Shown here: piece by piece, positions 1 through 64,000 of the stretch
Layout: each line of letters opens with the position of its first letter
Position numbering within the stretch: position 1 is the first letter of the stretch
Assembly (NCBI RefSeq): GCF_002355595.1
Contig: NZ_AP017422.1
Span: 5,150,823-5,214,822 of the forward strand
DNA length: 64,000 nucleotides
Direction of reading: 5' to 3'
From: Filimonas lacunae
Lineage (GTDB): Bacteria > Bacteroidota > Bacteroidia > Chitinophagales > Chitinophagaceae
Notes under the pieces: model-generated
Seen by the model: only the letters and a program-made list of their open reading frames with translations
Databases searched by the model: none
Told to the model about the DNA's origin: nothing
Position numbers and translations under genes: made by a program

Positions 1-40
1 AGCCCTGCTTATCTGGTTGCTGGTAGGTTGTAGTAGCCAT
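1..40 (-). CDS. trpB: Probable tryptophan synthase beta chain, N-terminus only
   Basis: An ATG at 38-40 opens a minus-strand frame that runs off the left edge (MATTTYQQPDKQG). It begins 6 bases after the trpF stop, where trpB would be expected in a trpEGDCFB(A) operon, and short N-termini of the type MATTTYQ are usual for Bacteroidota TrpB. Only 13 residues are visible, so the call rests mainly on operon position. TrpB would make L-tryptophan from indole and serine. Confidence 0.6.
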   Translation of the reverse strand, partial: MATTTYQQPDKQG

Positions 41-46
41 GATAAT

Positions 47-748
47 TTAGTATAGTTTAAGCCCGTCGAGGAAGGTGCGTATTTTGCCCATATCCTTTAC
101 ACCGGGTAGTACTTCAAATTTGCTGTTGATGTCTAAAGCAAACAGATCTTTAGCCACAGCAGTTTTCTGAAATTCGTGCAGCTTGTCCACATCTTCGGGG
201 GCAATGCCACCACTGAGAAAATAGGGTTTCTGAATGTTAAGCCCGTTCAACAGTTCCCAGTTGAACTTTTTGCCCGTGCCGCCATAGCCAGAACCTTCCG
301 TGTCGAACAGGAACATATCTGCGGTATCGTAGTAATCTTTAATCTTCCACATCAGGTTATCTTCTTCTGACACCCGAAACGCTTTGATTACCGTAACGTA
401 GTCGGCTATTTTTTCGCAATAGCGCGGACTTTCATCACCATGCAGCTGTACCAGGTATAAACCACATTCATCTACCGTGCGCAGTACATCATCAATAGCA
501 GCATTTACAAACACACCAACTTTGTTGATACGCCCTCTTATTTTTTTAATGTCCGATGCCGGCATGCTTTTGAATACATACCTCGGCGACCGCGGATAAA
601 AAATAAACCCGGCAAATTCAACGCCCAGTGCGTCCAGTTCCTGTACCTGTTCTACGCGGGTCATTCCGCATACTTTTACTCTGATACCACGGTGCGCTTC
701 AATAGAAGCGCCGGGATGCATTGGATTGTCGTACGTGCTCTGTTCCAT
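47..748 (-). CDS. trpF: Phosphoribosylanthranilate isomerase
   Basis: TrpF performs the Amadori rearrangement of phosphoribosylanthranilate in tryptophan synthesis. The TIM-barrel signature is clear: VKVCGMT with the general-base Cys at residue 27, LFDTEGSG carrying the general-acid Asp, and the phosphate-binding LSGGI near the C-terminus. At 233 residues it is about 20 longer than most TrpF proteins; the excess is an N-terminal extension before VKVCGMT. An alternative start at Met10 (base 721) would shorten this, and neither start has a Shine-Dalgarno sequence. It lies 17 bases after trpC and 6 before trpB, so it is part of one operon. Confidence 0.95.
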   Translation of the reverse strand: MEQSTYDNPMHPGASIEAHRGIRVKVCGMTRVEQVQELDALGVEFAGFIFYPRSPRYVFKSMPASDIKKIRGRINKVGVFVNAAIDDVLRTVDECGLYLVQLHGDESPRYCEKIADYVTVIKAFRVSEEDNLMWKIKDYYDTADMFLFDTEGSGYGGTGKKFNWELLNGLNIQKPYFLSGGIAPEDVDKLHEFQKTAVAKDLFALDINSKFEVLPGVKDMGKIRTFLDGLKLY

Positions 749-765
749 AGCCCTGCTTGTTTTAG

Positions 766-1542
766 TTACAATTGTTTAACAAAATCTGCAAAGGCAACCG
801 AAGGATCAGGTTGTTTCATAAAGTTTTCCCCGATAAGGAAGCCTTTAAAACCAGCCTGTCGTAATGTTTTGATGGTTTCCGGGCTGCTGATACCGCTTTC
901 CGCTACTCCCGGCTTGTGGGCCGGCATACGGCTAATGAGGCGCAAAGAGGTATTAATGTCTACTTCAAAGGTTTTCAGGTTCCGGTTGTTCACACCTACC
1001 ATATCCACTTCGTCGCAAATATGATCCAGTTCCGTTTCGTCGTGAATTTCCAGTAACACTTCCAGCTGCAGGCTTTTGGCATATGCTGCCAGTTGTTGCA
1101 CCTGAACAGTGGTTAAATTCGCTGCTATCAAAAGTATTACATCTGCGCCAATAGCCCTAGCTTCTGCTATCTGATACTCGTCAATTATGAAATCTTTCCG
1201 CAGAATGGGGATATTATTTTCCCGGGCCGCCAGCAAATCGTCGCTGCTACCCCCAAAAAAATGCTCATCCGTTAATACCGACAGCCCCGATGCGCCAAAT
1301 TGTGTATACGCCCTGGTTACATCAGCCACTTGGGCGTTGGCATTGATAATGCCTTTGGAAGGCGATTTACGCTTGTATTCCGCAATAATACCTGTACGCT
1401 GCGGATGCACCAGTGAAGCAGCCAGCGACAACGTGGGGCGGGTATATAGCTGGCTTTTTTCCAGCTGATCCAGACTTACCGTTGCTTTGCGAATAGCTAC
1501 TTCTTCTTTTTTCCTTGCTATAATGGTATCCAGAATGTTCAT
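766..1542 (-). CDS. trpC: Indole-3-glycerol-phosphate synthase
   Basis: This enzyme closes the indole ring, turning CdRP into indole-3-glycerol phosphate. Family motifs are in order: AEYKRKSPSKG (Glu55 and Lys57 by this start), the catalytic-lysine motif ILRKDF, LLEIH, GVNNRNL and AESGI. The frame stays open 8 codons upstream (to 1566), but that start would overlap trpD; the second Met (MNILDTI) leaves a 10-base gap and matches the usual TrpC N-terminus. It is a stand-alone TrpC, not fused to TrpF, which follows as a separate gene. Confidence 0.95.
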   Translation of the reverse strand: MNILDTIIARKKEEVAIRKATVSLDQLEKSQLYTRPTLSLAASLVHPQRTGIIAEYKRKSPSKGIINANAQVADVTRAYTQFGASGLSVLTDEHFFGGSSDDLLAARENNIPILRKDFIIDEYQIAEARAIGADVILLIAANLTTVQVQQLAAYAKSLQLEVLLEIHDETELDHICDEVDMVGVNNRNLKTFEVDINTSLRLISRMPAHKPGVAESGISSPETIKTLRQAGFKGFLIGENFMKQPDPSVAFADFVKQL

Positions 1543-1552
1543 AGTATTGGAT

Positions 1553-2545
1553 TTACTGTAAGGCAATCAATTTAGTCAAACAGGCATTGGCTTTACCCGA
1601 TTCCAGGCTATCTACCGCAGCCACATACGCATCGTTATACGTTGCATAGTTTCCGGTGCAATGCAATGCCATAGCCGCATTCGCCAGCACTACGGCATTC
1701 TGTGCCCAGGAGCCTTCGCCTTTTAATATGGTTTTGAATATTTTACAAGCTTCTTCCGGTGTGTTACCACCGTAAATATCCTGCTGCGCCACCTGGCGTT
1801 TGCCCAGTTGCTCCGGCGTCATAATAGCTTCACCGGAATGGGTGATTACCTTGGTATCGGCAGTTAAAGAAATTTCGTCGTACCCATCCAGGCTATGAAT
1901 AATAGCGAATGGATTGCCGGACTGCTGCAGGAGATAATTATACACCCTGGCCATTTCCAGGTTATACACCCCCACCAGCTGGTAAGCAGGAGACGCCGGG
2001 TTAACCATGGGGCCTAAAATATTAAAAAAGGTACGCAGCCCAAGGTTTTTACGGATAGGCCCTACTGATTTCAACGCCGGGTGAAACACCGGTGCATGCA
2101 GGAAACAGATGCCCGCTTCTTCCACTTCTTTTTTCAGCTGGGCCGCGTCACTTTTAAATGTATACCCCAGTTGCTCCATTACATTAGAAGCACCGCTGAT
2201 GCTGGTAGCGCCATAGTTGCCATGCTTGGCTACTTTCTGACCGGCACCTGCTACAATAAAGCAAGCCAGTGTAGAAATATTAAAGGTGTTTTTACCATCA
2301 CCACCTGTACCAACTATATCAATCAATTTATGATCGCCCAAATCCACCTTCACACATAAGCCCAATAACGCATCCCTGAAACCCTGTAATTCTTCAATAG
2401 TTACGCTGCGCATTAAAAACACCGTGATAAAGGCGGTTACTTCATGCTCGCTAAAATGACCATTAGATATGTTGGTGAGAATTTCCTTAGCCTGCTCGCG
2501 GCTAAGTGTTTTATGTTCGAATAAGTATTGTAATATCTTTTTCAT
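1553..2545 (-). CDS. trpD: Anthranilate phosphoribosyltransferase
   Basis: TrpD transfers phosphoribose from PRPP to anthranilate. The glycine-rich PRPP loop GTGGDG is at residues 79-84, followed by KNTFNIST, and VAKHGN with the following small-residue stretch is conserved. Its 330 residues are the normal length. It is separate from TrpG, unlike the fused enzymes of some enterobacteria. It sits 51 bases after trpG and 10 before trpC in the trp operon. Confidence 0.96.
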   Translation of the reverse strand: MKKILQYLFEHKTLSREQAKEILTNISNGHFSEHEVTAFITVFLMRSVTIEELQGFRDALLGLCVKVDLGDHKLIDIVGTGGDGKNTFNISTLACFIVAGAGQKVAKHGNYGATSISGASNVMEQLGYTFKSDAAQLKKEVEEAGICFLHAPVFHPALKSVGPIRKNLGLRTFFNILGPMVNPASPAYQLVGVYNLEMARVYNYLLQQSGNPFAIIHSLDGYDEISLTADTKVITHSGEAIMTPEQLGKRQVAQQDIYGGNTPEEACKIFKTILKGEGSWAQNAVVLANAAMALHCTGNYATYNDAYVAAVDSLESGKANACLTKLIALQ

Positions 2546-2596
2546 TGTTATCTGTTGTGTATGTGTTGAAATCCGGTTTTCCGTTACTGTGGTTAT

Positions 2597-3169
2597 TTAT
2601 TGGGCCAGCCAGTTGCGGATAATGGATTCTCCCTGGGGCGTTAACACACTTTCGGGATGAAACTGTACACCACGTATATCATAGGTTTTATGTTGCAATG
2701 CCATGATAAAACCTAAGTCGTCTTCTGCAGTAATTTCCAGTTCTGCGGGAAAATTATCTTTGCTTACTACCCAGGAGTGATAGCGTCCCACATCCATACG
2801 GGAGGGCAGACCTGCAAACAAAGGAGCCTTTGTAGCCAGTATGTTCATAGGCATGGCCACACCATGATACACGGTAGACAGGTTGGTGAGCGTACCACCA
2901 AAAGCTTCACCAATGGCCTGATGGCCAAGGCATACACCCAGTATAGATTTGGTAGCGGCGTACTCTTTAATCAAAGGCAGTAACAAGCCTGCTTCGGAAG
3001 GAATGCCAGGGCCGGGCGATAAGATAATTTTATCGTAAGCTTTCACCTCTTCCAATGCTATTTTATCGTTGCGAACTACATCTACCTTATCACCGGTAAT
3101 TTTCTCCACCAGGTGAACCAGGTTATAGGTAAATGAATCGTAGTTATCGAACACTAATATTTTAGACAC
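2597..3169 (-). CDS. trpG: Anthranilate synthase, glutamine amidotransferase subunit
   Basis: This class I glutamine amidotransferase supplies ammonia to TrpE. The catalytic triad is visible: Cys80 in GVCLGHQ, and His171 and Glu173 in QFHPES. The oxyanion-hole region SPGPG is at about residue 51. Its 190 residues are normal. It lies 29 bases downstream of trpE. Such subunits can also serve PabB, but the operon makes tryptophan synthesis the main role. Confidence 0.96.
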   Translation of the reverse strand: MSKILVFDNYDSFTYNLVHLVEKITGDKVDVVRNDKIALEEVKAYDKIILSPGPGIPSEAGLLLPLIKEYAATKSILGVCLGHQAIGEAFGGTLTNLSTVYHGVAMPMNILATKAPLFAGLPSRMDVGRYHSWVVSKDNFPAELEITAEDDLGFIMALQHKTYDIRGVQFHPESVLTPQGESIIRNWLAQ

Positions 3170-3198
3170 GGTATTCTTATTTAATGCTTGAGCAATGT

Positions 3199-4647
3199 TT
3201 AGATTTCTGAGGCCAGCACAATAGCCTTTTTCAGCGCACCTAATTTGTTGTTTACTTCCTGCAATTCACTTTCTGGTTTGGAAGCAGCTACTACACCGGC
3301 GCCAGCCTGGTAGTACAACGTGTTTTGCCTGCTTAAGAAAGTGCGTATCATAATAGCGTGATTGCAACTACCATCAAAGCCCATAAAACCAATACAACCA
3401 CCATAGTAACCACGTTGTGTGGGTTCGTTGCTGTTAATCAGCTCCATAGCCTTGAACTTAGGCGCACCGCTTAAAGTACCTGCGGGGAAAGTGGCAGCCA
3501 GTAAAGAGAAAGGATTCACGCCTTTTTCTGTATTACCGGTCACTTCACTTACCAGGTGTATCACGTGCGAATAGTATTGCACCTGCCTGTAATGCTTTAC
3601 CGTAACGTTATGGCTGATGCGACTTAAATCGTTACGGGCCAGATCAACCAGCATGGTATGTTCTGCATTTTCTTTGGCATCTTCCAGCAATTCAGCTGCC
3701 AGTTGCCTGTCTTTCTCAGCATCACCTGTTCTTTTAAAAGTGCCGGCAATAGGATGTACTACTGCTTCGCCATCTTTTACAATCAGCTGCGACTCGGGGC
3801 TGGAGCCCATTAATTTATAATCGCCGTAATCGAAATAGAATAAATAGGGTGACGGATTAATATTGCGCAATGCGCGGTATACGTTAAAGTCGTCTCCAGT
3901 GAATTGTTGCTGAAAACGGCGGCTTAATACAATCTGAAACACGTCCCCTCTTAAACAGCTTTGAATGCCTTTTTGCACCATAGCCCTGTAATCTTCATCT
4001 TCCATATTGGATGTTTCTTCGCCTTTAGGGCTGAAAGGATATACAGGAACGTCTTTGCTTCTGATCAGTGACTCTACCATGTTCACTTCACTTTCCAAAC
4101 CGGGCACCTGGTTTTCGCAGATGTACATTTCATCTTTGAAATGATTAATAGCAATCACATACTGATATAAGCGGTAACGCATCAAAGGCAGTGAAGGCCT
4201 TGTTTCGTTGGCTATAGTGGCCGGCTTAACGGCAGCATTTTGTTTGGGAGAAAAAGAGATGGTATCGAAAAACTGAACGGCGTCGTAAGAAGTGTAACCA
4301 AATAAACCCTGTGCTATTCTGGCCGTCGCCTCGCTGGTTTCAGCCGCTTCGAAAGAATCCATAAAACTCCAGATGATCTGTGGTACGTCCTGGGTGTTTT
4401 TAATGGATTGTTTTTCAGGCTTTTGGGTAGGGTATTTTAACTCCAGCGTTTCTTTATTGATAATTTCTATGCCTGCAATGGCGTTAATGGCAATGATGGA
4501 GTAACTGTTTTCAGCGGCGTGGTAATCAGTACTTTCCAACAATATGGTATCTCTGAACCGATCCCGCAACCTGAGGTAAATTCCTACCGGTGTGTACACA
4601 TCCGAGAGCATCTTTTTGCACCGGGTAGTAATGGCTACTTTTTTCAT
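3199..4647 (-). CDS. trpE: Anthranilate synthase component I
   Basis: TrpE converts chorismate and ammonia to anthranilate, the first committed step of tryptophan synthesis. The N-terminal half carries the tryptophan feedback motif LLES at residues 36-39 with a downstream NSYS. The C-terminal chorismate-binding domain has the usual motifs: VFQIVLSRRF, GSSPE, HPIAGT, DLARND and the catalytic-His motif YSHVIHLVS. It is 482 residues and the first structural gene of the trp operon, preceded by a leader peptide and attenuator. Regulation is therefore likely at two levels: feedback inhibition of the enzyme and transcription attenuation. Confidence 0.97.
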   Translation of the reverse strand: MKKVAITTRCKKMLSDVYTPVGIYLRLRDRFRDTILLESTDYHAAENSYSIIAINAIAGIEIINKETLELKYPTQKPEKQSIKNTQDVPQIIWSFMDSFEAAETSEATARIAQGLFGYTSYDAVQFFDTISFSPKQNAAVKPATIANETRPSLPLMRYRLYQYVIAINHFKDEMYICENQVPGLESEVNMVESLIRSKDVPVYPFSPKGEETSNMEDEDYRAMVQKGIQSCLRGDVFQIVLSRRFQQQFTGDDFNVYRALRNINPSPYLFYFDYGDYKLMGSSPESQLIVKDGEAVVHPIAGTFKRTGDAEKDRQLAAELLEDAKENAEHTMLVDLARNDLSRISHNVTVKHYRQVQYYSHVIHLVSEVTGNTEKGVNPFSLLAATFPAGTLSGAPKFKAMELINSNEPTQRGYYGGCIGFMGFDGSCNHAIMIRTFLSRQNTLYYQAGAGVVAASKPESELQEVNNKLGALKKAIVLASEI

Positions 4648-4680
4648 TTTTTAATTTTCAATTGTACATGGTAAAAACAA

Positions 4681-4711
4681 AAAGGCCCCGACACGTCTGT
4701 CGAGGCCTTTT
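4681..4711 (-). terminator. trp attenuator terminator hairpin
   Basis: On the minus-strand RNA a 13-bp stem, AAAGGCCUCGACA (4698-4710) with UGUCGGGGCCUUU (4681-4693), has one G-U pair and a 4-base loop and runs into a U-rich stretch. It lies 34 bases before trpE. Its 5' arm can instead pair with CUGUCGGGGC (4744-4753), which is inside the leader-peptide reading frame. The two helices exclude each other, as in a classical attenuator. Confidence 0.88.
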
Positions 4712-4737
4712 AATATAGTTGAGTATTGGCAATGCCG

Positions 4738-4800
4738 CTACCAGCCCCGACAGGAGTTAGTATGCCACCACCAAATTTTATTGATCAACTGTACTTTCAT
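4738..4800 (-). CDS. trpL: trp leader peptide (20 residues)
   Basis: A 20-codon frame upstream of trpE starts with ATG at 4798-4800 and ends at TAG 4738-4740. It contains three consecutive Trp codons at positions 10-12 (IWWWH) and a fourth as the last sense codon. Codons 16-19 are the same bases that form the antiterminator arm. A ribosome waiting at WWW would leave that arm free to pair with 4697-4706 and block the terminator; one reaching the stop codon would cover it. No strong promoter was found in the 63 bases back to hisB, so part of the transcription may come from the his operon. Confidence 0.9.
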   Translation of the reverse strand: MKVQLINKIWWWHTNSCRGW

Positions 4801-4863
4801 AACCCTACGAAATTGCGACAGAGATTTGATACCACCAAATAAAATCAATTTTTCTGCAAAATA

Positions 4864-6012
4864 TTACAACACTCCCTTGGTACTGGGCAGGTAATTATGC
4901 AACGGATCGCGTTTTACCGCCATACGTATGGCTTTGGCAAATGCTTTGAAAATAGCTTCGATTTTATGATGTTCGTTTTCACCCTTACACTCAATATTCA
5001 GGTTGCATTTAGCAGCATCGCTGAACGATTTAAAGAAGTGAAAGAACATTTCTGTAGGCATCTCTCCTATCTTCTCTCTTTTAAACTCGGCATCCCATAC
5101 AATCCAGTTACGACCACCAAAATCGATGAGCACTTTAGCTTCTGCTTCATCCATAGGTAACGCAAAACCATAGCGTTCCATACCACGCTTATCTGCCAGT
5201 GCCTGGGCAAATGCTTCACCTAACGCAATGCCGGTATCTTCAATGGTATGATGCTCATCTATATGTAAATCGCCTTGTGTTTGGATAGTGAGGTCCATTT
5301 TACCATGACGAGCAATCTGATCCAGCATGTGATCGAAAAAGCCCAGTCCTGTATGAATCGCTGCTTTACCACTGCCATCCAGGTTTAATTCCACATGAAT
5401 TTTAGTTTCGCTGGTGTTGCGGTCATGTACTACCTGGCGCAGGCCCAGTTTCAGATATTCATAAACAGGCTTCCACTCCGTGGTTTCCAATGCAATACAA
5501 GCATCCCAACCGCCAGCAGGTGGTGTTTGTTTTTGCAGCTCTTCGGCACCCAATGAAGGATCGTTGTTTAACCAGATAGCTTTACAACCTAAGTTGCGGG
5601 CCAGCACTACATCGGTAATACGGTCGCCAATAACATAGCTATTGGCCAGATCATAGTCCGGATTATTGATATACGCCGTAAGCATCCCTGTTTCAGGCTT
5701 GCGGGTAGGCTGATTATCTTTTGCAAATGTTTTATCAAAGAAGGCCGCGCTAAAACGGATACCTTCGTTTTCCAGGCTTTTCATAACAAAGTTTTGAATA
5801 GGCCAGAAAGTATCTTCGGGATAACTATCTGTACCCAACCCATCCTGGTTACTCACTACTACCAGTTCATAATCCAGTTCTGCCGCAATGCGGGAAAGAT
5901 AGGTGAACACACCTGGATAAAATTCCAGCTTCTCCCAGCTATCAATCTGGTAAGTGGGCGGCGCTTCTTTTATTAATGTGCCATCTCTATCTATAAACAA
6001 AACTCTTTTCAT
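4864..6012 (-). CDS. hisB: Bifunctional histidinol-phosphatase / imidazoleglycerol-phosphate dehydratase
   Basis: This fused enzyme catalyses two histidine steps. Residues 1 to about 170 are a HAD phosphatase with the nucleophile motif DRDGT (Asp8 and Asp10). Residues about 190-382 are the dehydratase, with its metal-binding His motifs [20 protein letters not shown] and EHHKIEA. In the E. coli enzyme the phosphatase binds zinc through three Cys and one His; the matching stretch here ([16 protein letters not shown]) has no Cys or His, so the zinc cluster appears absent. It is the last his gene of the cluster and is followed directly by the trp leader. hisH, hisA, hisF and hisI are not in the window. 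Confidence 0.95.
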
Positions 6013-6032
6013 ACAGTAACGAATTCCTTTTT

Positions 6033-7328
6033 CTATTGGTAAATAATACGATATATGCGACCGGTAACATCATCACTTACATACAGTGATCCATCCGGGC
6101 CCTGCGCCAGTCCACAAGGACGGTGTTTGGCTTCTCCGGTAGAAACAATCTTATCGGCAAGGGCAAAGTTGTTGGCAAAAATTTCCCATTCACCGGCAGG
6201 CTTGCCATCTTTGAAAGGCACAAATGCTACAAAGTAACCTTGTTGTTGTGGAGAGCGGTTCCATGAACCGTGAAAAGCAATAAAAGCACCATTACGGTAT
6301 TTTTCAGGGAACATAGTGCCGGTATAAAACAGCAGTCCGTTAGGCGCCAGATGACCAGGGAAAGCATAGATAGGATTTATTGCTTTTTCACCACCTGTTT
6401 TCTTGCCATCGCCACCATATTCAGGAGCCACCATTTTATTTTTCTGTAACTGATCGTAATAGATATACGGCCAGCCGGCATCATCGCCCTGCTTTAATGC
6501 GTACAAACACTCTGCAGGTAATTCAGCACCTTGTTGCTCGTTGTAATATTCAGGAAACATATCAAACAAACCATCACGCCCGTGCTGCATTACAAACAGC
6601 TGGTTATTGGTGTTGTTCCAGTCTAACCCTACTACGTTACGCAGGCCGGTGGCATAGCGTGTGCCTTCTGTAAAGTTTTGGCCAGGTTTATCGGCTTTAA
6701 ATTGCCAGATACCGGCTGCATAATCCAGCAATGGACAAGGATACTTGCCTTTAGAACCTTTTTGCCTGTCCTGCTCCTGGCAGGAGTTAGAAGGTGCGCC
6801 GATATTTACATAGATGTTTCCGTTGTTGTCCAACACTATAGACTTGCTTTCGTGCTGGCGGCGGAATAACAAGCCTGTGATAATTTTTTCCGGTGCAGTT
6901 TTATTCACTACCTGTTGCTGCGCATCCAGTTTGTAGCGAAAAACTTCACTATCGGAAGATGCATATAAGTAATCATTTTTAATAGTAATACCAGTGCCAT
7001 TGAAATTGCCAAAGCCAGTAATGTTATCAGCTTTACCATCGCCATTGGTGTCTTTTAGCAGCAGAATACCTTTGCCATCTTTTGTTCTTTGCAATTTCAC
7101 ATAGATATCGCCCTTTGCGGTTACAGCTATATGTCTAGCCTTTCCAATGCCATCTGCCACCTGCAGGGCCTTAAATCCGGAGGGCAATACCAATCCGGCA
7201 TTATCAGCGTCTGGTGTTACGGTTGCTTTTATTATCCTGGCGCTATCATCACCGGCGGCCATTGCGGTTTGAGTCACTGCAAAAGCTGTGAAGGCGATGA
7301 GCGATGCGTACAGCCATTTCTTTTTCAT
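6033..7328 (-). CDS. Secreted sorbosone/glucose-dehydrogenase-like beta-propeller protein
   Basis: The protein has a signal peptide ([13 protein letters not shown]... cleaved near AMA-AGDD) and about 400 residues of the PQQ-dependent sugar dehydrogenase / L-sorbosone dehydrogenase propeller type. Typical pieces are [34 protein letters not shown] and [19 protein letters not shown]. Such proteins work in the periplasm or outside the cell; the substrate cannot be told from sequence, and PQQ binding is only inferred. It is oddly placed inside the his operon, 21 bases upstream of hisB and 21 downstream of hisC, so it is probably co-transcribed with histidine genes although no histidine-related role is known to me. 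Confidence 0.8.
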
Positions 7329-7349
7329 AGTATATCTGTTTATACTCTG

Positions 7350-8396
7350 CTAATTTAACTGATTCAGGGCATCAACCAACGCCGTATTCTCTTCTTCTGT
7401 ACCAATGGTAATACGCAAACAATCTTCACACAACAGCACATTGCTTCTATCGCGCACTACAATGCCTTTTTCCAGCAGATAATTATAAACGTCACGCGCC
7501 TTATTAATTTTCACCAGCAGGAAATTAGCGTCGGAAGGATACACTTTCTGCACACCGGGCAACTGCACCAGCACTTCTGCCAATGCATTACGCATATCTA
7601 CCAGCAAACGGATCATATCGTTTACCTGTCCCACTTCTTCCAATGCTTTCAGCGCCAGCTCCTGTGTAACCTGGTTAATATTATAGGGCGGCTTCACTCG
7701 GTCCATGACATTGATAATTTCTTTGGACGCGAATGCCATTCCCAGGCGTAAACCAGCCAGCCCCCAGGCTTTACTGAATGTTTGCAGCACCACCAGGTTG
7801 GGATACTCAGCCAGCTCCTGCACCCACGATTTCTGGCGGGCAAAGTTGATATAGGCTTCATCTACTACTACCAGGCCGTTAAAATTGTTGAGTACGGTTT
7901 CTATATCCTGCCTGTGTAAGCTGTTACCGGTAGGATTATTAGGAGAACAGATCCATATGATTTTAGTATTCTCATCTGCCAGCGTTTCCAGGTGTGCAAG
8001 ATTTAACTGAAAATCGTCCAGCAATGGCGCTTTGCGAATTTCCACATCATTAATTTCAGCGCTCACCTGGTACATACCATAGGTAGGCGGGCAGATAATG
8101 ATATTATCTTTCCCCGGTGTACAGAAGCAACGGTACAACAGATCGATACATTCATCGCTGCCATTGCCCAGGAAAATGCTTTCAGCGGCTACAGATTTCA
8201 CCTGGCTGATTGCCTGTTTTACTTTTACCTGGTGTGGATCGGGGTAACGGTTATACCATTTATTTAACGGAGAGCCCAGGCTGTTTTCGTTGGCATCTAA
8301 AAATACTTTTGCTTCGCCACTGAATTCATCGCGGGCAGAAGAATAAGGAGCCAGATTTTTTATATTACTACGTACCAGTTTATTGATATCGAACAT
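7350..8396 (-). CDS. hisC: Histidinol-phosphate aminotransferase
   Basis: HisC is a class I/II PLP aminotransferase that makes histidinol phosphate from imidazole-acetol phosphate. The PLP lysine is Lys209 in TFSKAWGLAGLRLG. The substrate and PLP-phosphate motifs SPNNPTGN, VVDEAYINF and the C-terminal RITIGT are present, and 348 residues is normal. It follows hisD by 27 bases. The HisC family overlaps with aromatic aminotransferases, but position within hisGDC settles the call. Confidence 0.95.
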   Translation of the reverse strand: MFDINKLVRSNIKNLAPYSSARDEFSGEAKVFLDANENSLGSPLNKWYNRYPDPHQVKVKQAISQVKSVAAESIFLGNGSDECIDLLYRCFCTPGKDNIIICPPTYGMYQVSAEINDVEIRKAPLLDDFQLNLAHLETLADENTKIIWICSPNNPTGNSLHRQDIETVLNNFNGLVVVDEAYINFARQKSWVQELAEYPNLVVLQTFSKAWGLAGLRLGMAFASKEIINVMDRVKPPYNINQVTQELALKALEEVGQVNDMIRLLVDMRNALAEVLVQLPGVQKVYPSDANFLLVKINKARDVYNYLLEKGIVVRDRSNVLLCEDCLRITIGTEEENTALVDALNQLN

Positions 8397-8423
8397 GATT
8401 GCTAGTTTAGTTGTGTTGGTTTG

Positions 8424-9704
8424 TTACAGGTTTTGCAGGCGTACTTTTACAGCATTGGCATGCGCCTGCAGCCCTTCTGCTTCGGCCATTTGAATCACCG
8501 CATTACCTATATTTTGTATGCCTTCGGTAGTAAGCTTCTGATAAGTGATCTTTTTTACAAAGCTATCTACACTTACACCGCTATAAGCTTTGGCAAAACC
8601 ATTGGTAGGCAGGGTGTGATTGGTGCCACTGGCATAATCCCCTGCACTTTCGGGCGAGTAATTACCGAGGAATACCGAACCTGCATTGATGATCTGATCA
8701 CTGATGGCATCTTCATTTTTACAGGAAATGATCAGGTGTTCAGCTGCATATTCATTCACCAGTTCAATAGCTTCCTCCATAGAACCCACCACTATAGCAG
8801 TACTGTTTTCCAGTGCTTTTTGGGCAATATCCTGACGGGGCAATTGTTGCAGTTGCGCTGCTATTTGTTGCTGCACCTGTTGCACCAATGCTTCCTGTGT
8901 ACTTACCAGCAACACCTGGCTATCTATACCATGTTCGGCCTGCGATAACAGATCAGCTGCCACAAATGCTGCATTGGCAGTTTCATCAGCCAACACACAT
9001 ACTTCACTGGGACCTGCCGGCATATCAATAGCTATGCCCTGCTGCTGCACCAGTTGTTTGGCACAGGTTACATACTGGTTACCCGGGCCGAATATTTTAT
9101 ATACCTGTGGTACGGTTTCTGTGCCATAAGCCATAGCAGCTATAGCCTGTACGCCACCGAGCTTATAAATGCGGGTTACGCCTGTTTTGAAAGCTGCATA
9201 TAAAATAGCCGGGTGCAATAACCCGTTTTTACCCGGAGGAGAACAAAGGATAATTTCTTTACATCCTGCAATACGTGCGGGTATGGCCAGCATTAAGATA
9301 GTAGAAAATAAAGGTGCCGTGCCACCGGGTATGTACAGCCCTACTTTTTCAATGCCTACACTTTTGCGCCAGCATTGTACACCAGGCATGGTTTGTATAA
9401 GCTCAGGAGCAGCTACCTGCTTCTGGTGAAATGTAGTGATGTTGGCTATGGCAATATCGATGGCTTGCTTTAACTCATCAGATACTGTTTGTACAGCTTC
9501 CTTCATTTCTGCATCGCTTACCTGGAAGTTATCCAGTGTAACGCCATCAAATAGTTGCGTATACTTCTGCAATGCAGCATTGCCCTGTTGCTGTACATCA
9601 TTCAACACCTGCTTTACTTTTTCCTGTAAGGCAGTGGCATCAATGGCGGGGCGCTGTAATAAAGCAGTGCGGGTTTGTTTGGCGGGATTGATATATACCT
9701 GCAT
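8424..9704 (-). CDS. hisD: Histidinol dehydrogenase
   Basis: HisD is the zinc-dependent, NAD-using enzyme that oxidises histidinol to histidine in two steps. It has the recognisable blocks YIPGGTAPLFST, GPGNQYV, MPAGPSEV, QAEHGIDSQ, NEYAAEHL and ASGTNHTLPT, which include the zinc ligands and the catalytic Glu-His region. Its 426 residues are normal. It begins 10 bases after the hisG stop, so translational coupling is possible. Confidence 0.97.
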   Translation of the reverse strand: MQVYINPAKQTRTALLQRPAIDATALQEKVKQVLNDVQQQGNAALQKYTQLFDGVTLDNFQVSDAEMKEAVQTVSDELKQAIDIAIANITTFHQKQVAAPELIQTMPGVQCWRKSVGIEKVGLYIPGGTAPLFSTILMLAIPARIAGCKEIILCSPPGKNGLLHPAILYAAFKTGVTRIYKLGGVQAIAAMAYGTETVPQVYKIFGPGNQYVTCAKQLVQQQGIAIDMPAGPSEVCVLADETANAAFVAADLLSQAEHGIDSQVLLVSTQEALVQQVQQQIAAQLQQLPRQDIAQKALENSTAIVVGSMEEAIELVNEYAAEHLIISCKNEDAISDQIINAGSVFLGNYSPESAGDYASGTNHTLPTNGFAKAYSGVSVDSFVKKITYQKLTTEGIQNIGNAVIQMAEAEGLQAHANAVKVRLQNL

Positions 9705-9714
9705 GTGTACGGCT

Positions 9715-10599
9715 TTATAAGATCATTTTTTCAATAGGAACTACTAATATACCCTGTGCACCAGCTGCTTTCAGCTTTTCGATAATATCCCAGAACTCGC
9801 TTTCGCTTAACACACTGTGTACACTGCTCCATCCCTCTTCGGCCAGTGGCAACACGGTTGGGCTTTTCATACCAGGTAACAGGGAAATGATTTCTTTCAG
9901 GTTATCGTTAGGCGCATTTAACAATACATACTTGGTATTGCGCGCTTTTTTTACGGATTGTATGCGGAACAATAACTTATCCAGGATCGCTTGCTGCTCT
10001 GGCTTCAGGTTACTGTTTCTGATCAATACAGCTTGTGATTGCAAAATGGTTTCTACTTCCTGTAAACCATTCATAAACAAGGTAGACCCGCTGCTTACCA
10101 GGTCACAGATGGCACTGGCCAAACCTATACCGGGAGCAATTTCAACACTACCGCTGATTTCATGTATCTCAGCTTTTACACCTTGCTGATCCAGGAAATC
10201 CTGCACCAGAACGGGATAACTGGTAGCAATTCTTTTGCCCTGCAGGCTGGCCGCAGAACCGTAGTCTTCTCCTTTAGGAACGGCTATAGATAAGCGGCAT
10301 TTGCCAAAGCCCAGTTTCTCAGTAACGTCTACTTTCTTTTTCTTTTCGTACACTACGTTTTCACCTACAAAGCCAATATCTGCCACGGCGTCTTCAACGT
10401 ATTGCGGAATATCGTCATCTCTTAAAAAGAACACTTCTAACGGAAAGTTGCTGGCTTCACTTTTTAGCTTGTTTACACCATTACTAATGTCTATACCGCA
10501 TTCTTTCAGCAAACGCATAGAGTCGTCGTGTAAACGGCCCGATTTCTGGATTGCCAGTTTCAATTTAGCTACGGGTGCGTTTGAATTTTGCTGTGCCAT
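9715..10599 (-). CDS. hisG: ATP phosphoribosyltransferase, long form
   Basis: HisG condenses ATP and PRPP in the first step of histidine synthesis. At 294 residues it is the long, hexameric form: two periplasmic-binding-like catalytic lobes followed by a C-terminal ACT-like domain (about residues 215-294, ending in GAQGILVVPIEKMIL) that binds histidine for feedback inhibition. The short-form partner HisZ is not needed. LAIQKSGRL at the start and the PRPP-loop region SSGSTLFMNGL are visible. It is the first structural gene after the his leader. Confidence 0.96.
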   Translation of the reverse strand: MAQQNSNAPVAKLKLAIQKSGRLHDDSMRLLKECGIDISNGVNKLKSEASNFPLEVFFLRDDDIPQYVEDAVADIGFVGENVVYEKKKKVDVTEKLGFGKCRLSIAVPKGEDYGSAASLQGKRIATSYPVLVQDFLDQQGVKAEIHEISGSVEIAPGIGLASAICDLVSSGSTLFMNGLQEVETILQSQAVLIRNSNLKPEQQAILDKLLFRIQSVKKARNTKYVLLNAPNDNLKEIISLLPGMKSPTVLPLAEEGWSSVHSVLSESEFWDIIEKLKAAGAQGILVVPIEKMIL

Positions 10600-10638
10600 A
10601 TGATTGATATTCGCTTTTTACGTTTGAATTATGGAAAA

Positions 10639-10669
10639 TAAAAAAGGGCCTACCTTGCGGTAAGCCCTT
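10639..10669 (-). terminator. his attenuator terminator hairpin
   Basis: On the minus-strand RNA, AAGGGCUUACC (10659-10669) pairs with GGUAGGCCCUU (10644-10654) across a GCAA tetraloop and continues into a U-run, 40 bases before hisG. The 5' arm can alternatively pair with GGUAGGCC at 10706-10713 in the leader, giving an antiterminator. That arm in turn pairs with CUUACC (10719-10724) to form the usual 1:2 hairpin, so all four classical attenuator segments are present. Confidence 0.9.
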
Positions 10670-10708
10670 CTAATGTTTTTATGATGTAATGCACAAAACA
10701 CCACCGGC

Positions 10709-10762
10709 CTACCTTTTCGGTAAGATATGATGATGGTGATGGATATGCATTTGTGTATTCAT
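10709..10762 (-). CDS. hisL: his leader peptide (17 residues)
   Basis: A 17-codon frame with ATG at 10760-10762 and TAG at 10709-10711 contains six His codons, five of them consecutive (MHIHHHHHI). The final codons and the stop overlap the 1:2 hairpin of the attenuator. A ribosome starved of His-tRNA would stall on the His run over segment 1, freeing segment 2 to pair with segment 3 and preventing termination. The ATG lies only 5 bases after a perfect TANNTTTG promoter element, so the message may have almost no 5' leader. Confidence 0.9.
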   Translation of the reverse strand: MNTQMHIHHHHHILPKR

Positions 10763-10767
10763 GGTGG

Positions 10768-10775
10768 CAAAAGTA
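10768..10775 (-). promoter_or_regulatory. Candidate -7 element of the his operon
   Basis: TACTTTTG on the minus strand matches the Bacteroidota -7 consensus TANNTTTG exactly. No good TTTG lies 19-21 bases upstream; the nearest is a TTCG-like sequence. Transcription would start at or next to the leader-peptide ATG. Confidence 0.5.
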
Positions 10776-10861
10776 CAGGAATTTCTATTTCACCGAAGTT
10801 TTTGCAAAAGAAAGTTTTAAAATTTACAGCAACTTAACTTTAGCCTTTAAAAGCAATATTC

Positions 10862-13282
10862 ATGATGAGAAAATTGGACACGGCATTGCTGGCCGTAGCC
10901 TTATGCATCGGCATAGGCTTACAGGCGCAGGATGCTATAGGTTACCAAACGCCCCCGAAAGCCATGGCGGACTTAGTTACCGCCCGCCCTACACCAGGCG
11001 TTAGTATTGACGCAAAAGCAAGCTGGATGCTGATAAGCGACCGCAACAGCTACCCTTCGGTAGAAGAACTGGCGCGCCCTGAATTACGCATCGCAGGCTT
11101 ACGGTTAAACCCCAACAACTTCTCGCCCAGCCGTCAAAACTTCATTAACAACTTCACCCTGCAACAGGTAAACAGTGGCCAAACCTTTACTGTAACCGGC
11201 TTACCAGCCAATATGCTGGCTACCGATGTACACTGGAGCCCTGATGAAAAGAAGATTGCTTTTACCAACAATACCAGCAAACAGGTGGATTTATATGTGA
11301 TAGATATAGCTACACGTAAAGCCACCCGTGTAAACAAACAACCGTTAAACGTGGTGTTGGGCGATGCAATAGAATGGCTGGACAATAACACACTATTATA
11401 TAAAGTGATTACACAGCCTGCATCGGCAGCACCTGCCAAACCTGCCATGCCAAAGGGCCCTACTGTACAACAGAACTTGGGTAAAGCCGCCCCAAGCCGT
11501 ACTTACCAGGATTTAATTAAATCGCCTTACGACGAACAGCTGTTCGGTTTCTATGCCACTGCGCAATTGGTAAAAAACACCAACGGAGTAGAAACAGCCG
11601 TTGGCAAGCCGGCAGTGTGGCAATCCTACGCTGTATCGCCAGATAAAAAATACCTGCTGGCCGAACAAATTCAAAAGCCCTACTCCTATCTGGTGGGAGC
11701 TTCGGGTTTCCCATCTGAAATAAGCATACTGACCGTTAGCGGTCAGACAGTAAAAGTGCTGGCACAATTACCTTCTGCCGAAACCTCGCCCTCCGGCTTT
11801 GATAACGTACAAAATATAGACAGACGCTTTGACTGGCGTGATGATGAAGCTGCTACTGTAACCTGGGTACATCCTTTAGACAGTGGTATGATTAAAAATA
11901 AAGTACCGTATCACGATGTGATATACAGCCTGAGCGCGCCTTTTACGGGTGCTGCCAAAGAACTGGCCAAAACACAAAACCGTTTCAGGGGCATCACCTG
12001 GGGCAACAGTACACTGGCTTTACTGTACGATGGTTTACAAGGCAAACAAACCGCTGCAATCACCCGTTTAAACCCCACTACCGGCGAAACAGAAAAGCTG
12101 ATTGAGCGTAATACTACAGATGCCTATAATAGTCCAGGCTCGGCAGTAACAACTAAAAACAATTATGGACGTGATGTACTGCTGATAACAGGAGACGGTT
12201 CGCAATTATTGTTTAATAACCAAACGGGCAGCTCCCCTAAAGGCGATTTACCTTTCCTTGCACGCTTTAACCTTCAAAGCAAACAAAGCGAAATTATCTG
12301 GCGCTGTAAAGAAGGCAGCTTTGAATATGTAAGCGATGTGCTGGATGCACAAAAGCTGGTATTACTTACCCGCCGCGAAACACAGACCGATGCCCCCAAC
12401 TACTTTATTAAAAACCTGGTACTACGTATTGCCGACAGGCAAATTACCCATTTTGCCAACCCTTATCCACAACTGGAAGGCGTAAGCAAACAAAAGGTCT
12501 CTTACCAAAGAGCAGATGGTGTTACACTTACCGGCGATTTATATTTGCCTAAAGGCTATAATGCTGCTATAAACGGGCCATTACCTGTGTTAATATGGGC
12601 CTATCCTCGTGAATACAATTCTGCTGCAGATGCTGCACAAATAAGAGGATCGCAATACCGCTTTACAACACTCAGCTACGGATCGCCCATCTCCCTGGTT
12701 ACACAAGGCTATGCGATACTGGATAATGCAGAGATGCCCATTGTAGGCAAGGATGAGAAAACTAAACCGAACGACAACTTTATTGAGCAACTGCAAATGA
12801 ACGCAGAAGCAGCTATTAATAAATTAAGCGAGCTAGGTGTAGGTGACAAAAACCGTGTTGCGGTAGGTGGCCACAGTTATGGAGCATTTATGACCGCCAA
12901 CCTGCTGGCACACACCAGTCTGTTTAAAGCTGGTATTGCACGCAGTGGCGCCTATAACAGAACACTTACTCCTTTTGGTTTCCAGAATGAGGAACGTACT
13001 TACTGGGAAGCACCAAAGCTATACAACGACATGAGCCCTTTCAGCTTTGCTGATAAAATTAAAACACCATTACTAATGATTCATGGTGATGCTGATGATA
13101 ACCCAGGCACCTTCCCTATTCAAAGCGAACGTTTATACAATGCGATTAAAGGACATGGTGGCACGGTACGTTTTGTAAGCCTGCCTTACGAAGCGCATGG
13201 CTATCGTGGTAAAGAAAACTTACTGCATATGTTCTGGGAAGAATATGAATGGTTAGAGAAGTATGTAAAAAAAGCTAAATAG
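10862..13282 (+). CDS. S9-family (prolyl-oligopeptidase-like) serine peptidase, secreted
   Basis: The 806-residue protein has a signal peptide (ending near LQAQD), a beta-propeller-like N-terminal part of about 550 residues with WSPDEKKIAF-type blades, and a C-terminal alpha/beta-hydrolase peptidase domain. The catalytic triad is Ser672 in GGHSYGAFM, an Asp in HGDADDNP (743-746) and His779 in YEAHGYRG. Proteins of this kind act as periplasmic or surface-exposed oligo- or dipeptidyl peptidases. It is transcribed divergently from the his leader. The start could be either of the two adjacent Met codons. A hairpin terminator follows at 13376. Confidence 0.9.
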   Translation: MMRKLDTALLAVALCIGIGLQAQDAIGYQTPPKAMADLVTARPTPGVSIDAKASWMLISDRNSYPSVEELARPELRIAGLRLNPNNFSPSRQNFINNFTLQQVNSGQTFTVTGLPANMLATDVHWSPDEKKIAFTNNTSKQVDLYVIDIATRKATRVNKQPLNVVLGDAIEWLDNNTLLYKVITQPASAAPAKPAMPKGPTVQQNLGKAAPSRTYQDLIKSPYDEQLFGFYATAQLVKNTNGVETAVGKPAVWQSYAVSPDKKYLLAEQIQKPYSYLVGASGFPSEISILTVSGQTVKVLAQLPSAETSPSGFDNVQNIDRRFDWRDDEAATVTWVHPLDSGMIKNKVPYHDVIYSLSAPFTGAAKELAKTQNRFRGITWGNSTLALLYDGLQGKQTAAITRLNPTTGETEKLIERNTTDAYNSPGSAVTTKNNYGRDVLLITGDGSQLLFNNQTGSSPKGDLPFLARFNLQSKQSEIIWRCKEGSFEYVSDVLDAQKLVLLTRRETQTDAPNYFIKNLVLRIADRQITHFANPYPQLEGVSKQKVSYQRADGVTLTGDLYLPKGYNAAINGPLPVLIWAYPREYNSAADAAQIRGSQYRFTTLSYGSPISLVTQGYAILDNAEMPIVGKDEKTKPNDNFIEQLQMNAEAAINKLSELGVGDKNRVAVGGHSYGAFMTANLLAHTSLFKAGIARSGAYNRTLTPFGFQNEERTYWEAPKLYNDMSPFSFADKIKTPLLMIHGDADDNPGTFPIQSERLYNAIKGHGGTVRFVSLPYEAHGYRGKENLLHMFWEEYEWLEKYVKKAK

Positions 13283-13375
13283 TAGTATTTATTTCAGATC
13301 ACAGTAAGGCTTTATTAAAAGCCACACACTCCTTAAGAATCAAGCACAACATTCCACTCTACCAATCTTTCCCCA

Positions 13376-13412
13376 AACGAGGTGTATCAACTATGACACA
13401 CCTCGTTTTATT
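13376..13412 (+). terminator. Terminator after the S9 peptidase gene
   Basis: AACGAGGTGT (13376-13385) pairs perfectly with ACACCTCGTT (13398-13407) across a 12-base loop and is followed by TTATTTAT on the plus strand. The rest of the 284-base gap (13283-13566) holds only the promoter of the next gene. Confidence 0.75.
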
Positions 13413-13509
13413 TATAACACACCAGCATACGTCCACCCTACCTGTTTACATACCACATTAACACATATTTATTATTCAACATAAGTTATTGTTAAACAAA
13501 CACCAGTGG

Positions 13510-13542
13510 TTTGTTAACTATACACCAACTCCCCTATTTTAG
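13510..13542 (+). promoter_or_regulatory. Bacteroidota-type promoter for the 13567 gene
   Basis: TTTG at 13510-13513 and TATTTTAG at 13535-13542 are 21 bases apart, fitting the TTTG / TANNTTTG pattern with one mismatch in the -7 element. It lies 24 bases before the start codon. Confidence 0.55.
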
Positions 13543-13566
13543 CCTTTAAATCAATAACCAATTATT

Positions 13567-14205
13567 ATGAAAAAAATTCTACTCTTAACAGTCTTAGTAG
13601 TTATCACCACCGCCATTACCGCTTCCGCACAAATTAACAAAGGCTCAGTTTACCTCGGAGGTAACGTAGGTTACGGCAGAAGCAATATCAGAAACAACGG
13701 CTATGAAGATTACAAACAAATTAACGTAGGCGTATCTCCATCTGTTGCATTCGCTTATAAAGACAACTTCGCCTGGGGCTTATCACTGCTTTATGCCCGC
13801 ACCGACCTTCAAACCTCTTACATTCAGAAATCAAATAACTTTGGTGTAACTGCTTTTCTAAGACAATATCAGCCACTTGGTAAAGGATTTTACGCTTTTG
13901 CGCAGGAAGGACTAACACTTCTCTACGGATTCGGAAATCAATCTTCCCCAACAAGTTCAGAGGTAAAATCATATGGCGCTAACGCAGGAATTTCTCCTGG
14001 CCTGGCCTACGACATTAACAAGAAGTTTCAATTAGAGATACAATTGAACAATGTTGCCTATGTAAGTTATAATCGTTCTAAAACAAAATATAGCTACACC
14101 ACCGACCAAAGCACCACCAGCGATTTTAATATTGGCAGCAATCTGAGCCAGATTTCTGATATAGGCTCAGTGTCAATAGGCGCCCGTTTTGTATTCGGCA
14201 GATAG
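13567..14205 (+). CDS. Outer-membrane beta-barrel protein (small porin-like)
   Basis: The 212-residue protein has a signal peptide (MKKILLLTVLVVITTAITASA, then Q) and then alternating amphipathic strands with many Gly, Tyr and Asn residues. It ends in ARFVFGR, typical of an outer-membrane barrel closing with an aromatic strand. It fits the broad outer-membrane beta-barrel group of about 8 strands common in Bacteroidota. No substrate or partner can be inferred. It is a single-gene unit with its own promoter and a bidirectional terminator downstream. Confidence 0.7.
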   Translation: MKKILLLTVLVVITTAITASAQINKGSVYLGGNVGYGRSNIRNNGYEDYKQINVGVSPSVAFAYKDNFAWGLSLLYARTDLQTSYIQKSNNFGVTAFLRQYQPLGKGFYAFAQEGLTLLYGFGNQSSPTSSEVKSYGANAGISPGLAYDINKKFQLEIQLNNVAYVSYNRSKTKYSYTTDQSTTSDFNIGSNLSQISDIGSVSIGARFVFGR

Positions 14206-14227
14206 CAGCATAACACATTTTTCACAA

Positions 14228-14262
14228 AAAGGCCCCGATAGCCATTTACTATCGGGGCCTTT
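14228..14262. terminator. Bidirectional terminator between convergent genes
   Basis: A perfect 14-bp stem, AAAGGCCCCGATAG (14228-14241) with CTATCGGGGCCTTT (14249-14262), has a 7-base loop and A/T runs on both sides. It serves the barrel gene on the plus strand and the PorP/SprF gene on the minus strand. Confidence 0.9.
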
Positions 14263-14292
14263 CTTAAATATTATAAACCTTACTACGTGGGT

Positions 14293-15195
14293 TTACTGCT
14301 TTTGTTTCACTTCATTCAATTTTTTACCAGGTAAAGCTACACCCAGCCCAACTTCATATTGTTGCCCATACCCCTGCTTATTATTGGTAGCATAGGTAAA
14401 ATTAAGCTCACCCAGCTGCTTTACCATTAATCCTAAAGTACCAACAACGCTTCCTGTATTTTGCCATATGGCACTTGCATGAAACAAATGATCGTACGAT
14501 AATTGCCCACCTACTGCTGCTACCCAGTTCGATTTGGTGAAGAAACGGGCAGCCAGTAAAGGCTTCAATTCTATATTATCAGATGTTTGGAAGGTGTAAG
14601 AAGTCATTAAAGCAAGGGTTTCCAGGTCAACAGGTTGATTACTAAAGTCGGGGAACCACTTGCGCAGGTTAAAAGTAGTAGCACTAAACTGGAATCCCTC
14701 TGTCTGATATACAGCACCAAAATCGCCATCTATATGCCAATTCTGATCATTAAACGCCTTGGCTGCCGGGTCGATAGCGCCACCGCTGGAAACAGCTGCC
14801 GCATCCAACCGTTGGCGATAACCGGTTAAGGAAAAGCCCAGCTTTATCCATTCTGAATTACCACCCAGCTTTATTTTATAAGCGTAGCTGAGTTTGGCGT
14901 AGGTACGTTGTAACATCCCACTTTTGTCAGAAGCGACCTGTAGACCGGCACCTGAATGGGCACCGAAAGGCAGGTCACCAGCAAACTGTATTAAAGTAGG
15001 TGCACCATCAAATCCTATCCAGCTTCGATTTACCAGAGCATATAAAAAAGGCTGGTTACGGCTTCCTGCATAAGCAGGATTCGCCAGATAGTTATTACGG
15101 AAGAAACGGGCAGACTGGTTATTGTAATACAATTGCGCTTTACCCTGTAAGGCCAGGCAACTGATCAATACCATCCCAATTATATATTTTTTCAT
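14293..15195 (-). CDS. PorP/SprF-family type IX secretion outer-membrane protein
   Basis: The 300-residue protein has a signal peptide ending in GKAQ, then the family signature NNYLANPAYAGS, NRSWIGFDGAP and barrel strands. PorP/SprF proteins are outer-membrane barrels needed for export or surface attachment of T9SS substrates with type B (CHU_C) sorting domains. In Bacteroidota they are often encoded next to their cognate giant substrate. Here the gene begins 29 bases after the stop of the 2627-residue CHU_C protein, so the pair very likely forms one such unit. Confidence 0.9.
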   Translation of the reverse strand: MKKYIIGMVLISCLALQGKAQLYYNNQSARFFRNNYLANPAYAGSRNQPFLYALVNRSWIGFDGAPTLIQFAGDLPFGAHSGAGLQVASDKSGMLQRTYAKLSYAYKIKLGGNSEWIKLGFSLTGYRQRLDAAAVSSGGAIDPAAKAFNDQNWHIDGDFGAVYQTEGFQFSATTFNLRKWFPDFSNQPVDLETLALMTSYTFQTSDNIELKPLLAARFFTKSNWVAAVGGQLSYDHLFHASAIWQNTGSVVGTLGLMVKQLGELNFTYATNNKQGYGQQYEVGLGVALPGKKLNEVKQKQ

Positions 15196-15224
15196 ACTTC
15201 CTGATTTTCTTGTTTACAATACTG

Positions 15225-18200
15225 TTAACGGGTAAGTGTAATGGTTCCTTTTTTAATAATCCTGCCTTGCACAGTTAACACATAGAAATAAGTGTCGTCC
15301 TGGAACACACGCAGGGCTAATTTACCTTCCCAGTCGTTACTGTAATGCTCTTTTTCATAAATCATTTTACCGCTACGGTCAAAGATGCGCAGCACGTTAT
15401 CCGGATAAGCATCAATGTTATCAATCACAAACTTGTCGTTAATACCATCACCGTTAGGGGTAATGATCACGTGTGGAGTGATTTTAAAGTCTTCAACTAC
15501 CTGTACAGTCACATTCCCTGTTGCCTTACAGCCATTAATATCCGTTACCGCTACCGTGTATTGCGTGGTTACAAACGGACGGGCCGTTGGCGATGTACTT
15601 AATGGGAAGGTAAGCGAAGCAGCCGGAGTCCAGCTGGCAATAGCTATAGTAGTGGTAGAGCTTACAGACAGTTTTGTGGCATCTCCTTTAGAAACACTGC
15701 TTGCCGCACTGCTTACAGTAAGTACCGGTAATGGGCTTACCGTTACTACATAAGGCAGAGACGTAGCCATACATCCGTTTCCGTTGGTAACAGTGAGTGA
15801 ATAAGTACCCGCTGTAGTAGCGGTATAAGACTGACCGGTTGCACCGGAAATAGCCGTTCCATTCAGATACCATTGGTTGCCGGTTGCAGACAACGAAGTA
15901 AACGTTACACTGCCTCCTGTACAGATGTTTAATGTACCGCTTACCGTTACCAGTGCTGTAGGTAAGGTAAACACTACAACTATCTGCGGCAGAGATACAG
16001 CCGAGCAGCCTGCGCCATTGGTAACACGCACCGTGTAAATACCACTGGCGGTAGCACTATAAGTGCTTCCTGTAGCCCCCGCAATAGCCACCCCATTATT
16101 AAACCACTGATTACCGGTAGCTGATGAGGAAGTAAGTGTTACACTGGCACCTAAACAGAAGTTTAAAGGACCACCAGGCGTAACAACCGGTATAGCAGGT
16201 GCATTGCTTACTGTTACAGTTGCAGTAACAGCCTTCGTACAGGTTCCATTGCTATAAGTATAAGTGATTACAGCTGTACCAGCGGCTATTCCCGTAACCA
16301 AACCAGTGCTGCTGTTAACCGTAGCCGCAGCAGTATTGCTACTGGTCCAGCTTCCACCGGCGGTGGTGTTAGACAACTGCGTGGTTAATCCTGTACAAAC
16401 AGCTGTGTTACCAGTTATAGCTGCCAATACCGGTAAGGCATTTATTGTTACGGTAGCAGTGGCTGTATTGCTACAGGTTCCATTATTATAAGTATACGTA
16501 ATAATGGTAGTATCAGCAGATACACCAGTTACCAAACCACTGTTATTGATTGTGGCCACAGCAGTGTTACTACTGCTCCAGCTGCCACCAGCAGTAGCAT
16601 CAGCCAGTTGTGTGGTTAAGCCCGCACATACCGCAGTTGTTCCGGTAATGGCCGCTACAGCAGGCAGCGCATTGACAGTTACTGTAGTAGTAACAGCATT
16701 TACGCAGGTGCCACTATTATAAGTATAGGTAATAGTAGTAGAACCAGCTGACACACCGGTTACCAGCCCCGTAGTGCTGCTAATAGTAGCCACAGCAGTG
16801 TTGCTGCTGCTCCAGCTACCTCCGGTAGTGGCATCAGACAACTGGGTAGTAAGTCCTGCACAAACAGTAGTAGTTCCGGTAATAGCCGCCATCACCGGCA
16901 AAGCATTTACGGTAATAGTAACCGTTGCTGCATTGCTACAGGTTCCATTGTTGAAAGTATAAGACACTACAGATGTACCAGCCGACACGCCGGTTACCAG
17001 GCCTGTGCTGCTGATAGTAGCTACTGCAGTATTACTGCTACTCCAGCTACCACTTGCGGTTGCATCGGCCAGCTGTGTAGTTAATCCTGCACACACAGAC
17101 GTTGTGCCTGTTATAGCTTCTACTGCCGGCAACGGTCTTACCGTTACTACAGTAGTAACAGCATTCGTACACAGACCATTACTATAAGTATAAGTAATAG
17201 TAGAGGCTCCCGCTGCTATAGCAGTTACCAGTCCCGTGCTGCTGATAGTAGCTGATGCGGTGCTGCTGCTGCTCCAGGTGCCACCTGAAGTAGCATTGGC
17301 CAGCTGCGTGGTTTGTCCCGAACAAACAGTGGTGCTACCCGTAATAGGTGCTACCACAGGAGTGGCATTTACGGTTATAGTAGCAGTGGCAGTGTTGTCA
17401 CAGGTACCGTTATTATAGGTATAAGAGATAATGGCTGTTCCTGCCGACACACCGGTTACCAGGCCGGTAGCGGCATCTACAGTAGCGATAGCCGTATTAC
17501 TGCTGCTCCAGCTGCCACCGGTAGTAGCATCGGCCAGCTGCGTAGTTAAACCGCTACACACCGTGGTAGTGCCTGTTATAGCAGCTACGGCAGGTAACGC
17601 ATTTACGGTTATCGTAGTAGTAACCTGGTTACTACAGGTTCCATTATTGTACAGATATGTAATGGTGGTGGTACCAGCTGACACGCCGGTTACCAGGCCA
17701 CTGGCATCTATAGTAGCAACAGCTGTATTACTGCTGCTCCAGCTGCCACCGGTAGTAGCATCAGCCAACTGGGTAGTTAAGCCGGCACATACACTGGTAG
17801 TGCCCGTAATAACATCTATCACCGGCAGTGCATTTACAGTGAGGCTAGCAGTAGCCGTATTGGTACAAATACCATTATTATACGTATACGTGATGATAGC
17901 GGTACCTGCTGCCACACCTGTTACCAGGCCAGCAGCATCTATGGTAGCTATAGCAGTGTTATCACTGCTCCAGCTGCCACCGGTAGTAGCGTCAGATAAT
18001 TGAGTGGTTAAACCAGCACACACGCTGGTTGTTCCTGTAATAGCAGCTACCGCAGGTAATGCGTTTACAGTTATAGCTGCCGTAGACGTATTAGTACAGG
18101 TGCCGTTATTATAGGTATAGGTAATAGTAACAGTTCCTGCCAATACACCGGTTACCAAACCACTGGCATCTATGGTAGCCACAGCAGTATTGCTGCTGCT

Positions 18201-21200
18201 CCAGCTGCCACCGGAAGTAGCATCCGCCAATTGCGTAGTAAGTCCCGCACACACAGAAGTGGCACCGGTAATAGCAGCAACTACTGGCAGTGCGTTTACA
18301 GTAACGGCTGCTGTAGCCGTATTGGTACAGGTTCCATTATTATAAGTATAGGTGATAGTGGCGGTACCAGCAGTTACGCCGGTTACCAGGCCAGCTGCAT
18401 CCACTGTAGCTATAGCCGTATTATCACTGCTCCAGCTACCGCCGGTGGTTGCATCCGCCAGTTGCGTAGTAAGTCCCGCACACACAGAAGTGGTACCGGT
18501 AATAGCAGCAACTACTGGCAGTGCGTTTACAGTAACGGTTGCTGTAGCCGTATTGGTACAGATTCCATTATTATAGGTATAGGTAATGGTGGTAGTACCC
18601 GCAGTTACGCCGGTTACCAGGCCAGCTGCATCTATGGTAGCCACAGCAGTATTGCTGCTGCTCCAGGTACCACCGGTAGTGGCATCCGCCAACTGCGTGG
18701 TTAAGCCCGCACATACCGTAGTAGTGCCCGTGATGGCAGCTACGGCAGGTAAAGCATTTACCGTTACTGTGGCAGTAGCAGTATTGCTGCAGGTTCCATT
18801 ATTATAAGTGTAAGTAATAGTGGCGGTGCCAGCAGATACGCCGGTTACCAGACCAGCAGCATCTATGGTTGCTACAGCTGTGTTACTGCTGCTCCAGCTA
18901 CCACCGGAAGTGGCATCAGCTAACTGGGTAGTTAAACCCGCACACACAGAAGTGGTGCCAGTAATAGCGGCTACTGCAGGTAAAGCATTTACAGTTACGG
19001 TTGTAGTAGAAGTATTGCTACAGGTACCGTTATTATAAGTATAGGTGATAGTGACTGTACCCGCAGCTACACCCGTAACCAGGCCAGCAGCATCTACTGT
19101 AGCCACAGCAGTATTGCTGCTGCTCCAGCTGCCACCGGTAGTGACATCAGCTAACTGGGTAGTTAAGCCGGCACAAACAGAGGTAGTACCAGTAATAGCA
19201 GCAACAGCCGGCAATGCATTCACCGTAATGGTGACAGTAGCCGTATTGCTACAGGTACCATTGTTAAAGGTATAAGTAATAGTGGCAGTACCAGCAGATA
19301 CGCCGGTTACAAGCCCACTGGCATCTATAGTAGCTACAGCCGTATTACTGCTGCTCCAGCTGCCACCGGTAGTGGCATCAGCTAACTGGGTAGTTAAGCC
19401 GGCACAAACAGAGGTAGTACCAGTAATAGCAGCAACAGCCGGCAATGCATTCACCGTAATGGTGGCAGTAGCCGTATTGCTACAGGTACCATTGTTATAA
19501 GTATAAGTAATAGTGGCGGTACCAGCAGATACACCGGTTACAAGCCCACTGGCATCTATGGTAGCCACAGCAGTGTTGCTGCTGCTCCAGCTGCCACCAG
19601 CGGTAGCATCTGCCAGTTGCGTAGTTAAGCTGGCACAAACGGATGTGGTTCCGGTGATAGCAGCTACAACAGGTAAAGCATTCACCGTAATGGTAGCAGT
19701 AGCAGTATTGCTACAGGTACCATTATTATAAGTATAAGTAATAGTGGCGGTACCAGCAGATACGCCGGTTACAAGCCCGCTGGCATCTATGGTAGCCACA
19801 GCAATGTTGCTGCTGCTCCAGCTGCCGCCGGTAGTAGCATCTGACAATTGTGTAGTTAAACCGGCACACACAGTTGTGGTGCCGGTAATAGTGGCTACTG
19901 CCGGTAAAGCATTCACTGTAATGGTAGCAGTAGCCGTATTGCTACAGGTACCATTATTATAAGTATAAGTAATAGTGGCGGTACCAGCAGATACGCCGGT
20001 TACAAGCCCGCTGGCATCTATTGTAGCCACAGCAGTGTTACTACTGCTCCAGCTACCACCGGCAGTGGCATCAGCCAGCTGCGTGGTTAAACCAGCGCAC
20101 ACGGCTGTAGTTCCTGTAATAACATCCACTACAGGAACGGCATTTACTGTTACGGTAGCAGTAGCTGTGTTGGTACAGCTGCCATTATTGTAAGTATAGG
20201 TAATAGTAGTAGTACCAGCTGAAACACCGGTTACCAGGCCTGTGCTGCTGATAGTGGCTACAGCCGTATTGCTACTGCTCCAGCTGCCACCAGAGGTAGC
20301 ATCAGCCAGCTGTGTATCAGATCCGGCACATACAGTAGTAGTTCCGGTAATAGCAGCTACTGCCGGTGTTGCATTTACCGTTACTGTAGCAGTGGCAGTA
20401 TTACTACAAGTGCCATTGTTAAAGGTATAAGTAATAGTAGCAGAACCTGCCGTTACGCCGGTTACCAGGCCACTGGCGTCAACGGTAGCCACAGCTGTAT
20501 TGCTGCTGCTCCAGCTGCCCCCTGCAGTAGCATCGGCCAGTTGGGTGGTTAAACCTGTACAAACAGTAGTAGTGCCGGTGATGGCAGCAACTGCAGGTAA
20601 GGCATTGACCGTTACAGTAGTGGTAGCCGTATTACTACAGGTGCCATTATTATAGGTATAAGTAATCGTAATGGAACCAGCAGACACGCCCGTTACCAGG
20701 CCAGTGCTGTTAATGGTAGCCACAGCTGTATTACTGCTGCTCCAGCTGCCACCAGTGGTAGCATCGGCTAACTGGGTAGTTAAACCGGCACATACAGATG
20801 TGGTACCGGTAATAGCGGCTACTGCCGGAGTGGCATTTACAGTTATGGTTGCCGTAGCCGTATTAGAACAGGTTCCATTATTATAAGTATAGGTAATGGT
20901 AGTAGTACCGGCTGTTACACCTGTTACTAAACCACTGGCATCTATGGTAGCCACAGCAGTGTTACTGCTGCTCCAGCTACCGCCGGTGGTAGCATCGGCC
21001 AGTTGAGTAGTGAACCCGGTACATACAGATGTGGTGCCAGTGATGGCAGCAACTGCAGGTAAGGCATTTACGGTTACCGTTGTTGTAGCCGTGTTAGTAC
21101 AGGTACCATTATTATAAGTGTAGGTAATGGTAGCGGTTCCGGCAGATACACCGGTAACCAGCCCACTGGCATCTATGGTAGCTATGCCTGTGCTACCGCT

Positions 21201-23108
21201 GCTCCAGCTGCCCCCGGTAGTGGCATCTGCCAACTGTGTTGTTAAACCGGCACAAACCGTAGTTACACCAGTGATGGCAGCCACTGCCGGCACTGGATTT
21301 ACAGTAATAGTAGTGGTGGCCGTGTTGGTACAAGTACCATTATTATAGTTATAAGTTATTGTAGCGGTTCCTGCAGACACGCCTGTTACCAGGCCCGTGC
21401 TGCTGATAGTAGCTACCGCAGTGTTACTACTGCTCCAGCTGCCACCGGCAGTAGCATCTGCCAGCTGGGTAGTCAAACCTGCGCATACAGATGTAGTGCC
21501 TGTAATGGCAGCAACTGCCGGCAGCGCATTTACTGTAACCGTTGCAGTGGCCGTGTTGGTACAGGTACCATTATTATAGGTATAAGTTATTGTAGCCGTA
21601 CCAGCAGATACACCGGTTACCAGCCCACTGGCATCTATGGTAGCCACAGCAGTATTACTGCTGCTCCAGCTGCCGCCGGTGGTAGCATCGGCCAGTTGGG
21701 TAGTCAAACCTGCACAAACGGAAGTGGTGCCGGTAATAGCAGCCACTGCTGGTTGAGCGTTTACTGTTACAGTAGTGGTGGCAGTATTCGTACAGGTTCC
21801 ATTGTTATAAGTGTATGTAATGGTGGCAGTACCAGCAGATACGCCGGTTACCAGACCTGTGCTGCTGATAGTAGCGATGCCTGTACTACTGCTACTCCAG
21901 CTACCTCCTGCTGTAGCATCGGCCAGTTGGGTTGTTGAACCGGCACAAACCGTAGTGGTGCCCGTAATGGCAGCGACTGCCGGCATTGTGTTAGCAGTAA
22001 CATTTACAGTTAAAGTACTAGAAGCAGAACCATCACTTAATGTAATCACAAAATTATCCGTACCTGTATAGCTTGTATTAGGTGTAAGCGTTAAACCAGC
22101 AGGTGTAACACTATCTCCTGTAGAAGTAGTAGAATAAGGGAAACCACCTAGTGTAGCATGTGCGGGTGCAGTAGTTACACTCCAGGTAAGCGTTTGACCG
22201 GTATTACCATCATACCCTTTTAACAAAGTATTTAAGTTTACCACTCCCCCGTTTTGACAATATGCCAATGTAGTAGGAGAAGTTCTCGCAAAAACAGGAG
22301 GAATATTAATATTCAAGGTAGAAGAAGTGGTGCTGATACCATTGGTAGTAGAACCAGGTGAGGTGTTATCTCCCGTCCAGTTACTTGTGTTGTTTAAGCG
22401 GGCCAGCCAGGTAGCTTTATCAGTAAAGGTTGTTGGCCCGTTATATTGTACGTTCCTCTGAAAACCCGCACCTCCCGTCATGCCCACAGCAGTAGTACCT
22501 TTGGTAAGTGTATTCTGACTGCCGTTTCCATCAGGAAAGTTGGAATCGCGCAAGGACATAGTCACAACAGTATTCCAACCCGTAGCATCTACTGCGCCAT
22601 CATTGGTGTTATTAAACCCATAAATAAAATATGGATTATTATCAGCTCCCTGGTAAATAAAAATCCCATCACCAGTATTGGTAATAGGATCAGTTACCGT
22701 ATAACCTACCACATTGGAAAGCTGTGCATTCAAACTGTCACCAGTAGAATTGTTAGCCATTTTGGGGCCACTGTTGGGGTCTGAATTCTTTTGCTGAAAA
22801 CGAATGGATAGCAATGTTCCTGCCGGAACAGCTGTTGCCCCTACCGTCCAGGTGAATACTCCATCTCCGGTAGCTGTGCCGGTCCATTGCTGGGTGCTGT
22901 TGTTCCATCCATAGTCGGTGAATTTAACCACCGTTCCGGAAGGAATAGTGGCCAGCGTAACAAAGTTTACAACGTTGGTATAGGTGTTCCAACCCGTCAT
23001 TACAATATCACCGGGACTAAGCGTTTGTGCGTTGACCTTACAAAGGCAGCAAAGCATACAACACAGTAAAAACAAGCGTTTACTACGCTGGAGTAGAAAT
23101 GTAATCAT
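15225..23108 (-). CDS. Giant T9SS-exported protein with 25 Ig-like (Big_2-type) repeats and CHU_C domain
   Basis: This 2627-residue protein starts with a signal peptide (residues 1-27, cleaved before QTLSPG). An N-terminal domain of about 240 residues follows, then a cadherin/Ig-like stretch to about residue 372. Next come 25 repeats of 77-78 residues (about 373-2300), each with VCAG, TTQLADA, GSWSS, GLVTGVSAG and TYNNGTC; the two Cys per repeat could form a disulphide. Two further Ig-like and one PKD-like domain precede a CHU_C gliding-motility-type C-terminal domain (ITPNGDGIND, FDRSGKMIYE, DDTYFYVLT), the type B T9SS sorting signal. It is probably a long surface stalk or adhesin. The ligand-binding part would be the N-terminal domain, of unknown specificity. 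Confidence 0.9.
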   Translation of the reverse strand: MITFLLQRSKRLFLLCCMLCCLCKVNAQTLSPGDIVMTGWNTYTNVVNFVTLATIPSGTVVKFTDYGWNNSTQQWTGTATGDGVFTWTVGATAVPAGTLLSIRFQQKNSDPNSGPKMANNSTGDSLNAQLSNVVGYTVTDPITNTGDGIFIYQGADNNPYFIYGFNNTNDGAVDATGWNTVVTMSLRDSNFPDGNGSQNTLTKGTTAVGMTGGAGFQRNVQYNGPTTFTDKATWLARLNNTSNWTGDNTSPGSTTNGISTTSSTLNINIPPVFARTSPTTLAYCQNGGVVNLNTLLKGYDGNTGQTLTWSVTTAPAHATLGGFPYSTTSTGDSVTPAGLTLTPNTSYTGTDNFVITLSDGSASSTLTVNVTANTMPAVAAITGTTTVCAGSTTQLADATAGGSWSSSSTGIATISSTGLVTGVSAGTATITYTYNNGTCTNTATTTVTVNAQPAVAAITGTTSVCAGLTTQLADATTGGSWSSSNTAVATIDASGLVTGVSAGTATITYTYNNGTCTNTATATVTVNALPAVAAITGTTSVCAGLTTQLADATAGGSWSSSNTAVATISSTGLVTGVSAGTATITYNYNNGTCTNTATTTITVNPVPAVAAITGVTTVCAGLTTQLADATTGGSWSSGSTGIATIDASGLVTGVSAGTATITYTYNNGTCTNTATTTVTVNALPAVAAITGTTSVCTGFTTQLADATTGGSWSSSNTAVATIDASGLVTGVTAGTTTITYTYNNGTCSNTATATITVNATPAVAAITGTTSVCAGLTTQLADATTGGSWSSSNTAVATINSTGLVTGVSAGSITITYTYNNGTCSNTATTTVTVNALPAVAAITGTTTVCTGLTTQLADATAGGSWSSSNTAVATVDASGLVTGVTAGSATITYTFNNGTCSNTATATVTVNATPAVAAITGTTTVCAGSDTQLADATSGGSWSSSNTAVATISSTGLVTGVSAGTTTITYTYNNGSCTNTATATVTVNAVPVVDVITGTTAVCAGLTTQLADATAGGSWSSSNTAVATIDASGLVTGVSAGTATITYTYNNGTCSNTATATITVNALPAVATITGTTTVCAGLTTQLSDATTGGSWSSSNIAVATIDASGLVTGVSAGTATITYTYNNGTCSNTATATITVNALPVVAAITGTTSVCASLTTQLADATAGGSWSSSNTAVATIDASGLVTGVSAGTATITYTYNNGTCSNTATATITVNALPAVAAITGTTSVCAGLTTQLADATTGGSWSSSNTAVATIDASGLVTGVSAGTATITYTFNNGTCSNTATVTITVNALPAVAAITGTTSVCAGLTTQLADVTTGGSWSSSNTAVATVDAAGLVTGVAAGTVTITYTYNNGTCSNTSTTTVTVNALPAVAAITGTTSVCAGLTTQLADATSGGSWSSSNTAVATIDAAGLVTGVSAGTATITYTYNNGTCSNTATATVTVNALPAVAAITGTTTVCAGLTTQLADATTGGTWSSSNTAVATIDAAGLVTGVTAGTTTITYTYNNGICTNTATATVTVNALPVVAAITGTTSVCAGLTTQLADATTGGSWSSDNTAIATVDAAGLVTGVTAGTATITYTYNNGTCTNTATAAVTVNALPVVAAITGATSVCAGLTTQLADATSGGSWSSSNTAVATIDASGLVTGVLAGTVTITYTYNNGTCTNTSTAAITVNALPAVAAITGTTSVCAGLTTQLSDATTGGSWSSDNTAIATIDAAGLVTGVAAGTAIITYTYNNGICTNTATASLTVNALPVIDVITGTTSVCAGLTTQLADATTGGSWSSSNTAVATIDASGLVTGVSAGTTTITYLYNNGTCSNQVTTTITVNALPAVAAITGTTTVCSGLTTQLADATTGGSWSSSNTAIATVDAATGLVTGVSAGTAIISYTYNNGTCDNTATATITVNATPVVAPITGSTTVCSGQTTQLANATSGGTWSSSSTASATISSTGLVTAIAAGASTITYTYSNGLCTNAVTTVVTVRPLPAVEAITGTTSVCAGLTTQLADATASGSWSSSNTAVATISSTGLVTGVSAGTSVVSYTFNNGTCSNAATVTITVNALPVMAAITGTTTVCAGLTTQLSDATTGGSWSSSNTAVATISSTTGLVTGVSAGSTTITYTYNSGTCVNAVTTTVTVNALPAVAAITGTTAVCAGLTTQLADATAGGSWSSSNTAVATINNSGLVTGVSADTTIITYTYNNGTCSNTATATVTINALPVLAAITGNTAVCTGLTTQLSNTTAGGSWTSSNTAAATVNSSTGLVTGIAAGTAVITYTYSNGTCTKAVTATVTVSNAPAIPVVTPGGPLNFCLGASVTLTSSSATGNQWFNNGVAIAGATGSTYSATASGIYTVRVTNGAGCSAVSLPQIVVVFTLPTALVTVSGTLNICTGGSVTFTSLSATGNQWYLNGTAISGATGQSYTATTAGTYSLTVTNGNGCMATSLPYVVTVSPLPVLTVSSAASSVSKGDATKLSVSSTTTIAIASWTPAASLTFPLSTSPTARPFVTTQYTVAVTDINGCKATGNVTVQVVEDFKITPHVIITPNGDGINDKFVIDNIDAYPDNVLRIFDRSGKMIYEKEHYSNDWEGKLALRVFQDDTYFYVLTVQGRIIKKGTITLTR
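16207..21990 (-). repeat. Tandem array of 25 coding repeats, period 231 bp
   Basis: Twenty-five units of 231 bp (three have one extra codon) encode the Ig-like repeats. Many are nearly identical at DNA level as well as in protein; for example the units around 19282-19500 and 19513-19731 differ at few positions, including synonymous ones. Low synonymous divergence points to recent duplication or gene conversion. Copy number may vary between strains, and short-read assemblies could collapse the array. Confidence 0.95.
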
Positions 23109-23137
23109 ATGGTACGGTTCAAAAAGTGAAAGTTAGT

Positions 23138-24301
23138 TTATACACACAGGTAAGGGTTTTGCCAGCCGCTTACATTTTCGTCGTGTATCTGTTTAAAAAC
23201 ATCGTGATTATATTCTAATGAGCGCCCCTGTGCTATCACCAGTTTGGCAACTGCACCTGCACCCAGTTTTATTTTTTCTATATCAATGAGAGGAGTTTTA
23301 TAAGCACTGTTCAGATAAAAATTCCGCTCGCCACGGGGGCTATACACTACCTGGCTTTGTAACAACTGTTGCACTTTTGCCCAATCGCGTTTTTGCAACT
23401 CGGGAAAAAGTGCCGTAAGCACCAGGCCCATTTCGTAACCCAGCAGTGCAAATACATCAGGCTTTCTTCCTGTGAGGTGGATGTAAGCCTTTTTAAATTC
23501 TGTATTATTTCGTTCTTCCGATTCGTAGTTGTACATAGGAGCTGCATAGCACTCCAACTGCAAATCGGCCACCTGCTGCAACATTTCATCAGCCGCCATA
23601 TGCGTGCTGATGAGCAGCGGAATATGTTCACTTAATCCAGACTCTTTGTAAGCCTTTAAAAATTCAATGGCCTCTTTACCACATACAATTACATGTATAT
23701 AAGCGGGTGGATTAGCACGCATTTTTTCTACAAATACATGTATGTGCTGTTGCACCATGCTTCTGCTTAAATCTCCCCCATGCAATATTTCGTAATCCAT
23801 TACTGTGGCCCCGGCCATCACAGCACCCTGGCGAAAAGCGCTATGTAAATGATAGCCCGCATCGTACACCGACATTGCCACCACACCTTTGTCGCCAAAT
23901 TGTTTATGTGCCCAATAACCTAAAGCATATTCCGATTGCCAGAATTGAAAACTGTTAAAGAAAACGTGACTGGACTGCAACTCCTGTGAGGGAATACACT
24001 CGCCCATATCTGTAAAAAAACCTATACGGTTAGCAGTTTCCAGTAAAGGCACCAGCGCCTTTGCAGTTTTATAACTAACCAGGCCGGCAATAATGTCGGC
24101 CTGGTTAAAAAACAATAACTTCTTAACAGCCTCTTCCACCTCTTTCTGGCTTCCTTGTTTTACATATTCGGGGATAAACTCGAAAAAGCCGCTTTTAATA
24201 ATAGCTTGCGGCAATGCAGCATAAACGCCACTTACCAGGGCTCCGGACAATTCCGGGTAGATGGAAGAATATGGAACAAGCAAACCGATGCGTATAGGCA
24301 T
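23138..24301 (-). CDS. ABC-type substrate-binding-like protein without signal peptide
   Basis: The 387-residue protein resembles the branched-chain amino acid / amide-binding family (Peripla_BP_6). It starts straight into the first strand (MPIRIGLLVPYSSIYPELSG), then VVAMSVYDAGYHLHSAFRQGAVMAGA, a hinge region, and YEMGLVLTALFPEL. There is no signal peptide or lipobox, so it is probably cytoplasmic like the sensor AmiC, or reaches the surface with its neighbours by an unknown route. No permease or ATPase genes are nearby. It lies 29 bases upstream of the giant repeat gene and 50 downstream of the tail-collar gene, which suggests one transcript. Confidence 0.75.
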   Translation of the reverse strand: MPIRIGLLVPYSSIYPELSGALVSGVYAALPQAIIKSGFFEFIPEYVKQGSQKEVEEAVKKLLFFNQADIIAGLVSYKTAKALVPLLETANRIGFFTDMGECIPSQELQSSHVFFNSFQFWQSEYALGYWAHKQFGDKGVVAMSVYDAGYHLHSAFRQGAVMAGATVMDYEILHGGDLSRSMVQQHIHVFVEKMRANPPAYIHVIVCGKEAIEFLKAYKESGLSEHIPLLISTHMAADEMLQQVADLQLECYAAPMYNYESEERNNTEFKKAYIHLTGRKPDVFALLGYEMGLVLTALFPELQKRDWAKVQQLLQSQVVYSPRGERNFYLNSAYKTPLIDIEKIKLGAGAVAKLVIAQGRSLEYNHDVFKQIHDENVSGWQNPYLCV

Positions 24302-24351
24302 AACAAAAGGGTGTTTACAATGCGTTGGCGTGAAGTAGTATGTTTGTTGAA

Positions 24352-24960
24352 TTAGTTCCTGGATGGATAAATACCTTCCAAAGCAATAATGTAGTTAATA
24401 GCCAGGTAAGGCTGAATGTTATCGTGTGGCTGATTCCCGCCTGTCAGGCTGTTGGTTACTGTAGGTAACGGAACAGTGATATTGGAAACAGTAACTGCAC
24501 CTGCATTCATGTTTACCGGTGTACCTGCACTGCCATAAACAGTAGCACCCGCAGCAGTATCCTGCGCAGGGTAATTGCCACCAGGCAAATCAGAACCGCC
24601 AGGACCGTTAATACCTTTTAAGGTTGCAGTAGCACTGCTTGCTCCCGAACCGGCTGCCACTGTTGCAATGTGTGTATGTTGCGGAATCTGTGTGGTGATT
24701 AAAGTAACAGTTTCCACACCTGATTGCTGTCCCAGTACATAACTGCTAAGCCCCGGGCCTTGACCGGTACCTACCGGAACACGGCTGGCAAAATTGGGTA
24801 ATGCAAAAGTGGTTTGTCCGTTCCCCCCATAAGTAGTGCCTAACAAAGAAAATAAAGCAGTGTTTTGAGCAATAGAAAGGATCTGCCCCTGACAAAATGC
24901 CCAGCCGCGTGGGGCAAAATTTGCGGCCCATAAGAGAATTGCTGATAAGAACGCTTCCAT
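24352..24960 (-). CDS. Phage tail-collar domain protein (microcystin-dependent-protein-like)
   Basis: The 202-residue protein has the tail-collar fold signature: FAPRGWAFCQGQILSI, NTALFSLLGTTYGG, LPNFASRVPVGTG, IPQHTHIATV and a C-terminal NIQPYLAINYIIALEG. There is no signal peptide. Such proteins occur in phage tail fibres and as chromosomal genes in many Bacteroidota, where their role is unclear. No other phage genes are present, so this is not a prophage remnant. It is the first gene of a four-gene cluster with the binding-like protein, the giant T9SS protein and PorP/SprF. Confidence 0.85.
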   Translation of the reverse strand: MEAFLSAILLWAANFAPRGWAFCQGQILSIAQNTALFSLLGTTYGGNGQTTFALPNFASRVPVGTGQGPGLSSYVLGQQSGVETVTLITTQIPQHTHIATVAAGSGASSATATLKGINGPGGSDLPGGNYPAQDTAAGATVYGSAGTPVNMNAGAVTVSNITVPLPTVTNSLTGGNQPHDNIQPYLAINYIIALEGIYPSRN

Positions 24961-25678
24961 TGAGATTGGTTTATATTGATGAATAAAAAACCTACTTACA
25001 ATGGCTTTTCCAGGATGGATTTCAGCTAATGTAGAAAGAATATGTAATAAACAAGAGTATTTTTAACTTTTTTTTATTGCTTATTTAAGGTTATAGCCCC
25101 TTATCTGCTTAATAGTAAATCTTTTCACAATATATAATATAAGCTCATCTATGCGCAGAAAGTAAGCCTGCATTGTTAAATTACTTTTTTATTATTTAAA
25201 CAATTTTCTGTTTAAACAAGCTCTTATCCAACGTTTCATTATTCCTTCTAACGAAAAACAGGTTGCTCATTTTTATTTAATTGTGTGCTCCTGAAGAGGA
25301 ACATTTTGCTTTAAGGTATTTTATGCAGCAATAAAGCATTTCCCCTAAATCTGACCCTTACTCCGGTAAACTAACATTGGAACTGATTTTTCAATTATTT
25401 AACCCGATGCCAAAACTATATTTGTTGTCTTTTCAAAACCATTTGTTGCATTTTCAGGCAGGCTCCCCTAAAACATTACCGACGTAAACGACTCAAATAC
25501 CGATAAAACAGCAGCCGTAAACCGTTTTCAGGGCTATCGATTTACGGAAAACCACAATCCATTTGTACAGTTTATTACACAGCTTTATTGAGCATAATTA
25601 TTGTATGCAACAAAGCGTTATATTTCATGCTCATTAAGGTGTCATCTTATTTGGTAGTTTAAATTTTTTCAACCAACT
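24961..25678. other. Long AT-rich divergent intergenic region
   Basis: These 718 bases lie between the tail-collar cluster and the 25679 gene and contain no frame I can support. A perfect plus-strand TATATTTG (25417-25424) matches the -7 consensus but has no good TTTG upstream and leads only to a 26-codon frame. Two interleaved inverted pairs lie at 25515-25552. TGAGCAT (near 25590) and ATGCTCA (near 25627) form another short inverted repeat just before the downstream gene. Confidence 0.5.
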
Positions 25679-27544
25679 GTGGGTTTTATTACTAAAATAT
25701 CTCTGTTCTGTTTGTTTGTTTGCCTGTACTATTCAGGTATAAGCCAGCAAAAAGACAGCATTATTTCCTCTGCCGCAGACAGCACACAGAAAGTGCCTAA
25801 AAAGCACGACAACATTTTTAAAAAAGCGGGCGAGTTTATCTTGAATACCGTAACCCGCAGCGCAGGCAACGATAGCACGCAGGCTATTTTAAACGTAAGA
25901 GTAGAAGACCCCTACCTGCCCTATAAGGATAAAATTATCCGGAGCATTTACATTAAACAGCTGGGTTTTGAAAACCCCATTACCGACACTTCGCACCGTA
26001 TCACTTATTTTGGCACCCGCCTGCTTAACAACACCCACCGTAAAACACGGGATTGGGTAATACGAAATAACCTGTTTATAAAAGCGGGCGATCCTATCAG
26101 TGTTTTGAGAATGGCCGATAACGAACGCTATTTACGTTCGCTTAATTTTATACAGGATGCCAGGATTATAGTAAAACCTATTGCCAATGATGAGGATTCG
26201 GTAGATGTGGAAGTAATTACCAAAGACCTGTTCTCTATTCAATTTGAGCTAAGCGATGCCAGCACAGACAGGGCCAGGGGTAAAATTGGCGATGCTAATG
26301 CTTTTGGTATGGGACAATTGATGCAGGTGAGATGGTTATTTGAAAAACAGCGCGAGCCGGGATCGGGATTTGAATTTTTATATACCAAAAACAACGTGTG
26401 CAATACTTTTGTAAACGCCAGTTTAAGCTATTCCCGCATTAACAATAACCTGCGTGATGGCCGGCAAAATGAAACCAGTTGGCGCGTAAGCTTCGACCGG
26501 CCTTTATATTCACAATACGCACACTATACCGGGGCACTGGTACTGGGCACCAGCGAATCGTTCAACAACTACCTCCAACCAGACAGTGTGTTTTACCATT
26601 ACCGGTATAAGGTAATTGATGGCTGGATTGGTTATAACCTGCGTACAGGTACTACAGAATATAACCGCCAGTTGATAAGCTTCCGGTATATGAACACACC
26701 TTTTGCTTTTCAGCCTGCGCAAATTGGCAACAAGTACGATGAAAGGTACAACAGCAAACAAGCCATATTAGGTTCATATACATTCTTTAAACAAAACTTT
26801 TATAAAACCAACTACCTCTACGGCTTTGGTACTACAGAGGATGTACCTTATGGCTACAATGTGGCTTTAACAGGTGGTTGGTATGAGCAAAACACACTGG
26901 GAAGGGCTTATGCCGGTGTGGATGCCAACCGTTATATTGTTACTCTGAGAGGCAATATTATCCAGTATTTTTTACGTGCCCGGGGCTTTATGCACGAGGG
27001 CGACCTGCAGGATGCCGCTATACTGGCTGGCGCCAGTTATTACAGCAGGCTGTTAATGATGCGTAATACAAAGGTGAGACAGTATTTTCGTTTTAGTGCC
27101 ACGCGGCAGTATAACAGGCTAACATTTGATCCGCTACGCATTGACAATCCTTTTGGCATACGCTACTTTAGCTCAGACAGCGCTATAGGCAACCGTCGTT
27201 TCAGCATGCACAGCGAAACTTACTTCTTTCTGAAATACAAGTTATTCGGCTTTAAGTTTGCACCATTTGTATTTGGCGATGCCAGTTATATTACTCCGGA
27301 AAAAGCATCGCTTCAAAAGTCAGATCTGTATTATTTCATCGGAGGTGGTGTAAGAACCCGTAACGAGAACTTTGTATTTGGAACGATTGAGTTACGGGCA
27401 TTGTATTATCCAAAGGTGCTACCCTATACCAGTCAGTTTAAAATTATGATCAACACCGGGCTCAACTTCCGCTTTAACAGCACTTATATTAAAGCACCAG
27501 GCATTATTCAATTGAATAACGACGACAATAACAGTATTTTTTAG
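25679..27544 (+). CDS. POTRA-domain outer-membrane beta-barrel protein
   Basis: The 621-residue protein has a signal peptide (MGFITKISLFCLFVCLYYSGIS, then QQ). A POTRA-like region follows (about residues 80-175: KIIRSIYIKQLGF, IKAGDPISVLRMADNERYLRSL, DSVDVEVITKD). The remaining ~400 residues are Tyr-rich amphipathic strands. This resembles Omp85/TamA-like proteins, but it is shorter and I cannot name a subfamily. The start is GTG: an in-frame TAG lies 8 codons upstream and no ATG intervenes. It is convergent with the glucosidase gene with a 3-base gap and no terminator between them. Confidence 0.65.
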   Translation: MGFITKISLFCLFVCLYYSGISQQKDSIISSAADSTQKVPKKHDNIFKKAGEFILNTVTRSAGNDSTQAILNVRVEDPYLPYKDKIIRSIYIKQLGFENPITDTSHRITYFGTRLLNNTHRKTRDWVIRNNLFIKAGDPISVLRMADNERYLRSLNFIQDARIIVKPIANDEDSVDVEVITKDLFSIQFELSDASTDRARGKIGDANAFGMGQLMQVRWLFEKQREPGSGFEFLYTKNNVCNTFVNASLSYSRINNNLRDGRQNETSWRVSFDRPLYSQYAHYTGALVLGTSESFNNYLQPDSVFYHYRYKVIDGWIGYNLRTGTTEYNRQLISFRYMNTPFAFQPAQIGNKYDERYNSKQAILGSYTFFKQNFYKTNYLYGFGTTEDVPYGYNVALTGGWYEQNTLGRAYAGVDANRYIVTLRGNIIQYFLRARGFMHEGDLQDAAILAGASYYSRLLMMRNTKVRQYFRFSATRQYNRLTFDPLRIDNPFGIRYFSSDSAIGNRRFSMHSETYFFLKYKLFGFKFAPFVFGDASYITPEKASLQKSDLYYFIGGGVRTRNENFVFGTIELRALYYPKVLPYTSQFKIMINTGLNFRFNSTYIKAPGIIQLNNDDNNSIF

Positions 27545-27547
27545 CGG

Positions 27548-28918
27548 CTACTTACTCTTCTTATGTAAAAAATCACGAAACCAGTAGCCTGAATTTTTAA
27601 TGGTACGCAGTTGGGTAGCAAAATCTACATAGATCAATCCAAAACGTGCTTTATAGCCTTCCGCCCATTCAAAGTTGTCCATCAGGGTCCAGGCAAAATA
27701 ACCTTTGATATTTACTCCCTCCTGCTTGGCTTTTAGCACAGCCTGTAAGTATTCCTGAAAATAAGCAATGCGCGCTTCATCTTTCACTTCTCCATTTACC
27801 AGCTCATCTTTGAAAGCAGCGCCGTTTTCAGAGATAATGATTTCTTTTACTCCGCCATACAGCCAGAATTTTTTAATTAACCGGTAAAAGCTTTCGCCAT
27901 TAATTTCCCAGCCCATACCTGTGTAAGGCACCTTACGGGTTTTGGCTTTTACTTCCATAGCCTGTATAACAGGTATGATAGGGCTATACTTGATTACTAT
28001 AGGGAAGTAGTTTTGCAAACCTATAAAGTCAAAATTAAAACGCATGCGCTCGGTATACTTCCAGGCTTTGGCGTGTATTTCCAGTTTCTCCAGGAATTTA
28101 AAATCATCTTTGGGATAACCTCTTCCCAATGCCGGCTCTACAAACAAACGGTTTAACAGAATATCCATTCTTTTAGCAGCCATTACATCTTCTGTACGGT
28201 CACTATAAGGGATTACTTCCGAGCAGGAGAAAGTGGTGCCTATACGGGCATGCGGTACCAGGTCGCGTATAACCCTGCCACCATCGGCCTGGCACATAAC
28301 AGCGTTATGTATAGCGGGAAGAAAATTAGACATGCCTGTTTTACCGGGAGCATGTTTACCCAGCATATATCCCAGCGAGGTAAAGCCCATAGGTTCATTG
28401 AGTATAATCCAGTTTTTTACACGGTCGCCAAAGGCTTCGGCACATATGGTAGCGTAACGGGTAAACCAGCGGGTCATGCGGTAGCTGGTCCAGCCCCCTT
28501 CCTTTTCCAGGGCATGTGGTAAATCCCAATGATACAGGGTAACATAAGGTTCCAGTCCCAGTTTCAGGCATTCATCAATTACCTTATTGTAAAAGGCAAT
28601 GCCCTCTTTATTTACCTTACCAGTGCCATCCGGTAAAATACGTGGCCAGGATATGGAGAAACGGAACACCGTAAATCCCAATGCCCTGGCCAATAATAGA
28701 TCATCTTTATAACGGTAGTAAAAATCACATCCTTCGTAAGGTTTGTGACCTCCCTTTATTTTGCCCTGACGGCGCGAGAACACATCCCATATGGATAACC
28801 CGCGACCGTCAATGTTATAAGCTCCTTCATTTTGCTGGGCTGCCATAGCCACTCCCCACAAAAAATCATCACCAAACTGGCTGGCTGCCAGTTTACCCCC
28901 CTTGTGGATTACGCTCAT
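27548..28918 (-). CDS. GH1 beta-glucosidase
   Basis: This glycoside hydrolase family 1 enzyme cleaves terminal beta-linked sugars. The acid/base Glu is in ILNEPMG (residue 175 from this start) and the nucleophile Glu is in IISENGAA (residue 364). FLWGVAMAAQQNEGA, FRFSISWPRI, YHWDLP and FAWTLMDNFEWAEGY are family blocks. It has no signal peptide and so is cytoplasmic. The frame is open 9 codons further up (MFAVKYAGT), but the second Met is the more usual beginning. It follows the TlpA-like gene by about 50 bases. Confidence 0.92.
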   Translation of the reverse strand: MSVIHKGGKLAASQFGDDFLWGVAMAAQQNEGAYNIDGRGLSIWDVFSRRQGKIKGGHKPYEGCDFYYRYKDDLLLARALGFTVFRFSISWPRILPDGTGKVNKEGIAFYNKVIDECLKLGLEPYVTLYHWDLPHALEKEGGWTSYRMTRWFTRYATICAEAFGDRVKNWIILNEPMGFTSLGYMLGKHAPGKTGMSNFLPAIHNAVMCQADGGRVIRDLVPHARIGTTFSCSEVIPYSDRTEDVMAAKRMDILLNRLFVEPALGRGYPKDDFKFLEKLEIHAKAWKYTERMRFNFDFIGLQNYFPIVIKYSPIIPVIQAMEVKAKTRKVPYTGMGWEINGESFYRLIKKFWLYGGVKEIIISENGAAFKDELVNGEVKDEARIAYFQEYLQAVLKAKQEGVNIKGYFAWTLMDNFEWAEGYKARFGLIYVDFATQLRTIKNSGYWFRDFLHKKSK

Positions 28919-28970
28919 AGTGCCTGCATATTTAACAGCAAACATGCAACAGCTATTCCAATTTGCTGTG

Positions 28971-30227
28971 TTAAGGTTTTGTTACCGCTCCTTCGGCCAG
29001 CAATTCATTCATCAGCTTTTCAAATTCATTCTTATAAGTGGTGAAATAAGCGCCGGTGCCCGGACCAACAAACCCGTTGTCAATCTTCCTTACTTTACCC
29101 GTTCTGTCCAGTATAATAGAGGTGGGAAATGATTTGATTCTGGTAAATTGAGGTAAGGTTTTTTCGGTGCGTAAAGTATCCGTTACCGATACTCCGGTAA
29201 TAAGAATAGGATAAGTTACATTAAAACGCTGCTGAAATTTACGCAGGCTTTGCTGTGAACGGTTGAAATCGGTAGTATACTCATACGCTAATGCTACTAT
29301 CTCTACCCCACGCGCCTGATTTTTGCGGTAGTATTCGCTCAGAAAAGCGGTTTCATCCATACAGTTAGGACACCAGGATCCCATTAACTGAATAATCACC
29401 ACCTTGTTTTTAAAACGATCGTCTTTGATGCTTACTTCCTTGCCTTCCATGTCTTTAAAACGGAAATCGGGATATCCCTCTTCGCCTTTTTTCACATACA
29501 TAGCAGCCAGATCGGGCAAAGTAGCGGTATCGTTACGCACAGCTGTCCAGCCCTGTTTGCTGGTTAAGCCAGCGTAGAACATGCCATCTGTCAATTTCCC
29601 CTCTTTTAATTCAGCCCTGATTACAAAAGCATGACTGCCATCGAAAGTAGACAACAGCAGGGTGTTACCATTCATACGCCCTTCCAGGAAACGGTAGTCG
29701 CCTGTAGGAGTTAGTATGCTACCGGTAACCGCTTTTCCTTTTTGGGTAAACACGCCAATAGCGGGTTCATCGGGTTTGCCTTCTTTATCTAAAAACTGCA
29801 CAGACCACTTACCGGTTACCGTACCTGCAGTGCTACCTGCCTGCGGCTGAAAACGGTAGGTATAACGGGTAGAAGCCGTAAATGGCATTTCAATGTTTTT
29901 ACCGGATGAAGTGGCTTTTACCCAAACACCACTTATGCTGTCTTTAGAGAAGATACGGGTACGAAAGGCCGATTCGAAGAAAGGCATATTAAAATTCATA
30001 GAATCACCTTGCAACTGCACATCTGTTACCGCCAGCTTTTCAGCCGCATTCAGAATGTATAGTACAGGTTTGCTCTTTTGCCAGGCAAGCTGGAAATTGA
30101 AAACAATATCGTTACCATCTGCCCGGTGCAGTAAAGCACGCCATTTTCCGGTAGTCAACTTATTTTGCGCCGCTGCAAACTGTCCAAAGGCCAGCACTGC
30201 CATTACCAATACGGTTACTTTCTTCAT
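28971..30227 (-). CDS. TlpA-like periplasmic thiol-disulphide protein with long N-terminal domain
   Basis: The protein has a signal peptide (MKKVTVLVMAVLAFGQFAAA). About 210 residues with no clear assignment follow, predicted rich in beta strands. The C-terminal half is thioredoxin-like of the AhpC/TlpA type with the redox motif WCPNC. Its neighbourhood GSWCPNCMDETAFL and the later SFPTSIILDRTGKV (cis-Pro loop) support a periplasmic thioredoxin. Two Met codons lie at the start; the second is chosen because it gives a cleaner signal peptide. A promoter-like TAAATTTG is 26 bases upstream. Confidence 0.82.
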   Translation of the reverse strand: MKKVTVLVMAVLAFGQFAAAQNKLTTGKWRALLHRADGNDIVFNFQLAWQKSKPVLYILNAAEKLAVTDVQLQGDSMNFNMPFFESAFRTRIFSKDSISGVWVKATSSGKNIEMPFTASTRYTYRFQPQAGSTAGTVTGKWSVQFLDKEGKPDEPAIGVFTQKGKAVTGSILTPTGDYRFLEGRMNGNTLLLSTFDGSHAFVIRAELKEGKLTDGMFYAGLTSKQGWTAVRNDTATLPDLAAMYVKKGEEGYPDFRFKDMEGKEVSIKDDRFKNKVVIIQLMGSWCPNCMDETAFLSEYYRKNQARGVEIVALAYEYTTDFNRSQQSLRKFQQRFNVTYPILITGVSVTDTLRTEKTLPQFTRIKSFPTSIILDRTGKVRKIDNGFVGPGTGAYFTTYKNEFEKLMNELLAEGAVTKP

Positions 30228-30252
30228 GTACATATGTAAGGGATCTAGTGAA

Positions 30253-30260
30253 CAAATTTA
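30253..30260 (-). promoter_or_regulatory. Candidate -7 element for the TlpA-like gene
   Basis: TAAATTTG on the minus strand matches TANNTTTG exactly and lies 26 bases before the preferred start. The upstream -33 element is poor (TTAA). Confidence 0.4.
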
Positions 30261-30271
30261 CTACTAATCGC

Positions 30272-30299
30272 TTTGTATTAACCGATGTAGTTAGCTTTG
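30272..30299 (+). promoter_or_regulatory. Candidate promoter for the 30322 gene
   Basis: TTTG at 30272-30275 and a perfect TAGCTTTG at 30292-30299 are 16 bases apart, slightly short of the usual 19-21. The start codon is 23 bases downstream. Confidence 0.5.
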
Positions 30300-30321
30300 C
30301 CACCTACAAGTATATCCTACT

Positions 30322-30717
30322 ATGAAGCGTTTGATGCATTTATCGGCCATTTGCCTGTTTTTCATCCTGTGCAGCACTACTGCTAAAGCCCAGCAACCTC
30401 CTGTGGTGGACAGTATTTACTTCCATTTATATACCGACAGCCTGAAAAAAGGCGTGTACAATTATATTAACGTAGATGCCAAAATGAGCAACGGCAGCTG
30501 GCGTCCTTTAACCAGCAAAGACCTGTTATTGGAAACATCCTATGGCAAGTGGGATGAAAACAGCCTGATTATTGACACCGCTTTTAAAGGCGCTTATGTA
30601 GAAGTAAAAGCAACATTGAAATCCAGACCGGAATTAACCCGCAGTGTTAAAATATACATGAAAGTATTGCCTGACCCTCCGTTGAAAACAGAAGCGGAGT
30701 TGAAAAGAAGATGGTAG
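30322..30717 (+). CDS. Small secreted protein of unknown function
   Basis: The 131-residue protein has a signal peptide (MKRLMHLSAICLFFILCSTTAKA, then QQPP). About 105 residues follow with mainly beta-type alternation (VEVKATLKSRPELTRSVKIYMKV). I do not recognise the family. The mature part resembles a single Ig-like fold: paired strands, a conserved-looking SYGKWDENS turn and a charged C-terminal tail. It is transcribed alone, divergently from the TlpA-like gene, from a recognisable promoter. Confidence 0.7.
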   Translation: MKRLMHLSAICLFFILCSTTAKAQQPPVVDSIYFHLYTDSLKKGVYNYINVDAKMSNGSWRPLTSKDLLLETSYGKWDENSLIIDTAFKGAYVEVKATLKSRPELTRSVKIYMKVLPDPPLKTEAELKRRW

Positions 30718-30819
30718 CCAAAGCAAGATATTTTTTAGTGAACTAAAAGTTTCGAAAAACACCTTTTTCACTTCTTATAAAGAAGTATTGCTAACAAATT
30801 CACTATTCAAATACAACTT

Positions 30820-31383
30820 ATGGCCATTGCTGTAAAAATTGACTTTGACGATGTATATGAGATAGATCCGGAATCCGAAGAGATGACCTCTGCAACCTTT
30901 TCTACTATTCTTACAGATGGAACAATTACACCACTTTGGATAGAAATTCAGCCACCAAGTGATTTATTGCCTAAAGTATACAATCTGGCCTTTGGCCCAC
31001 ATGATAAAAAAGGAGAGTTAGACGACAGCGCTGAACTAACACATCAAAACTATTCAAAAGTCTTTTCAACAATTTTGCTTCATGCCAAAGCATACCTAAC
31101 CTTATATCCGGATCATTATTTAGGCATAGATGGTTCTAACAATGCAAGAGCTTTTCTCTATTACCGTCAAATGCTTCGAAATTTCGCCTACCTGGATGAA
31201 CATTTTAACATGGGGGCTTTAAAATACTATGTCCGAATTACCCGTTTTGGAAAAACGCACTACGAAAATCCATTCGACTTCACAGATATACTCCCTGAAG
31301 TTGTAAAAATTACAAAAGACAGCCCTAAACGAGTTGATCATATGTATAACTATTTCATTTTTAACAACAAAGACAAGAATTAA
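30820..31383 (+). CDS. DUF6934-like protein of unknown function
   Basis: The 187-residue protein is acidic and soluble, without signal peptide or membrane segment. The central part GIDGSNNARAFLYYRQMLRNF and the following hydrophobic/aromatic pattern (ALKYYVRI) look like the DUF6934 family, which is common in Bacteroidota and often scattered as accessory genes; this assignment is from memory of the family pattern. Codon use is more A/T-rich than that of its neighbours, which would fit acquisition. A short frame follows 63 bases downstream. Confidence 0.65.
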   Translation: MAIAVKIDFDDVYEIDPESEEMTSATFSTILTDGTITPLWIEIQPPSDLLPKVYNLAFGPHDKKGELDDSAELTHQNYSKVFSTILLHAKAYLTLYPDHYLGIDGSNNARAFLYYRQMLRNFAYLDEHFNMGALKYYVRITRFGKTHYENPFDFTDILPEVVKITKDSPKRVDHMYNYFIFNNKDKN

Positions 31384-31446
31384 CTAATCCAGAAATCTCC
31401 ATTTAAAAAATTGTAACTTTATGTACATGAAGGATAAGAAGATAAA

Positions 31447-31599
31447 GTGACGTTCTTAATTGAAAAAGCAAAAACAAAGCCTAAAGCAGATTTATCTAAG
31501 GCGAAGGTGTCTGCTATACGCCGTAGATCATCTTTGCATCAGATTATAAAAAACGAACAACAGGCTTCCTCTTTTATGGCAGCTTTAAAAGTTTTATAG
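31447..31599 (+). CDS. Possible 50-residue protein downstream of the DUF6934-like gene
   Basis: A GTG-initiated frame encodes a basic 50-residue peptide (VTFLIEKAKTKPKADLSKAK..., ending MAALKVL). Another frame begins with ATG at 31421 and ends at TGA 31448-31450, overlapping the GTG, so the two may be one gene broken by a single-base change. The pairing with the gene above and the terminator immediately after (31620) support a real two-gene unit, but no motif is recognisable. Confidence 0.35.
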   Translation: MTFLIEKAKTKPKADLSKAKVSAIRRRSSLHQIIKNEQQASSFMAALKVL

Positions 31600-31619
31600 A
31601 AATACATCATCAATATAAG

Positions 31620-31663
31620 ATCATAAAAAAGGCCGATGCAAATGCATCAGCCTTTTTTATGAT
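31620..31663. terminator. Bidirectional terminator
   Basis: ATCATAAAAAAGGC (31620-31633) pairs with GCCTTTTTTATGAT (31650-31663), with an inner GATGC/GCATC helix. It separates the DUF6934-like unit on the plus strand from the aldolase gene on the minus strand. Confidence 0.85.
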
Positions 31664-31676
31664 CAGTAAGTTAAGA

Positions 31677-32330
31677 CTACATTTTTTTAGCATCTTCCAG
31701 AAACTTAGCCAGGCCAATATCAGTTAAAGGATGCTTTAACAGCGCCAGGATAGAATCTAAAGGACAAGTACAAACATCTGCACCAGCTTCTGCGCAACGA
31801 ATGATGTGGTTAGCGTTACGGATAGAAGCAGCCAGGATTTCAGTTTTGAAGCCCTGAACAGCAAAGATTTGTGCAATTTGCTCAATCAGTTGAACGCCAT
31901 CCCAACCGCTGTCGTCAATACGACCCAGGAATGGAGAAACATATGTAGCTCCTGCTTTAGCAGCCAGAATAGCCTGACCAGCAGAGAATATTAAAGTACA
32001 GTTGGTTCTGATTTTGTTATCAGTAAACCATTTGATAGCTTTTACACCATCTTTAATCATCGGAACTTTTACAACGATGTTCGGATTTAAAGCTGCCAGC
32101 TTTTTACCTTCTTCTACCATTTCTTCAAAAGTCACAGACAGCACTTCTGCACTAACATCCTTTTGACCTACAATCTGGCAAATGGCTTTATAATGATTAT
32201 TAATAGCATCAGTACCTTTAATGCCTTCCTTTGCCATTAATGAAGGGTTAGTAGTAACACCATCTAAAATTCCTAAGTCGTTGGCTTCTTTGATCTGGTC
32301 GAGATTGGCCGTGTCGATAAAAAATTTCAT
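31677..32330 (-). CDS. fsa: Fructose-6-phosphate aldolase / small transaldolase
   Basis: This short (217-residue) transaldolase-family TIM barrel has FIDTANLDQI at the start, the DGVTTNPSLMAKEG block, the Schiff-base lysine in NIVVKVPM, NCTLIFSAGQA and SPFLGRIDD. The TalC/FSA subfamily carries out fructose-6-phosphate aldolase or transaldolase reactions, and the two cannot be told apart by sequence alone. The frame is open 8 codons upstream, but MKFFIDT is the standard start. It lies about 100 bases downstream of the SRP RNA gene on the same strand. Confidence 0.92.
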   Translation of the reverse strand: MKFFIDTANLDQIKEANDLGILDGVTTNPSLMAKEGIKGTDAINNHYKAICQIVGQKDVSAEVLSVTFEEMVEEGKKLAALNPNIVVKVPMIKDGVKAIKWFTDNKIRTNCTLIFSAGQAILAAKAGATYVSPFLGRIDDSGWDGVQLIEQIAQIFAVQGFKTEILAASIRNANHIIRCAEAGADVCTCPLDSILALLKHPLTDIGLAKFLEDAKKM

Positions 32331-32430
32331 AAAATTTACCCGGAGCGGGCGCAATTTGAGTTAGATAATAACCCCTGAGAAACTTATGATAATCACCCCC
32401 TTCAGGGGATTAGGAGGATAAAAGAAAAAA

Positions 32431-32524
32431 GGCAGGCTTAATACATCGCACCGCTCAACCACCTACCCTTGCTACCTTCCGGTCCTGGGGGAGTTCAGCA
32501 GGAGCTGGTCGTGTATGACCTGCC
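32431..32524 (-). ncRNA. ffs: Signal recognition particle RNA, small bacterial (4.5S) type
   Basis: The minus strand carries CCAGGACCGGAAGGTAGCA, the conserved SRP domain IV apical region with its GGAA tetraloop and asymmetric loop. The ends pair (GGCAGG at 32519-32524 with CCTGCC at 32431-32436), giving a hairpin RNA of about 94 bases without an Alu domain. A T-rich terminator tract follows, and a consensus promoter places the start at about 32524. The RNA binds Ffh and targets proteins to the inner membrane. Confidence 0.93.
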
Positions 32525-32529
32525 GGGTG

Positions 32530-32560
32530 CAAATGTAGTCATTTGCAATTGAACGCCAAA
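32530..32560 (-). promoter_or_regulatory. Consensus promoter of ffs
   Basis: TTTG at 32557-32560 and TACATTTG at 32530-32537 are exactly 19 bases apart, a textbook Bacteroidota primary-sigma promoter. The predicted start 5-6 bases downstream coincides with the first base of the SRP RNA stem. Confidence 0.85.
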
Positions 32561-32569
32561 TATTTCGCT

Positions 32570-33859
32570 CTATTTTATAGAGGAATCTTTTACAGTACGA
32601 CTGTTGATGGTAGTATAGCCTACTAACCTATCATAACGATCACTGAAACCACGATAATATACAAGTATGGTGTAAGCATTTTCGGTTTCCCAGTAGTTGC
32701 CATCAGTTAAGGCAACTTCGGCATGATTGCTTTCGCCGGTGTTGGTGGTAGCGTAAGTGTAAGTATAATAGCCTTGTTTTAAAAACATAGTAGTTTCATA
32801 CACACCCTTTTCTGCATTAAAGGTTAACCGCGTTTGATCGTTATATTGATAATTGGTAAACTGCCCGGCCAGGTACACATCTTTACCCGGATAGGGTTGA
32901 CGGCTCAGCGGCACGTATACAAAGTTTACGGTAGCATAATCCCCCTGCCACCATACATTAATATTGTCGGTAGATCTGGCTTCCGAAAAACCATTTAAAT
33001 CGGCATAGGTCATGTAACGACCCTGTGTACGCTCCCCATCCGGTTTCAGCCATACCTGAAAAGGTTGCTCTTTCAGGTTGGCATGATCCATTCTGTCGCT
33101 TAAAAAACGGTAGCTTCCCAAATCCACCCAACGGTATTCTTTTCCGGCAGGAAACAGAAAGTCGCGCTCACCATTATATTCAAACAGGTTACCACGCATA
33201 AACATGGGCTGCTTACCGGCAATAGCATTATCCCAGCGATAGTTTTGCATTACCACCACCTGCAATTGCTGCGATGGGTTTAAGATGTTCAATGCCGTTT
33301 TATCCAGCGTAAACTGTATTTTCTGGTGTGAGCGTATTTTAGTTTGATCGAAAGGCTGTAATACCTGGGCGCTCACAGGCACCACCTGGTCAAACACCAG
33401 TATGCGGCGGGTAAAAGCCAGCTGTGAGGTATCGCCATTCAAATACACTTTCAACAAATAGTTACCGCTTTTATTAGGCACACAGTTACGCTCGGGCAAT
33501 GTGGCCTGGTAATGTACATATTGCGTGGTGGCTATAGAAGAATTACGATATTGCGTCAACCGGTTTTGTGTAAAGCCGGCGAGGTAATCGAACGGACTTA
33601 AATCAACCGGCGTCCAATTAGCATTACATAACTGGTAAGTATAGCTGTAGTTTTTAACATAAGCATCCAGATCGTCAAAATGCAGCTCCAACGCCCCTAT
33701 CGATCCGGTGGTCATGGCAGGATAAGTGGTTTGATCGCCTGCAGCAAACAAACTTACAGCCTGTATATTATCCATATACACCTGATCGGGCAAGCGCTGC
33801 TGCGCCATACCTGTTACCGTCATCAACACACCTATAGCCAGGATACAATATTGCTTCAT
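32570..33859 (-). CDS. Type IX secretion Plug protein (DUF5103)
   Basis: The 429-residue secreted protein has a signal peptide (MKQYCILAIGVLMTVTGMAQ) and the DUF5103 / T9SS_plug layout: LHFDDLDAYVKNYSYTYQLCNANW, YLAGFTQNRLTQYRNS, YVHYQATLPE, and a later YLAGQFTNYQYND carbohydrate-binding-like stretch. The family includes the Plug protein found closing the periplasmic end of the SprA translocon in Flavobacterium johnsoniae. sprA is not in the window. Together with PorP/SprF and the CHU_C protein this shows the organism uses T9SS. Confidence 0.85.
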   Translation of the reverse strand: MKQYCILAIGVLMTVTGMAQQRLPDQVYMDNIQAVSLFAAGDQTTYPAMTTGSIGALELHFDDLDAYVKNYSYTYQLCNANWTPVDLSPFDYLAGFTQNRLTQYRNSSIATTQYVHYQATLPERNCVPNKSGNYLLKVYLNGDTSQLAFTRRILVFDQVVPVSAQVLQPFDQTKIRSHQKIQFTLDKTALNILNPSQQLQVVVMQNYRWDNAIAGKQPMFMRGNLFEYNGERDFLFPAGKEYRWVDLGSYRFLSDRMDHANLKEQPFQVWLKPDGERTQGRYMTYADLNGFSEARSTDNINVWWQGDYATVNFVYVPLSRQPYPGKDVYLAGQFTNYQYNDQTRLTFNAEKGVYETTMFLKQGYYTYTYATTNTGESNHAEVALTDGNYWETENAYTILVYYRGFSDRYDRLVGYTTINSRTVKDSSIK

Positions 33860-33946
33860 CTTATTTTTTTAAAATGAGTAATGCTTTGTAGCACAGCACC
33901 GAAAATAAAACTTTTTCACTGGCTATTCCTTAGCTTTACCCGACAA

Positions 33947-35179
33947 ATGAATGTACCGGCTTTTATAGCACAACGAATAGCATTTAACAGGCAACGCTCT
34001 TTTTCGAGATTTATTATACGCCTGGCAACTGCCGCCACTGCATTAAGTGTTGCGGCTATGATTATTACCGTTTCGTTTGTAAATGGTTTTCAAAACACCA
34101 TCAGTCAAAAAGTATTCAGCTTCTGGGGCCATATCCGTGTGCAGGAGTTTGAGCCAAGCAAAGCACTGGTAGCAGAAGAAACGCCCCTGGCACAAAACCA
34201 GGAAGTGGTACGGATTCTGCAACATACGCCAGGTGTAAAGCAGGTACAGGCATTTGCCACCAAATCGGCCGTCATTGATAAAAACCGGGAAATAGAAGGC
34301 GTGATGTTTAAGGGCGTGGATGAACACTACGACTTTAGCAACCTGGATAACTTTTTAACCGAAGGGCGCTGGCCACGTTTTACCGATAGCTTATATAGCA
34401 AAGACATTATTGTATCACAGATTGTAGCACGCCAGCTGAATATACAGCTGAACGACTCCGTAAACGTATACTTCATATCTCCCGAAACAGGCAAAAGCAA
34501 TTTTCGCAAGTTGCAGGTATGTGGTATTTATAAAACCGGCATTGAAGAATATGATAACCTGTTTGCTATTGGCGATATACGGTTATTGCGCCGCATTAAT
34601 AAATGGGATAATAACGAGATAGGCGGCTATGAGTTGTTTTTGAACAACTACCGCGATATGGACACTCTTAGCATACAGCTGTACGATAAGCTGCCGGATG
34701 CCTGGGTAAGCCGCACCATCAGGGAAGTATATCCCAATATTTTCGACTGGCTGAATATTATTGATGTAAACCAGAATGTACTGTTTGCTATTATGGGTAT
34801 AATAGCCATTATCAACCTCATCACCTGCCTGCTGATACTGGTGCTGGAACGGGTGCGTATGGTGGGTATTTTAAAGGCATTGGGCAACCCTGACTGGGGC
34901 ATTCAGAAAATATTCCTCTACCATACCGCTATTATTTCGGGCAGGGGCATAGCCATAGGCCTGGTAGCCGGGTTAAGCATTTGCCTGTTTCAACAGTACA
35001 CCGGCTTTATTACCCTGGACGAAAGCGCTTACTATGTTTCCGTAGCGCCTATTCATGTGGTATGGTGGCAGGTGGCTGCCATATGCCTTATTACCTTGCT
35101 GGTATGTATAGCCACCCTTATCATTCCCACACTGCTGGTAAAAACCATTAAGCCGGTAAAAGCTATCCGTTTTAGTTAA
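33947..35179 (+). CDS. LolC/LolE-like ABC transporter permease (FtsX family)
   Basis: The 410-residue protein has an N-terminal membrane segment (TALSVAAMIITVSFVNGF), a large MacB-like periplasmic domain (about residues 45-265) and three C-terminal membrane segments (NVLFAIMGIIAIINLITCLL, then two more), the FtsX/LolC topology. The RVRMVGILKALG motif between segments is the coupling helix seen in lipoprotein-releasing permeases. Lipoprotein release to the outer membrane is the likely role, but the ATPase is not adjacent. The frame is open 22 codons upstream; the second Met (MNVPAFIAQRIAF) fits the family N-terminus better. Confidence 0.85.
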   Translation: MNVPAFIAQRIAFNRQRSFSRFIIRLATAATALSVAAMIITVSFVNGFQNTISQKVFSFWGHIRVQEFEPSKALVAEETPLAQNQEVVRILQHTPGVKQVQAFATKSAVIDKNREIEGVMFKGVDEHYDFSNLDNFLTEGRWPRFTDSLYSKDIIVSQIVARQLNIQLNDSVNVYFISPETGKSNFRKLQVCGIYKTGIEEYDNLFAIGDIRLLRRINKWDNNEIGGYELFLNNYRDMDTLSIQLYDKLPDAWVSRTIREVYPNIFDWLNIIDVNQNVLFAIMGIIAIINLITCLLILVLERVRMVGILKALGNPDWGIQKIFLYHTAIISGRGIAIGLVAGLSICLFQQYTGFITLDESAYYVSVAPIHVVWWQVAAICLITLLVCIATLIIPTLLVKTIKPVKAIRFS

Positions 35180-35184
35180 TATCG

Positions 35185-35907
35185 CTATTGCGGAATCATA
35201 TGTGATAACAGAATGCCGGTGGCTACTGCTGCGTTGAGCGATTCGGCCTCCCCTATCCTGGGTATGGTAATAGCATGCGTAATACGCGGCATAATGTTTT
35301 CCCGTATCCCTTTTGATTCATTCCCTATTACCAGCAGGCCTTCTTTTACAGCCGGATGCTGAAACACATTGGTTCCGTTTAAAAGAGCGCCATATACAGG
35401 CACTGTACTTTCTGACAGCAGCTTTGCCACATCGCTATACCAAACCTTCACCCTTAGAAAGCTGCCCATAGTGCTTTGTATTACTTTGGGATTGTATAAC
35501 TCAACAGTATCGTCCGTAGCCACAATCTGGCGGATGCCAAACCAATCGGCAATACGTATAATAGTGCCCAGGTTACCGGGGTCCTGAATACCATCCAGTA
35601 CCAGGGTTACGTTATCTTTCAGGGTGGGCAAACCGTTTTGCACCTGCTGCACAGCCACGGCCAGCACCTGGTTAGGCGTTTGGTGATGGCTTAATTTTGC
35701 CAGATCGTCGGCAGTTACTTCAATAGTTACTACCTTAGGGTGCGCTTTGCACCAATCAGCAGTAGCGTACACCGTTTTTACCTCAAAACCGGATTGCAGC
35801 AGTTCTTCTACCAATTTGGGGCCTTCTACCACAAAAAGCCCCGCTTCCATCCTGTTTTTTTTCTGGTATAAACTTTGGATATATTTGACCTCGTTTTTAC
35901 TAACCAT
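35185..35907 (-). CDS. TrmH/SpoU-family RNA 2'-O-methyltransferase
   Basis: The 240-residue protein has an N-terminal substrate-binding domain (FVVEGPKLVEELL) and a C-terminal SPOUT trefoil-knot domain with LDGIQDPGNLGTIIR, VIGNESKGI and ESLNAAVATGILL, motifs 1-3 of the SpoU family. It methylates ribose in rRNA or tRNA using S-adenosylmethionine; the layout is closer to RlmB-like enzymes than to TrmH, but the target base is not predictable. It is transcribed divergently from the TamL gene with only a few bases between the starts. Confidence 0.9.
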   Translation of the reverse strand: MVSKNEVKYIQSLYQKKNRMEAGLFVVEGPKLVEELLQSGFEVKTVYATADWCKAHPKVVTIEVTADDLAKLSHHQTPNQVLAVAVQQVQNGLPTLKDNVTLVLDGIQDPGNLGTIIRIADWFGIRQIVATDDTVELYNPKVIQSTMGSFLRVKVWYSDVAKLLSESTVPVYGALLNGTNVFQHPAVKEGLLVIGNESKGIRENIMPRITHAITIPRIGEAESLNAAVATGILLSHMIPQ

Positions 35908-35912
35908 ATCAT

Positions 35913-38381
35913 ATGATGTTTAACTGCAAACCCATTTTTATTGTTTTGTTTTTGCTGACAACGGTTTGCACGTTTACAATATCCTGTTCGGAACAAAGGC
36001 GCACAGTAGTGAAAAACTTTCCTATAGACACGCCTTTCGTGTACAACAACAAAATTATTCTGAAAGGAAATTTGCCCAAAGATGAGAAAAAGAGACTATT
36101 AACCGCACTGGAGAATTACTGGGATGACAGTTTACTGGCGCGAAGAGAACAAATATTCCTGTTTTTTTACACCCTGAAAAATCCACCGTTGTTCGACAGC
36201 GTAAACATTAGCCGTACCACCACGTTTATGAACGGCTATTTAAACTCACAGGGATATTACTACCCCAAATACCAGGACACCTTTTATATCAGGAAGTACC
36301 GCAGATACCGCAGGTGGCACAAAAAACGGGATTTACAACTGCAAACAACCGTTGAGCTTACGATAGAGCCTGGCAAGAACATGGAAATAGACTCGGTATA
36401 TTACAGCCTGCTGGATAGTAACCTGCAACAACTGGCCCTTGCCAAACGACAGGATAGCAAGTTAAAACCCGGGGGGCCTTATTCAAAAGAAGCAGTAGCC
36501 AGCGAACTGGACCGGCTGGTGAACCAGTATCGTCAGAATGGTTACTATCTGCTCACCCGTGACTACCTGATCGCAGAAGGAGACACTACAGATAAAGCAT
36601 TATTACAATTAACCATTGACCCCTTTGAACTGGCCAGCCGCCTGGCTTCGGCAGCAGACCGCCGTAAAAAGAACCCTACTGTTGACGTAGCCGTTTTTCA
36701 GCGGGGCGATTATTACCGGAAGCATTATTCAGACAGCTCTATCCAGGACTCCGCTAATTTAAAACCTTATTATATTGGCAATCTGTACTATTTCCCCGAA
36801 ACCAAAGCCACCGAAATACCCGACACGCTCATGAATGCGAACGGCTTTAAAGCCGAAGAACATAAGTCGTTTACCATGTTTTACAAAGAAGGCACTTTTA
36901 TAGACAGGCCTATTCGTGATCATAATTATATGCGTCGTGGCACATTGTATAACGAAGACCTCTATTATAAAACGGTAAACAACCTTTCTAATATAGGGGC
37001 GTGGGCCCGGGTAGATACCCGTAGTGTAATACGTGGCGACTCTGTAGATTTTTACATGTTCCTGGTACCAGCTGTAAGGCAGAACATTACCTACGATCTG
37101 GAAGCCAGCTACAACACCGGAGATGTAATTGGTGCCGCCAACAGTCTTTTCGGTATTGCCTCCAGCGTTACCTATCGCCATAGAAATGTGGCAAAGCGCG
37201 CCATACAGTCGGCCACCAGCCTGCGTGGTGGCGTGGAGCTGAACCTGAACAACAGCAATAACGGCAACCTTATTCAAACAACCCAGGCATCAGCCAGTCA
37301 ACGCTTTACCTTCCCCCGCTTTATTACGCCTTTCCGCATTAAAGGAAGCAATAAGCTGGACGCCATGCAAACCGCCTTTAGCGTAAACGCTTCTTACATC
37401 AACAGGCGCGACTATTACGAACTGCGTTCGCTGGTAACCGGTTGGGGATATGAATGGAAAATCAAGAACAGGATCTGGACCTACAAGCCATTGAACATTG
37501 AGCTATACGCACTGGATACCTTACAAGGCTTGCGTGAAGCCTTCCAAACCAATCCTTTATTACGTACTGCGTTTAACACCGGATCGGTAGTGAGCCAGCA
37601 GTTAAGTTATATTGTAAGCTACCCCGATAAAAAGAATCCCGGCATCAACAACTATGTAAGGTTCAGCATGGAAGAAGCCGGTTTTTTACTGGGCAGATTT
37701 AAGGAAATGCAGGATCGCATTTACCAATACATCAAGTTTGAAGGCGAGTATAAACGCACCATTCCTTTCCGTAAAACCACTGTGGCGCTTCGTGCCTATG
37801 GCGGCATAGGCCTTAGCTACAGCGACAAGGCAAAGTTTGGCTCTACACTCCCCTTCTTTAAACAATTTATTGCTGGCGGCCCCAACAGTATGCGCGCCTG
37901 GGGCTTGCGCCAGCTGGGTTTAGGCTCTTCTCTTCTCAGCGACACATCCGGATCGTTCCGTGACCGTTATGGCGATATGCAGCTGGAAGTAAACGCAGAA
38001 TACCGTTATCCGCTGGCTACTATGGGCAGCGTGCGTATTGGTGGCGCTTTGTTTACCGACATTGGCAATATCTGGAATATTAAAAGAACGGAAAGCAACC
38101 CCAACAGCGAGTTTAATTTAAGACGCCTGGGCAAAGATGTTGCCATAGGCATAGGCACTGGTATACGGATGGATTTTAGTTATTTCCTGATACGTGTTGA
38201 TTTTGGCATTAAACTAAAAGACCCCGCCCGCCAGGCCAACAATGGCTGGCTTGATATCTCCCGTTTTACCTGGCGTAACGATGAGTTTCAGCCCATTAAG
38301 GATGCCACAGATGCTTCTGGCCAACGTTTAATCAACCGCAACAACTACGCTATACAGCTGGGCATTGGTTTACCCTTCTAG
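35913..38381 (+). CDS. tamL: TamL-like lipidated Omp85-family outer-membrane protein
   Basis: The 822-residue protein has a lipoprotein signal (lipobox TISC, Cys25), a periplasmic POTRA region (about residues 40-235, ending RQNGYYLLTRDYLIAEGD) and a C-terminal Omp85 barrel with FIAGGPNSMRAWGLRQLG (the conserved lid/RGF-like motif) and a final GIGLPF strand. A lipidated TamA relative, TamL, is described as a Bacteroidota variant of the translocation and assembly module. tamB is not adjacent here. Two Met codons open the frame. The start is 5 bases from that of the divergent methyltransferase gene. Confidence 0.82.
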   Translation: MMFNCKPIFIVLFLLTTVCTFTISCSEQRRTVVKNFPIDTPFVYNNKIILKGNLPKDEKKRLLTALENYWDDSLLARREQIFLFFYTLKNPPLFDSVNISRTTTFMNGYLNSQGYYYPKYQDTFYIRKYRRYRRWHKKRDLQLQTTVELTIEPGKNMEIDSVYYSLLDSNLQQLALAKRQDSKLKPGGPYSKEAVASELDRLVNQYRQNGYYLLTRDYLIAEGDTTDKALLQLTIDPFELASRLASAADRRKKNPTVDVAVFQRGDYYRKHYSDSSIQDSANLKPYYIGNLYYFPETKATEIPDTLMNANGFKAEEHKSFTMFYKEGTFIDRPIRDHNYMRRGTLYNEDLYYKTVNNLSNIGAWARVDTRSVIRGDSVDFYMFLVPAVRQNITYDLEASYNTGDVIGAANSLFGIASSVTYRHRNVAKRAIQSATSLRGGVELNLNNSNNGNLIQTTQASASQRFTFPRFITPFRIKGSNKLDAMQTAFSVNASYINRRDYYELRSLVTGWGYEWKIKNRIWTYKPLNIELYALDTLQGLREAFQTNPLLRTAFNTGSVVSQQLSYIVSYPDKKNPGINNYVRFSMEEAGFLLGRFKEMQDRIYQYIKFEGEYKRTIPFRKTTVALRAYGGIGLSYSDKAKFGSTLPFFKQFIAGGPNSMRAWGLRQLGLGSSLLSDTSGSFRDRYGDMQLEVNAEYRYPLATMGSVRIGGALFTDIGNIWNIKRTESNPNSEFNLRRLGKDVAIGIGTGIRMDFSYFLIRVDFGIKLKDPARQANNGWLDISRFTWRNDEFQPIKDATDASGQRLINRNNYAIQLGIGLPF

Positions 38382-38403
38382 CAACATCATTACCGGATAA
38401 CAT

Positions 38404-38431
38404 AAAAAAAGCCAGCATTAACTGCCGGCTT
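38404..38431 (-). terminator. Terminator of the proS-truB unit
   Basis: On the minus strand AAGCCGGCA pairs with UGCUGGCUU (one G-U) followed by seven U. The 5' arm overlaps the last codons of truB, so gene end and terminator share bases. Confidence 0.75.
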
Positions 38432-39137
38432 CCTTATCTGTTTTTAGTTGTTTTAAGTGTTCCATCACCTGTTCCAGCGACTGCGCCTGATCCAGCGAAA
38501 ATTCGCCTATCCGGGAGCGGCACAAACTGCTTAAATAAGCGCCTACCCCCAACTCTTTGCCATAGTCGTTGGCCATGCTACGAATGTAGGTTCCAGTAGA
38601 ACATACTATTTTAAAATGCACTACAGGCAGCTCTATTTTAGTAATTTCAAAACTATAAATAGTAATGGGCCTGGGATCCAACTGCACTTCCACTCCTTTG
38701 CGGGCAGCCAGGTAAACCGGCTTGCCATCTTTTTTAATAGCAGAGTGAATGGGTGGCATTTGCATAATAGGTCCCGTAAAAGGCTGGGTAGCTTTATGCA
38801 ACTGCTCTGTTGTAAGCTGGGATATATCTTTAAAATTTTCCGGCTCACTTTCCAGGTCATAAGTAGGCGTGGTAGCACCCAGGGTAAAAGTTCCTGTGTA
38901 CTCCTTTTCCATGCCCATGTATTCATTGATCTTCTTAGTGAATTTGCCCGTGCAAATAATAAGCATGCCGGAAGCAAGCGGGTCTAATGTACCCGCATGC
39001 CCCACTTTCATCACTCCCGTAAGGTTACGTATCTTTTTAACTGCATCGAAAGATGTCCATCTCAGTGGCTTATCCACCAGCATTACCTGACCTTCCAGGT
39101 ATGGTTTCATAGCCTCGTGAACCGGCTTCTGCTTCAT
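38418..39137 (-). CDS. truB: tRNA pseudouridine-55 synthase
   Basis: TruB makes pseudouridine 55 in the T-loop of tRNAs. The catalytic Asp is in GHAGTLDPLASG, and DKPLRWTS, KEYTGTFTLG, QMPPIHSAIKKDG and CSTGTYIRSMAND are the family blocks. Its 239 residues make it a short form with no PUA domain. The upstream Met in frame would overlap proS; the chosen ATG starts one base past the proS stop, implying coupled translation. Confidence 0.95.
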   Translation of the reverse strand: MKQKPVHEAMKPYLEGQVMLVDKPLRWTSFDAVKKIRNLTGVMKVGHAGTLDPLASGMLIICTGKFTKKINEYMGMEKEYTGTFTLGATTPTYDLESEPENFKDISQLTTEQLHKATQPFTGPIMQMPPIHSAIKKDGKPVYLAARKGVEVQLDPRPITIYSFEITKIELPVVHFKIVCSTGTYIRSMANDYGKELGVGAYLSSLCRSRIGEFSLDQAQSLEQVMEHLKQLKTDKEAGS

Positions 39138-39138
39138 A

Positions 39139-40620
39139 TTAATAGGCCCTCGCAAATAACACCCTCTGCGTAGAAGGTTTTCCGGTTAACACACACGCAC
39201 CTTCTTCCTGTTTGTTATTCAACGGAATGCAACGGATAGTTGCTTTGGTAAGCTCTTTAATCTTCTCTTCTGTTTCGCCGGTGCCATCCCAATGTGCTGC
39301 CACGAAGCCCGTTTTTTCGTCCAGTGTTTTTACAAACTCGTCCCAGTTATTCACTTCTGTAATATGCTCATTACGGAAATTCAGGGCTTTGTTGTAAATG
39401 TTCTGCTGAATTTCATCCAGCAGCGCCACTATTTTAGCTGGTAAACCATCCAGGCTGTAGCTATTTTTTTCTTTGGTATCACGACGGGCCACTTCTGCCA
39501 CATTGTTTTCCAGATCACGTGCACCAATGGCAATACGTACAGGAACGCCTTTTTTCTCATACTCGGCAAATTTCCATCCTGGACGGGCATTATCGTTATC
39601 GTCGTATTTAACAGAAACACCCGCTGCTTTTAAAGCAGGGACAATTTCACCTTTTACTTTAGCATCTATCTGCGCTTTTTGTTCGTCGCCTTTATAAATA
39701 GGTACAATTACCACCTGTAAAGGAGCAATTTTAGGAGGAAGGATCAAACCTTCATCATCACTATGCGCCATAATCAAGGCACCAATTAAGCGGGTGCTAA
39801 CGCCCCAGCTGGTAGCCCAAACGTAATCCAGTTTGTTTTCTTTATCGCTGAACTTCACATCAAACGCTTTGGCAAAATTCTGCCCCAGGAAGTGGGAAGT
39901 ACCTGCCTGTAACGCCTTACCGTCCTGCATTAAAGCTTCGATACAATAGGTATCTTCTGCACCGGCAAAACGCTCGTTAGGTGTTTTCACCCCTTTAATC
40001 ACCGGCACTGCCATCCAGTTTTCTACAAAATCGGCATACACATCCAGCATTTTAGTAGTTTCTGCTACTGCTTCCTGACGGGTAGCATGTGCAGTATGGC
40101 CTTCCTGCCATAAAAATTCAGCCGTACGTAAAAACAGGCGCGTACGCATTTCCCAGCGCACCACGTTGGCCCACTGGTTAATGAGAATAGGCAAATCACG
40201 ATAGCTTTGAATCCAGCCTTTATAAGTGTTCCAGATAATAGCTTCGCTGGTAGGACGAACCACCAGTTCTTCTTCCAGTTTAGCTTCCGGATCTACAATC
40301 AGTTTTCCTTTATTGTTGGGGTCGCCTTTTAAACGGTAGTGGGTTACCACTGCGCATTCTTTGGCAAAGCCTTCTGCGTTGGTTTCTTCTGCTTCAAACA
40401 GGCTTTTGGGCACAAAAAGAGGGAAGTAGGCATTTACGTGGCCGGTTTCTTTGAACATTTTATCCAGCACATCACGCATATTCTCCCATAATGCATAGCC
40501 GTAGGGTTTAATAACCATACAACCACGTACTGCACTATGATCGGCCAGGTCGCTTTTCACTACCAGGTCGTTATACCATTTGGAATAATCTTCCGCTCTT
40601 GAAGTAATTTCTTTACTCAT
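39139..40620 (-). CDS. proS: Prolyl-tRNA synthetase
   Basis: The 493-residue class II synthetase charges tRNA-Pro. It lacks the large editing insertion of the E. coli type and has the archaeal/eukaryote-like layout: catalytic core with [24 protein letters not shown] and [16 protein letters not shown], an anticodon domain ([11 protein letters not shown]...), and a C-terminal zinc-binding-like extension ending in RVLFARAY. This form is common in Bacteroidota. A perfect TACATTTG lies about 135 bases upstream on this strand (40756-40763). Confidence 0.95.
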
Positions 40621-40802
40621 ATAATTAAAGTCAACGCTTTTTCTTTTTACCGACTAATTACCCGGTTTTATCTGCTATTAGCACCATTTAAACTACCTTT
40701 AACATTCGTTAGCATTAGTTTTAAGGGCGTTTTTGTAGCTTACAAAGACCGACCGCAAATGTAGGAACTTAGACCTAATAAACCTTTTAAAAGGAGGACG
40801 CC

Positions 40803-41591
40803 ATGAAAATGAAAATATTACCCATACTGTTTGCAGCTATAGCCCTGCTGGGCAGCTGTTCCGGCGTATATAAATCAAGCCAGACACCGGATGATGTGTA
40901 TTATTCCCCTGCCAAAAGCGAAAGCGTAGATGACGATGGCATGGGCTACTATGAAGACTATACCACATCCAGTGATGACAACTACCTGAGAATGAAGGTA
41001 CGTGATCACTATCGCTGGTCGGATATTGACGACTATTCCTACTGGAACGATAGCCGTTATTATTATTCAGACTTTAATTTCTATAATAATTATTACTACA
41101 CAAATAACTACGCCTATTATAACCCGTGGATGTGGAATGACAGCTATTATTTCAACTACATGGGCATGGGACTGGGTTGGTATGGCTATTATGGTAACTA
41201 CTGTAACAGCTATTATAACCCGTATTCAACGGTAATCTGGTATAAAAACCCGAACACTTACCGCACTTACAGCAGCAATAAAAACTTAACCGCCTTTGGC
41301 AACCGTAGCTATAACAACAGTAACTACAACAACAGCAACAACGGTGGACGCAATGGTGGCCGTTACAGCACATCCAATAGTAACAGCAACGGCGACAGAT
41401 ACTACACTCCCAGCCGTTCTACCAACAATACCAGCAACAACAGCTATAACAACAATGGCTATGGTACCAGCAGCCAAACCAGAACATTTAGCAGTGGTTC
41501 GGCCCCATCAGGCAGCGCTGGTGGCAGCAGCGGCGGTTATAACTCTAGCGGTTCAGGCAGCGCAGGCAGCCGTCCATCAAGAGGTCACTAA
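40803..41591 (+). CDS. Tyr/Asn/Ser-rich outer-membrane lipoprotein of unknown function
   Basis: The 262-residue protein has a lipoprotein signal (lipobox LGSC, Cys19). The middle part (about 75-160) is extremely rich in Tyr, Trp and Asn (YYYSDFNFYNNYYY). The C-terminal 100 residues are low-complexity Asn/Gly/Ser. No known domain is recognisable; it may be a surface-exposed sticky or structural protein. Unusually for this phylum the start has a strong Shine-Dalgarno (AAAAGGAGG, 5 bases before ATG). The FadL-like barrel gene follows after 3 bases and is almost surely co-transcribed. Confidence 0.75.
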   Translation: MKMKILPILFAAIALLGSCSGVYKSSQTPDDVYYSPAKSESVDDDGMGYYEDYTTSSDDNYLRMKVRDHYRWSDIDDYSYWNDSRYYYSDFNFYNNYYYTNNYAYYNPWMWNDSYYFNYMGMGLGWYGYYGNYCNSYYNPYSTVIWYKNPNTYRTYSSNKNLTAFGNRSYNNSNYNNSNNGGRNGGRYSTSNSNSNGDRYYTPSRSTNNTSNNSYNNNGYGTSSQTRTFSSGSAPSGSAGGSSGGYNSSGSGSAGSRPSRGH

Positions 41592-41594
41592 CCC

Positions 41595-43160
41595 ATGAAT
41601 AGAATTATGACAAAATTTACCTGCTGCAGCATTGCAGCTACTACTCTATTGCTATTGACCTGCGTTTCAGGTCAGGCACAAACTCCGGACGACGCCTTAC
41701 GCAGCAGCTGGTTTATACCCAGAGGAAGCGCCAGAAGCATGGCCATTGGCGGTGCGATGGGATCGTTAGGTGGCGACATTAGTGCCGCCAGTGTAAACCC
41801 TGCCGGCATAGGTTTGTACAAAACCAAAGAGATTGTGTTTACACCCGGCTTTGTGTTCAATAGCGTAAAAAGCAATTTCAGAGATAGCACTACCAAATCA
41901 TCTAAAACCGGTTTTGCCTATGGCCCCATCGGCTTTGTACTGGGCAACCCGGAAGGCAGAAGAAATGGATGGACCAGCTCGGCTTTTGCCTTAACTGTAA
42001 CACAATTAGCCAGCTACAACAACCAGGTTTCTTATGCAGGTTATAATAACTACAGCTCTTTTTCTGAACAGTATGTAGAAGAACTGGCAGGTGATAACGC
42101 AGATAGCTATGCCGCTGAAAACAACTATATCAACGGTAGCTCCCTGGCCTTTCGCACTTACCTGGTAGATACGTTAAACAACAGCAGCGGCGCTCAGATA
42201 GGTTATAAAACCCTGGTTCCTTTTGCAAGCGGTATTTACCAGCAATACAATGCAGTAACCCGTGGTGGTTTTCATGAAATAAATCTGGCCTTTGCCGGTA
42301 ATAAATCCGACCGGTTTTATATTGGCGGTAGCCTGGGCATCCCCATTGTATCTTATCACCGGGAACTGTTTTATCAGGAAACAGATGCAACCGGCAACAC
42401 GAATAATGACTTCAACTCTTTTCAATATCGCGAAAAATTCACTTCCTCCGGCATTGGCTTAAATGCCAAACTGGGTGTTATTTATAAGCCAACCGACTAT
42501 TTCCGTCTTGGTTTTGCTTTCCACACCCCCTCCCTCATTTCCTTTAAAGATCAACTAAGAGCATCCATTACTACCGATCTGGAAAATTATACCGGCTACC
42601 GGGTATTCACCGAAACCTCAGACAACCTGAACAGCGGCAAGGCAGTAGAACGTAATTATAACCAGCTTACTCCCTATCGCTTCATTGTAAGTGGTAGCTA
42701 TGTATTCAGAGAAGCGGCCAACACCAGACGCCAGCGTGCTTTTATTACCGCCGATATTGAATATATTAACCATAGAGGATCCCGTTACTCTACTTCGGAA
42801 GATGATAATCCAGGTTTGAAAGCTTATTACAAAGCTGTAAATGAAGCTACCAAAGGCTATTTAAAAAATGCTTTCAACTTTAGAGTAGGCGGAGAAATTA
42901 AGTTTGCCCCCTGGATGATACGCCTGGGTGCAGCCTATTATGGCAGCCCTTACCAGGATAAAAAGCTAAAAGCAAACAGAATGATGACCAGCGGTGGTAT
43001 TGGCTACCGTAACAGGGGCATTTTTATAGATGTTACTTATGCCTATATGTTCAACAAAGATGTTGACTTTCCCTACCGGTTAAATGATGCAGCTAATACA
43101 TTTTCCTCTTTAAATAATAACAGGGGCAACCTGATTATGACAATTGGGTTTAAGATTTAG
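41595..43160 (+). CDS. FadL/OmpP1-like outer-membrane barrel protein
   Basis: The 521-residue protein has a signal peptide ending in GQAQ. The N-terminal SARSMAIGGAMGSLGGDISAASVNPAG resembles the N-terminal hatch of FadL/OmpP1-type transporters, and about 14 amphipathic strands follow, with FHTPSLISF and a final GNLIMTIGFKI. FadL-type proteins let hydrophobic compounds cross the outer membrane; the actual substrate is unknown. It is the second gene of an operon with the Tyr/Asn-rich lipoprotein, and a terminator lies at 43320. Confidence 0.78.
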   Translation: MNRIMTKFTCCSIAATTLLLLTCVSGQAQTPDDALRSSWFIPRGSARSMAIGGAMGSLGGDISAASVNPAGIGLYKTKEIVFTPGFVFNSVKSNFRDSTTKSSKTGFAYGPIGFVLGNPEGRRNGWTSSAFALTVTQLASYNNQVSYAGYNNYSSFSEQYVEELAGDNADSYAAENNYINGSSLAFRTYLVDTLNNSSGAQIGYKTLVPFASGIYQQYNAVTRGGFHEINLAFAGNKSDRFYIGGSLGIPIVSYHRELFYQETDATGNTNNDFNSFQYREKFTSSGIGLNAKLGVIYKPTDYFRLGFAFHTPSLISFKDQLRASITTDLENYTGYRVFTETSDNLNSGKAVERNYNQLTPYRFIVSGSYVFREAANTRRQRAFITADIEYINHRGSRYSTSEDDNPGLKAYYKAVNEATKGYLKNAFNFRVGGEIKFAPWMIRLGAAYYGSPYQDKKLKANRMMTSGGIGYRNRGIFIDVTYAYMFNKDVDFPYRLNDAANTFSSLNNNRGNLIMTIGFKI

Positions 43161-43319
43161 GAGAATATACAACCAGGCATTTCCGGAGATTATTTCAGGT
43201 TTTGCCTTGAATAATGAAGAAAATAATGCCCAACTATACTTTTAAAAGTATAGGAAGATAGTAGGAAATGAAAATTATTTCCCTTAAATTTGGGATGACA
43301 ATCCAAACATACCTGCTTG

Positions 43320-43346
43320 ACGCCCGTAGCAATACGGGCGTTTTTT
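43320..43346 (+). terminator. Intrinsic terminator
   Basis: ACGCCCGTA (43320-43328) pairs with TACGGGCGT (43333-43341) across a GCAA tetraloop, followed by six T on the plus strand. It ends the lipoprotein-barrel operon or a short transcript starting near 43297. Confidence 0.88.
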
Positions 43347-43348
43347 GT

Positions 43349-44254
43349 TTATAACTGTGCTAACATAGTGGTAACATATGCTATAACAGCTTCACTATCA
43401 GCCGGATGAAACCATTGCACGGCTGCATCTTTTTTAAACCAGGTCATTTGTCTTTTGGCGTAATGCCGTGTATTTTGCTTGAGCAGTTCTACTGCCTGTG
43501 GAAGTGTGGTTTTGCCATCGAGATAATCGAAAAACTCGCGATAGCCTACCGTTTGCAGGGCATTGAGGTGTTTTTGAGGATATAATTCGGTGGCTTCTGC
43601 CAGCAAACCTTGTTGCATCATAATATCTACCCGGGCATTAATACGCTGGTACAATACAGGGCGATCTAATTCAAGCCCTATCTTAATTACCGCAAAGGAA
43701 CGCTGCTCCTTTTTGCCTACCCGGAAAGAATGAATGGAAGCACCCGTAGCATTCCATACTTCCAGCGCACGCATCAGGCGCTGAGGATTTTGCTGTTCGG
43801 CCACAGCCCAAAATTCCGGGTCTTTTTCCTGTAATTGTTGTTGCAGCCATTCCAACCCATGTTGCTGATATTGCGCTACTACCTGTTCATGTATTTCGTC
43901 AGGAACAGGAGGAATGTTGTCCAACCCTTCACAAAAAGCTTTGATATACAGGCCGGTGCCTCCTACCATTACAGCCACGGGATTATGTGTAAAAACAGAT
44001 GCTGCGGCATCGAGCGCATATTGCTCAAAAACCGCAGCATTCACTTCTTCCTGTATAGAATGAGAATTGATAAAGTAATGTGGGGCCAGCGCCAGCTCCT
44101 GCGGCTCAGGCTTGGCTACGCCAATATTCAGCTCACGAAAACACTGACGGCTGTCTGCCGAAATAATAGCCGTATTAAAATGCTGCGCCAGTTGCAGTGA
44201 TAAAGCTGTTTTACCTACTGCTGTAGGGCCGGCTATAATAATTACACAATTCAA
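43349..44254 (-). CDS. miaA: tRNA dimethylallyltransferase
   Basis: MiaA adds a dimethylallyl group to A37 of tRNAs reading UNN codons. The P-loop GPTAVGKT is at residues 9-16, and ISADSRQ, DIGVAK-like NIGVAKP, GGTGLYIKA and QNPQRLMRALE are the family motifs. Its 301 residues are normal. It stands 31 bases downstream of the NtrC-like regulator gene on the same strand. Confidence 0.95.
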   Translation of the reverse strand: MNCVIIIAGPTAVGKTALSLQLAQHFNTAIISADSRQCFRELNIGVAKPEPQELALAPHYFINSHSIQEEVNAAVFEQYALDAAASVFTHNPVAVMVGGTGLYIKAFCEGLDNIPPVPDEIHEQVVAQYQQHGLEWLQQQLQEKDPEFWAVAEQQNPQRLMRALEVWNATGASIHSFRVGKKEQRSFAVIKIGLELDRPVLYQRINARVDIMMQQGLLAEATELYPQKHLNALQTVGYREFFDYLDGKTTLPQAVELLKQNTRHYAKRQMTWFKKDAAVQWFHPADSEAVIAYVTTMLAQL

Positions 44255-44285
44255 AACCTTCTACATTAAAATTTCCATGAAACGC

Positions 44286-45446
44286 TTACCTGGGCAACAC
44301 GTAATTATTTACATCTTCCAGCATAATGCTTTTGCCGGATAAAATAACCAGCCTTTCTACCACATTGCGCAATTCGCGAATGTTGCCCGACCAGTTATGT
44401 CTTTGCAGCGCATCCATGGCCTTTTTATCAATACCTTTTTTCGCTTGTCCGTATTCGCTGGCAATATCACCCAGGAATTTATCTACCAGCAACGGAATAT
44501 CATCACGACGTTCGTTCAAAGAAGGAACGTGTATTAAAATCACACCTAACCGGTGGTATAAGTCAAGACGGAAATTCTTCTCTTCTACTTCTTTCAGCAG
44601 GTCTTTGTTGGTAGCAGCTACCACACGCACATCTACCGAAATCTCTTTATCGCCACCTACACGGGTAATTTTACCTTCCTGCAAAGCACGCAACACTTTA
44701 GCCTGGGCGCTTAAACTCATATCGCCCACCTCATCCAGAAATAAAGTACCGCCACTGGCCTGCTCAAACTTACCAATACGCTGTTTGATGGCAGAGGTAA
44801 AAGAACCTTTTTCGTGACCAAATAGTTCACTTTCAATCAGTTCACCAGGAATAGCCGCGCAGTTCACTTCTACTATCGGGCCACCATTGCGGTTGCTTTT
44901 TTCGTGTATCCAACGGGCTACCATTTCCTTACCTACCCCATTTTCGCCGGTAACCAGTACACGGGCATCGGTTGGCGCTACTTTTTCAATGGTATCTTTA
45001 ATGCGGGCAATGCCTTCACTTTCACCAATCATTTCCTGAATACGGCCCACCTTACGTTTTAACGTGCGGGTTTCTTTACTCAGCTGGTTTCTATCCATCG
45101 CATTGCGAATGGTAATAAGCATCCGGTTTAAATCGGGTGGCTTGGAGATATAATCAAAAGCGCCCTTCTTCACAGCATCTACCGCTGTTTCAATAGTACC
45201 GTGGCCACTTATCATAATAATAGGCACATCCGGGTTCAGCTCGGTAGCTTTTACCAGAAACTCTATGCCATCTACCTTAGGCATCTTTATATCGCACAAC
45301 ACCACATCAAATACTGTGGAGCCAAATACTTTCAGTCCTTCTTCCCCATCAGAAGCTTCTGTTACCTTATATCCCTCAAAGGTCAATATCTCGTTCAGGG
45401 TTTTCCTGATCGCCTTTTCATCATCTATAATCAGAATCGTGGACAT
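44286..45446 (-). CDS. NtrC-like response regulator lacking a DNA-binding domain
   Basis: The 386-residue protein has an N-terminal receiver domain (ILIIDDEKAIR; phospho-acceptor Asp52 in LCDIKMPKVDG; Lys in YISKP) and an AAA+ domain with Walker A GENGVGKE and Walker B GTLFLDEVGD. The loop that contacts sigma-54, normally GAFTGA, reads GSFTSA. The protein stops at VNNYVLPR directly after the AAA+ lid, so the usual Fis-type helix-turn-helix is missing. It is either a regulator acting without specific DNA binding or one not using sigma-54. GTG 3 codons upstream is an alternative start. No histidine kinase gene is adjacent. Confidence 0.9.
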   Translation of the reverse strand: MSTILIIDDEKAIRKTLNEILTFEGYKVTEASDGEEGLKVFGSTVFDVVLCDIKMPKVDGIEFLVKATELNPDVPIIMISGHGTIETAVDAVKKGAFDYISKPPDLNRMLITIRNAMDRNQLSKETRTLKRKVGRIQEMIGESEGIARIKDTIEKVAPTDARVLVTGENGVGKEMVARWIHEKSNRNGGPIVEVNCAAIPGELIESELFGHEKGSFTSAIKQRIGKFEQASGGTLFLDEVGDMSLSAQAKVLRALQEGKITRVGGDKEISVDVRVVAATNKDLLKEVEEKNFRLDLYHRLGVILIHVPSLNERRDDIPLLVDKFLGDIASEYGQAKKGIDKKAMDALQRHNWSGNIRELRNVVERLVILSGKSIMLEDVNNYVLPR

Positions 45447-45492
45447 ATATTTCACCGTAGTTTAAGTTGCTAATTTAGAAGAAAATAGCCGT

Positions 45493-47559
45493 TTAGCGCC
45501 AACGAACTGCCATACCTACTGATAAATTACGGCCAGGAGCAGGGTTGTAATAGCGCCCTCCCAGTGCATTTATGTCGTTACCCAGGCTATACACCTGGTT
45601 TAGCAGGTTATCTCCCGCTAAAAATACGTTCCAGTTAAAGTTTTTACAATAATGCGTGTAGCCTGCTTTAGCCTGTAAAAGCTGGTAACGGGCAGCAAAA
45701 ACGCTGTTATCATCGGCCAGCGGAATGGAGGAGGTTTGATTCAACTGTACCGTTGCATACCAGCCATGTGGTATACTAATATCCAGCCCCGAAACATTTA
45801 CGGTACGTGGCACGCCGGTAAGATGATTGTCGGAGTAATTTTTATTATCTACGCTATAGTTGGTAAATGTATAAGGCTGATAGCTAAAGCTGTTGAATAC
45901 CGATATCCACGAAGCCAGCCGGGCACGCACAAAAACTTCCACCCCTTTTTGAGAAGTGCCGCCTGCATTTACAAAATACTCAGCACCGGTTTCGTTAGTG
46001 CGGCGCACAATAGCATCCTGCAAACGGAAATAATAGCCATTTACATCAAACTGAATACGGTTATCCCACAAAAAGCCTTTAACCCCTAACTCGTAATTCC
46101 AGCCATGCTCAGGCTGCAAATCGCCATAATAATTACCATCTGAGGGCCTTACCTCCGCCAGGGATGGCGGTGAAAATCCGCGGCTGGCAATGCCGTATAC
46201 CGATACAGATGCTAAAATTTTATAGAGCAGGCTAATACGCGGCGCCCATAAACTACCCATTTCCCGCTGTTGCTCAGGCGTATTATCCGTTACACGCTGA
46301 TAGTGATAAGTAAGCAGGTTGCGGCTTATACCCGCCTGTAGTACCCAGGCATTAGCCAACCGGGCTTCGCCCTGTACAAAGGCAAAAGATTGTGTGGCTT
46401 TTAGCTTGTCTTTATATTGCACATTACCGGTAGTCCCGGCGTTATTATCATAATTATCGTCCCCCGTAGTGTTATGCATCCATTCTGCCCCGGCTGTAAC
46501 ATGCCACTGGGCAATACCCTGTTGGACAAAGTAATGAAAGGCTGTTCGCCCGCCATAATTCCATTCGTTCCGTTTTTCGTAGTTGGTGATGAACGGGTTT
46601 CTAAAGTTGGTATGATTGAGCGTGATTACGGTAGTATTGGAAACATGCCTGCTAATAGCGCTTTGTAAGGAAATACCTCCTAACACAGTGCTATTATAAA
46701 TAGCCGCCTGCTGATCTGCTGCAGATGGCAGCGTAGCCGTTTTCTGACGGGCTAAACGCGGGTTGGTTTGCATCTGCTGCAGGGTAATACCACCCGGCGT
46801 CTGGTACATCAGGTTAGTGTATAACCCCATTACTGATAGCTGTTGCGCGCGGTTAAGGCGAATAGTGCCGGTAGCCTGTACCCCATCTTTGCGAAAACGC
46901 GATTGCTCGCGATACCCATCCCGCTGGTAATGCACCTGGCTCACCTGTATATTCACTCCCGTATCTGCATAACGATAACCTGCATTTTCATGGAACAAAC
47001 CATAGGCCCCACCTGTAACACCCGCCTGCCAGCTGTGCTTAGCTGGCAAAACGCTGTTGTCATCGCTGTGTAGCAGCACTACCCCGCCTGTGTTAGCCCC
47101 ATACATGCTGGCAGCAGGCCCCTTGATAATTTCCAGCGATTGCAACTGACTGATATCTACCAGATTGAAATAAGTATTGCCCCCGGCGTCGGTTAAAGGA
47201 ATATCGTTCCAGTATACTTTCAAATTACGCACACCAAAAGGAGAACGCAGCAAGCTGCCCCGGAGAGATAGCCGGTAACTTCCCGGTGACCGCTCTTCCA
47301 TCCTCACTCCTGCTACAGCATTCAAGGCCGGAACCAGTGATGGCTGTCCGGTGCGCGCCAATGCCTGCTGATCAGCTACAAACACAGCTGCAGGCGCTTC
47401 TTTCCAGCGGCTGGCGCTGTTAAAAGCAGTAACGATTACGGTATCGGGCTGTGTAATGCGGGTTAAAGTATCGCCGGTGCGACTATTACCTAACGATTGG
47501 GCAAAGGCTGGCAGCACAATAAGTGGTAAAATGGCAGTAGCAGAAATGCGCAGTATCAT
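45493..47559 (-). CDS. TonB-dependent outer-membrane receptor
   Basis: The 688-residue protein has a signal peptide (ending AFAQ), a TonB-box-like segment (TVIVTAF), a plug domain (about 60-170: SLVPALNAVAGVRMEERSPGSYRLSLRG, IEIIKGP-like SLEIIKGPAASMYGANTGGVVLL) and a 22-strand barrel ending in VRWR. There is no N-terminal carboxypeptidase-regulatory domain and no SusD partner, so it is more like siderophore or cobalamin receptors than polysaccharide SusC proteins. The ligand is unknown. Confidence 0.9.
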   Translation of the reverse strand: MILRISATAILPLIVLPAFAQSLGNSRTGDTLTRITQPDTVIVTAFNSASRWKEAPAAVFVADQQALARTGQPSLVPALNAVAGVRMEERSPGSYRLSLRGSLLRSPFGVRNLKVYWNDIPLTDAGGNTYFNLVDISQLQSLEIIKGPAASMYGANTGGVVLLHSDDNSVLPAKHSWQAGVTGGAYGLFHENAGYRYADTGVNIQVSQVHYQRDGYREQSRFRKDGVQATGTIRLNRAQQLSVMGLYTNLMYQTPGGITLQQMQTNPRLARQKTATLPSAADQQAAIYNSTVLGGISLQSAISRHVSNTTVITLNHTNFRNPFITNYEKRNEWNYGGRTAFHYFVQQGIAQWHVTAGAEWMHNTTGDDNYDNNAGTTGNVQYKDKLKATQSFAFVQGEARLANAWVLQAGISRNLLTYHYQRVTDNTPEQQREMGSLWAPRISLLYKILASVSVYGIASRGFSPPSLAEVRPSDGNYYGDLQPEHGWNYELGVKGFLWDNRIQFDVNGYYFRLQDAIVRRTNETGAEYFVNAGGTSQKGVEVFVRARLASWISVFNSFSYQPYTFTNYSVDNKNYSDNHLTGVPRTVNVSGLDISIPHGWYATVQLNQTSSIPLADDNSVFAARYQLLQAKAGYTHYCKNFNWNVFLAGDNLLNQVYSLGNDINALGGRYYNPAPGRNLSVGMAVRWR

Positions 47560-47593
47560 AAGTTGCAGTTTACATCAAATCGCATGCAAAATA

Positions 47594-47630
47594 AAAAGGG
47601 TTGACAACTTTTATAATTGTCAACCCTTTT
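47594..47630. terminator. Bidirectional terminator after pdhB
   Basis: A perfect 14-bp stem, AAAAGGGTTGACAA (47594-47607) with TTGTCAACCCTTTT (47617-47630), has a 9-base loop. It lies 23 bases after the pdhB stop codon and upstream of the TonB receptor start on the same strand. Confidence 0.88.
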
Positions 47631-47652
47631 ATCGAATTTATTGTCAGAAGAA

Positions 47653-48639
47653 TTACTTCTTCATGTACATTACTTCTTTCACCAGTTTAACAGTGCGTGG
47701 CACATCTGGCAGGTAAGCGTTTACCAGGTTTGGCGCGTAGTGCATAGGAGCATCGGCGCAGGTAATACGACGAATAGGCGCATCCAGATAATCGAAACCT
47801 TCTTTTTGAATACGGTAAGAAATTTCAGAGCTGATAGATGCAAAAGGCCACTGCTCTTCTACAATTACCAGGCGGTTGGTTTTCTTAACGCTTTCCAGGA
47901 TAGTCATCCAGTCCAGAGGGCGGATAGTGCGTAAGTCGATCACTTCAGCGCTAATGCCTTCTTTCTGTAATTCATCCGCAGCACCTAAAGCAACTTTCAT
48001 CATTTTGTTGAAAGAAACGATAGTTACGTCGGTACCAGCTCTTTTTACGTCAGCTTTACCTAATGGGATGTAATATTCTTCTTCCGGAACTTCCATTTTA
48101 TCGCCATACATTACTTCACTCTCCATGAACATCACGGGATCTTCTTCGTAACGGATAGCTTGTTTCAACAAACCTTTGGCATCGTAACCATTAGATGGAG
48201 AAACTACCTTTAAACCGGGGATATTAGCGTAGTAGCTTTCGAAAGCTGTAGAGTGCTGTGCACCCAGCTGACCAGCGCTACCGTTAGGTCCGCGGAAAAC
48301 GATAGGACAGCTTAACTGACCACCACTCATCGCCAGCATTTTTGAAGCGGTATTCAAAATCTGATCCAGGGCCAGAACTGCGAAGTTCCAGGTCATGAAC
48401 TCTACTACCGGACGCAGGCCGTTTTGCGCGGCACCAACGCCAACAGCAGCAAAACCTAACTCGGCAATAGGAGTATCAATCACACGTTTAGGACCAAACT
48501 CAGCCAGCATACCCTGACTTACTTTATAGGCACCATTATATTCAGCCACTTCTTCACCCATAAGGAACACACGTTCATCCCTTCTCATCTCTTCACTCAG
48601 GGCTTCACGTAAAGCCTCACGAAAAGCAATTTGTCGCAT
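47653..48639 (-). CDS. pdhB: Pyruvate dehydrogenase E1 component, beta subunit
   Basis: The 328-residue protein is the beta subunit of a heterotetrameric branched-chain/pyruvate dehydrogenase E1, which decarboxylates pyruvate with thiamine diphosphate. It shows ALREALSEEM at the start, MGEEVAEYNGAYKVSQG, GAQHS, YANIPGLKVVSPSNGYDAKGLLK and EEQWPFASIS. Sequence alone favours pyruvate over branched-chain substrates only weakly. pdhA is not adjacent, so the two subunits are encoded apart. Confidence 0.92.
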   Translation of the reverse strand: MRQIAFREALREALSEEMRRDERVFLMGEEVAEYNGAYKVSQGMLAEFGPKRVIDTPIAELGFAAVGVGAAQNGLRPVVEFMTWNFAVLALDQILNTASKMLAMSGGQLSCPIVFRGPNGSAGQLGAQHSTAFESYYANIPGLKVVSPSNGYDAKGLLKQAIRYEEDPVMFMESEVMYGDKMEVPEEEYYIPLGKADVKRAGTDVTIVSFNKMMKVALGAADELQKEGISAEVIDLRTIRPLDWMTILESVKKTNRLVIVEEQWPFASISSEISYRIQKEGFDYLDAPIRRITCADAPMHYAPNLVNAYLPDVPRTVKLVKEVMYMKK

Positions 48640-48683
48640 AATAATTGATCGATTGTTGTTTTAAGCGCTTCAAAAAAGCACGG

Positions 48684-48715
48684 CAAAAATATAGGTTTAT
48701 GCCATATAAAAGAAA
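48684..48715 (-). promoter_or_regulatory. Candidate pdhB promoter
   Basis: TATTTTTG at 48684-48691 matches the -7 consensus exactly, with TTTC (consensus TTTG) at 48712-48715, 20 bases upstream. It lies about 45 bases before the start codon. Confidence 0.5.
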
Positions 48716-48728
48716 AGTAAACCCGAAA

Positions 48729-51640
48729 TTAAAACACATTATATCCAAAACTGATGTAATATAAACCTCCTACCTGCGGATTTCCGAAAGCGCTCGTATA
48801 ATACTTGTTCGTGATATTGGTGGCCCCTAATTTAATGAGTGATTTAATGGAAGTAAGGCGGTAGCTCACTTGTGCGTCAAGCACACCGTAGGCTGGCACC
48901 TCGCCGGTACCAAAAGTACCCTCCCAATTTACCTTTTGCTGCCAACGGTAGATAGCATTAAAACCGATGTTTTTGTACACGTTATCGTTACCAAAGCCCA
49001 GGTTATACCTTATTTTAGGGGTATTGAAGAAAGTAACCACTCCTTCAGGTACTTTGGTTAAATCATCGCTGTACACGTTAGCGCTGACATTATAGCCTTT
49101 ATACAGCTGATACACCAGGCCTGCGCCCCAGCCATACGCATTTACCGGCTCGTTTACATTATATACAAAAGAGTAGTTGGTGGTAGTGAACGGACTGGCC
49201 AGCTCGGTATAAGCATTGGCAGGAATGGCGCTTTGGCCGCGACCAACCGCTACACGGGCTATAAAGTTTTTATAGCGGCTGTAGTAGCCATACACATCAA
49301 TCAACAGTTTTTTAGCAATCACACCACGGTAACCAGCTTCGAACGATTGCACGCTCTCTGGCTTCACCGGGGCAAAAGTGCCCACTTTTAATTTAGTAGG
49401 ATCGGGCGCACCGGCTGCAATAGAATTGCGGTAGTCTACAATGCTGGTAGCAGTATAAGCAGGGCTGTTATCAAACCCGTAAAATTTATTAAAAGAAGGC
49501 AAGCCGCCTATTAATGTAGCCGCAGGAGTTTTGAGGTTAATCCACTGATCTTGCGTAGAAGGGAAACGATAAGCTGTTTGATAAGAAAAACGCAGGTTAT
49601 TATCTTCTGCCACTTTTACCAATGCGGTAAAGCGTGGCGTAAACCTGCCCTGGAAATTTTCATTTTTATCGTAACGCAGTGAACCGGTTACTTTCAATAC
49701 ATTTCTTAACAGCTGTTTTTGCAGTTGCAGGTACCCGCCATATTCATTAATACCAATGGCACCGGTGGTGTCGGCAAAAATGGTTCCGTTAGAGTTGAGG
49801 GAGTACCTGCGGAAGCTGGCACCTACCAATACTTCTACCACTTTTACCGCATCGGTTAAGTTGTACTGGCCTTCTGCATGGTATAAAGCAGATTTGTCAG
49901 CGAATTTGGCTCCGCCGTTTTTAATGGAAATGCTGGTTACGCTGTCCAGTACATGCTGAAAAGCAGCTGTTCCCGGTAAAATTCTCCCCACGTTAGCCGC
50001 TAACCTGGCATTTTGATGTGCCACTGCGCTGGAGGTAGGCGTTCCGCCCGTGGTAATACCTAAAGCATTGGCTGCATAAGCGGCAGTATAGGTTTGAAAC
50101 CAGGTAGCATCACTTTTCCAGCTGCGGTTAATGGCTATAGCAGCCGTGTTGGCAGTATAAGAATCTCCTGAATTTTCCTGTATAGTGTATACACGGCCAA
50201 ACCAGTTTTGCCCTTTCACTTCCAGTTTATACTGGCCCATTTGCAGGTTTTTAAGAGAATACCTGTCGGCCCCGGTATATACCGTAGTACCTGTGCCCCA
50301 GTTAGCCGCTAAAGAAGCTTCTACTTTCGGCGTTATTTTATAGTGTAATGCACCAGATAATTTTACGTTGTAAGAGTTATAATCAACCAGGTCGCTTTCA
50401 TTATATCCATCACGGCTTACCAGTTGTGCTCCAAACGTACCGGCATATGGATTATTAGGGCTATTAGGAGCCAGTGGTATTAAAAAAGGAACATATGGCT
50501 GATAAGCAGCCGGATAACTTCCATAAATAGCTGTAGGACTTAAACCTGCATTTACCTGGGTATTTACACCTGTAACAACCGGGGTACCACCAGCCGCTAC
50601 AAATTGAGCTTTTACCGCCTGCGCAAATGCCTGCATACCCGCGCTGGCTTCATCACCAAACACGTTTACACCATCGTAGTTAGGATCACTGCTGCGATCG
50701 CCGCCTTTTAACTGGCTTAACACGTTGTTACGTTGCAGGTTGCGGGTATCGCTGGCGCGCCAGTCATCTGCCTTAATATATTGTGCCCCTATTTTAAACG
50801 CCCATTTATCGCTGAACTTATGCGCCCAGCGTATGCTGATATCGTGGTAAGGTGTTGCCTTTTGTGCAGGATCGCCCAGGTGCATAACACCCTGTTTTAC
50901 CTGTGCGCTAAAACCTTGATATTTAAAAGGATTTTTGCTATTGATCAACAGCGTACCATTCATGCCTCCTGAACCATATAAGGCAGAAGAAGCGCCGGGC
51001 AGCAGCTCCATGTTATCTACATCCAGCTCGGTTAAACCAATAATATTACCCACGGAGAAGTTAAGGCCGGGTGCCTGGTTATCCATACCATCTACCAGCT
51101 GATTAAACCGCAGGTTACCACTGCCATTAAAACCTCTTGTGCTGATGGTTTTGAAGGTAATACTGGAAGTGGTCATATCCACCCCTTTCAGGTTGCCAAT
51201 GATATCGTAATAGTTGGCAGCAGGCGCATTGCGGATGGTAGAACTTCCTACCCGCTCAATAGAAACCGGGCTTTCCAGCAAACGCTCCTGTACGCGGGAA
51301 GCAGCCACTACCACTTCTTCACCCAGCACATAGCCGGGAGCCAAAGCAATAGTAACAGGTGTAGCATCTGTTACCACCAGTTCCTGGCTGGCAAAGCCGA
51401 TGGAGCTGATAACCAGTGTTACGGGTAGTTTGAAAACAGTTAATGAAAGAATCCTCTATCATTTGTGTAAGTGCCGGTTTTGGTTCCTTTAATGGTAACC
51501 GATACGGCAGACACTTTTTCGCCAGTATTGCTGTTGTTGATCACTCCCGACACAACAACCCCGTTTTGCGAAAAAGACGGACTGATAATAGCAAACAATA
51601 CTACTATCACCGCAGTTGTTTGGATTAGTAAATTTCTCAT
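48729..51640 (-). pseudogene. TonB-dependent receptor with carboxypeptidase-regulatory domain, split by a frameshift
   Basis: Two frames together make one receptor. Bases 51640-51440 encode a signal peptide and the start of a CarboxypepD_reg-like domain (GVVVSGVINNSNTGEKVSAVSVTIKGT), ending at TAA 51440-51442. The rest of that domain (LPVTLVISSIGFASQELVV) continues in another frame into the plug (SSALYGSGGMNGTLLI) and barrel to 48729. The frames join smoothly if one T is restored in TTT (51446-51448), giving about 970 residues. It may be a real null allele, a phase-variable tract or a sequencing error. It has no SusD partner; the ligand is unknown. Confidence 0.88.
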
Positions 51641-51769
51641 TTTAGGCAGGCTTTATAATTGAATTTACAATATTAATACAAGATATTACTGTTACACATG
51701 AATTAAATTAACATACATAAACATTAATCTTCATTTAATTTAGCCGGAAAACAAAACAAATTCTTTATT

Positions 51770-51777
51770 TACTTTTG
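51770..51777 (+). promoter_or_regulatory. Candidate -7 element of purC
   Basis: TACTTTTG matches TANNTTTG exactly and ends 3 bases before the purC ATG, which would give a leaderless or nearly leaderless mRNA. No clear -33 TTTG is seen. Confidence 0.4.
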
Positions 51778-51780
51778 CGC

Positions 51781-52710
51781 ATGGCAAATTTTCAATTTCC
51801 GCAGCAGACTGCATTTTATAAAGGCAAGGTAAGAGATGTATATACTATTAATAAGGATTGGCTGGTAATGGTAGCCAGCAATCGCATCTCGGCGTTTGAC
51901 GTAATATTACCTGCTCCTATCCCTTACAAAGGACAAGTATTGAACCAGGTAGCTACTTATATGTTGAAAGCCACTACCGATATTTGCCCTAACTGGCTGG
52001 TAGCCACCCCTGCACCCGATGTAGCCATAGGCAAAAGATGCGAGCCCTTTAAAATTGAAATGGTAGTGCGCGGCAACCTTACCGGTCACGCATGGCGTAC
52101 TTACAGCAGTGGTAAACGTGTTCTATGCGGCGTTACCATGCCCGAAGGGATGAAAGAAAATGACTTTTTCCCTACTCCTATCATCACTCCTTCTACCAAA
52201 GCTTCCGAAGGACACGATGAAGATATTTCTAAAGAAGAGATTATTGCGCAGGGGTTAGCCACTACTGAAGAGTGGGCCATCCTGGAAAAATATGCACTGG
52301 CTTTATTTGCACGTGGCAAAGAAATAGCTGCAAAACGCGGTTTAATATTGGTAGATACCAAATACGAATTTGGCAAACTGGACGGACAGGTGTACCTGAT
52401 GGATGAAGTACACACCCCCGATTCATCCCGCTATTTTTATGCTGATGGCTTTGACGAAAGACAAACCACCGGCGAAAGACAAAAACAATTAAGCAAAGAG
52501 TTTGTACGCGAATGGCTTATTGCTAACAACTTCATGGGTAAAGAAGGACAGACTGTGCCTGAAATGACCACTGAATGGATTAACACTATCAGCCAGCGCT
52601 ATATTGAATTATACGAGCAGATCATTGGCGAAAAGTTTGTACCACAAGACTGGACAGACGATCAGCGCTTTGAAGCTACTACGAAAGAACTGGAAAAAGT
52701 AGTGAAATAA
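51781..52710 (+). CDS. purC: Phosphoribosylaminoimidazole-succinocarboxamide synthase
   Basis: PurC ligates aspartate to CAIR in purine synthesis. The family blocks are YKGKVRDVY at the ATP site, [52 protein letters not shown] and [17 protein letters not shown]. Its 309 residues correspond to the longer, monomeric yeast/Thermotoga-like class. ATG at 51781 is chosen over the upstream TTG. An IS element begins 26 bases after the stop and separates the gene from its probable terminator at 53924. Confidence 0.95.
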
Positions 52711-52802
52711 TTACACTTTACCTGTAGAAGTTAAGATTTGATCTGACAAATGGGATTAATTTTAAGTAACCACACTTTTAACCAATCCCAAAATGTCAGA
52801 CC

Positions 52803-53852
52803 ATGAAATCTGAAACTAAGTTAATCAAAACCAAGTTAGGACTCCTCAATTTAGCGGCTCATTTAGGCAATGTATCTCAAGCTTGCAAGGTAATGGGCTA
52901 CAGTCGCGACAGCTTCTACAGAATTAAAGAGCTGTACGATACCGGAGGAGAAAATGCCCTTCACGAAATCAGCCGAAAGAAACCTATTATCAAGAATCGC
53001 GTTGAGCCAGCCATCGAAGAAGCAGTGGTTACTATGGCCTTCGAGAATCCTGCCTGGGGGCAGCAGCGGACCAGTAATGAACTGCGCAAGAAGGGTATTT
53101 TTATTTCAGGCGGTGGTGTTCGTAGTGTTTGGCAACGCCATGATCTGGAAGTATTTGATAAGCGCCTGAAAGCATTAGAAGCCCGTGTGGCTCAGGATGG
53201 TCTGATACTTACCGAAGCTCAGATGATAGCAATGGAGCGCAAAAAAGAAAAGCGGGAATCCCAGGGTGAAATAGAAACTATGCATCCAGGTTACCTCGGT
53301 TCCCAGGATACTTACTACGTGGGCACAATTAAGGGCGTGGGCAGGATCTATCAGCAAACCTTCATTGATACCTATAGTCGTGTGGCCTTTGCCAAGCTCT
53401 ATGACGGCAAAACAGCCCTTACAGCAGCAGATACGCTGAATGATCGGGTATTGCCTTTCTTTGAATCACATCAGATCCCACTTCTTCGAATTCTTACAGA
53501 CCGTGGCACTGAGTACAAAGGCAAACCAGAGCACCACGAATATGAACTATACCTGCAAATCGAGGGTATTGATCACACCAAAACCCAGGTGCGGCATCCA
53601 CAGACGAACGGTATCTGTGAAAGGCTTCACAGGACTATGCAAGAAGAATTTTACGCGGTCACATTCCGGAAAAAACTGTACGACAGCATCGACGATCTGC
53701 AAAATGATCTGGATGCTTGGATGGAGTACTACAACAATGAAAGACCACATAGTGGCAGATATTGCTTTGGTAAAACTCCTATGCAGACATTTATCGAATC
53801 ACTACCTTTAGCAAAACAAAAGCTGCTGAATGACCTATATTCAGCAGCTTAA
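52803..53852 (+). CDS. IS481-family transposase
   Basis: The 349-residue protein has an N-terminal helix-turn-helix of the Leu-zipper/HTH_29 type (LGLLNLAAHLGNVSQACKVMGYSRDSFYRIK), a second HTH (TSNELRKKGIFISGGGVRSVW) and an rve integrase core. The DDE residues appear to be Asp in SQDTYYVG, Asp in RILTDRGTEY and Glu in NGICERLHRTMQEEF, followed by YNNERPHSG. All parts are present and the frame is unbroken, so the element may be active. Confidence 0.92.
   Translation: MKSETKLIKTKLGLLNLAAHLGNVSQACKVMGYSRDSFYRIKELYDTGGENALHEISRKKPIIKNRVEPAIEEAVVTMAFENPAWGQQRTSNELRKKGIFISGGGVRSVWQRHDLEVFDKRLKALEARVAQDGLILTEAQMIAMERKKEKRESQGEIETMHPGYLGSQDTYYVGTIKGVGRIYQQTFIDTYSRVAFAKLYDGKTALTAADTLNDRVLPFFESHQIPLLRILTDRGTEYKGKPEHHEYELYLQIEGIDHTKTQVRHPQTNGICERLHRTMQEEFYAVTFRKKLYDSIDDLQNDLDAWMEYYNNERPHSGRYCFGKTPMQTFIESLPLAKQKLLNDLYSAA
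53820..53850 (+). terminator. Hairpin at the end of the transposase gene
   Basis: AAGCTGCTGAAT (53820-53831) pairs perfectly with ATTCAGCAGCTT (53839-53850); the stem lies within the last codons and is followed by a T-rich stretch inside the IS. Confidence 0.65.
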
Positions 53853-53923
53853 TATCTTTGTTTTAATCCTCGTTTGTCAGATCAAATACTATCTAATACA
53901 CTTTACCGGTTCACCTATTATTG

Positions 53924-53959
53924 CAGCATACTACCATTAGTAGTATGCTGTTTTTTTTT
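53924..53959 (+). terminator. Strong intrinsic terminator, probably the original purC terminator
   Basis: CAGCATACTAC (53924-53934) pairs with GTAGTATGCTG (53940-53950) across CATTA and is followed by nine T. It lies 37 bases beyond the right end of the IS. Without the IS it would be about 60 bases after the purC stop, the expected place. Confidence 0.85.
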
Positions 53960-54001
53960 ACTTAGCTACTAAGCTCCTGCACACCTTACCCATTTTTAGC
54001 A

Positions 54002-54589
54002 CTATCTATTGCATCTTCTTGCACATATGCAATATTTTCAAAAACATGTGCCGCGTAGCATTGTACATCTGCAGTGTACCAATGTACATTTGCAATATGC
54101 CTTGTTCTATGTTACCTGTCATACAGTACATTGTACATAAGACGCGTACAACAGTACGGCAACCATTGCACATGTTCATCAACATACTGCACATATGCAA
54201 CAACTCCCTTAACATCTTCCGCATCCTGAAATACATTTACTGCATACTCCATAACATCTGCAATATTTCGCGTTATATGTGCAGTAGCACAAAAAACACC
54301 TGCAACCCCGTAGTACACAATTACAACATCACGTTACACATATTCAGCACTACACGTAAGATATTACCTAAAACAATGCACATATGTATCCCTGCACTGC
54401 AGATTTGCTTTATTTCCCATAAGATATAATCCGGAATAATGCAGATGTTTAGCGCTCTCCTTAATGCATTACTGCACATAATGCTTTTGTACAATATCAA
54501 ACAGCATCTGTATTATATTATCTGCAATACACGTAACTCTCCATATAATAAATGCAACAACATAATGAACATGTGTAGTAAAACAAAAA
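54002..54589. repeat. Degenerate direct-repeat array with an exact 21-bp period
   Basis: About 28 units of 21 bp follow one another without an indel. The best-conserved part is ACATNTGCA. Close matches begin at 54023, 54044, 54065, 54086, 54128, 54170, 54191, 54212, 54233, 54254, 54275, 54296, 54338, 54380, 54401, 54443 and 54569, every one a multiple of 21 apart, while the other 12 bases of each unit vary freely. The plus strand is open from 54019 to 54429 as 7-residue units with a recurring I-C, but minus frames are also open, so this need not be coding. It lies between the displaced purC terminator and the terminator of the 54636 gene. Confidence 0.8.
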
Positions 54590-54614
54590 GCGCCACTTCT
54601 TACGAAGTGGCGCT
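54589..54614 (-). terminator. Terminator of the 54636 gene
   Basis: A perfect 11-bp stem, AGCGCCACTTC (54589-54599) with GAAGTGGCGCT (54604-54614), is followed on the minus strand by TTTTTGTTTTA. It marks the edge of the 21-bp array. Confidence 0.88.
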
Positions 54615-54635
54615 TGCTATCTTGAATAGTATCCA

Positions 54636-55154
54636 TTAATGCCTTCCATTACCTTTACCGTTTCCGTTATTGCCTTTGCCATTATTACCTTTTCCGTTGT
54701 TTCCTTTACCTTGATCAGGATGATCTTTTACCCATTGACTGTGCTGAGGATGTTTCCTGTTTTCAAAGTACTTCTCTTCTTTGCTGTCGCGAATAGGTGT
54801 TTGATCGTGTTTACCTTTAAAGCTGGCGTATTGCTTCTGATACTGTGCATGATTTAAGTAAGGCTTATCAACGTTATTGATTACCACTTTATGTGCCTGG
54901 TACAAATCGATGTTTTTATAACGGGCAGGTAAGCTGCTGGAACGACGCCAGGTGTTACCGTTTTGATAGATATATACTTTTTCAGGTACATAATAGTAAA
55001 CATCAGCATCAGGCAAATAATAATAATCCACATGATCATAACCTGTAGGACCCCAAACAGGCTGGGTACCAATATTAATGCTAACACTCACCTGGGCATT
55101 AGCGGTTACTGTAAAAACAGTAGCAGCGATTAAAAGGGTCATTAACTTTTTCAT
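54636..55154 (-). CDS. Small secreted protein with Gly/Asn/Lys-rich tail
   Basis: The 172-residue protein has a signal peptide (MKKLMTLLIAATVFTVTANA, then Q). Its core has VSVSINIGTQPVWGPTGYDHVDYYYLPDADVYYYVPEKVYIY, a pattern seen in many small Bacteroidota exported proteins of unknown function, followed by a Lys/His/Asp-rich region and a C-terminal KGNNG repeat. The frame is open 26 codons further up, but those residues lack any signal and the internal Met gives a normal signal peptide. The function is unknown; the charged repetitive tail suggests an envelope or polymer-binding role. Confidence 0.75.
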   Translation of the reverse strand: MKKLMTLLIAATVFTVTANAQVSVSINIGTQPVWGPTGYDHVDYYYLPDADVYYYVPEKVYIYQNGNTWRRSSSLPARYKNIDLYQAHKVVINNVDKPYLNHAQYQKQYASFKGKHDQTPIRDSKEEKYFENRKHPQHSQWVKDHPDQGKGNNGKGNNGKGNNGNGKGNGRH

Positions 55155-55511
55155 ACTAAATGGTTTTGCTCTATGTAAATCAAAACGGATGCCTGATATA
55201 CCTTCCATTGTTTTAAAACGATGTACTTGCAAAATTCATCGACATACAAAAACATTGTTGCAACATATGCCACAATACCAGCGTAGTATGTTCAAATGAC
55301 ATACACACGAATACATATAAAGCAATTATTACACAGGTGAAAAGCGGCAGCTGCAGGCAAATTCAATGCCTGATAAATTTTATATTTTTTTTCAGCGATG
55401 TAGTTGCAGAATGTGTAGACGAACTAACACAACATTACAGCATACGCACAATGCGCTGCACTGCTGCTTTTTGATGGCACAGTTTTGACGCTACAACACT
55501 AAACTTAGATT
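55155..55511. other. Intergenic region without recognisable gene
   Basis: These 357 bases lie between the divergent 54636 and 55512 genes. They are AT-rich, contain no convincing promoter pair and no frame with a good start, and do not continue the 21-bp periodicity, although a single ACATATGC occurs near 55263. Confidence 0.5.
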
Positions 55512-55649
55512 ATGACTAAAAGATTATTAGCACTGGCATTACTGGCGATAGCATTTACCACTATGTATACTTCCTGTGTGAGGCCACCACAAGAAGGTGG
55601 ACGTAGCGGACATCACGAACGCCACCACGGGCAACCGCCACATCATTAA
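55512..55649 (+). CDS. Very small His-rich lipoprotein (45 residues)
   Basis: The ATG at 55512 opens a 45-codon frame (MTKRLLALALLAIAFTTMYTSC...). It has a lipoprotein-type signal with Cys at residue 20, followed by a 25-residue mature part rich in His, Pro and Gly (GGRSGHHERHHGQPPHH). It could bind metal ions, but that is only inferred from composition. It is followed after 1 base by a perfect 19-bp terminator hairpin, which supports it being a real gene. Confidence 0.7.
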   Translation: MTKRLLALALLAIAFTTMYTSCVRPPQEGGRSGHHERHHGQPPHH

Positions 55650-55650
55650 T

Positions 55651-55692
55651 AGCAAAAAGCCTTAGCAGTGATTACTGCTAAGGCTTTTTGCT
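55651..55692. terminator. Strong bidirectional terminator
   Basis: A perfect 19-bp stem, AGCAAAAAGCCTTAGCAGT (55651-55669) with its complement at 55674-55692, has a GATT loop. It lies between the convergent 45-residue lipoprotein gene and trhO. Confidence 0.92.
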
Positions 55693-55712
55693 ATTACAAT
55701 ATCTAATAAATA

Positions 55713-56756
55713 TTATTCTTCTTTTTCATTTAAGCGTGGGCGTAAACGCACCCTGGACTTATTAAATATGTTCTGCCCCTTATCAATGCCTTTGCGTAAT
55801 TCTTTCTGGCGCTCTTGTGGCAGGTGAATAGTGTCTTTACATTCTGTGCTGCAGCAACCATCGTATTGTTCAGCACATTCTTTACACTGAATAAACAGTA
55901 AGTGACAGCCGTTGTTTTTACAGTTAGTGTGTTCATCACAAGGCTTGCCGCACTGGTGGCACTTTGCAATCACATCTTCCGTGATACGCTCACCTAAACG
56001 ATCGTCGAACACGAAGTTTTTACCGATGAACCTGCTGGGCAACTCTCCCTCTTTTATTTGTTTGGCATAATTAATAATACCGCCTTCAAGATGAAATACA
56101 TTTTTAAAACCTTTATGCAACATCCATGCACTGGCTTTTTCGCAACGAATGCCACCGGTACAATACATCACTATATTCTTATCTTCTTTGCCCTGCAGCA
56201 TATCTACTGCCATAGGCAACTGATCTCTGAAAGTATCGGAAGGAATTTCTATCGCGTTTTCAAAATGCCCCACTTCATATTCGTAGTGGTTACGCATATC
56301 TACAAACACCGTTTCAGGGTCGTTGATTAAATCGTTGGCCTGTTGAGCATTTACATACTTGCCCTTGTTTTCCATATTAAATCCGGCATCGGTAATGCCG
56401 TCGGCCACTATCTTCTCACGCACTTTAATCTTTAATACCCAAAAGCTTTTACCATCATCATCTACCGCAATGTTTAAACGCAGGTTGTTGAGTGGCTCAA
56501 TAGCGTATAAAGCAGCTTTGAACTCTTCAAAATTGGAAGAGGGAACACTTATTTGCGCGTTAATACCTTCGTGCGCCACGTAAATGCGTCCGAAAACTTT
56601 TAACGTCACCAGGCTTTTGTATAAGCTGTCGCGAAACTCCTGGGGATTAACAATAGGAAAATACTGGTAAAAACTAATTGTAGTGCGCGGTTCTGTTTCT
56701 TCATACAAACGGCGCTTCAGTTCCTCCTGGGAAACTCTGTTGTGTAGTACTGCCAT
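55713..56756 (-). CDS. trhO: tRNA uridine(34) hydroxylase, rhodanese-related
   Basis: The 347-residue protein belongs to the UPF0176/TrhO family that makes 5-hydroxyuridine at wobble position 34. It has an N-terminal acylphosphatase-like domain ([22 protein letters not shown]), a rhodanese domain with the active-site loop CTGGIRC, and a Cys-rich C-terminal region ([27 protein letters not shown]) that probably binds zinc. A perfect TATATTTG (56845-56852) lies about 90 bases upstream, next to an inverted repeat. Confidence 0.92.
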
Positions 56757-56864
56757 GTTTTACAATTTCAGACATCAGACCCTAAAGTCTAATATTCCAT
56801 GAGTGAATTATGGACCCACTTGCAGGGTGGGCAAAATTTCGCCGCAAATATATTGGAGTTCACC

Positions 56865-56927
56865 GACATAGAAATCAGGGGGGCTTAAAATAAGTATAAA
56901 ATAAACTTAATAACCTGATTCTATGTC
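56865..56927. repeat. Inverted repeat between divergent promoters
   Basis: GACATAGAAATCAGG (56865-56879) is the inverse of CCTGATTCTATGTC (56914-56927) apart from one extra base, with 34 AT-rich bases between. The arms sit roughly at the -33 regions of candidate promoters for trhO (-7 at 56845-56852, minus) and for the 56969 gene (TACATTCG at 56938-56945, plus), so it may be a shared operator. Confidence 0.55.
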
Positions 56928-56968
56928 TATTGCCCTGTACATTCGTATAACCTTTCATAGCAATCCCA

Positions 56969-57394
56969 ATGAAAAACTTTACGTCATATCAACTACATGG
57001 AATAGGTCAACTGCTTACGTATAAGCAGAGTTTGACTCCGGACGAAAACACCCATCATTTGAGTTTTAAAACCTTACTCAAAACCGCTCCTGGCAGCTTT
57101 TTAAAGAAACAGGTACAAGCCTTTGTAAATATTTTTTGCGAGCATCAACTGGCTGATACGGATTACGATATTATACAACAGCACACCGCCAAATACCCCA
57201 ACCCGGAGCATCACATTCAACACATGCCCCTGGAAGTGGTATTAAAAACACTGACATATATTATATGGACCGATAGAATTGTAGATGGCTATCTGTTTGC
57301 AAAAGTGCATGATAGAACTATGTACTGGCTGTTAACCCGGTTAGAAGCGCTATTACCATCCGGCAACCATACTACCAACACAGCCACTACCTAA
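56969..57394 (+). CDS. Hypothetical cytoplasmic protein
   Basis: The 141-residue, probably all-helical soluble protein has no signal peptide or membrane segment. I do not recognise a family. Visible features are a helical region KKQVQAFVNIFCEHQLADTDYD, a Pro/His stretch, and LKTLTYIIWTDRIVDGYLFAKVHDRTMYWLLTRLEALL near the C-terminus. It is transcribed divergently from trhO across an inverted repeat and convergently with the DUF5686 gene, with 9 bases between the stops. Confidence 0.6.
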   Translation: MKNFTSYQLHGIGQLLTYKQSLTPDENTHHLSFKTLLKTAPGSFLKKQVQAFVNIFCEHQLADTDYDIIQQHTAKYPNPEHHIQHMPLEVVLKTLTYIIWTDRIVDGYLFAKVHDRTMYWLLTRLEALLPSGNHTTNTATT

Positions 57395-57403
57395 AAAGAG
57401 CTA

Positions 57404-59590
57404 TCAGGGCTCCCGTTTACCTATTACCAGCGGAATATTCAGCTTAATGCCCGAGCGGTTAATGCTGTTGCTTCTGAACGACTGCACAAAGTCGATGCGC
57501 ACCAGTTTAAAAATGTTTTCTATAGAAAAGAAAATATCGGCATAATCATTACCACCCTCCAGCACAAGGCTGTTTCCGCCAATAATAAAAAACCAGTTGA
57601 GTTTGCGCAACAGGGGCACTTTGTTACTGAGCAAGCCATTTAAATGCCACTCCACACTGGCACCGCCGTAAACAGATGCAGTGGTGCTGTATTTGTAAAA
57701 CGAAGCCATCAGCAAAGTTCCCAGGTAGTTAGAGTTAAACAATCCATCGTTACCACTAAAGTGCTGATAATCGGGCAAAAACACCTTCTTCCTGCTCGCA
57801 AATCCTCCTCCAAATACCTTATAACTAAACACACCTTTCATTTTTAAATCAATGCTTTGCGTGGCAGACAAATACCATTTACCGTAATTCACATCACTGC
57901 CTAACAGGTTAGGAATACCATGTGTGTAAGACAGCTCAAACGCCGGATAAGGCGACCCTATGCTGGCTTTACGATCGGGCAGTTGCACATATCGGGTGCC
58001 CGGCTGCCATCGCAGCAGAATGGTGGCGGACAATGCATTGTTTTTTACCATGCTGGTATCGGTAAGTTCTACCGGATAGTTAGGAGTAAAATCCTTGCCT
58101 TTGGGATGACCTATAGAACTAAATGAGGTATTTACCAGCGGTGTACGTTGCTGGTAATCTACTGTTCCTTTAATAGCGAAAAATTTACCGGGGTCATAAT
58201 CATAACCCAGGCTGGCAAATCTGGCCTGGTACAGCTTCATAAAATTGCTGCGATACAACAGGCTATTGATAGTATTTACCCGGGGAGTAATAGGTTGATC
58301 GTTGTTAAACTGCAGCACGCGCTGCCCCACCGAAAAACGCACAGCACTGAGCGACCGGTAAAAGCGGTACACCCCTGCTATATGGGCATTAAAATGCCTG
58401 TTACTGAAACCATAGCGCACATTGGTAAGCAGGTTAAGGTAGGTTCCATTGTTCCAGTATTTACGCGTTTCAGGAGCAATATTCACCACCCAACCCTCTA
58501 CCGTATTATAATTGACCATATCAATAATACCCGGCATGCTGATATACCGTTTTTTGCGGGCGCGGCTAAACGTTTCGCCGGTGATGAACAAGCTAAACCA
58601 GCTTGGATTATTACGTATACGATCCATAGAATCGAGGTAATAAGCCCTGCGGCTCTGCCCCTGCAAACTGTCGTTGATATGATAATCGGTAAGCCCGTCA
58701 GACTGTACAATCAAAGCCCGGGCGGTATCCCAGTAGGGCAGTGATTTTTTGTTGGTGGTAGTATCAAATGCCAGCACTACGTTATTAAAATACCCTGGCT
58801 CAAAAGCAGGATGTAGGTTATAGCGATGAACCTGCACAAAACTGCCGCGTGTATCAAAACCCAGTAGTTTCACTGTAGGGGTTAGCTTTACTCTTTTAAC
58901 CACCCAAACACTGTCCTGCAAACCATATTGTTGCTCTATGTTAAGTGTGTCGAGAATTTGCATTTGCTGTTGCTTCAACAACTGAAAATGTACGGCATAA
59001 ATGCGCCAGCTACCATCCATAATATCTATATGCCCGCTAAACAGCGGTTCATACTTTTTATGAGGTGTAACCGCTATACGAAACACTTTGATGTTACCTG
59101 CATTATACACACTATCCAGCCGGAACCGGTAGTGTTGAAAAGCATTATCAGCCAACGGCGAAAGAAAACCACGCAGACTGAGGTTATCCCCCACTTTTAC
59201 CACCGGCTGGTAAAAAGAGAATAATTGCGGATAACTGAACCCATATGCACTGCCATCGCCGGTAACTGTGGAAGAAAGTACCTGCACCTTGTACTTTTCA
59301 GGCCCATCCATAGAATGAATGGCCATGGTTTGTACGGTATAAATATTTACCGGCTTACCCGAATCACCCCCTAAATACACAGGATGCCCCAAAAAACGAT
59401 CAGGATAATCGCGAAGCTGTAAATGACCTTCTATGTAAATCTGATCCTGAAAACGGGTGAGTTCTTTTTCGTAAACCGGACGTTTTTGAATGGCGTTAGC
59501 GATAACGGAATAGGCACTATCAGCATGCTGTTGCGCAAAAAGCGGAAGAGAGAAAAAAAGCAGTAAACATAGGAGACTGATAGGTTTCAT
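57404..59590 (-). CDS. DUF5686-family outer-membrane protein
   Basis: The 728-residue protein has a signal peptide (MKPISLLCLLLFFSLPLFA, then QQ) followed by the DUF5686 pattern: VYEKELTRFQDQIYIEGHLQLRDYPDRFLG, SLRGFLSPLADNAFQHYRFRLDS, HIDIMDGSWRIYAVHFQL, then a long Tyr-rich barrel. Most relatives also carry an N-terminal carboxypeptidase-regulatory domain; here it is absent. The role is unknown; related proteins are thought to sit in the outer membrane. The ATG is inside the 3' arm of a perfect hairpin (59588-59623). Confidence 0.8.
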   Translation of the reverse strand: MKPISLLCLLLFFSLPLFAQQHADSAYSVIANAIQKRPVYEKELTRFQDQIYIEGHLQLRDYPDRFLGHPVYLGGDSGKPVNIYTVQTMAIHSMDGPEKYKVQVLSSTVTGDGSAYGFSYPQLFSFYQPVVKVGDNLSLRGFLSPLADNAFQHYRFRLDSVYNAGNIKVFRIAVTPHKKYEPLFSGHIDIMDGSWRIYAVHFQLLKQQQMQILDTLNIEQQYGLQDSVWVVKRVKLTPTVKLLGFDTRGSFVQVHRYNLHPAFEPGYFNNVVLAFDTTTNKKSLPYWDTARALIVQSDGLTDYHINDSLQGQSRRAYYLDSMDRIRNNPSWFSLFITGETFSRARKKRYISMPGIIDMVNYNTVEGWVVNIAPETRKYWNNGTYLNLLTNVRYGFSNRHFNAHIAGVYRFYRSLSAVRFSVGQRVLQFNNDQPITPRVNTINSLLYRSNFMKLYQARFASLGYDYDPGKFFAIKGTVDYQQRTPLVNTSFSSIGHPKGKDFTPNYPVELTDTSMVKNNALSATILLRWQPGTRYVQLPDRKASIGSPYPAFELSYTHGIPNLLGSDVNYGKWYLSATQSIDLKMKGVFSYKVFGGGFASRKKVFLPDYQHFSGNDGLFNSNYLGTLLMASFYKYSTTASVYGGASVEWHLNGLLSNKVPLLRKLNWFFIIGGNSLVLEGGNDYADIFFSIENIFKLVRIDFVQSFRSNSINRSGIKLNIPLVIGKREP

Positions 59591-59623
59591 ATTGGCAGGT
59601 ATGACAAAATACCTGCCAATATG
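59588..59623 (-). promoter_or_regulatory. Perfect 15-bp hairpin sequestering a start codon
   Basis: CATATTGGCAGGTAT (59588-59602) is the exact inverse of 59609-59623 with a 6-base loop. On the minus-strand RNA the last three bases of the 3' arm are the ATG of the DUF5686 gene. No U-run follows, so it is unlikely to be a simple terminator; it would hide the start codon. Confidence 0.7.
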
Positions 59624-59631
59624 AAGTATCG

Positions 59632-59991
59632 TTATTTCTTAGGAGCGGCAGTAAGCGCGCCTGCAAAACTACCGGTGATAGCAGCGCAACCCGAAACCAG
59701 GCCACCCACGAAACCAGTAACCAGTATCAATGTCATGTACGACTCACCCAGGTGAAGGATGGGCCCTATTTTAGGAGCCAGCACGTGGTTATTAGCATTA
59801 TCAATTACCCAGGCATGAAAACTCCACAATACGAATACACCTGTAAAGCCCGCTAAAAAACCGAGCAATGGCTTTTGCCAGATGGCTACCGCTACTATCA
59901 GTGAAGTAATAGCAAACGACCACCAGGGTAAAAATAAAGTAATAGTGTAGCCTAATAAAGCTGTTAATACGGTAGCTACTAAAAACTTCAT
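59632..59991 (-). CDS. Small inner-membrane protein of unknown function
   Basis: The 119-residue protein has about four membrane-spanning segments (LVATVLTALLGYTITLFL, WSFAITSLIVAVAIW, LLGFLAGFTGVFVLWSFHAWVI, LILVTGFVGGLVSGCAAITGSFAGAL). It resembles small uncharacterised membrane proteins of the phylum. It follows the penicillin acylase gene by 6 bases and is thus co-transcribed with it; whether they work together is unknown. Confidence 0.7.
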   Translation of the reverse strand: MKFLVATVLTALLGYTITLFLPWWSFAITSLIVAVAIWQKPLLGFLAGFTGVFVLWSFHAWVIDNANNHVLAPKIGPILHLGESYMTLILVTGFVGGLVSGCAAITGSFAGALTAAPKK

Positions 59992-59997
59992 GTATTC

Positions 59998-62610
59998 TTA
60001 TTTAGTATTTTTTTCAAATGTAAGTTTCCCTGTAAGCCCCTTATGCTTTACCATATTGGATTTAGGAGCCATTTCCAGACGGTAGTATTTACCAGACACC
60101 CACGAATCAACAAAAGCATCGTAATACTTACTGCCGGGGTTACCATTCTGTCCACCAGGGTACACACCATATGCGTTGATGTTATCAGTTAATTCCACCA
60201 CCATACGCCAGCTGGGACCATGTTTACCTTTAAAGGCATTGATGATATTTTCACCCCCGCCACCTAATACATGCAAACGGCTGAAAGAAGGTAAACGTAA
60301 CAGGTGAGTTACCGCACCATCTTTATAAGCACCCCACTCCAGCTGATTATCCGCTTCGGCCTTTTTAAGGGCAGGGATAGCTTTACGGTAAGCTTTCAAT
60401 ACGATATCTGCAACAGTTTCCTTTTCCGGAGTATAAATGTCATCTGCAAATACATAATCAGGCTCCCTTAACAAAGCTTCTATCAGGGTAGCTTTTTCAG
60501 GCATGGGCATGGGCTTAGATGACTGTGAAAGTTCATCCTGGTACATGCACACCGTCAGACTATCCCACCATATTTTCAATACAGTTGGCGCTTTCTCTTT
60601 GGCATCGCTGCGCAGGTTCCATGATTTAAAAAGATCTATATACTTTTTCTCATCCGCATTCAGAATGCTCTCGTTGAGGTTGCGTAATAACACAGGACGT
60701 GCTATTTCGGCAAACGTGTTATAGTTATCTGTTTGCATGTGCTGCATATCCGCTACGGTAACATTCTCTAAAGATGCCAGGTAACGATCGATGGTTAAAC
60801 CACGGAACAACTCAAACGTACCCCCCTGGTAATAAGGATAAGTGGTATCGTAAGGATATTGGTTGGCGCTGCTTACATAGCCACGACCCGGATTATACAT
60901 CGTAAGGTTTTCTTCAATAGCCACATCCCCCTGCCAGCCGAAAGCGCTGTCAGTGCCAGGCATAATAAAATCACCTTGTCTTCTCCACTTAGCCGGGAAC
61001 ATGCCCTGCTGCCTGATAGCGATATCGCCGCTTTTGGCTGCAAAAATCATGTTCTGGCCAGGACACTTGAAATAAGATAATGCGTCCAGGTAATCGATAT
61101 ATCCTTTGGCACGGTCTAACAGGCTAAAGGTTTTTAATTCGTTGCTGGGCTCATGCGCCATCCATTTACAAGCGTAAGCTTTGCCACTTTGTAACGGATC
61201 GGGATAATGCGCATCGTACATTACAGGGCCCCATACAGTCATAGCTATATGTTCTACCTTGTTAGCACCGCCTTTTACTTTAATCACTTCATCGCGGAAA
61301 CTGGTACGCTGCCATGCGCCATTGTACCAATACTCCTGCATAGAGGAATCTTTAAATTTAATTTCGTAGTAGTCTTTTACATCACGCTCAGAGTTGGTCA
61401 TACCAAAAGCACAACTATCGTTAAAACCAATTACGATATAAGGCGCACCCGGGAATGAAACACCGTAGGCATTAAACGCTGGTGTGGTAATCTGCATTTC
61501 GTACCAGATAGCAGGCAGATTAAGGCCCAGGTGAGGGTCGTTACACAAAATAGGCTTACCGCTTTGTGTTCTGGTGCCCGCTAACGCCCAGTTATTGCTA
61601 CCATTATCTTTATCTGGTTTGGTTTGATCCAGCTTTGCAGTTGCCCCTTTTACAGCCGGTGCTTTACCACCCTTCACCGGTTTTACCGGGGCTGCTTTGG
61701 CAGGTTGTGCAGTTTTTGCTGCTGCCAGGCTATCTGCTTTGCGTGTGCTATCGGCCAATGCCAATGTTGTTGAATCTGGTATAGGCTCCGGCTTAAACAA
61801 AAAGTACAGCGAATCGGCAATAGCCGGAACAGGCAATCTTTCATCCGGCTCGTACATCACCGCATTTTTAGGGATGATAGGCGCCATCAGGTCCTGTCCG
61901 TAGGGATATAATTTTTCAAACTCTTTTGCAGTAAAAACAGAACGTGCATTTGTTTTTTCAAAGTCTTCTTCCCTACCTGCCAGGTCGTAGGCCATATATT
62001 TTACAAACAGCGCTGTTTTTAAATTAGTCCAATGCTCTGGCTTATAATCCAGTAATTTATATTCAACAGGAATATCATTAGGATCTAACTGATCAATATA
62101 GCTGTTTACACCCGCGGTATACGCATCCAGCGCATCTTTGGTAGCCTTATCATTTTCCATGGCTTCCAGTGAACGCTCAGCAGCGTACACCATGCCCAGG
62201 CGGCGGAATTTCTTATCTACTGCCAGAAAATCGATACCATTAGACTTTTCGCCCATGATTTCACTTAAACGACCGGCCGCGTAGTAAGTCTGAAACTCCA
62301 TTTGCCATAAACGGAATTTGGCATGCAGGTAGCCCTGTGCAAAGTAAGCGTCGTTTTCATTTTCAGCATACACGTGCGGTACCAGCCTTTCATCCAGGTA
62401 TACCTCTACTTTGCCTTTTAAATCGTCGGATTTAATTTCAACCACATATAAAGTACTGGCGCTTTCTGCGTTTTGCCAGAAACCTTTTTGCGGGCACAGG
62501 AAATTACCCAACCTTGGGGTTTGGGTGCCGGCAACAGGCAGCTGTATATTAAGCAGGATGATCAGCCCAATGGTAACGGCAGCACCCAGGATAGAGGGTA
62601 TCACTCTCAT
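59998..62610 (-). CDS. Penicillin acylase family (Ntn-hydrolase) protein
   Basis: The 870-residue protein has an N-terminal membrane anchor or signal (PSILGAAVTIGLIILL), the alpha part (HVYAENENDAYFAQGYLHAKFRLWQMEFQTYYAAGRLSEI) and a Pro/Ala/Lys-rich spacer. The beta chain would begin with the nucleophile Ser338 in NGSNNWALAG after self-cleavage. The later MTNSERDVKDYYEI and SANQYPYD fit the family. Members hydrolyse amide bonds of antibiotics, acyl-homoserine lactones or acyl peptides; the substrate here is unknown. The frame is open 32 codons upstream; the later Met (MRVIPS) gives a better signal segment. Confidence 0.88.
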   Translation of the reverse strand: MRVIPSILGAAVTIGLIILLNIQLPVAGTQTPRLGNFLCPQKGFWQNAESASTLYVVEIKSDDLKGKVEVYLDERLVPHVYAENENDAYFAQGYLHAKFRLWQMEFQTYYAAGRLSEIMGEKSNGIDFLAVDKKFRRLGMVYAAERSLEAMENDKATKDALDAYTAGVNSYIDQLDPNDIPVEYKLLDYKPEHWTNLKTALFVKYMAYDLAGREEDFEKTNARSVFTAKEFEKLYPYGQDLMAPIIPKNAVMYEPDERLPVPAIADSLYFLFKPEPIPDSTTLALADSTRKADSLAAAKTAQPAKAAPVKPVKGGKAPAVKGATAKLDQTKPDKDNGSNNWALAGTRTQSGKPILCNDPHLGLNLPAIWYEMQITTPAFNAYGVSFPGAPYIVIGFNDSCAFGMTNSERDVKDYYEIKFKDSSMQEYWYNGAWQRTSFRDEVIKVKGGANKVEHIAMTVWGPVMYDAHYPDPLQSGKAYACKWMAHEPSNELKTFSLLDRAKGYIDYLDALSYFKCPGQNMIFAAKSGDIAIRQQGMFPAKWRRQGDFIMPGTDSAFGWQGDVAIEENLTMYNPGRGYVSSANQYPYDTTYPYYQGGTFELFRGLTIDRYLASLENVTVADMQHMQTDNYNTFAEIARPVLLRNLNESILNADEKKYIDLFKSWNLRSDAKEKAPTVLKIWWDSLTVCMYQDELSQSSKPMPMPEKATLIEALLREPDYVFADDIYTPEKETVADIVLKAYRKAIPALKKAEADNQLEWGAYKDGAVTHLLRLPSFSRLHVLGGGGENIINAFKGKHGPSWRMVVELTDNINAYGVYPGGQNGNPGSKYYDAFVDSWVSGKYYRLEMAPKSNMVKHKGLTGKLTFEKNTK

Positions 62611-62744
62611 GAGGAGCAGGTTGAGTGTTTTAAAAAGTCTGAAAAAAATACATTTGCGGAGGCAATATAAATATGTTTTGCTGTTTGGCAAACATGTTTG
62701 GGCCAATTGCCCCCCGGCGGAACCCCTATAACGGTTTAGTAATA

Positions 62745-63848
62745 TTATTGATTTTCAATAGACGAAAGCAATAAACCCACCTCTTCCGGCGTATTATAGG
62801 CATGCAGTACCACCCGCAAACGCTCACTGCCATTGGGTACTGTAGGATATAGTATAGCACGCACATCCAGGTTGTGCTGCTGTAAATGCCGGGCCATTTT
62901 TTTCACTTCCAGGTTGCCCGGAACCAACACCCCTTGAATTGGGGTGTTAGAGCTTGTTAGCTGATAAGAGAGGGGGTTATGGGTAAATTGTTGCACCAGC
63001 GATTGCAAATGAGCACGTTGCTGTTGCATGCCCGGAAACAGGGCATAACTGGCCCGGATAGCAGCAATGGCATGGTCGGGCAAGGCGGTAGTGTAAATAA
63101 AGCTGCGCGAAAAATTAATGAGGAAATCTTTCAACCGCTTACTACCTAACACTACAGCGCCATGGCAACCACAGGCCTTACCAAAAGTGTGCATCCGGCA
63201 AAACACCCGCTCCTGCATATCCAGGTATTGTACCCATCCTTCTCCCCTGTTGCCTATTACGCCTGTTGCATGTGCCTCGTCTATGATCATATGCGCGCCA
63301 TATTGCTCACACAAAGCTACCAGCTCCGGCAATGGGCAGGTATCTCCATCCATGCTGAATACCGATTCCGTCACCACAAACACATTGCCTGTGGTACGCT
63401 CCAGCCGCTGTTGCAGGTGTTCCCTATCATTATGCCGGAACGAAAAAGACTGAGCAAAAGACAGGCGAATGCCATCACGGATAGAAGCATGGCAAAGCTG
63501 ATCATATATAATAGTATCCCCTTTTTGCGGAATAGCAGATAATACCCCAATATTGGCGTCGTACCCCGAATTAAACAAAAGGGCTGCCCCAGCCTGGTGA
63601 AAGCCTGCCAGCATGGCTTCTGTTTCTTCGGCCAGCACACTGTTACCTGCCAGCAGCCGCGAACCTGTGCTACCCGAAGCGTAAAGTGTTTGCTCCGCTA
63701 TTTGCCGTGCCAACACCCCTGAATGCACCAGCCCCAGATAATCATTGCTGCAAAAATCAATGCTGCCCGAAGGCAGGCGCAAGCTACGGAAAGCGTTATT
63801 TTCAGTTCGTTGCGCTAAAGCTGGTTGCAAAAACAGATCGTTATACAT
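62745..63848 (-). CDS. bioF: Alpha-oxoamine synthase, 8-amino-7-oxononanoate synthase type
   Basis: The 367-residue PLP enzyme of the AONS/KBL/ALAS group has CSNDYLGL, GSTGSRLLAGN, FNSGYDANIG, DQLCHASIRDG, DEAHATGVIGNRGEG and the PLP lysine in HTFGKACGCHG. It condenses an acyl-CoA or acyl-ACP with an amino acid. BioF (pimeloyl + alanine, biotin synthesis) is the best guess on length and motifs, but no other bio genes are visible, so a different substrate is possible. It has a good promoter at 63868-63898. Confidence 0.8.
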   Translation of the reverse strand: MYNDLFLQPALAQRTENNAFRSLRLPSGSIDFCSNDYLGLVHSGVLARQIAEQTLYASGSTGSRLLAGNSVLAEETEAMLAGFHQAGAALLFNSGYDANIGVLSAIPQKGDTIIYDQLCHASIRDGIRLSFAQSFSFRHNDREHLQQRLERTTGNVFVVTESVFSMDGDTCPLPELVALCEQYGAHMIIDEAHATGVIGNRGEGWVQYLDMQERVFCRMHTFGKACGCHGAVVLGSKRLKDFLINFSRSFIYTTALPDHAIAAIRASYALFPGMQQQRAHLQSLVQQFTHNPLSYQLTSSNTPIQGVLVPGNLEVKKMARHLQQHNLDVRAILYPTVPNGSERLRVVLHAYNTPEEVGLLLSSIENQ

Positions 63849-63867
63849 GTGTATGGTAGTAAAGAAC

Positions 63868-63898
63868 CAAAAGTAAAATCCCCACCCTTACAAGCAAT
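63868..63898 (-). promoter_or_regulatory. Promoter of the bioF-like gene
   Basis: A perfect TACTTTTG (63868-63875) with ATTG at 63895-63898, 19 bases upstream, is close to the full Bacteroidota consensus. It lies about 20 bases before the ATG. Confidence 0.65.
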
Positions 63899-63956
63899 TT
63901 TTTATTTTTGACGCCGGGGATATTCCCTTTTTGACATTTGCCATTTCACTTTTTCA

Positions 63957-64000
63957 ATGGACGCGCTTAAAAATATACTTGGCCTACAGCTACCTACCGA
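63957..64000 (+). CDS. Start of a gene, possibly tRNA-(ms2io6A)-hydroxylase
   Basis: An ATG at 63957 opens a frame reaching the right edge (MDALKNILGLQLPT). A LGLxLPTD segment near the N-terminus recalls MiaE, the diiron enzyme hydroxylating ms2i6A37 of tRNA, but 14 residues cannot prove this. A perfect TATTTTTG at 63903-63910 could be its -7 element. Confidence 0.35.
   Translation, partial: MDALKNILGLQLPT

Follow-up and report, generated by a model that had tools for sequence, protein, structure and literature searches.

Phased arrays of short palindromes in intergenic DNA of Filimonas, candidate rows of sites for dimeric DNA-binding proteins

The DNA analysed here (the window) is a stretch of 64,000 nucleotides from the chromosome of Filimonas lacunae, positions 5,150,823-5,214,822 of a single contig of 7,814,405 bp. 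The genome of F. lacunae NBRC 104114 (7,814,405 bp) has been published (PMC4945802). An array of degenerate 21-bp units lies in the window at a locus composed of the following features, given in window coordinates.

51775..52710, + strand: purC, encoding SAICAR synthetase, left neighbour of the array (PF01259, E 4.4e-70)
52803..53852, + strand: rve-type IS transposase 3' of purC and outside the array (rve_3 and HTH_29)
53925..53959, + strand: left terminator-like hairpin with a T run, assigned to purC (by eye)
54002..54589, no strand: the array, 28 units of 21 bp with the consensus TGCACATNTGCA followed by about 9 bp and dyad axes each 10.5 bp
54020..54463, no strand: better-conserved part of the array, with cores at 54023, 54044, 54065, 54086, 54191, 54254 and others
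54464..54568, no strand: degenerate stretch of the array, register maintained up to the core at 54569
54590..54613, - strand: right terminator-like hairpin, 3' of the 54636-55232 gene (by eye)
54636..55232, - strand: right neighbour, an uncharacterised gene with homologues in Bacteroidota and no Pfam match (frames and homology)

The array is thus flanked by convergent genes with a terminator-like hairpin on each side. The insertion sequence is placed between purC and the next terminator-like hairpin and is bounded by an 11-bp direct repeat, TACACTTTACC, at 52712-52722 and 53897-53907, with inverted ATTTGATCTGACAAA (52736) and TTTGTCAGATCAAAT (53873) near its ends. The original prediction had attached weight to the position beside an IS; the element does adjoin the array, but it carries its own direct repeat and its bearing on the array looks incidental. 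The five neighbour genes scanned with Pfam include those for SAICAR synthetase, the transposase, the unmatched protein and a rhodanese. A scan of the whole window against Rfam gave a single gathering-level match, the SRP RNA at 32426-32532, and none in the array. Elsewhere in the window, about 24 copies of a 231-bp tandem repeat (16321-21983) possibly belong to a repetitive protein gene.

The array had been predicted as 588 bp of degenerate 21-bp units, and autocorrelation with shuffling controls bears this out. Identity at lag 21 within 54002-54589 was 0.446 against 0.275 in shuffled sequence (z 9.4, 500 dinucleotide-preserving shuffles). The expected peaks at multiples of 21 were also found, with z values of 7.9 (42), 7.8 (63), 6.6 (84) and 7.6 (105), and all remaining lags within 1-109 gave z of at most 2.9. 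Tandem Repeats Finder recovers just 2.4 of the 28 units (54044-54094), which marks the array as degenerate. Register was assessed by a Viterbi alignment in which the motif was trained on the five other arrays of the same (main) family and each shift was penalized in bits. The indel-free register that had been claimed holds for all 28 units at a penalty of 10 bits, whereas at 7 bits one cancelling -9/+9 pair (54465, 54480) appears. In all, four of the six main-family arrays are unchanged at 10 bits, L034 and L035 showing cancelling pairs only. More shifts occur at 7 bits, nine of them in L037; in five arrays their sum modulo 21 is zero, and L033 carries a +7 shift within its final bases. Indels are also scarce in the flanking intergenic DNA (3 per 140 substitutions, two stretches), so that retention of register is weaker evidence of selection than it appears.

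Matches to the ACATNTGCA core occur on both strands, offset by three bases in the pattern search, because this core belongs to a 12-bp palindrome, TGCACATNTGCA. The unit has another dyad axis, a weaker one, 10.5 bp off. The column profile pooled over the six main-family arrays (167 units) correlates with its own reverse complement at a dyad r of 0.92, with lower values for L034 (0.63) and L037 (0.51) taken singly. The rest of the unit is not nearly random, as had been supposed: all 21 columns in these 167 units deviate from background, and the weakest, column 14, does so at p 1e-3 when units are treated as independent. The pooled consensus fraction per column ranges from 0.36 to 0.84, with positions 1, 3, 4 and 6 at 68-84% and positions 5 and 14 at 36-38%. 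This unevenness is common to the six arrays, with a mean pairwise r of 0.50 against a maximum of 0.25 in 2000 column permutations, a model without shared ancestry of the arrays. Its recurrence across arrays argues against a uniformly decaying minisatellite, which had been one of the readings offered.

The main-motif pattern search of F. lacunae gave 43 matches, against 6 with a reversed control. Clusters were located at 0.995, 2.349, 4.092, 4.251 and 5.205 Mb, and these together with a single match at 5.363 Mb hold arrays in six of six cases. Apart from those at 6.07 and 7.03 Mb, the remaining single matches have no array at the match. Three exact main-motif sites lie outside arrays in this genome, two of them inspected (L283 and L285) and without an array, the third at 7371735. 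Ten F. lacunae places among the matches of a further family pattern search were inspected, two of them known arrays and eight without an array at the match.

A survey of periodicity revealed arrays with other motifs. It covered 800 kb of F. lacunae as 40 stretches of 20 kb at even intervals, and 680 kb of F. zeae as 34 stretches located on the four largest contigs, all picked by position and not randomly. The survey uses fixed lags, and mixed-pitch arrays such as L254 may escape it. Twelve of the 20 periodic tracts in F. lacunae have periods at multiples of 21, and ten were kept as non-coding arrays; L154 and L217 (period 21) were excluded with a frame open throughout, and L145, L207, L213 and L216 were counted despite long open frames, on position and codon score. 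In F. zeae, multiples of 21 account for 7 of 13 tracts, and a further tract has a period of 65. Seven 65-bp units with internal palindromes, near-identical save the last, are present at L233:13345-13799 of F. zeae and may be a young array whose pitch is three times 21.7. The same scan found tracts at multiples of 21 in none of two in the congener G001 (320 kb, a sample expected to hold four arrays at the density of F. lacunae), none of five in five other Chitinophagaceae (180 kb) and none of 19 in other Bacteroidota (1.52 Mb around one gene, 79 loci L062-L140). At other thresholds, period-21 signals outside Filimonas were seen in L103, where the tract is open throughout, and weakly in Pedobacter L113 (0.384, the threshold being 0.38). 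Within the samples scanned, the arrays are restricted to F. lacunae and F. zeae. A total of 21 arrays were seen in the F. lacunae chromosome, and extrapolation from ten per 800 kb gives perhaps about 98 per genome.

The search for the core at 21-bp spacing in relatives (TGCACATNTGCA-N9-TGCACATNTGCA, up to 3 mismatches) found it in none of 58 relatives besides its own genome. The exact doublet is absent from viral contigs, and the array used as query gave no match to plasmids. Counting clustered palindromic 6-mers lacked the sensitivity needed. One period-21 signal in F. lacunae (L305) was rejected as a glycine-rich-looking coding repeat. A new palindromic array with a 42-bp period around TTACAACTGTAA was observed in F. 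zeae about 1 kb from a chance match (L302:2584-2900), with a frame open throughout.

The arrays fall into several motif families. The main family, with palindrome TGCACATGTGCA, comprises the window array and L033-L037. Other families are CTGGTACCAG (L158, L160), AAGCTT (L174, with L160b similar at r 0.61), CCGT..ACGG (L145 and L061, r 0.56), CTTCCYC..GRGGAAG (L167, L206), GTGGGGATNATCCCCAC (L163, L209) and GTAAGTACTTAC (L254, L286-L288). The palindromes TGAGCGCTCA and TATAGCTATA were found in L213 and L231, respectively, and TCCGTACGGA and TCCCATGGGA in L040, where a strong hairpin (CCAACTGTGCACCGCCCGT ... ACGGGCAGTGTACAGTTGG) adjoins the array (L040:1056-1114). Of 15 arrays tested, a set that left out L034 and L037, nine have significant dyad symmetry (p 0.002 each, 500 column permutations); four of the nine belong to the main family. 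The symmetry is non-significant in L158 (p 0.21), L160a (0.07), L160b (0.12), L162 (0.47), L173 (0.10) and L061 (0.08). The F. lacunae genome has 22 exact GTAAGTACTTAC sites, all of them within four arrays and none standing alone. Spacings of 21 and 22 are mixed in this family, which means that exactly 21 is not universal. Two families are common to both species: L163 and L209 are 78% identical over 293 bp without gaps, and the likeness of L167 and L206 was judged by eye. Two arrays of different families directly adjoin each other in F. zeae (L262, reverse-strand 2294-2880).

Presence of the arrays varies between the sister species. At three of four matching loci compared, an array present in one species is absent from the other, and the fourth locus carries unrelated arrays. 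The L216 array of F. lacunae, between the genes of RNase Y and ZapA (Pfam), is absent from F. zeae (about 70 against 830 bp), and the G001 locus is occupied by about 830 bp of different, gene-like sequence (by eye). An F. zeae array next to an ammonium transporter gene, L162, is absent from F. lacunae (about 28 bp) and from G001 (about 210 bp against 1,080). The L173 array of F. zeae is likewise absent from F. lacunae (about 77 bp against 430). The homoserine dehydrogenase gene is accompanied by an AAGCTT array in F. zeae, by an unrelated GTAAGTACTTAC array in F. lacunae and by about 85 bp in G001. Such turnover argues against an essential role. Two F. zeae loci, L259 and L261, are identical at 333 of 383 bp (87%, one gap), a likeness that indicates recent copying, and the GTAAGTACTTAC arrays L286 and L287 have a common tail beyond the array (by eye). 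Young homogeneous arrays are L061:13886-14158 of F. zeae (13 near-identical units), L163 (42-bp units) and L233 (65-bp units), and the existence of L061 suggests that arrays may start as minisatellite-like expansions. A separate element of 70-100 bp with a terminator-like end was noticed next to the RNase Y gene (L216:16020-16130) and in L202, L258 and L263-L266, with 77-84% identity in Filimonas and G001.

The best explanation, to which we give a nearly even chance, is that these are dispersed extragenic arrays of putative dimer-binding sites that share one helix face, with a selfish satellite as its close rival. Each array would be a row of short palindromic DNA sites two helical turns apart (21-22 bp, often 42-43 bp), and each palindrome would be the site of a dimeric DNA-binding protein. 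About 12-40 dimers could then lie side by side on one helix face and build a lattice, with separate motif families read by separate proteins or paralogues. Tandem amplification would create the arrays and copying would carry them to new intergenic places, an outline visible in the young homogeneous arrays, the single 383-bp copied pair and the species-specific presence. Linkers would afterwards drift while site positions and register are held, as the column statistics of the main family show, probably through selection. The lattice may serve chromosome architecture or be part of a self-serving element. A protein lattice is favoured because the sites are symmetric, sequence-specific and in phase, without clear base-pair covariation. 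Of the readings first offered for the array, phased DNA sites have the best support, from the dyad r of 0.92, the columns shared by six arrays and the register. Iterons do not fit many chromosomal arrays and the absence of a replication gene among five neighbours. Binding, dimers, cooperation and selection in the arrays are all read from sequence patterns. Ten or more unrelated motifs would require many proteins, and a GTAAGTACTTAC motif without lone sites is odd for an ordinary regulator; both points stand against the lattice.

An extension of the lattice reading, which we regard as unlikely, is that array-binding architectural proteins, each with its own palindrome, partition the Filimonas chromosome into territories marked by motif families. 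The six main-family arrays are at least 1.7 Mb from the origin (about 7.1 Mb, as inferred from GC skew), and the six arrays identified for the GTAAGTACTTAC and CTGGTACCAG families are all within 1.2 Mb of it. This pattern is post hoc and concerns twelve arrays, in which members of the same family may be mutual copies, and it leaves out several single matches (e.g., 6.07 and 7.03 Mb, and seven or so of the second search).

A selfish or neutral satellite is a serious possibility, though below even odds. Palindromic units would expand by slippage, be copied between intergenic places and decay, without a host function or a binding protein. The young homogeneous arrays (L061, L163 and L233), the copied pair L259/L261 and the turnover between species are all consistent with it. 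Neighbour genes of 25 arrays occur in every orientation (6 convergent, 14 tandem, 4 divergent and 1 unclear), a rough tally in which the nearest frame is wholly or partly inside the array in about eight cases, and the sign of GC skew of the array is that of its region in 15 of 18 arrays. SbcD is a nuclease acting on palindromes. No match to it over the cut-off is present in F. lacunae (G000) or F. zeae (G002), and G001, without arrays in its sample, has a strong one. However, just 5 of 29 genomes have SbcD over the cut-off, and those below it include G004, G008, G011 and G015, whose small samples hold no such array. Loss of SbcD as the cause of the arrays fits within the genus, yet with 24 of 29 genomes lacking a match over the cut-off it can be at most permissive. 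The satellite reading also has to accommodate columns that are unequally conserved alike in six arrays, and it leaves unexplained why unrelated motifs share 21-22 bp.

That the arrays are transcribed and act as rows of RNA hairpins is improbable. Folding is far more stable than in shuffled sequence for L040 (z -13.9) and also stands out for L036 (z -6.5; 20 shuffles each), but is modest in L035 (z -2.8) and only weakly better than shuffles in the window array (z -2.6 and -1.4, 100 shuffles each). In units that form RNA hairpins, partner positions are expected to change together. With 42-bp columns, about ten of 20 arrays contain single centres with z of 3.5-4.7, values drawn from many centres and inseparable from higher-order repeats; by contrast, 17 arrays have no clear within-unit covariation (overall z up to 2.5, in L160a; L040, L163 and L174 below -3). 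Among 46 left-half changes in 61 units of the GTAAGTACTTAC family, 3 coincide with a change at the dyad partner (2.9 expected), and in no case is pairing restored. Dyad symmetry without clear within-unit covariation fits DNA sites better than RNA hairpins.

A decayed protein-coding heptad repeat, a reading the original prediction also entertained, is very unlikely: the period is divisible by 3, the window array holds frames of 136 aa (+) and 76 aa (-), and the longest open frame covers 0.77-0.94 of L145, L207, L213, L216, L163 and L231, but the 54019 (+) and 54006 (-) frames have no Pfam match, the codon score of the 54019 frame is -0.17 (+0.09 for a 66-codon frame at 54439), the columns are dyad-symmetric, and the longest open frame covers just 0.23-0.66 of L158, L160a, L160b, L206, L208 and L209.

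If the arrays do bind proteins, as the lattice reading proposes, they could serve directly as baits: a culturable type strain carries about a dozen motif families, each a row of phased sites, and the congener G001 has no array in a 320-kb sample. They would then allow a test of whether satellite-like arrays are employed in bacterial chromosome architecture or are simply carried along. A standard repeat finder misses most of a degenerate array (2.4 of 28 units recovered), and similar classes may therefore be overlooked elsewhere.

Several known repeat systems resemble the arrays in part. CRISPR loci have repeats of 24-48 bp, unique spacers and cas genes; the window array differs in its 21-bp pitch and 12-bp core, and no cas families were found among its scanned neighbours. 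Iterons and the repeats of plasmid partition sites are direct repeats about two helical turns apart. Filimonas differs from these systems in having many arrays on one chromosome, and none of the five neighbours of the window array is a replication or partition gene (Pfam). The arrays are like minisatellites in their tandem units and in including young homogeneous and old degenerate members, but differ in the palindromic core and in the register held despite linker drift. They are like MITEs in being short, intergenic, present or absent at matching loci, and copied; junctions at three loci, viewed by eye, revealed no terminal inverted repeats and a possible 6-bp direct repeat, ATAAAA, at one (L162).

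REP sequences are described in PMC2817692 and PMC3733652 as dispersed, grouped extragenic palindromes that are uneven among species, with BIMEs holding regularly spaced REPs, and according to PMC3733652 the palindrome has GTAG or CGTC as a tag at its foot. In 14 arrays (347 units with 3 bases of overlap), GTAG (either strand) occurs in 34 units and CGTC in 33, too few for a REP tag. One Y1_Tnp gene each is present in F. lacunae, F. zeae and G001; a RAYT as driver of the arrays is doubtful, since the Y1_Tnp gene occurs both in the species with arrays and in the one without them in its sample. No description of such arrays was found in the open-access literature, subscription papers and preprints being outside that scope. 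The Filimonas arrays resemble REPs and BIMEs as extragenic palindromic units in many copies, their dyad significant in 9 of 15, and differ from them in rows of about 12-40 units, a pitch of 21-22 bp and many unrelated motifs per genome. The occurrence of many such rows, with differing site sequences, in F. lacunae and F. zeae suggests a type of repeat, DNA-binding or self-spreading, that has not been described before.
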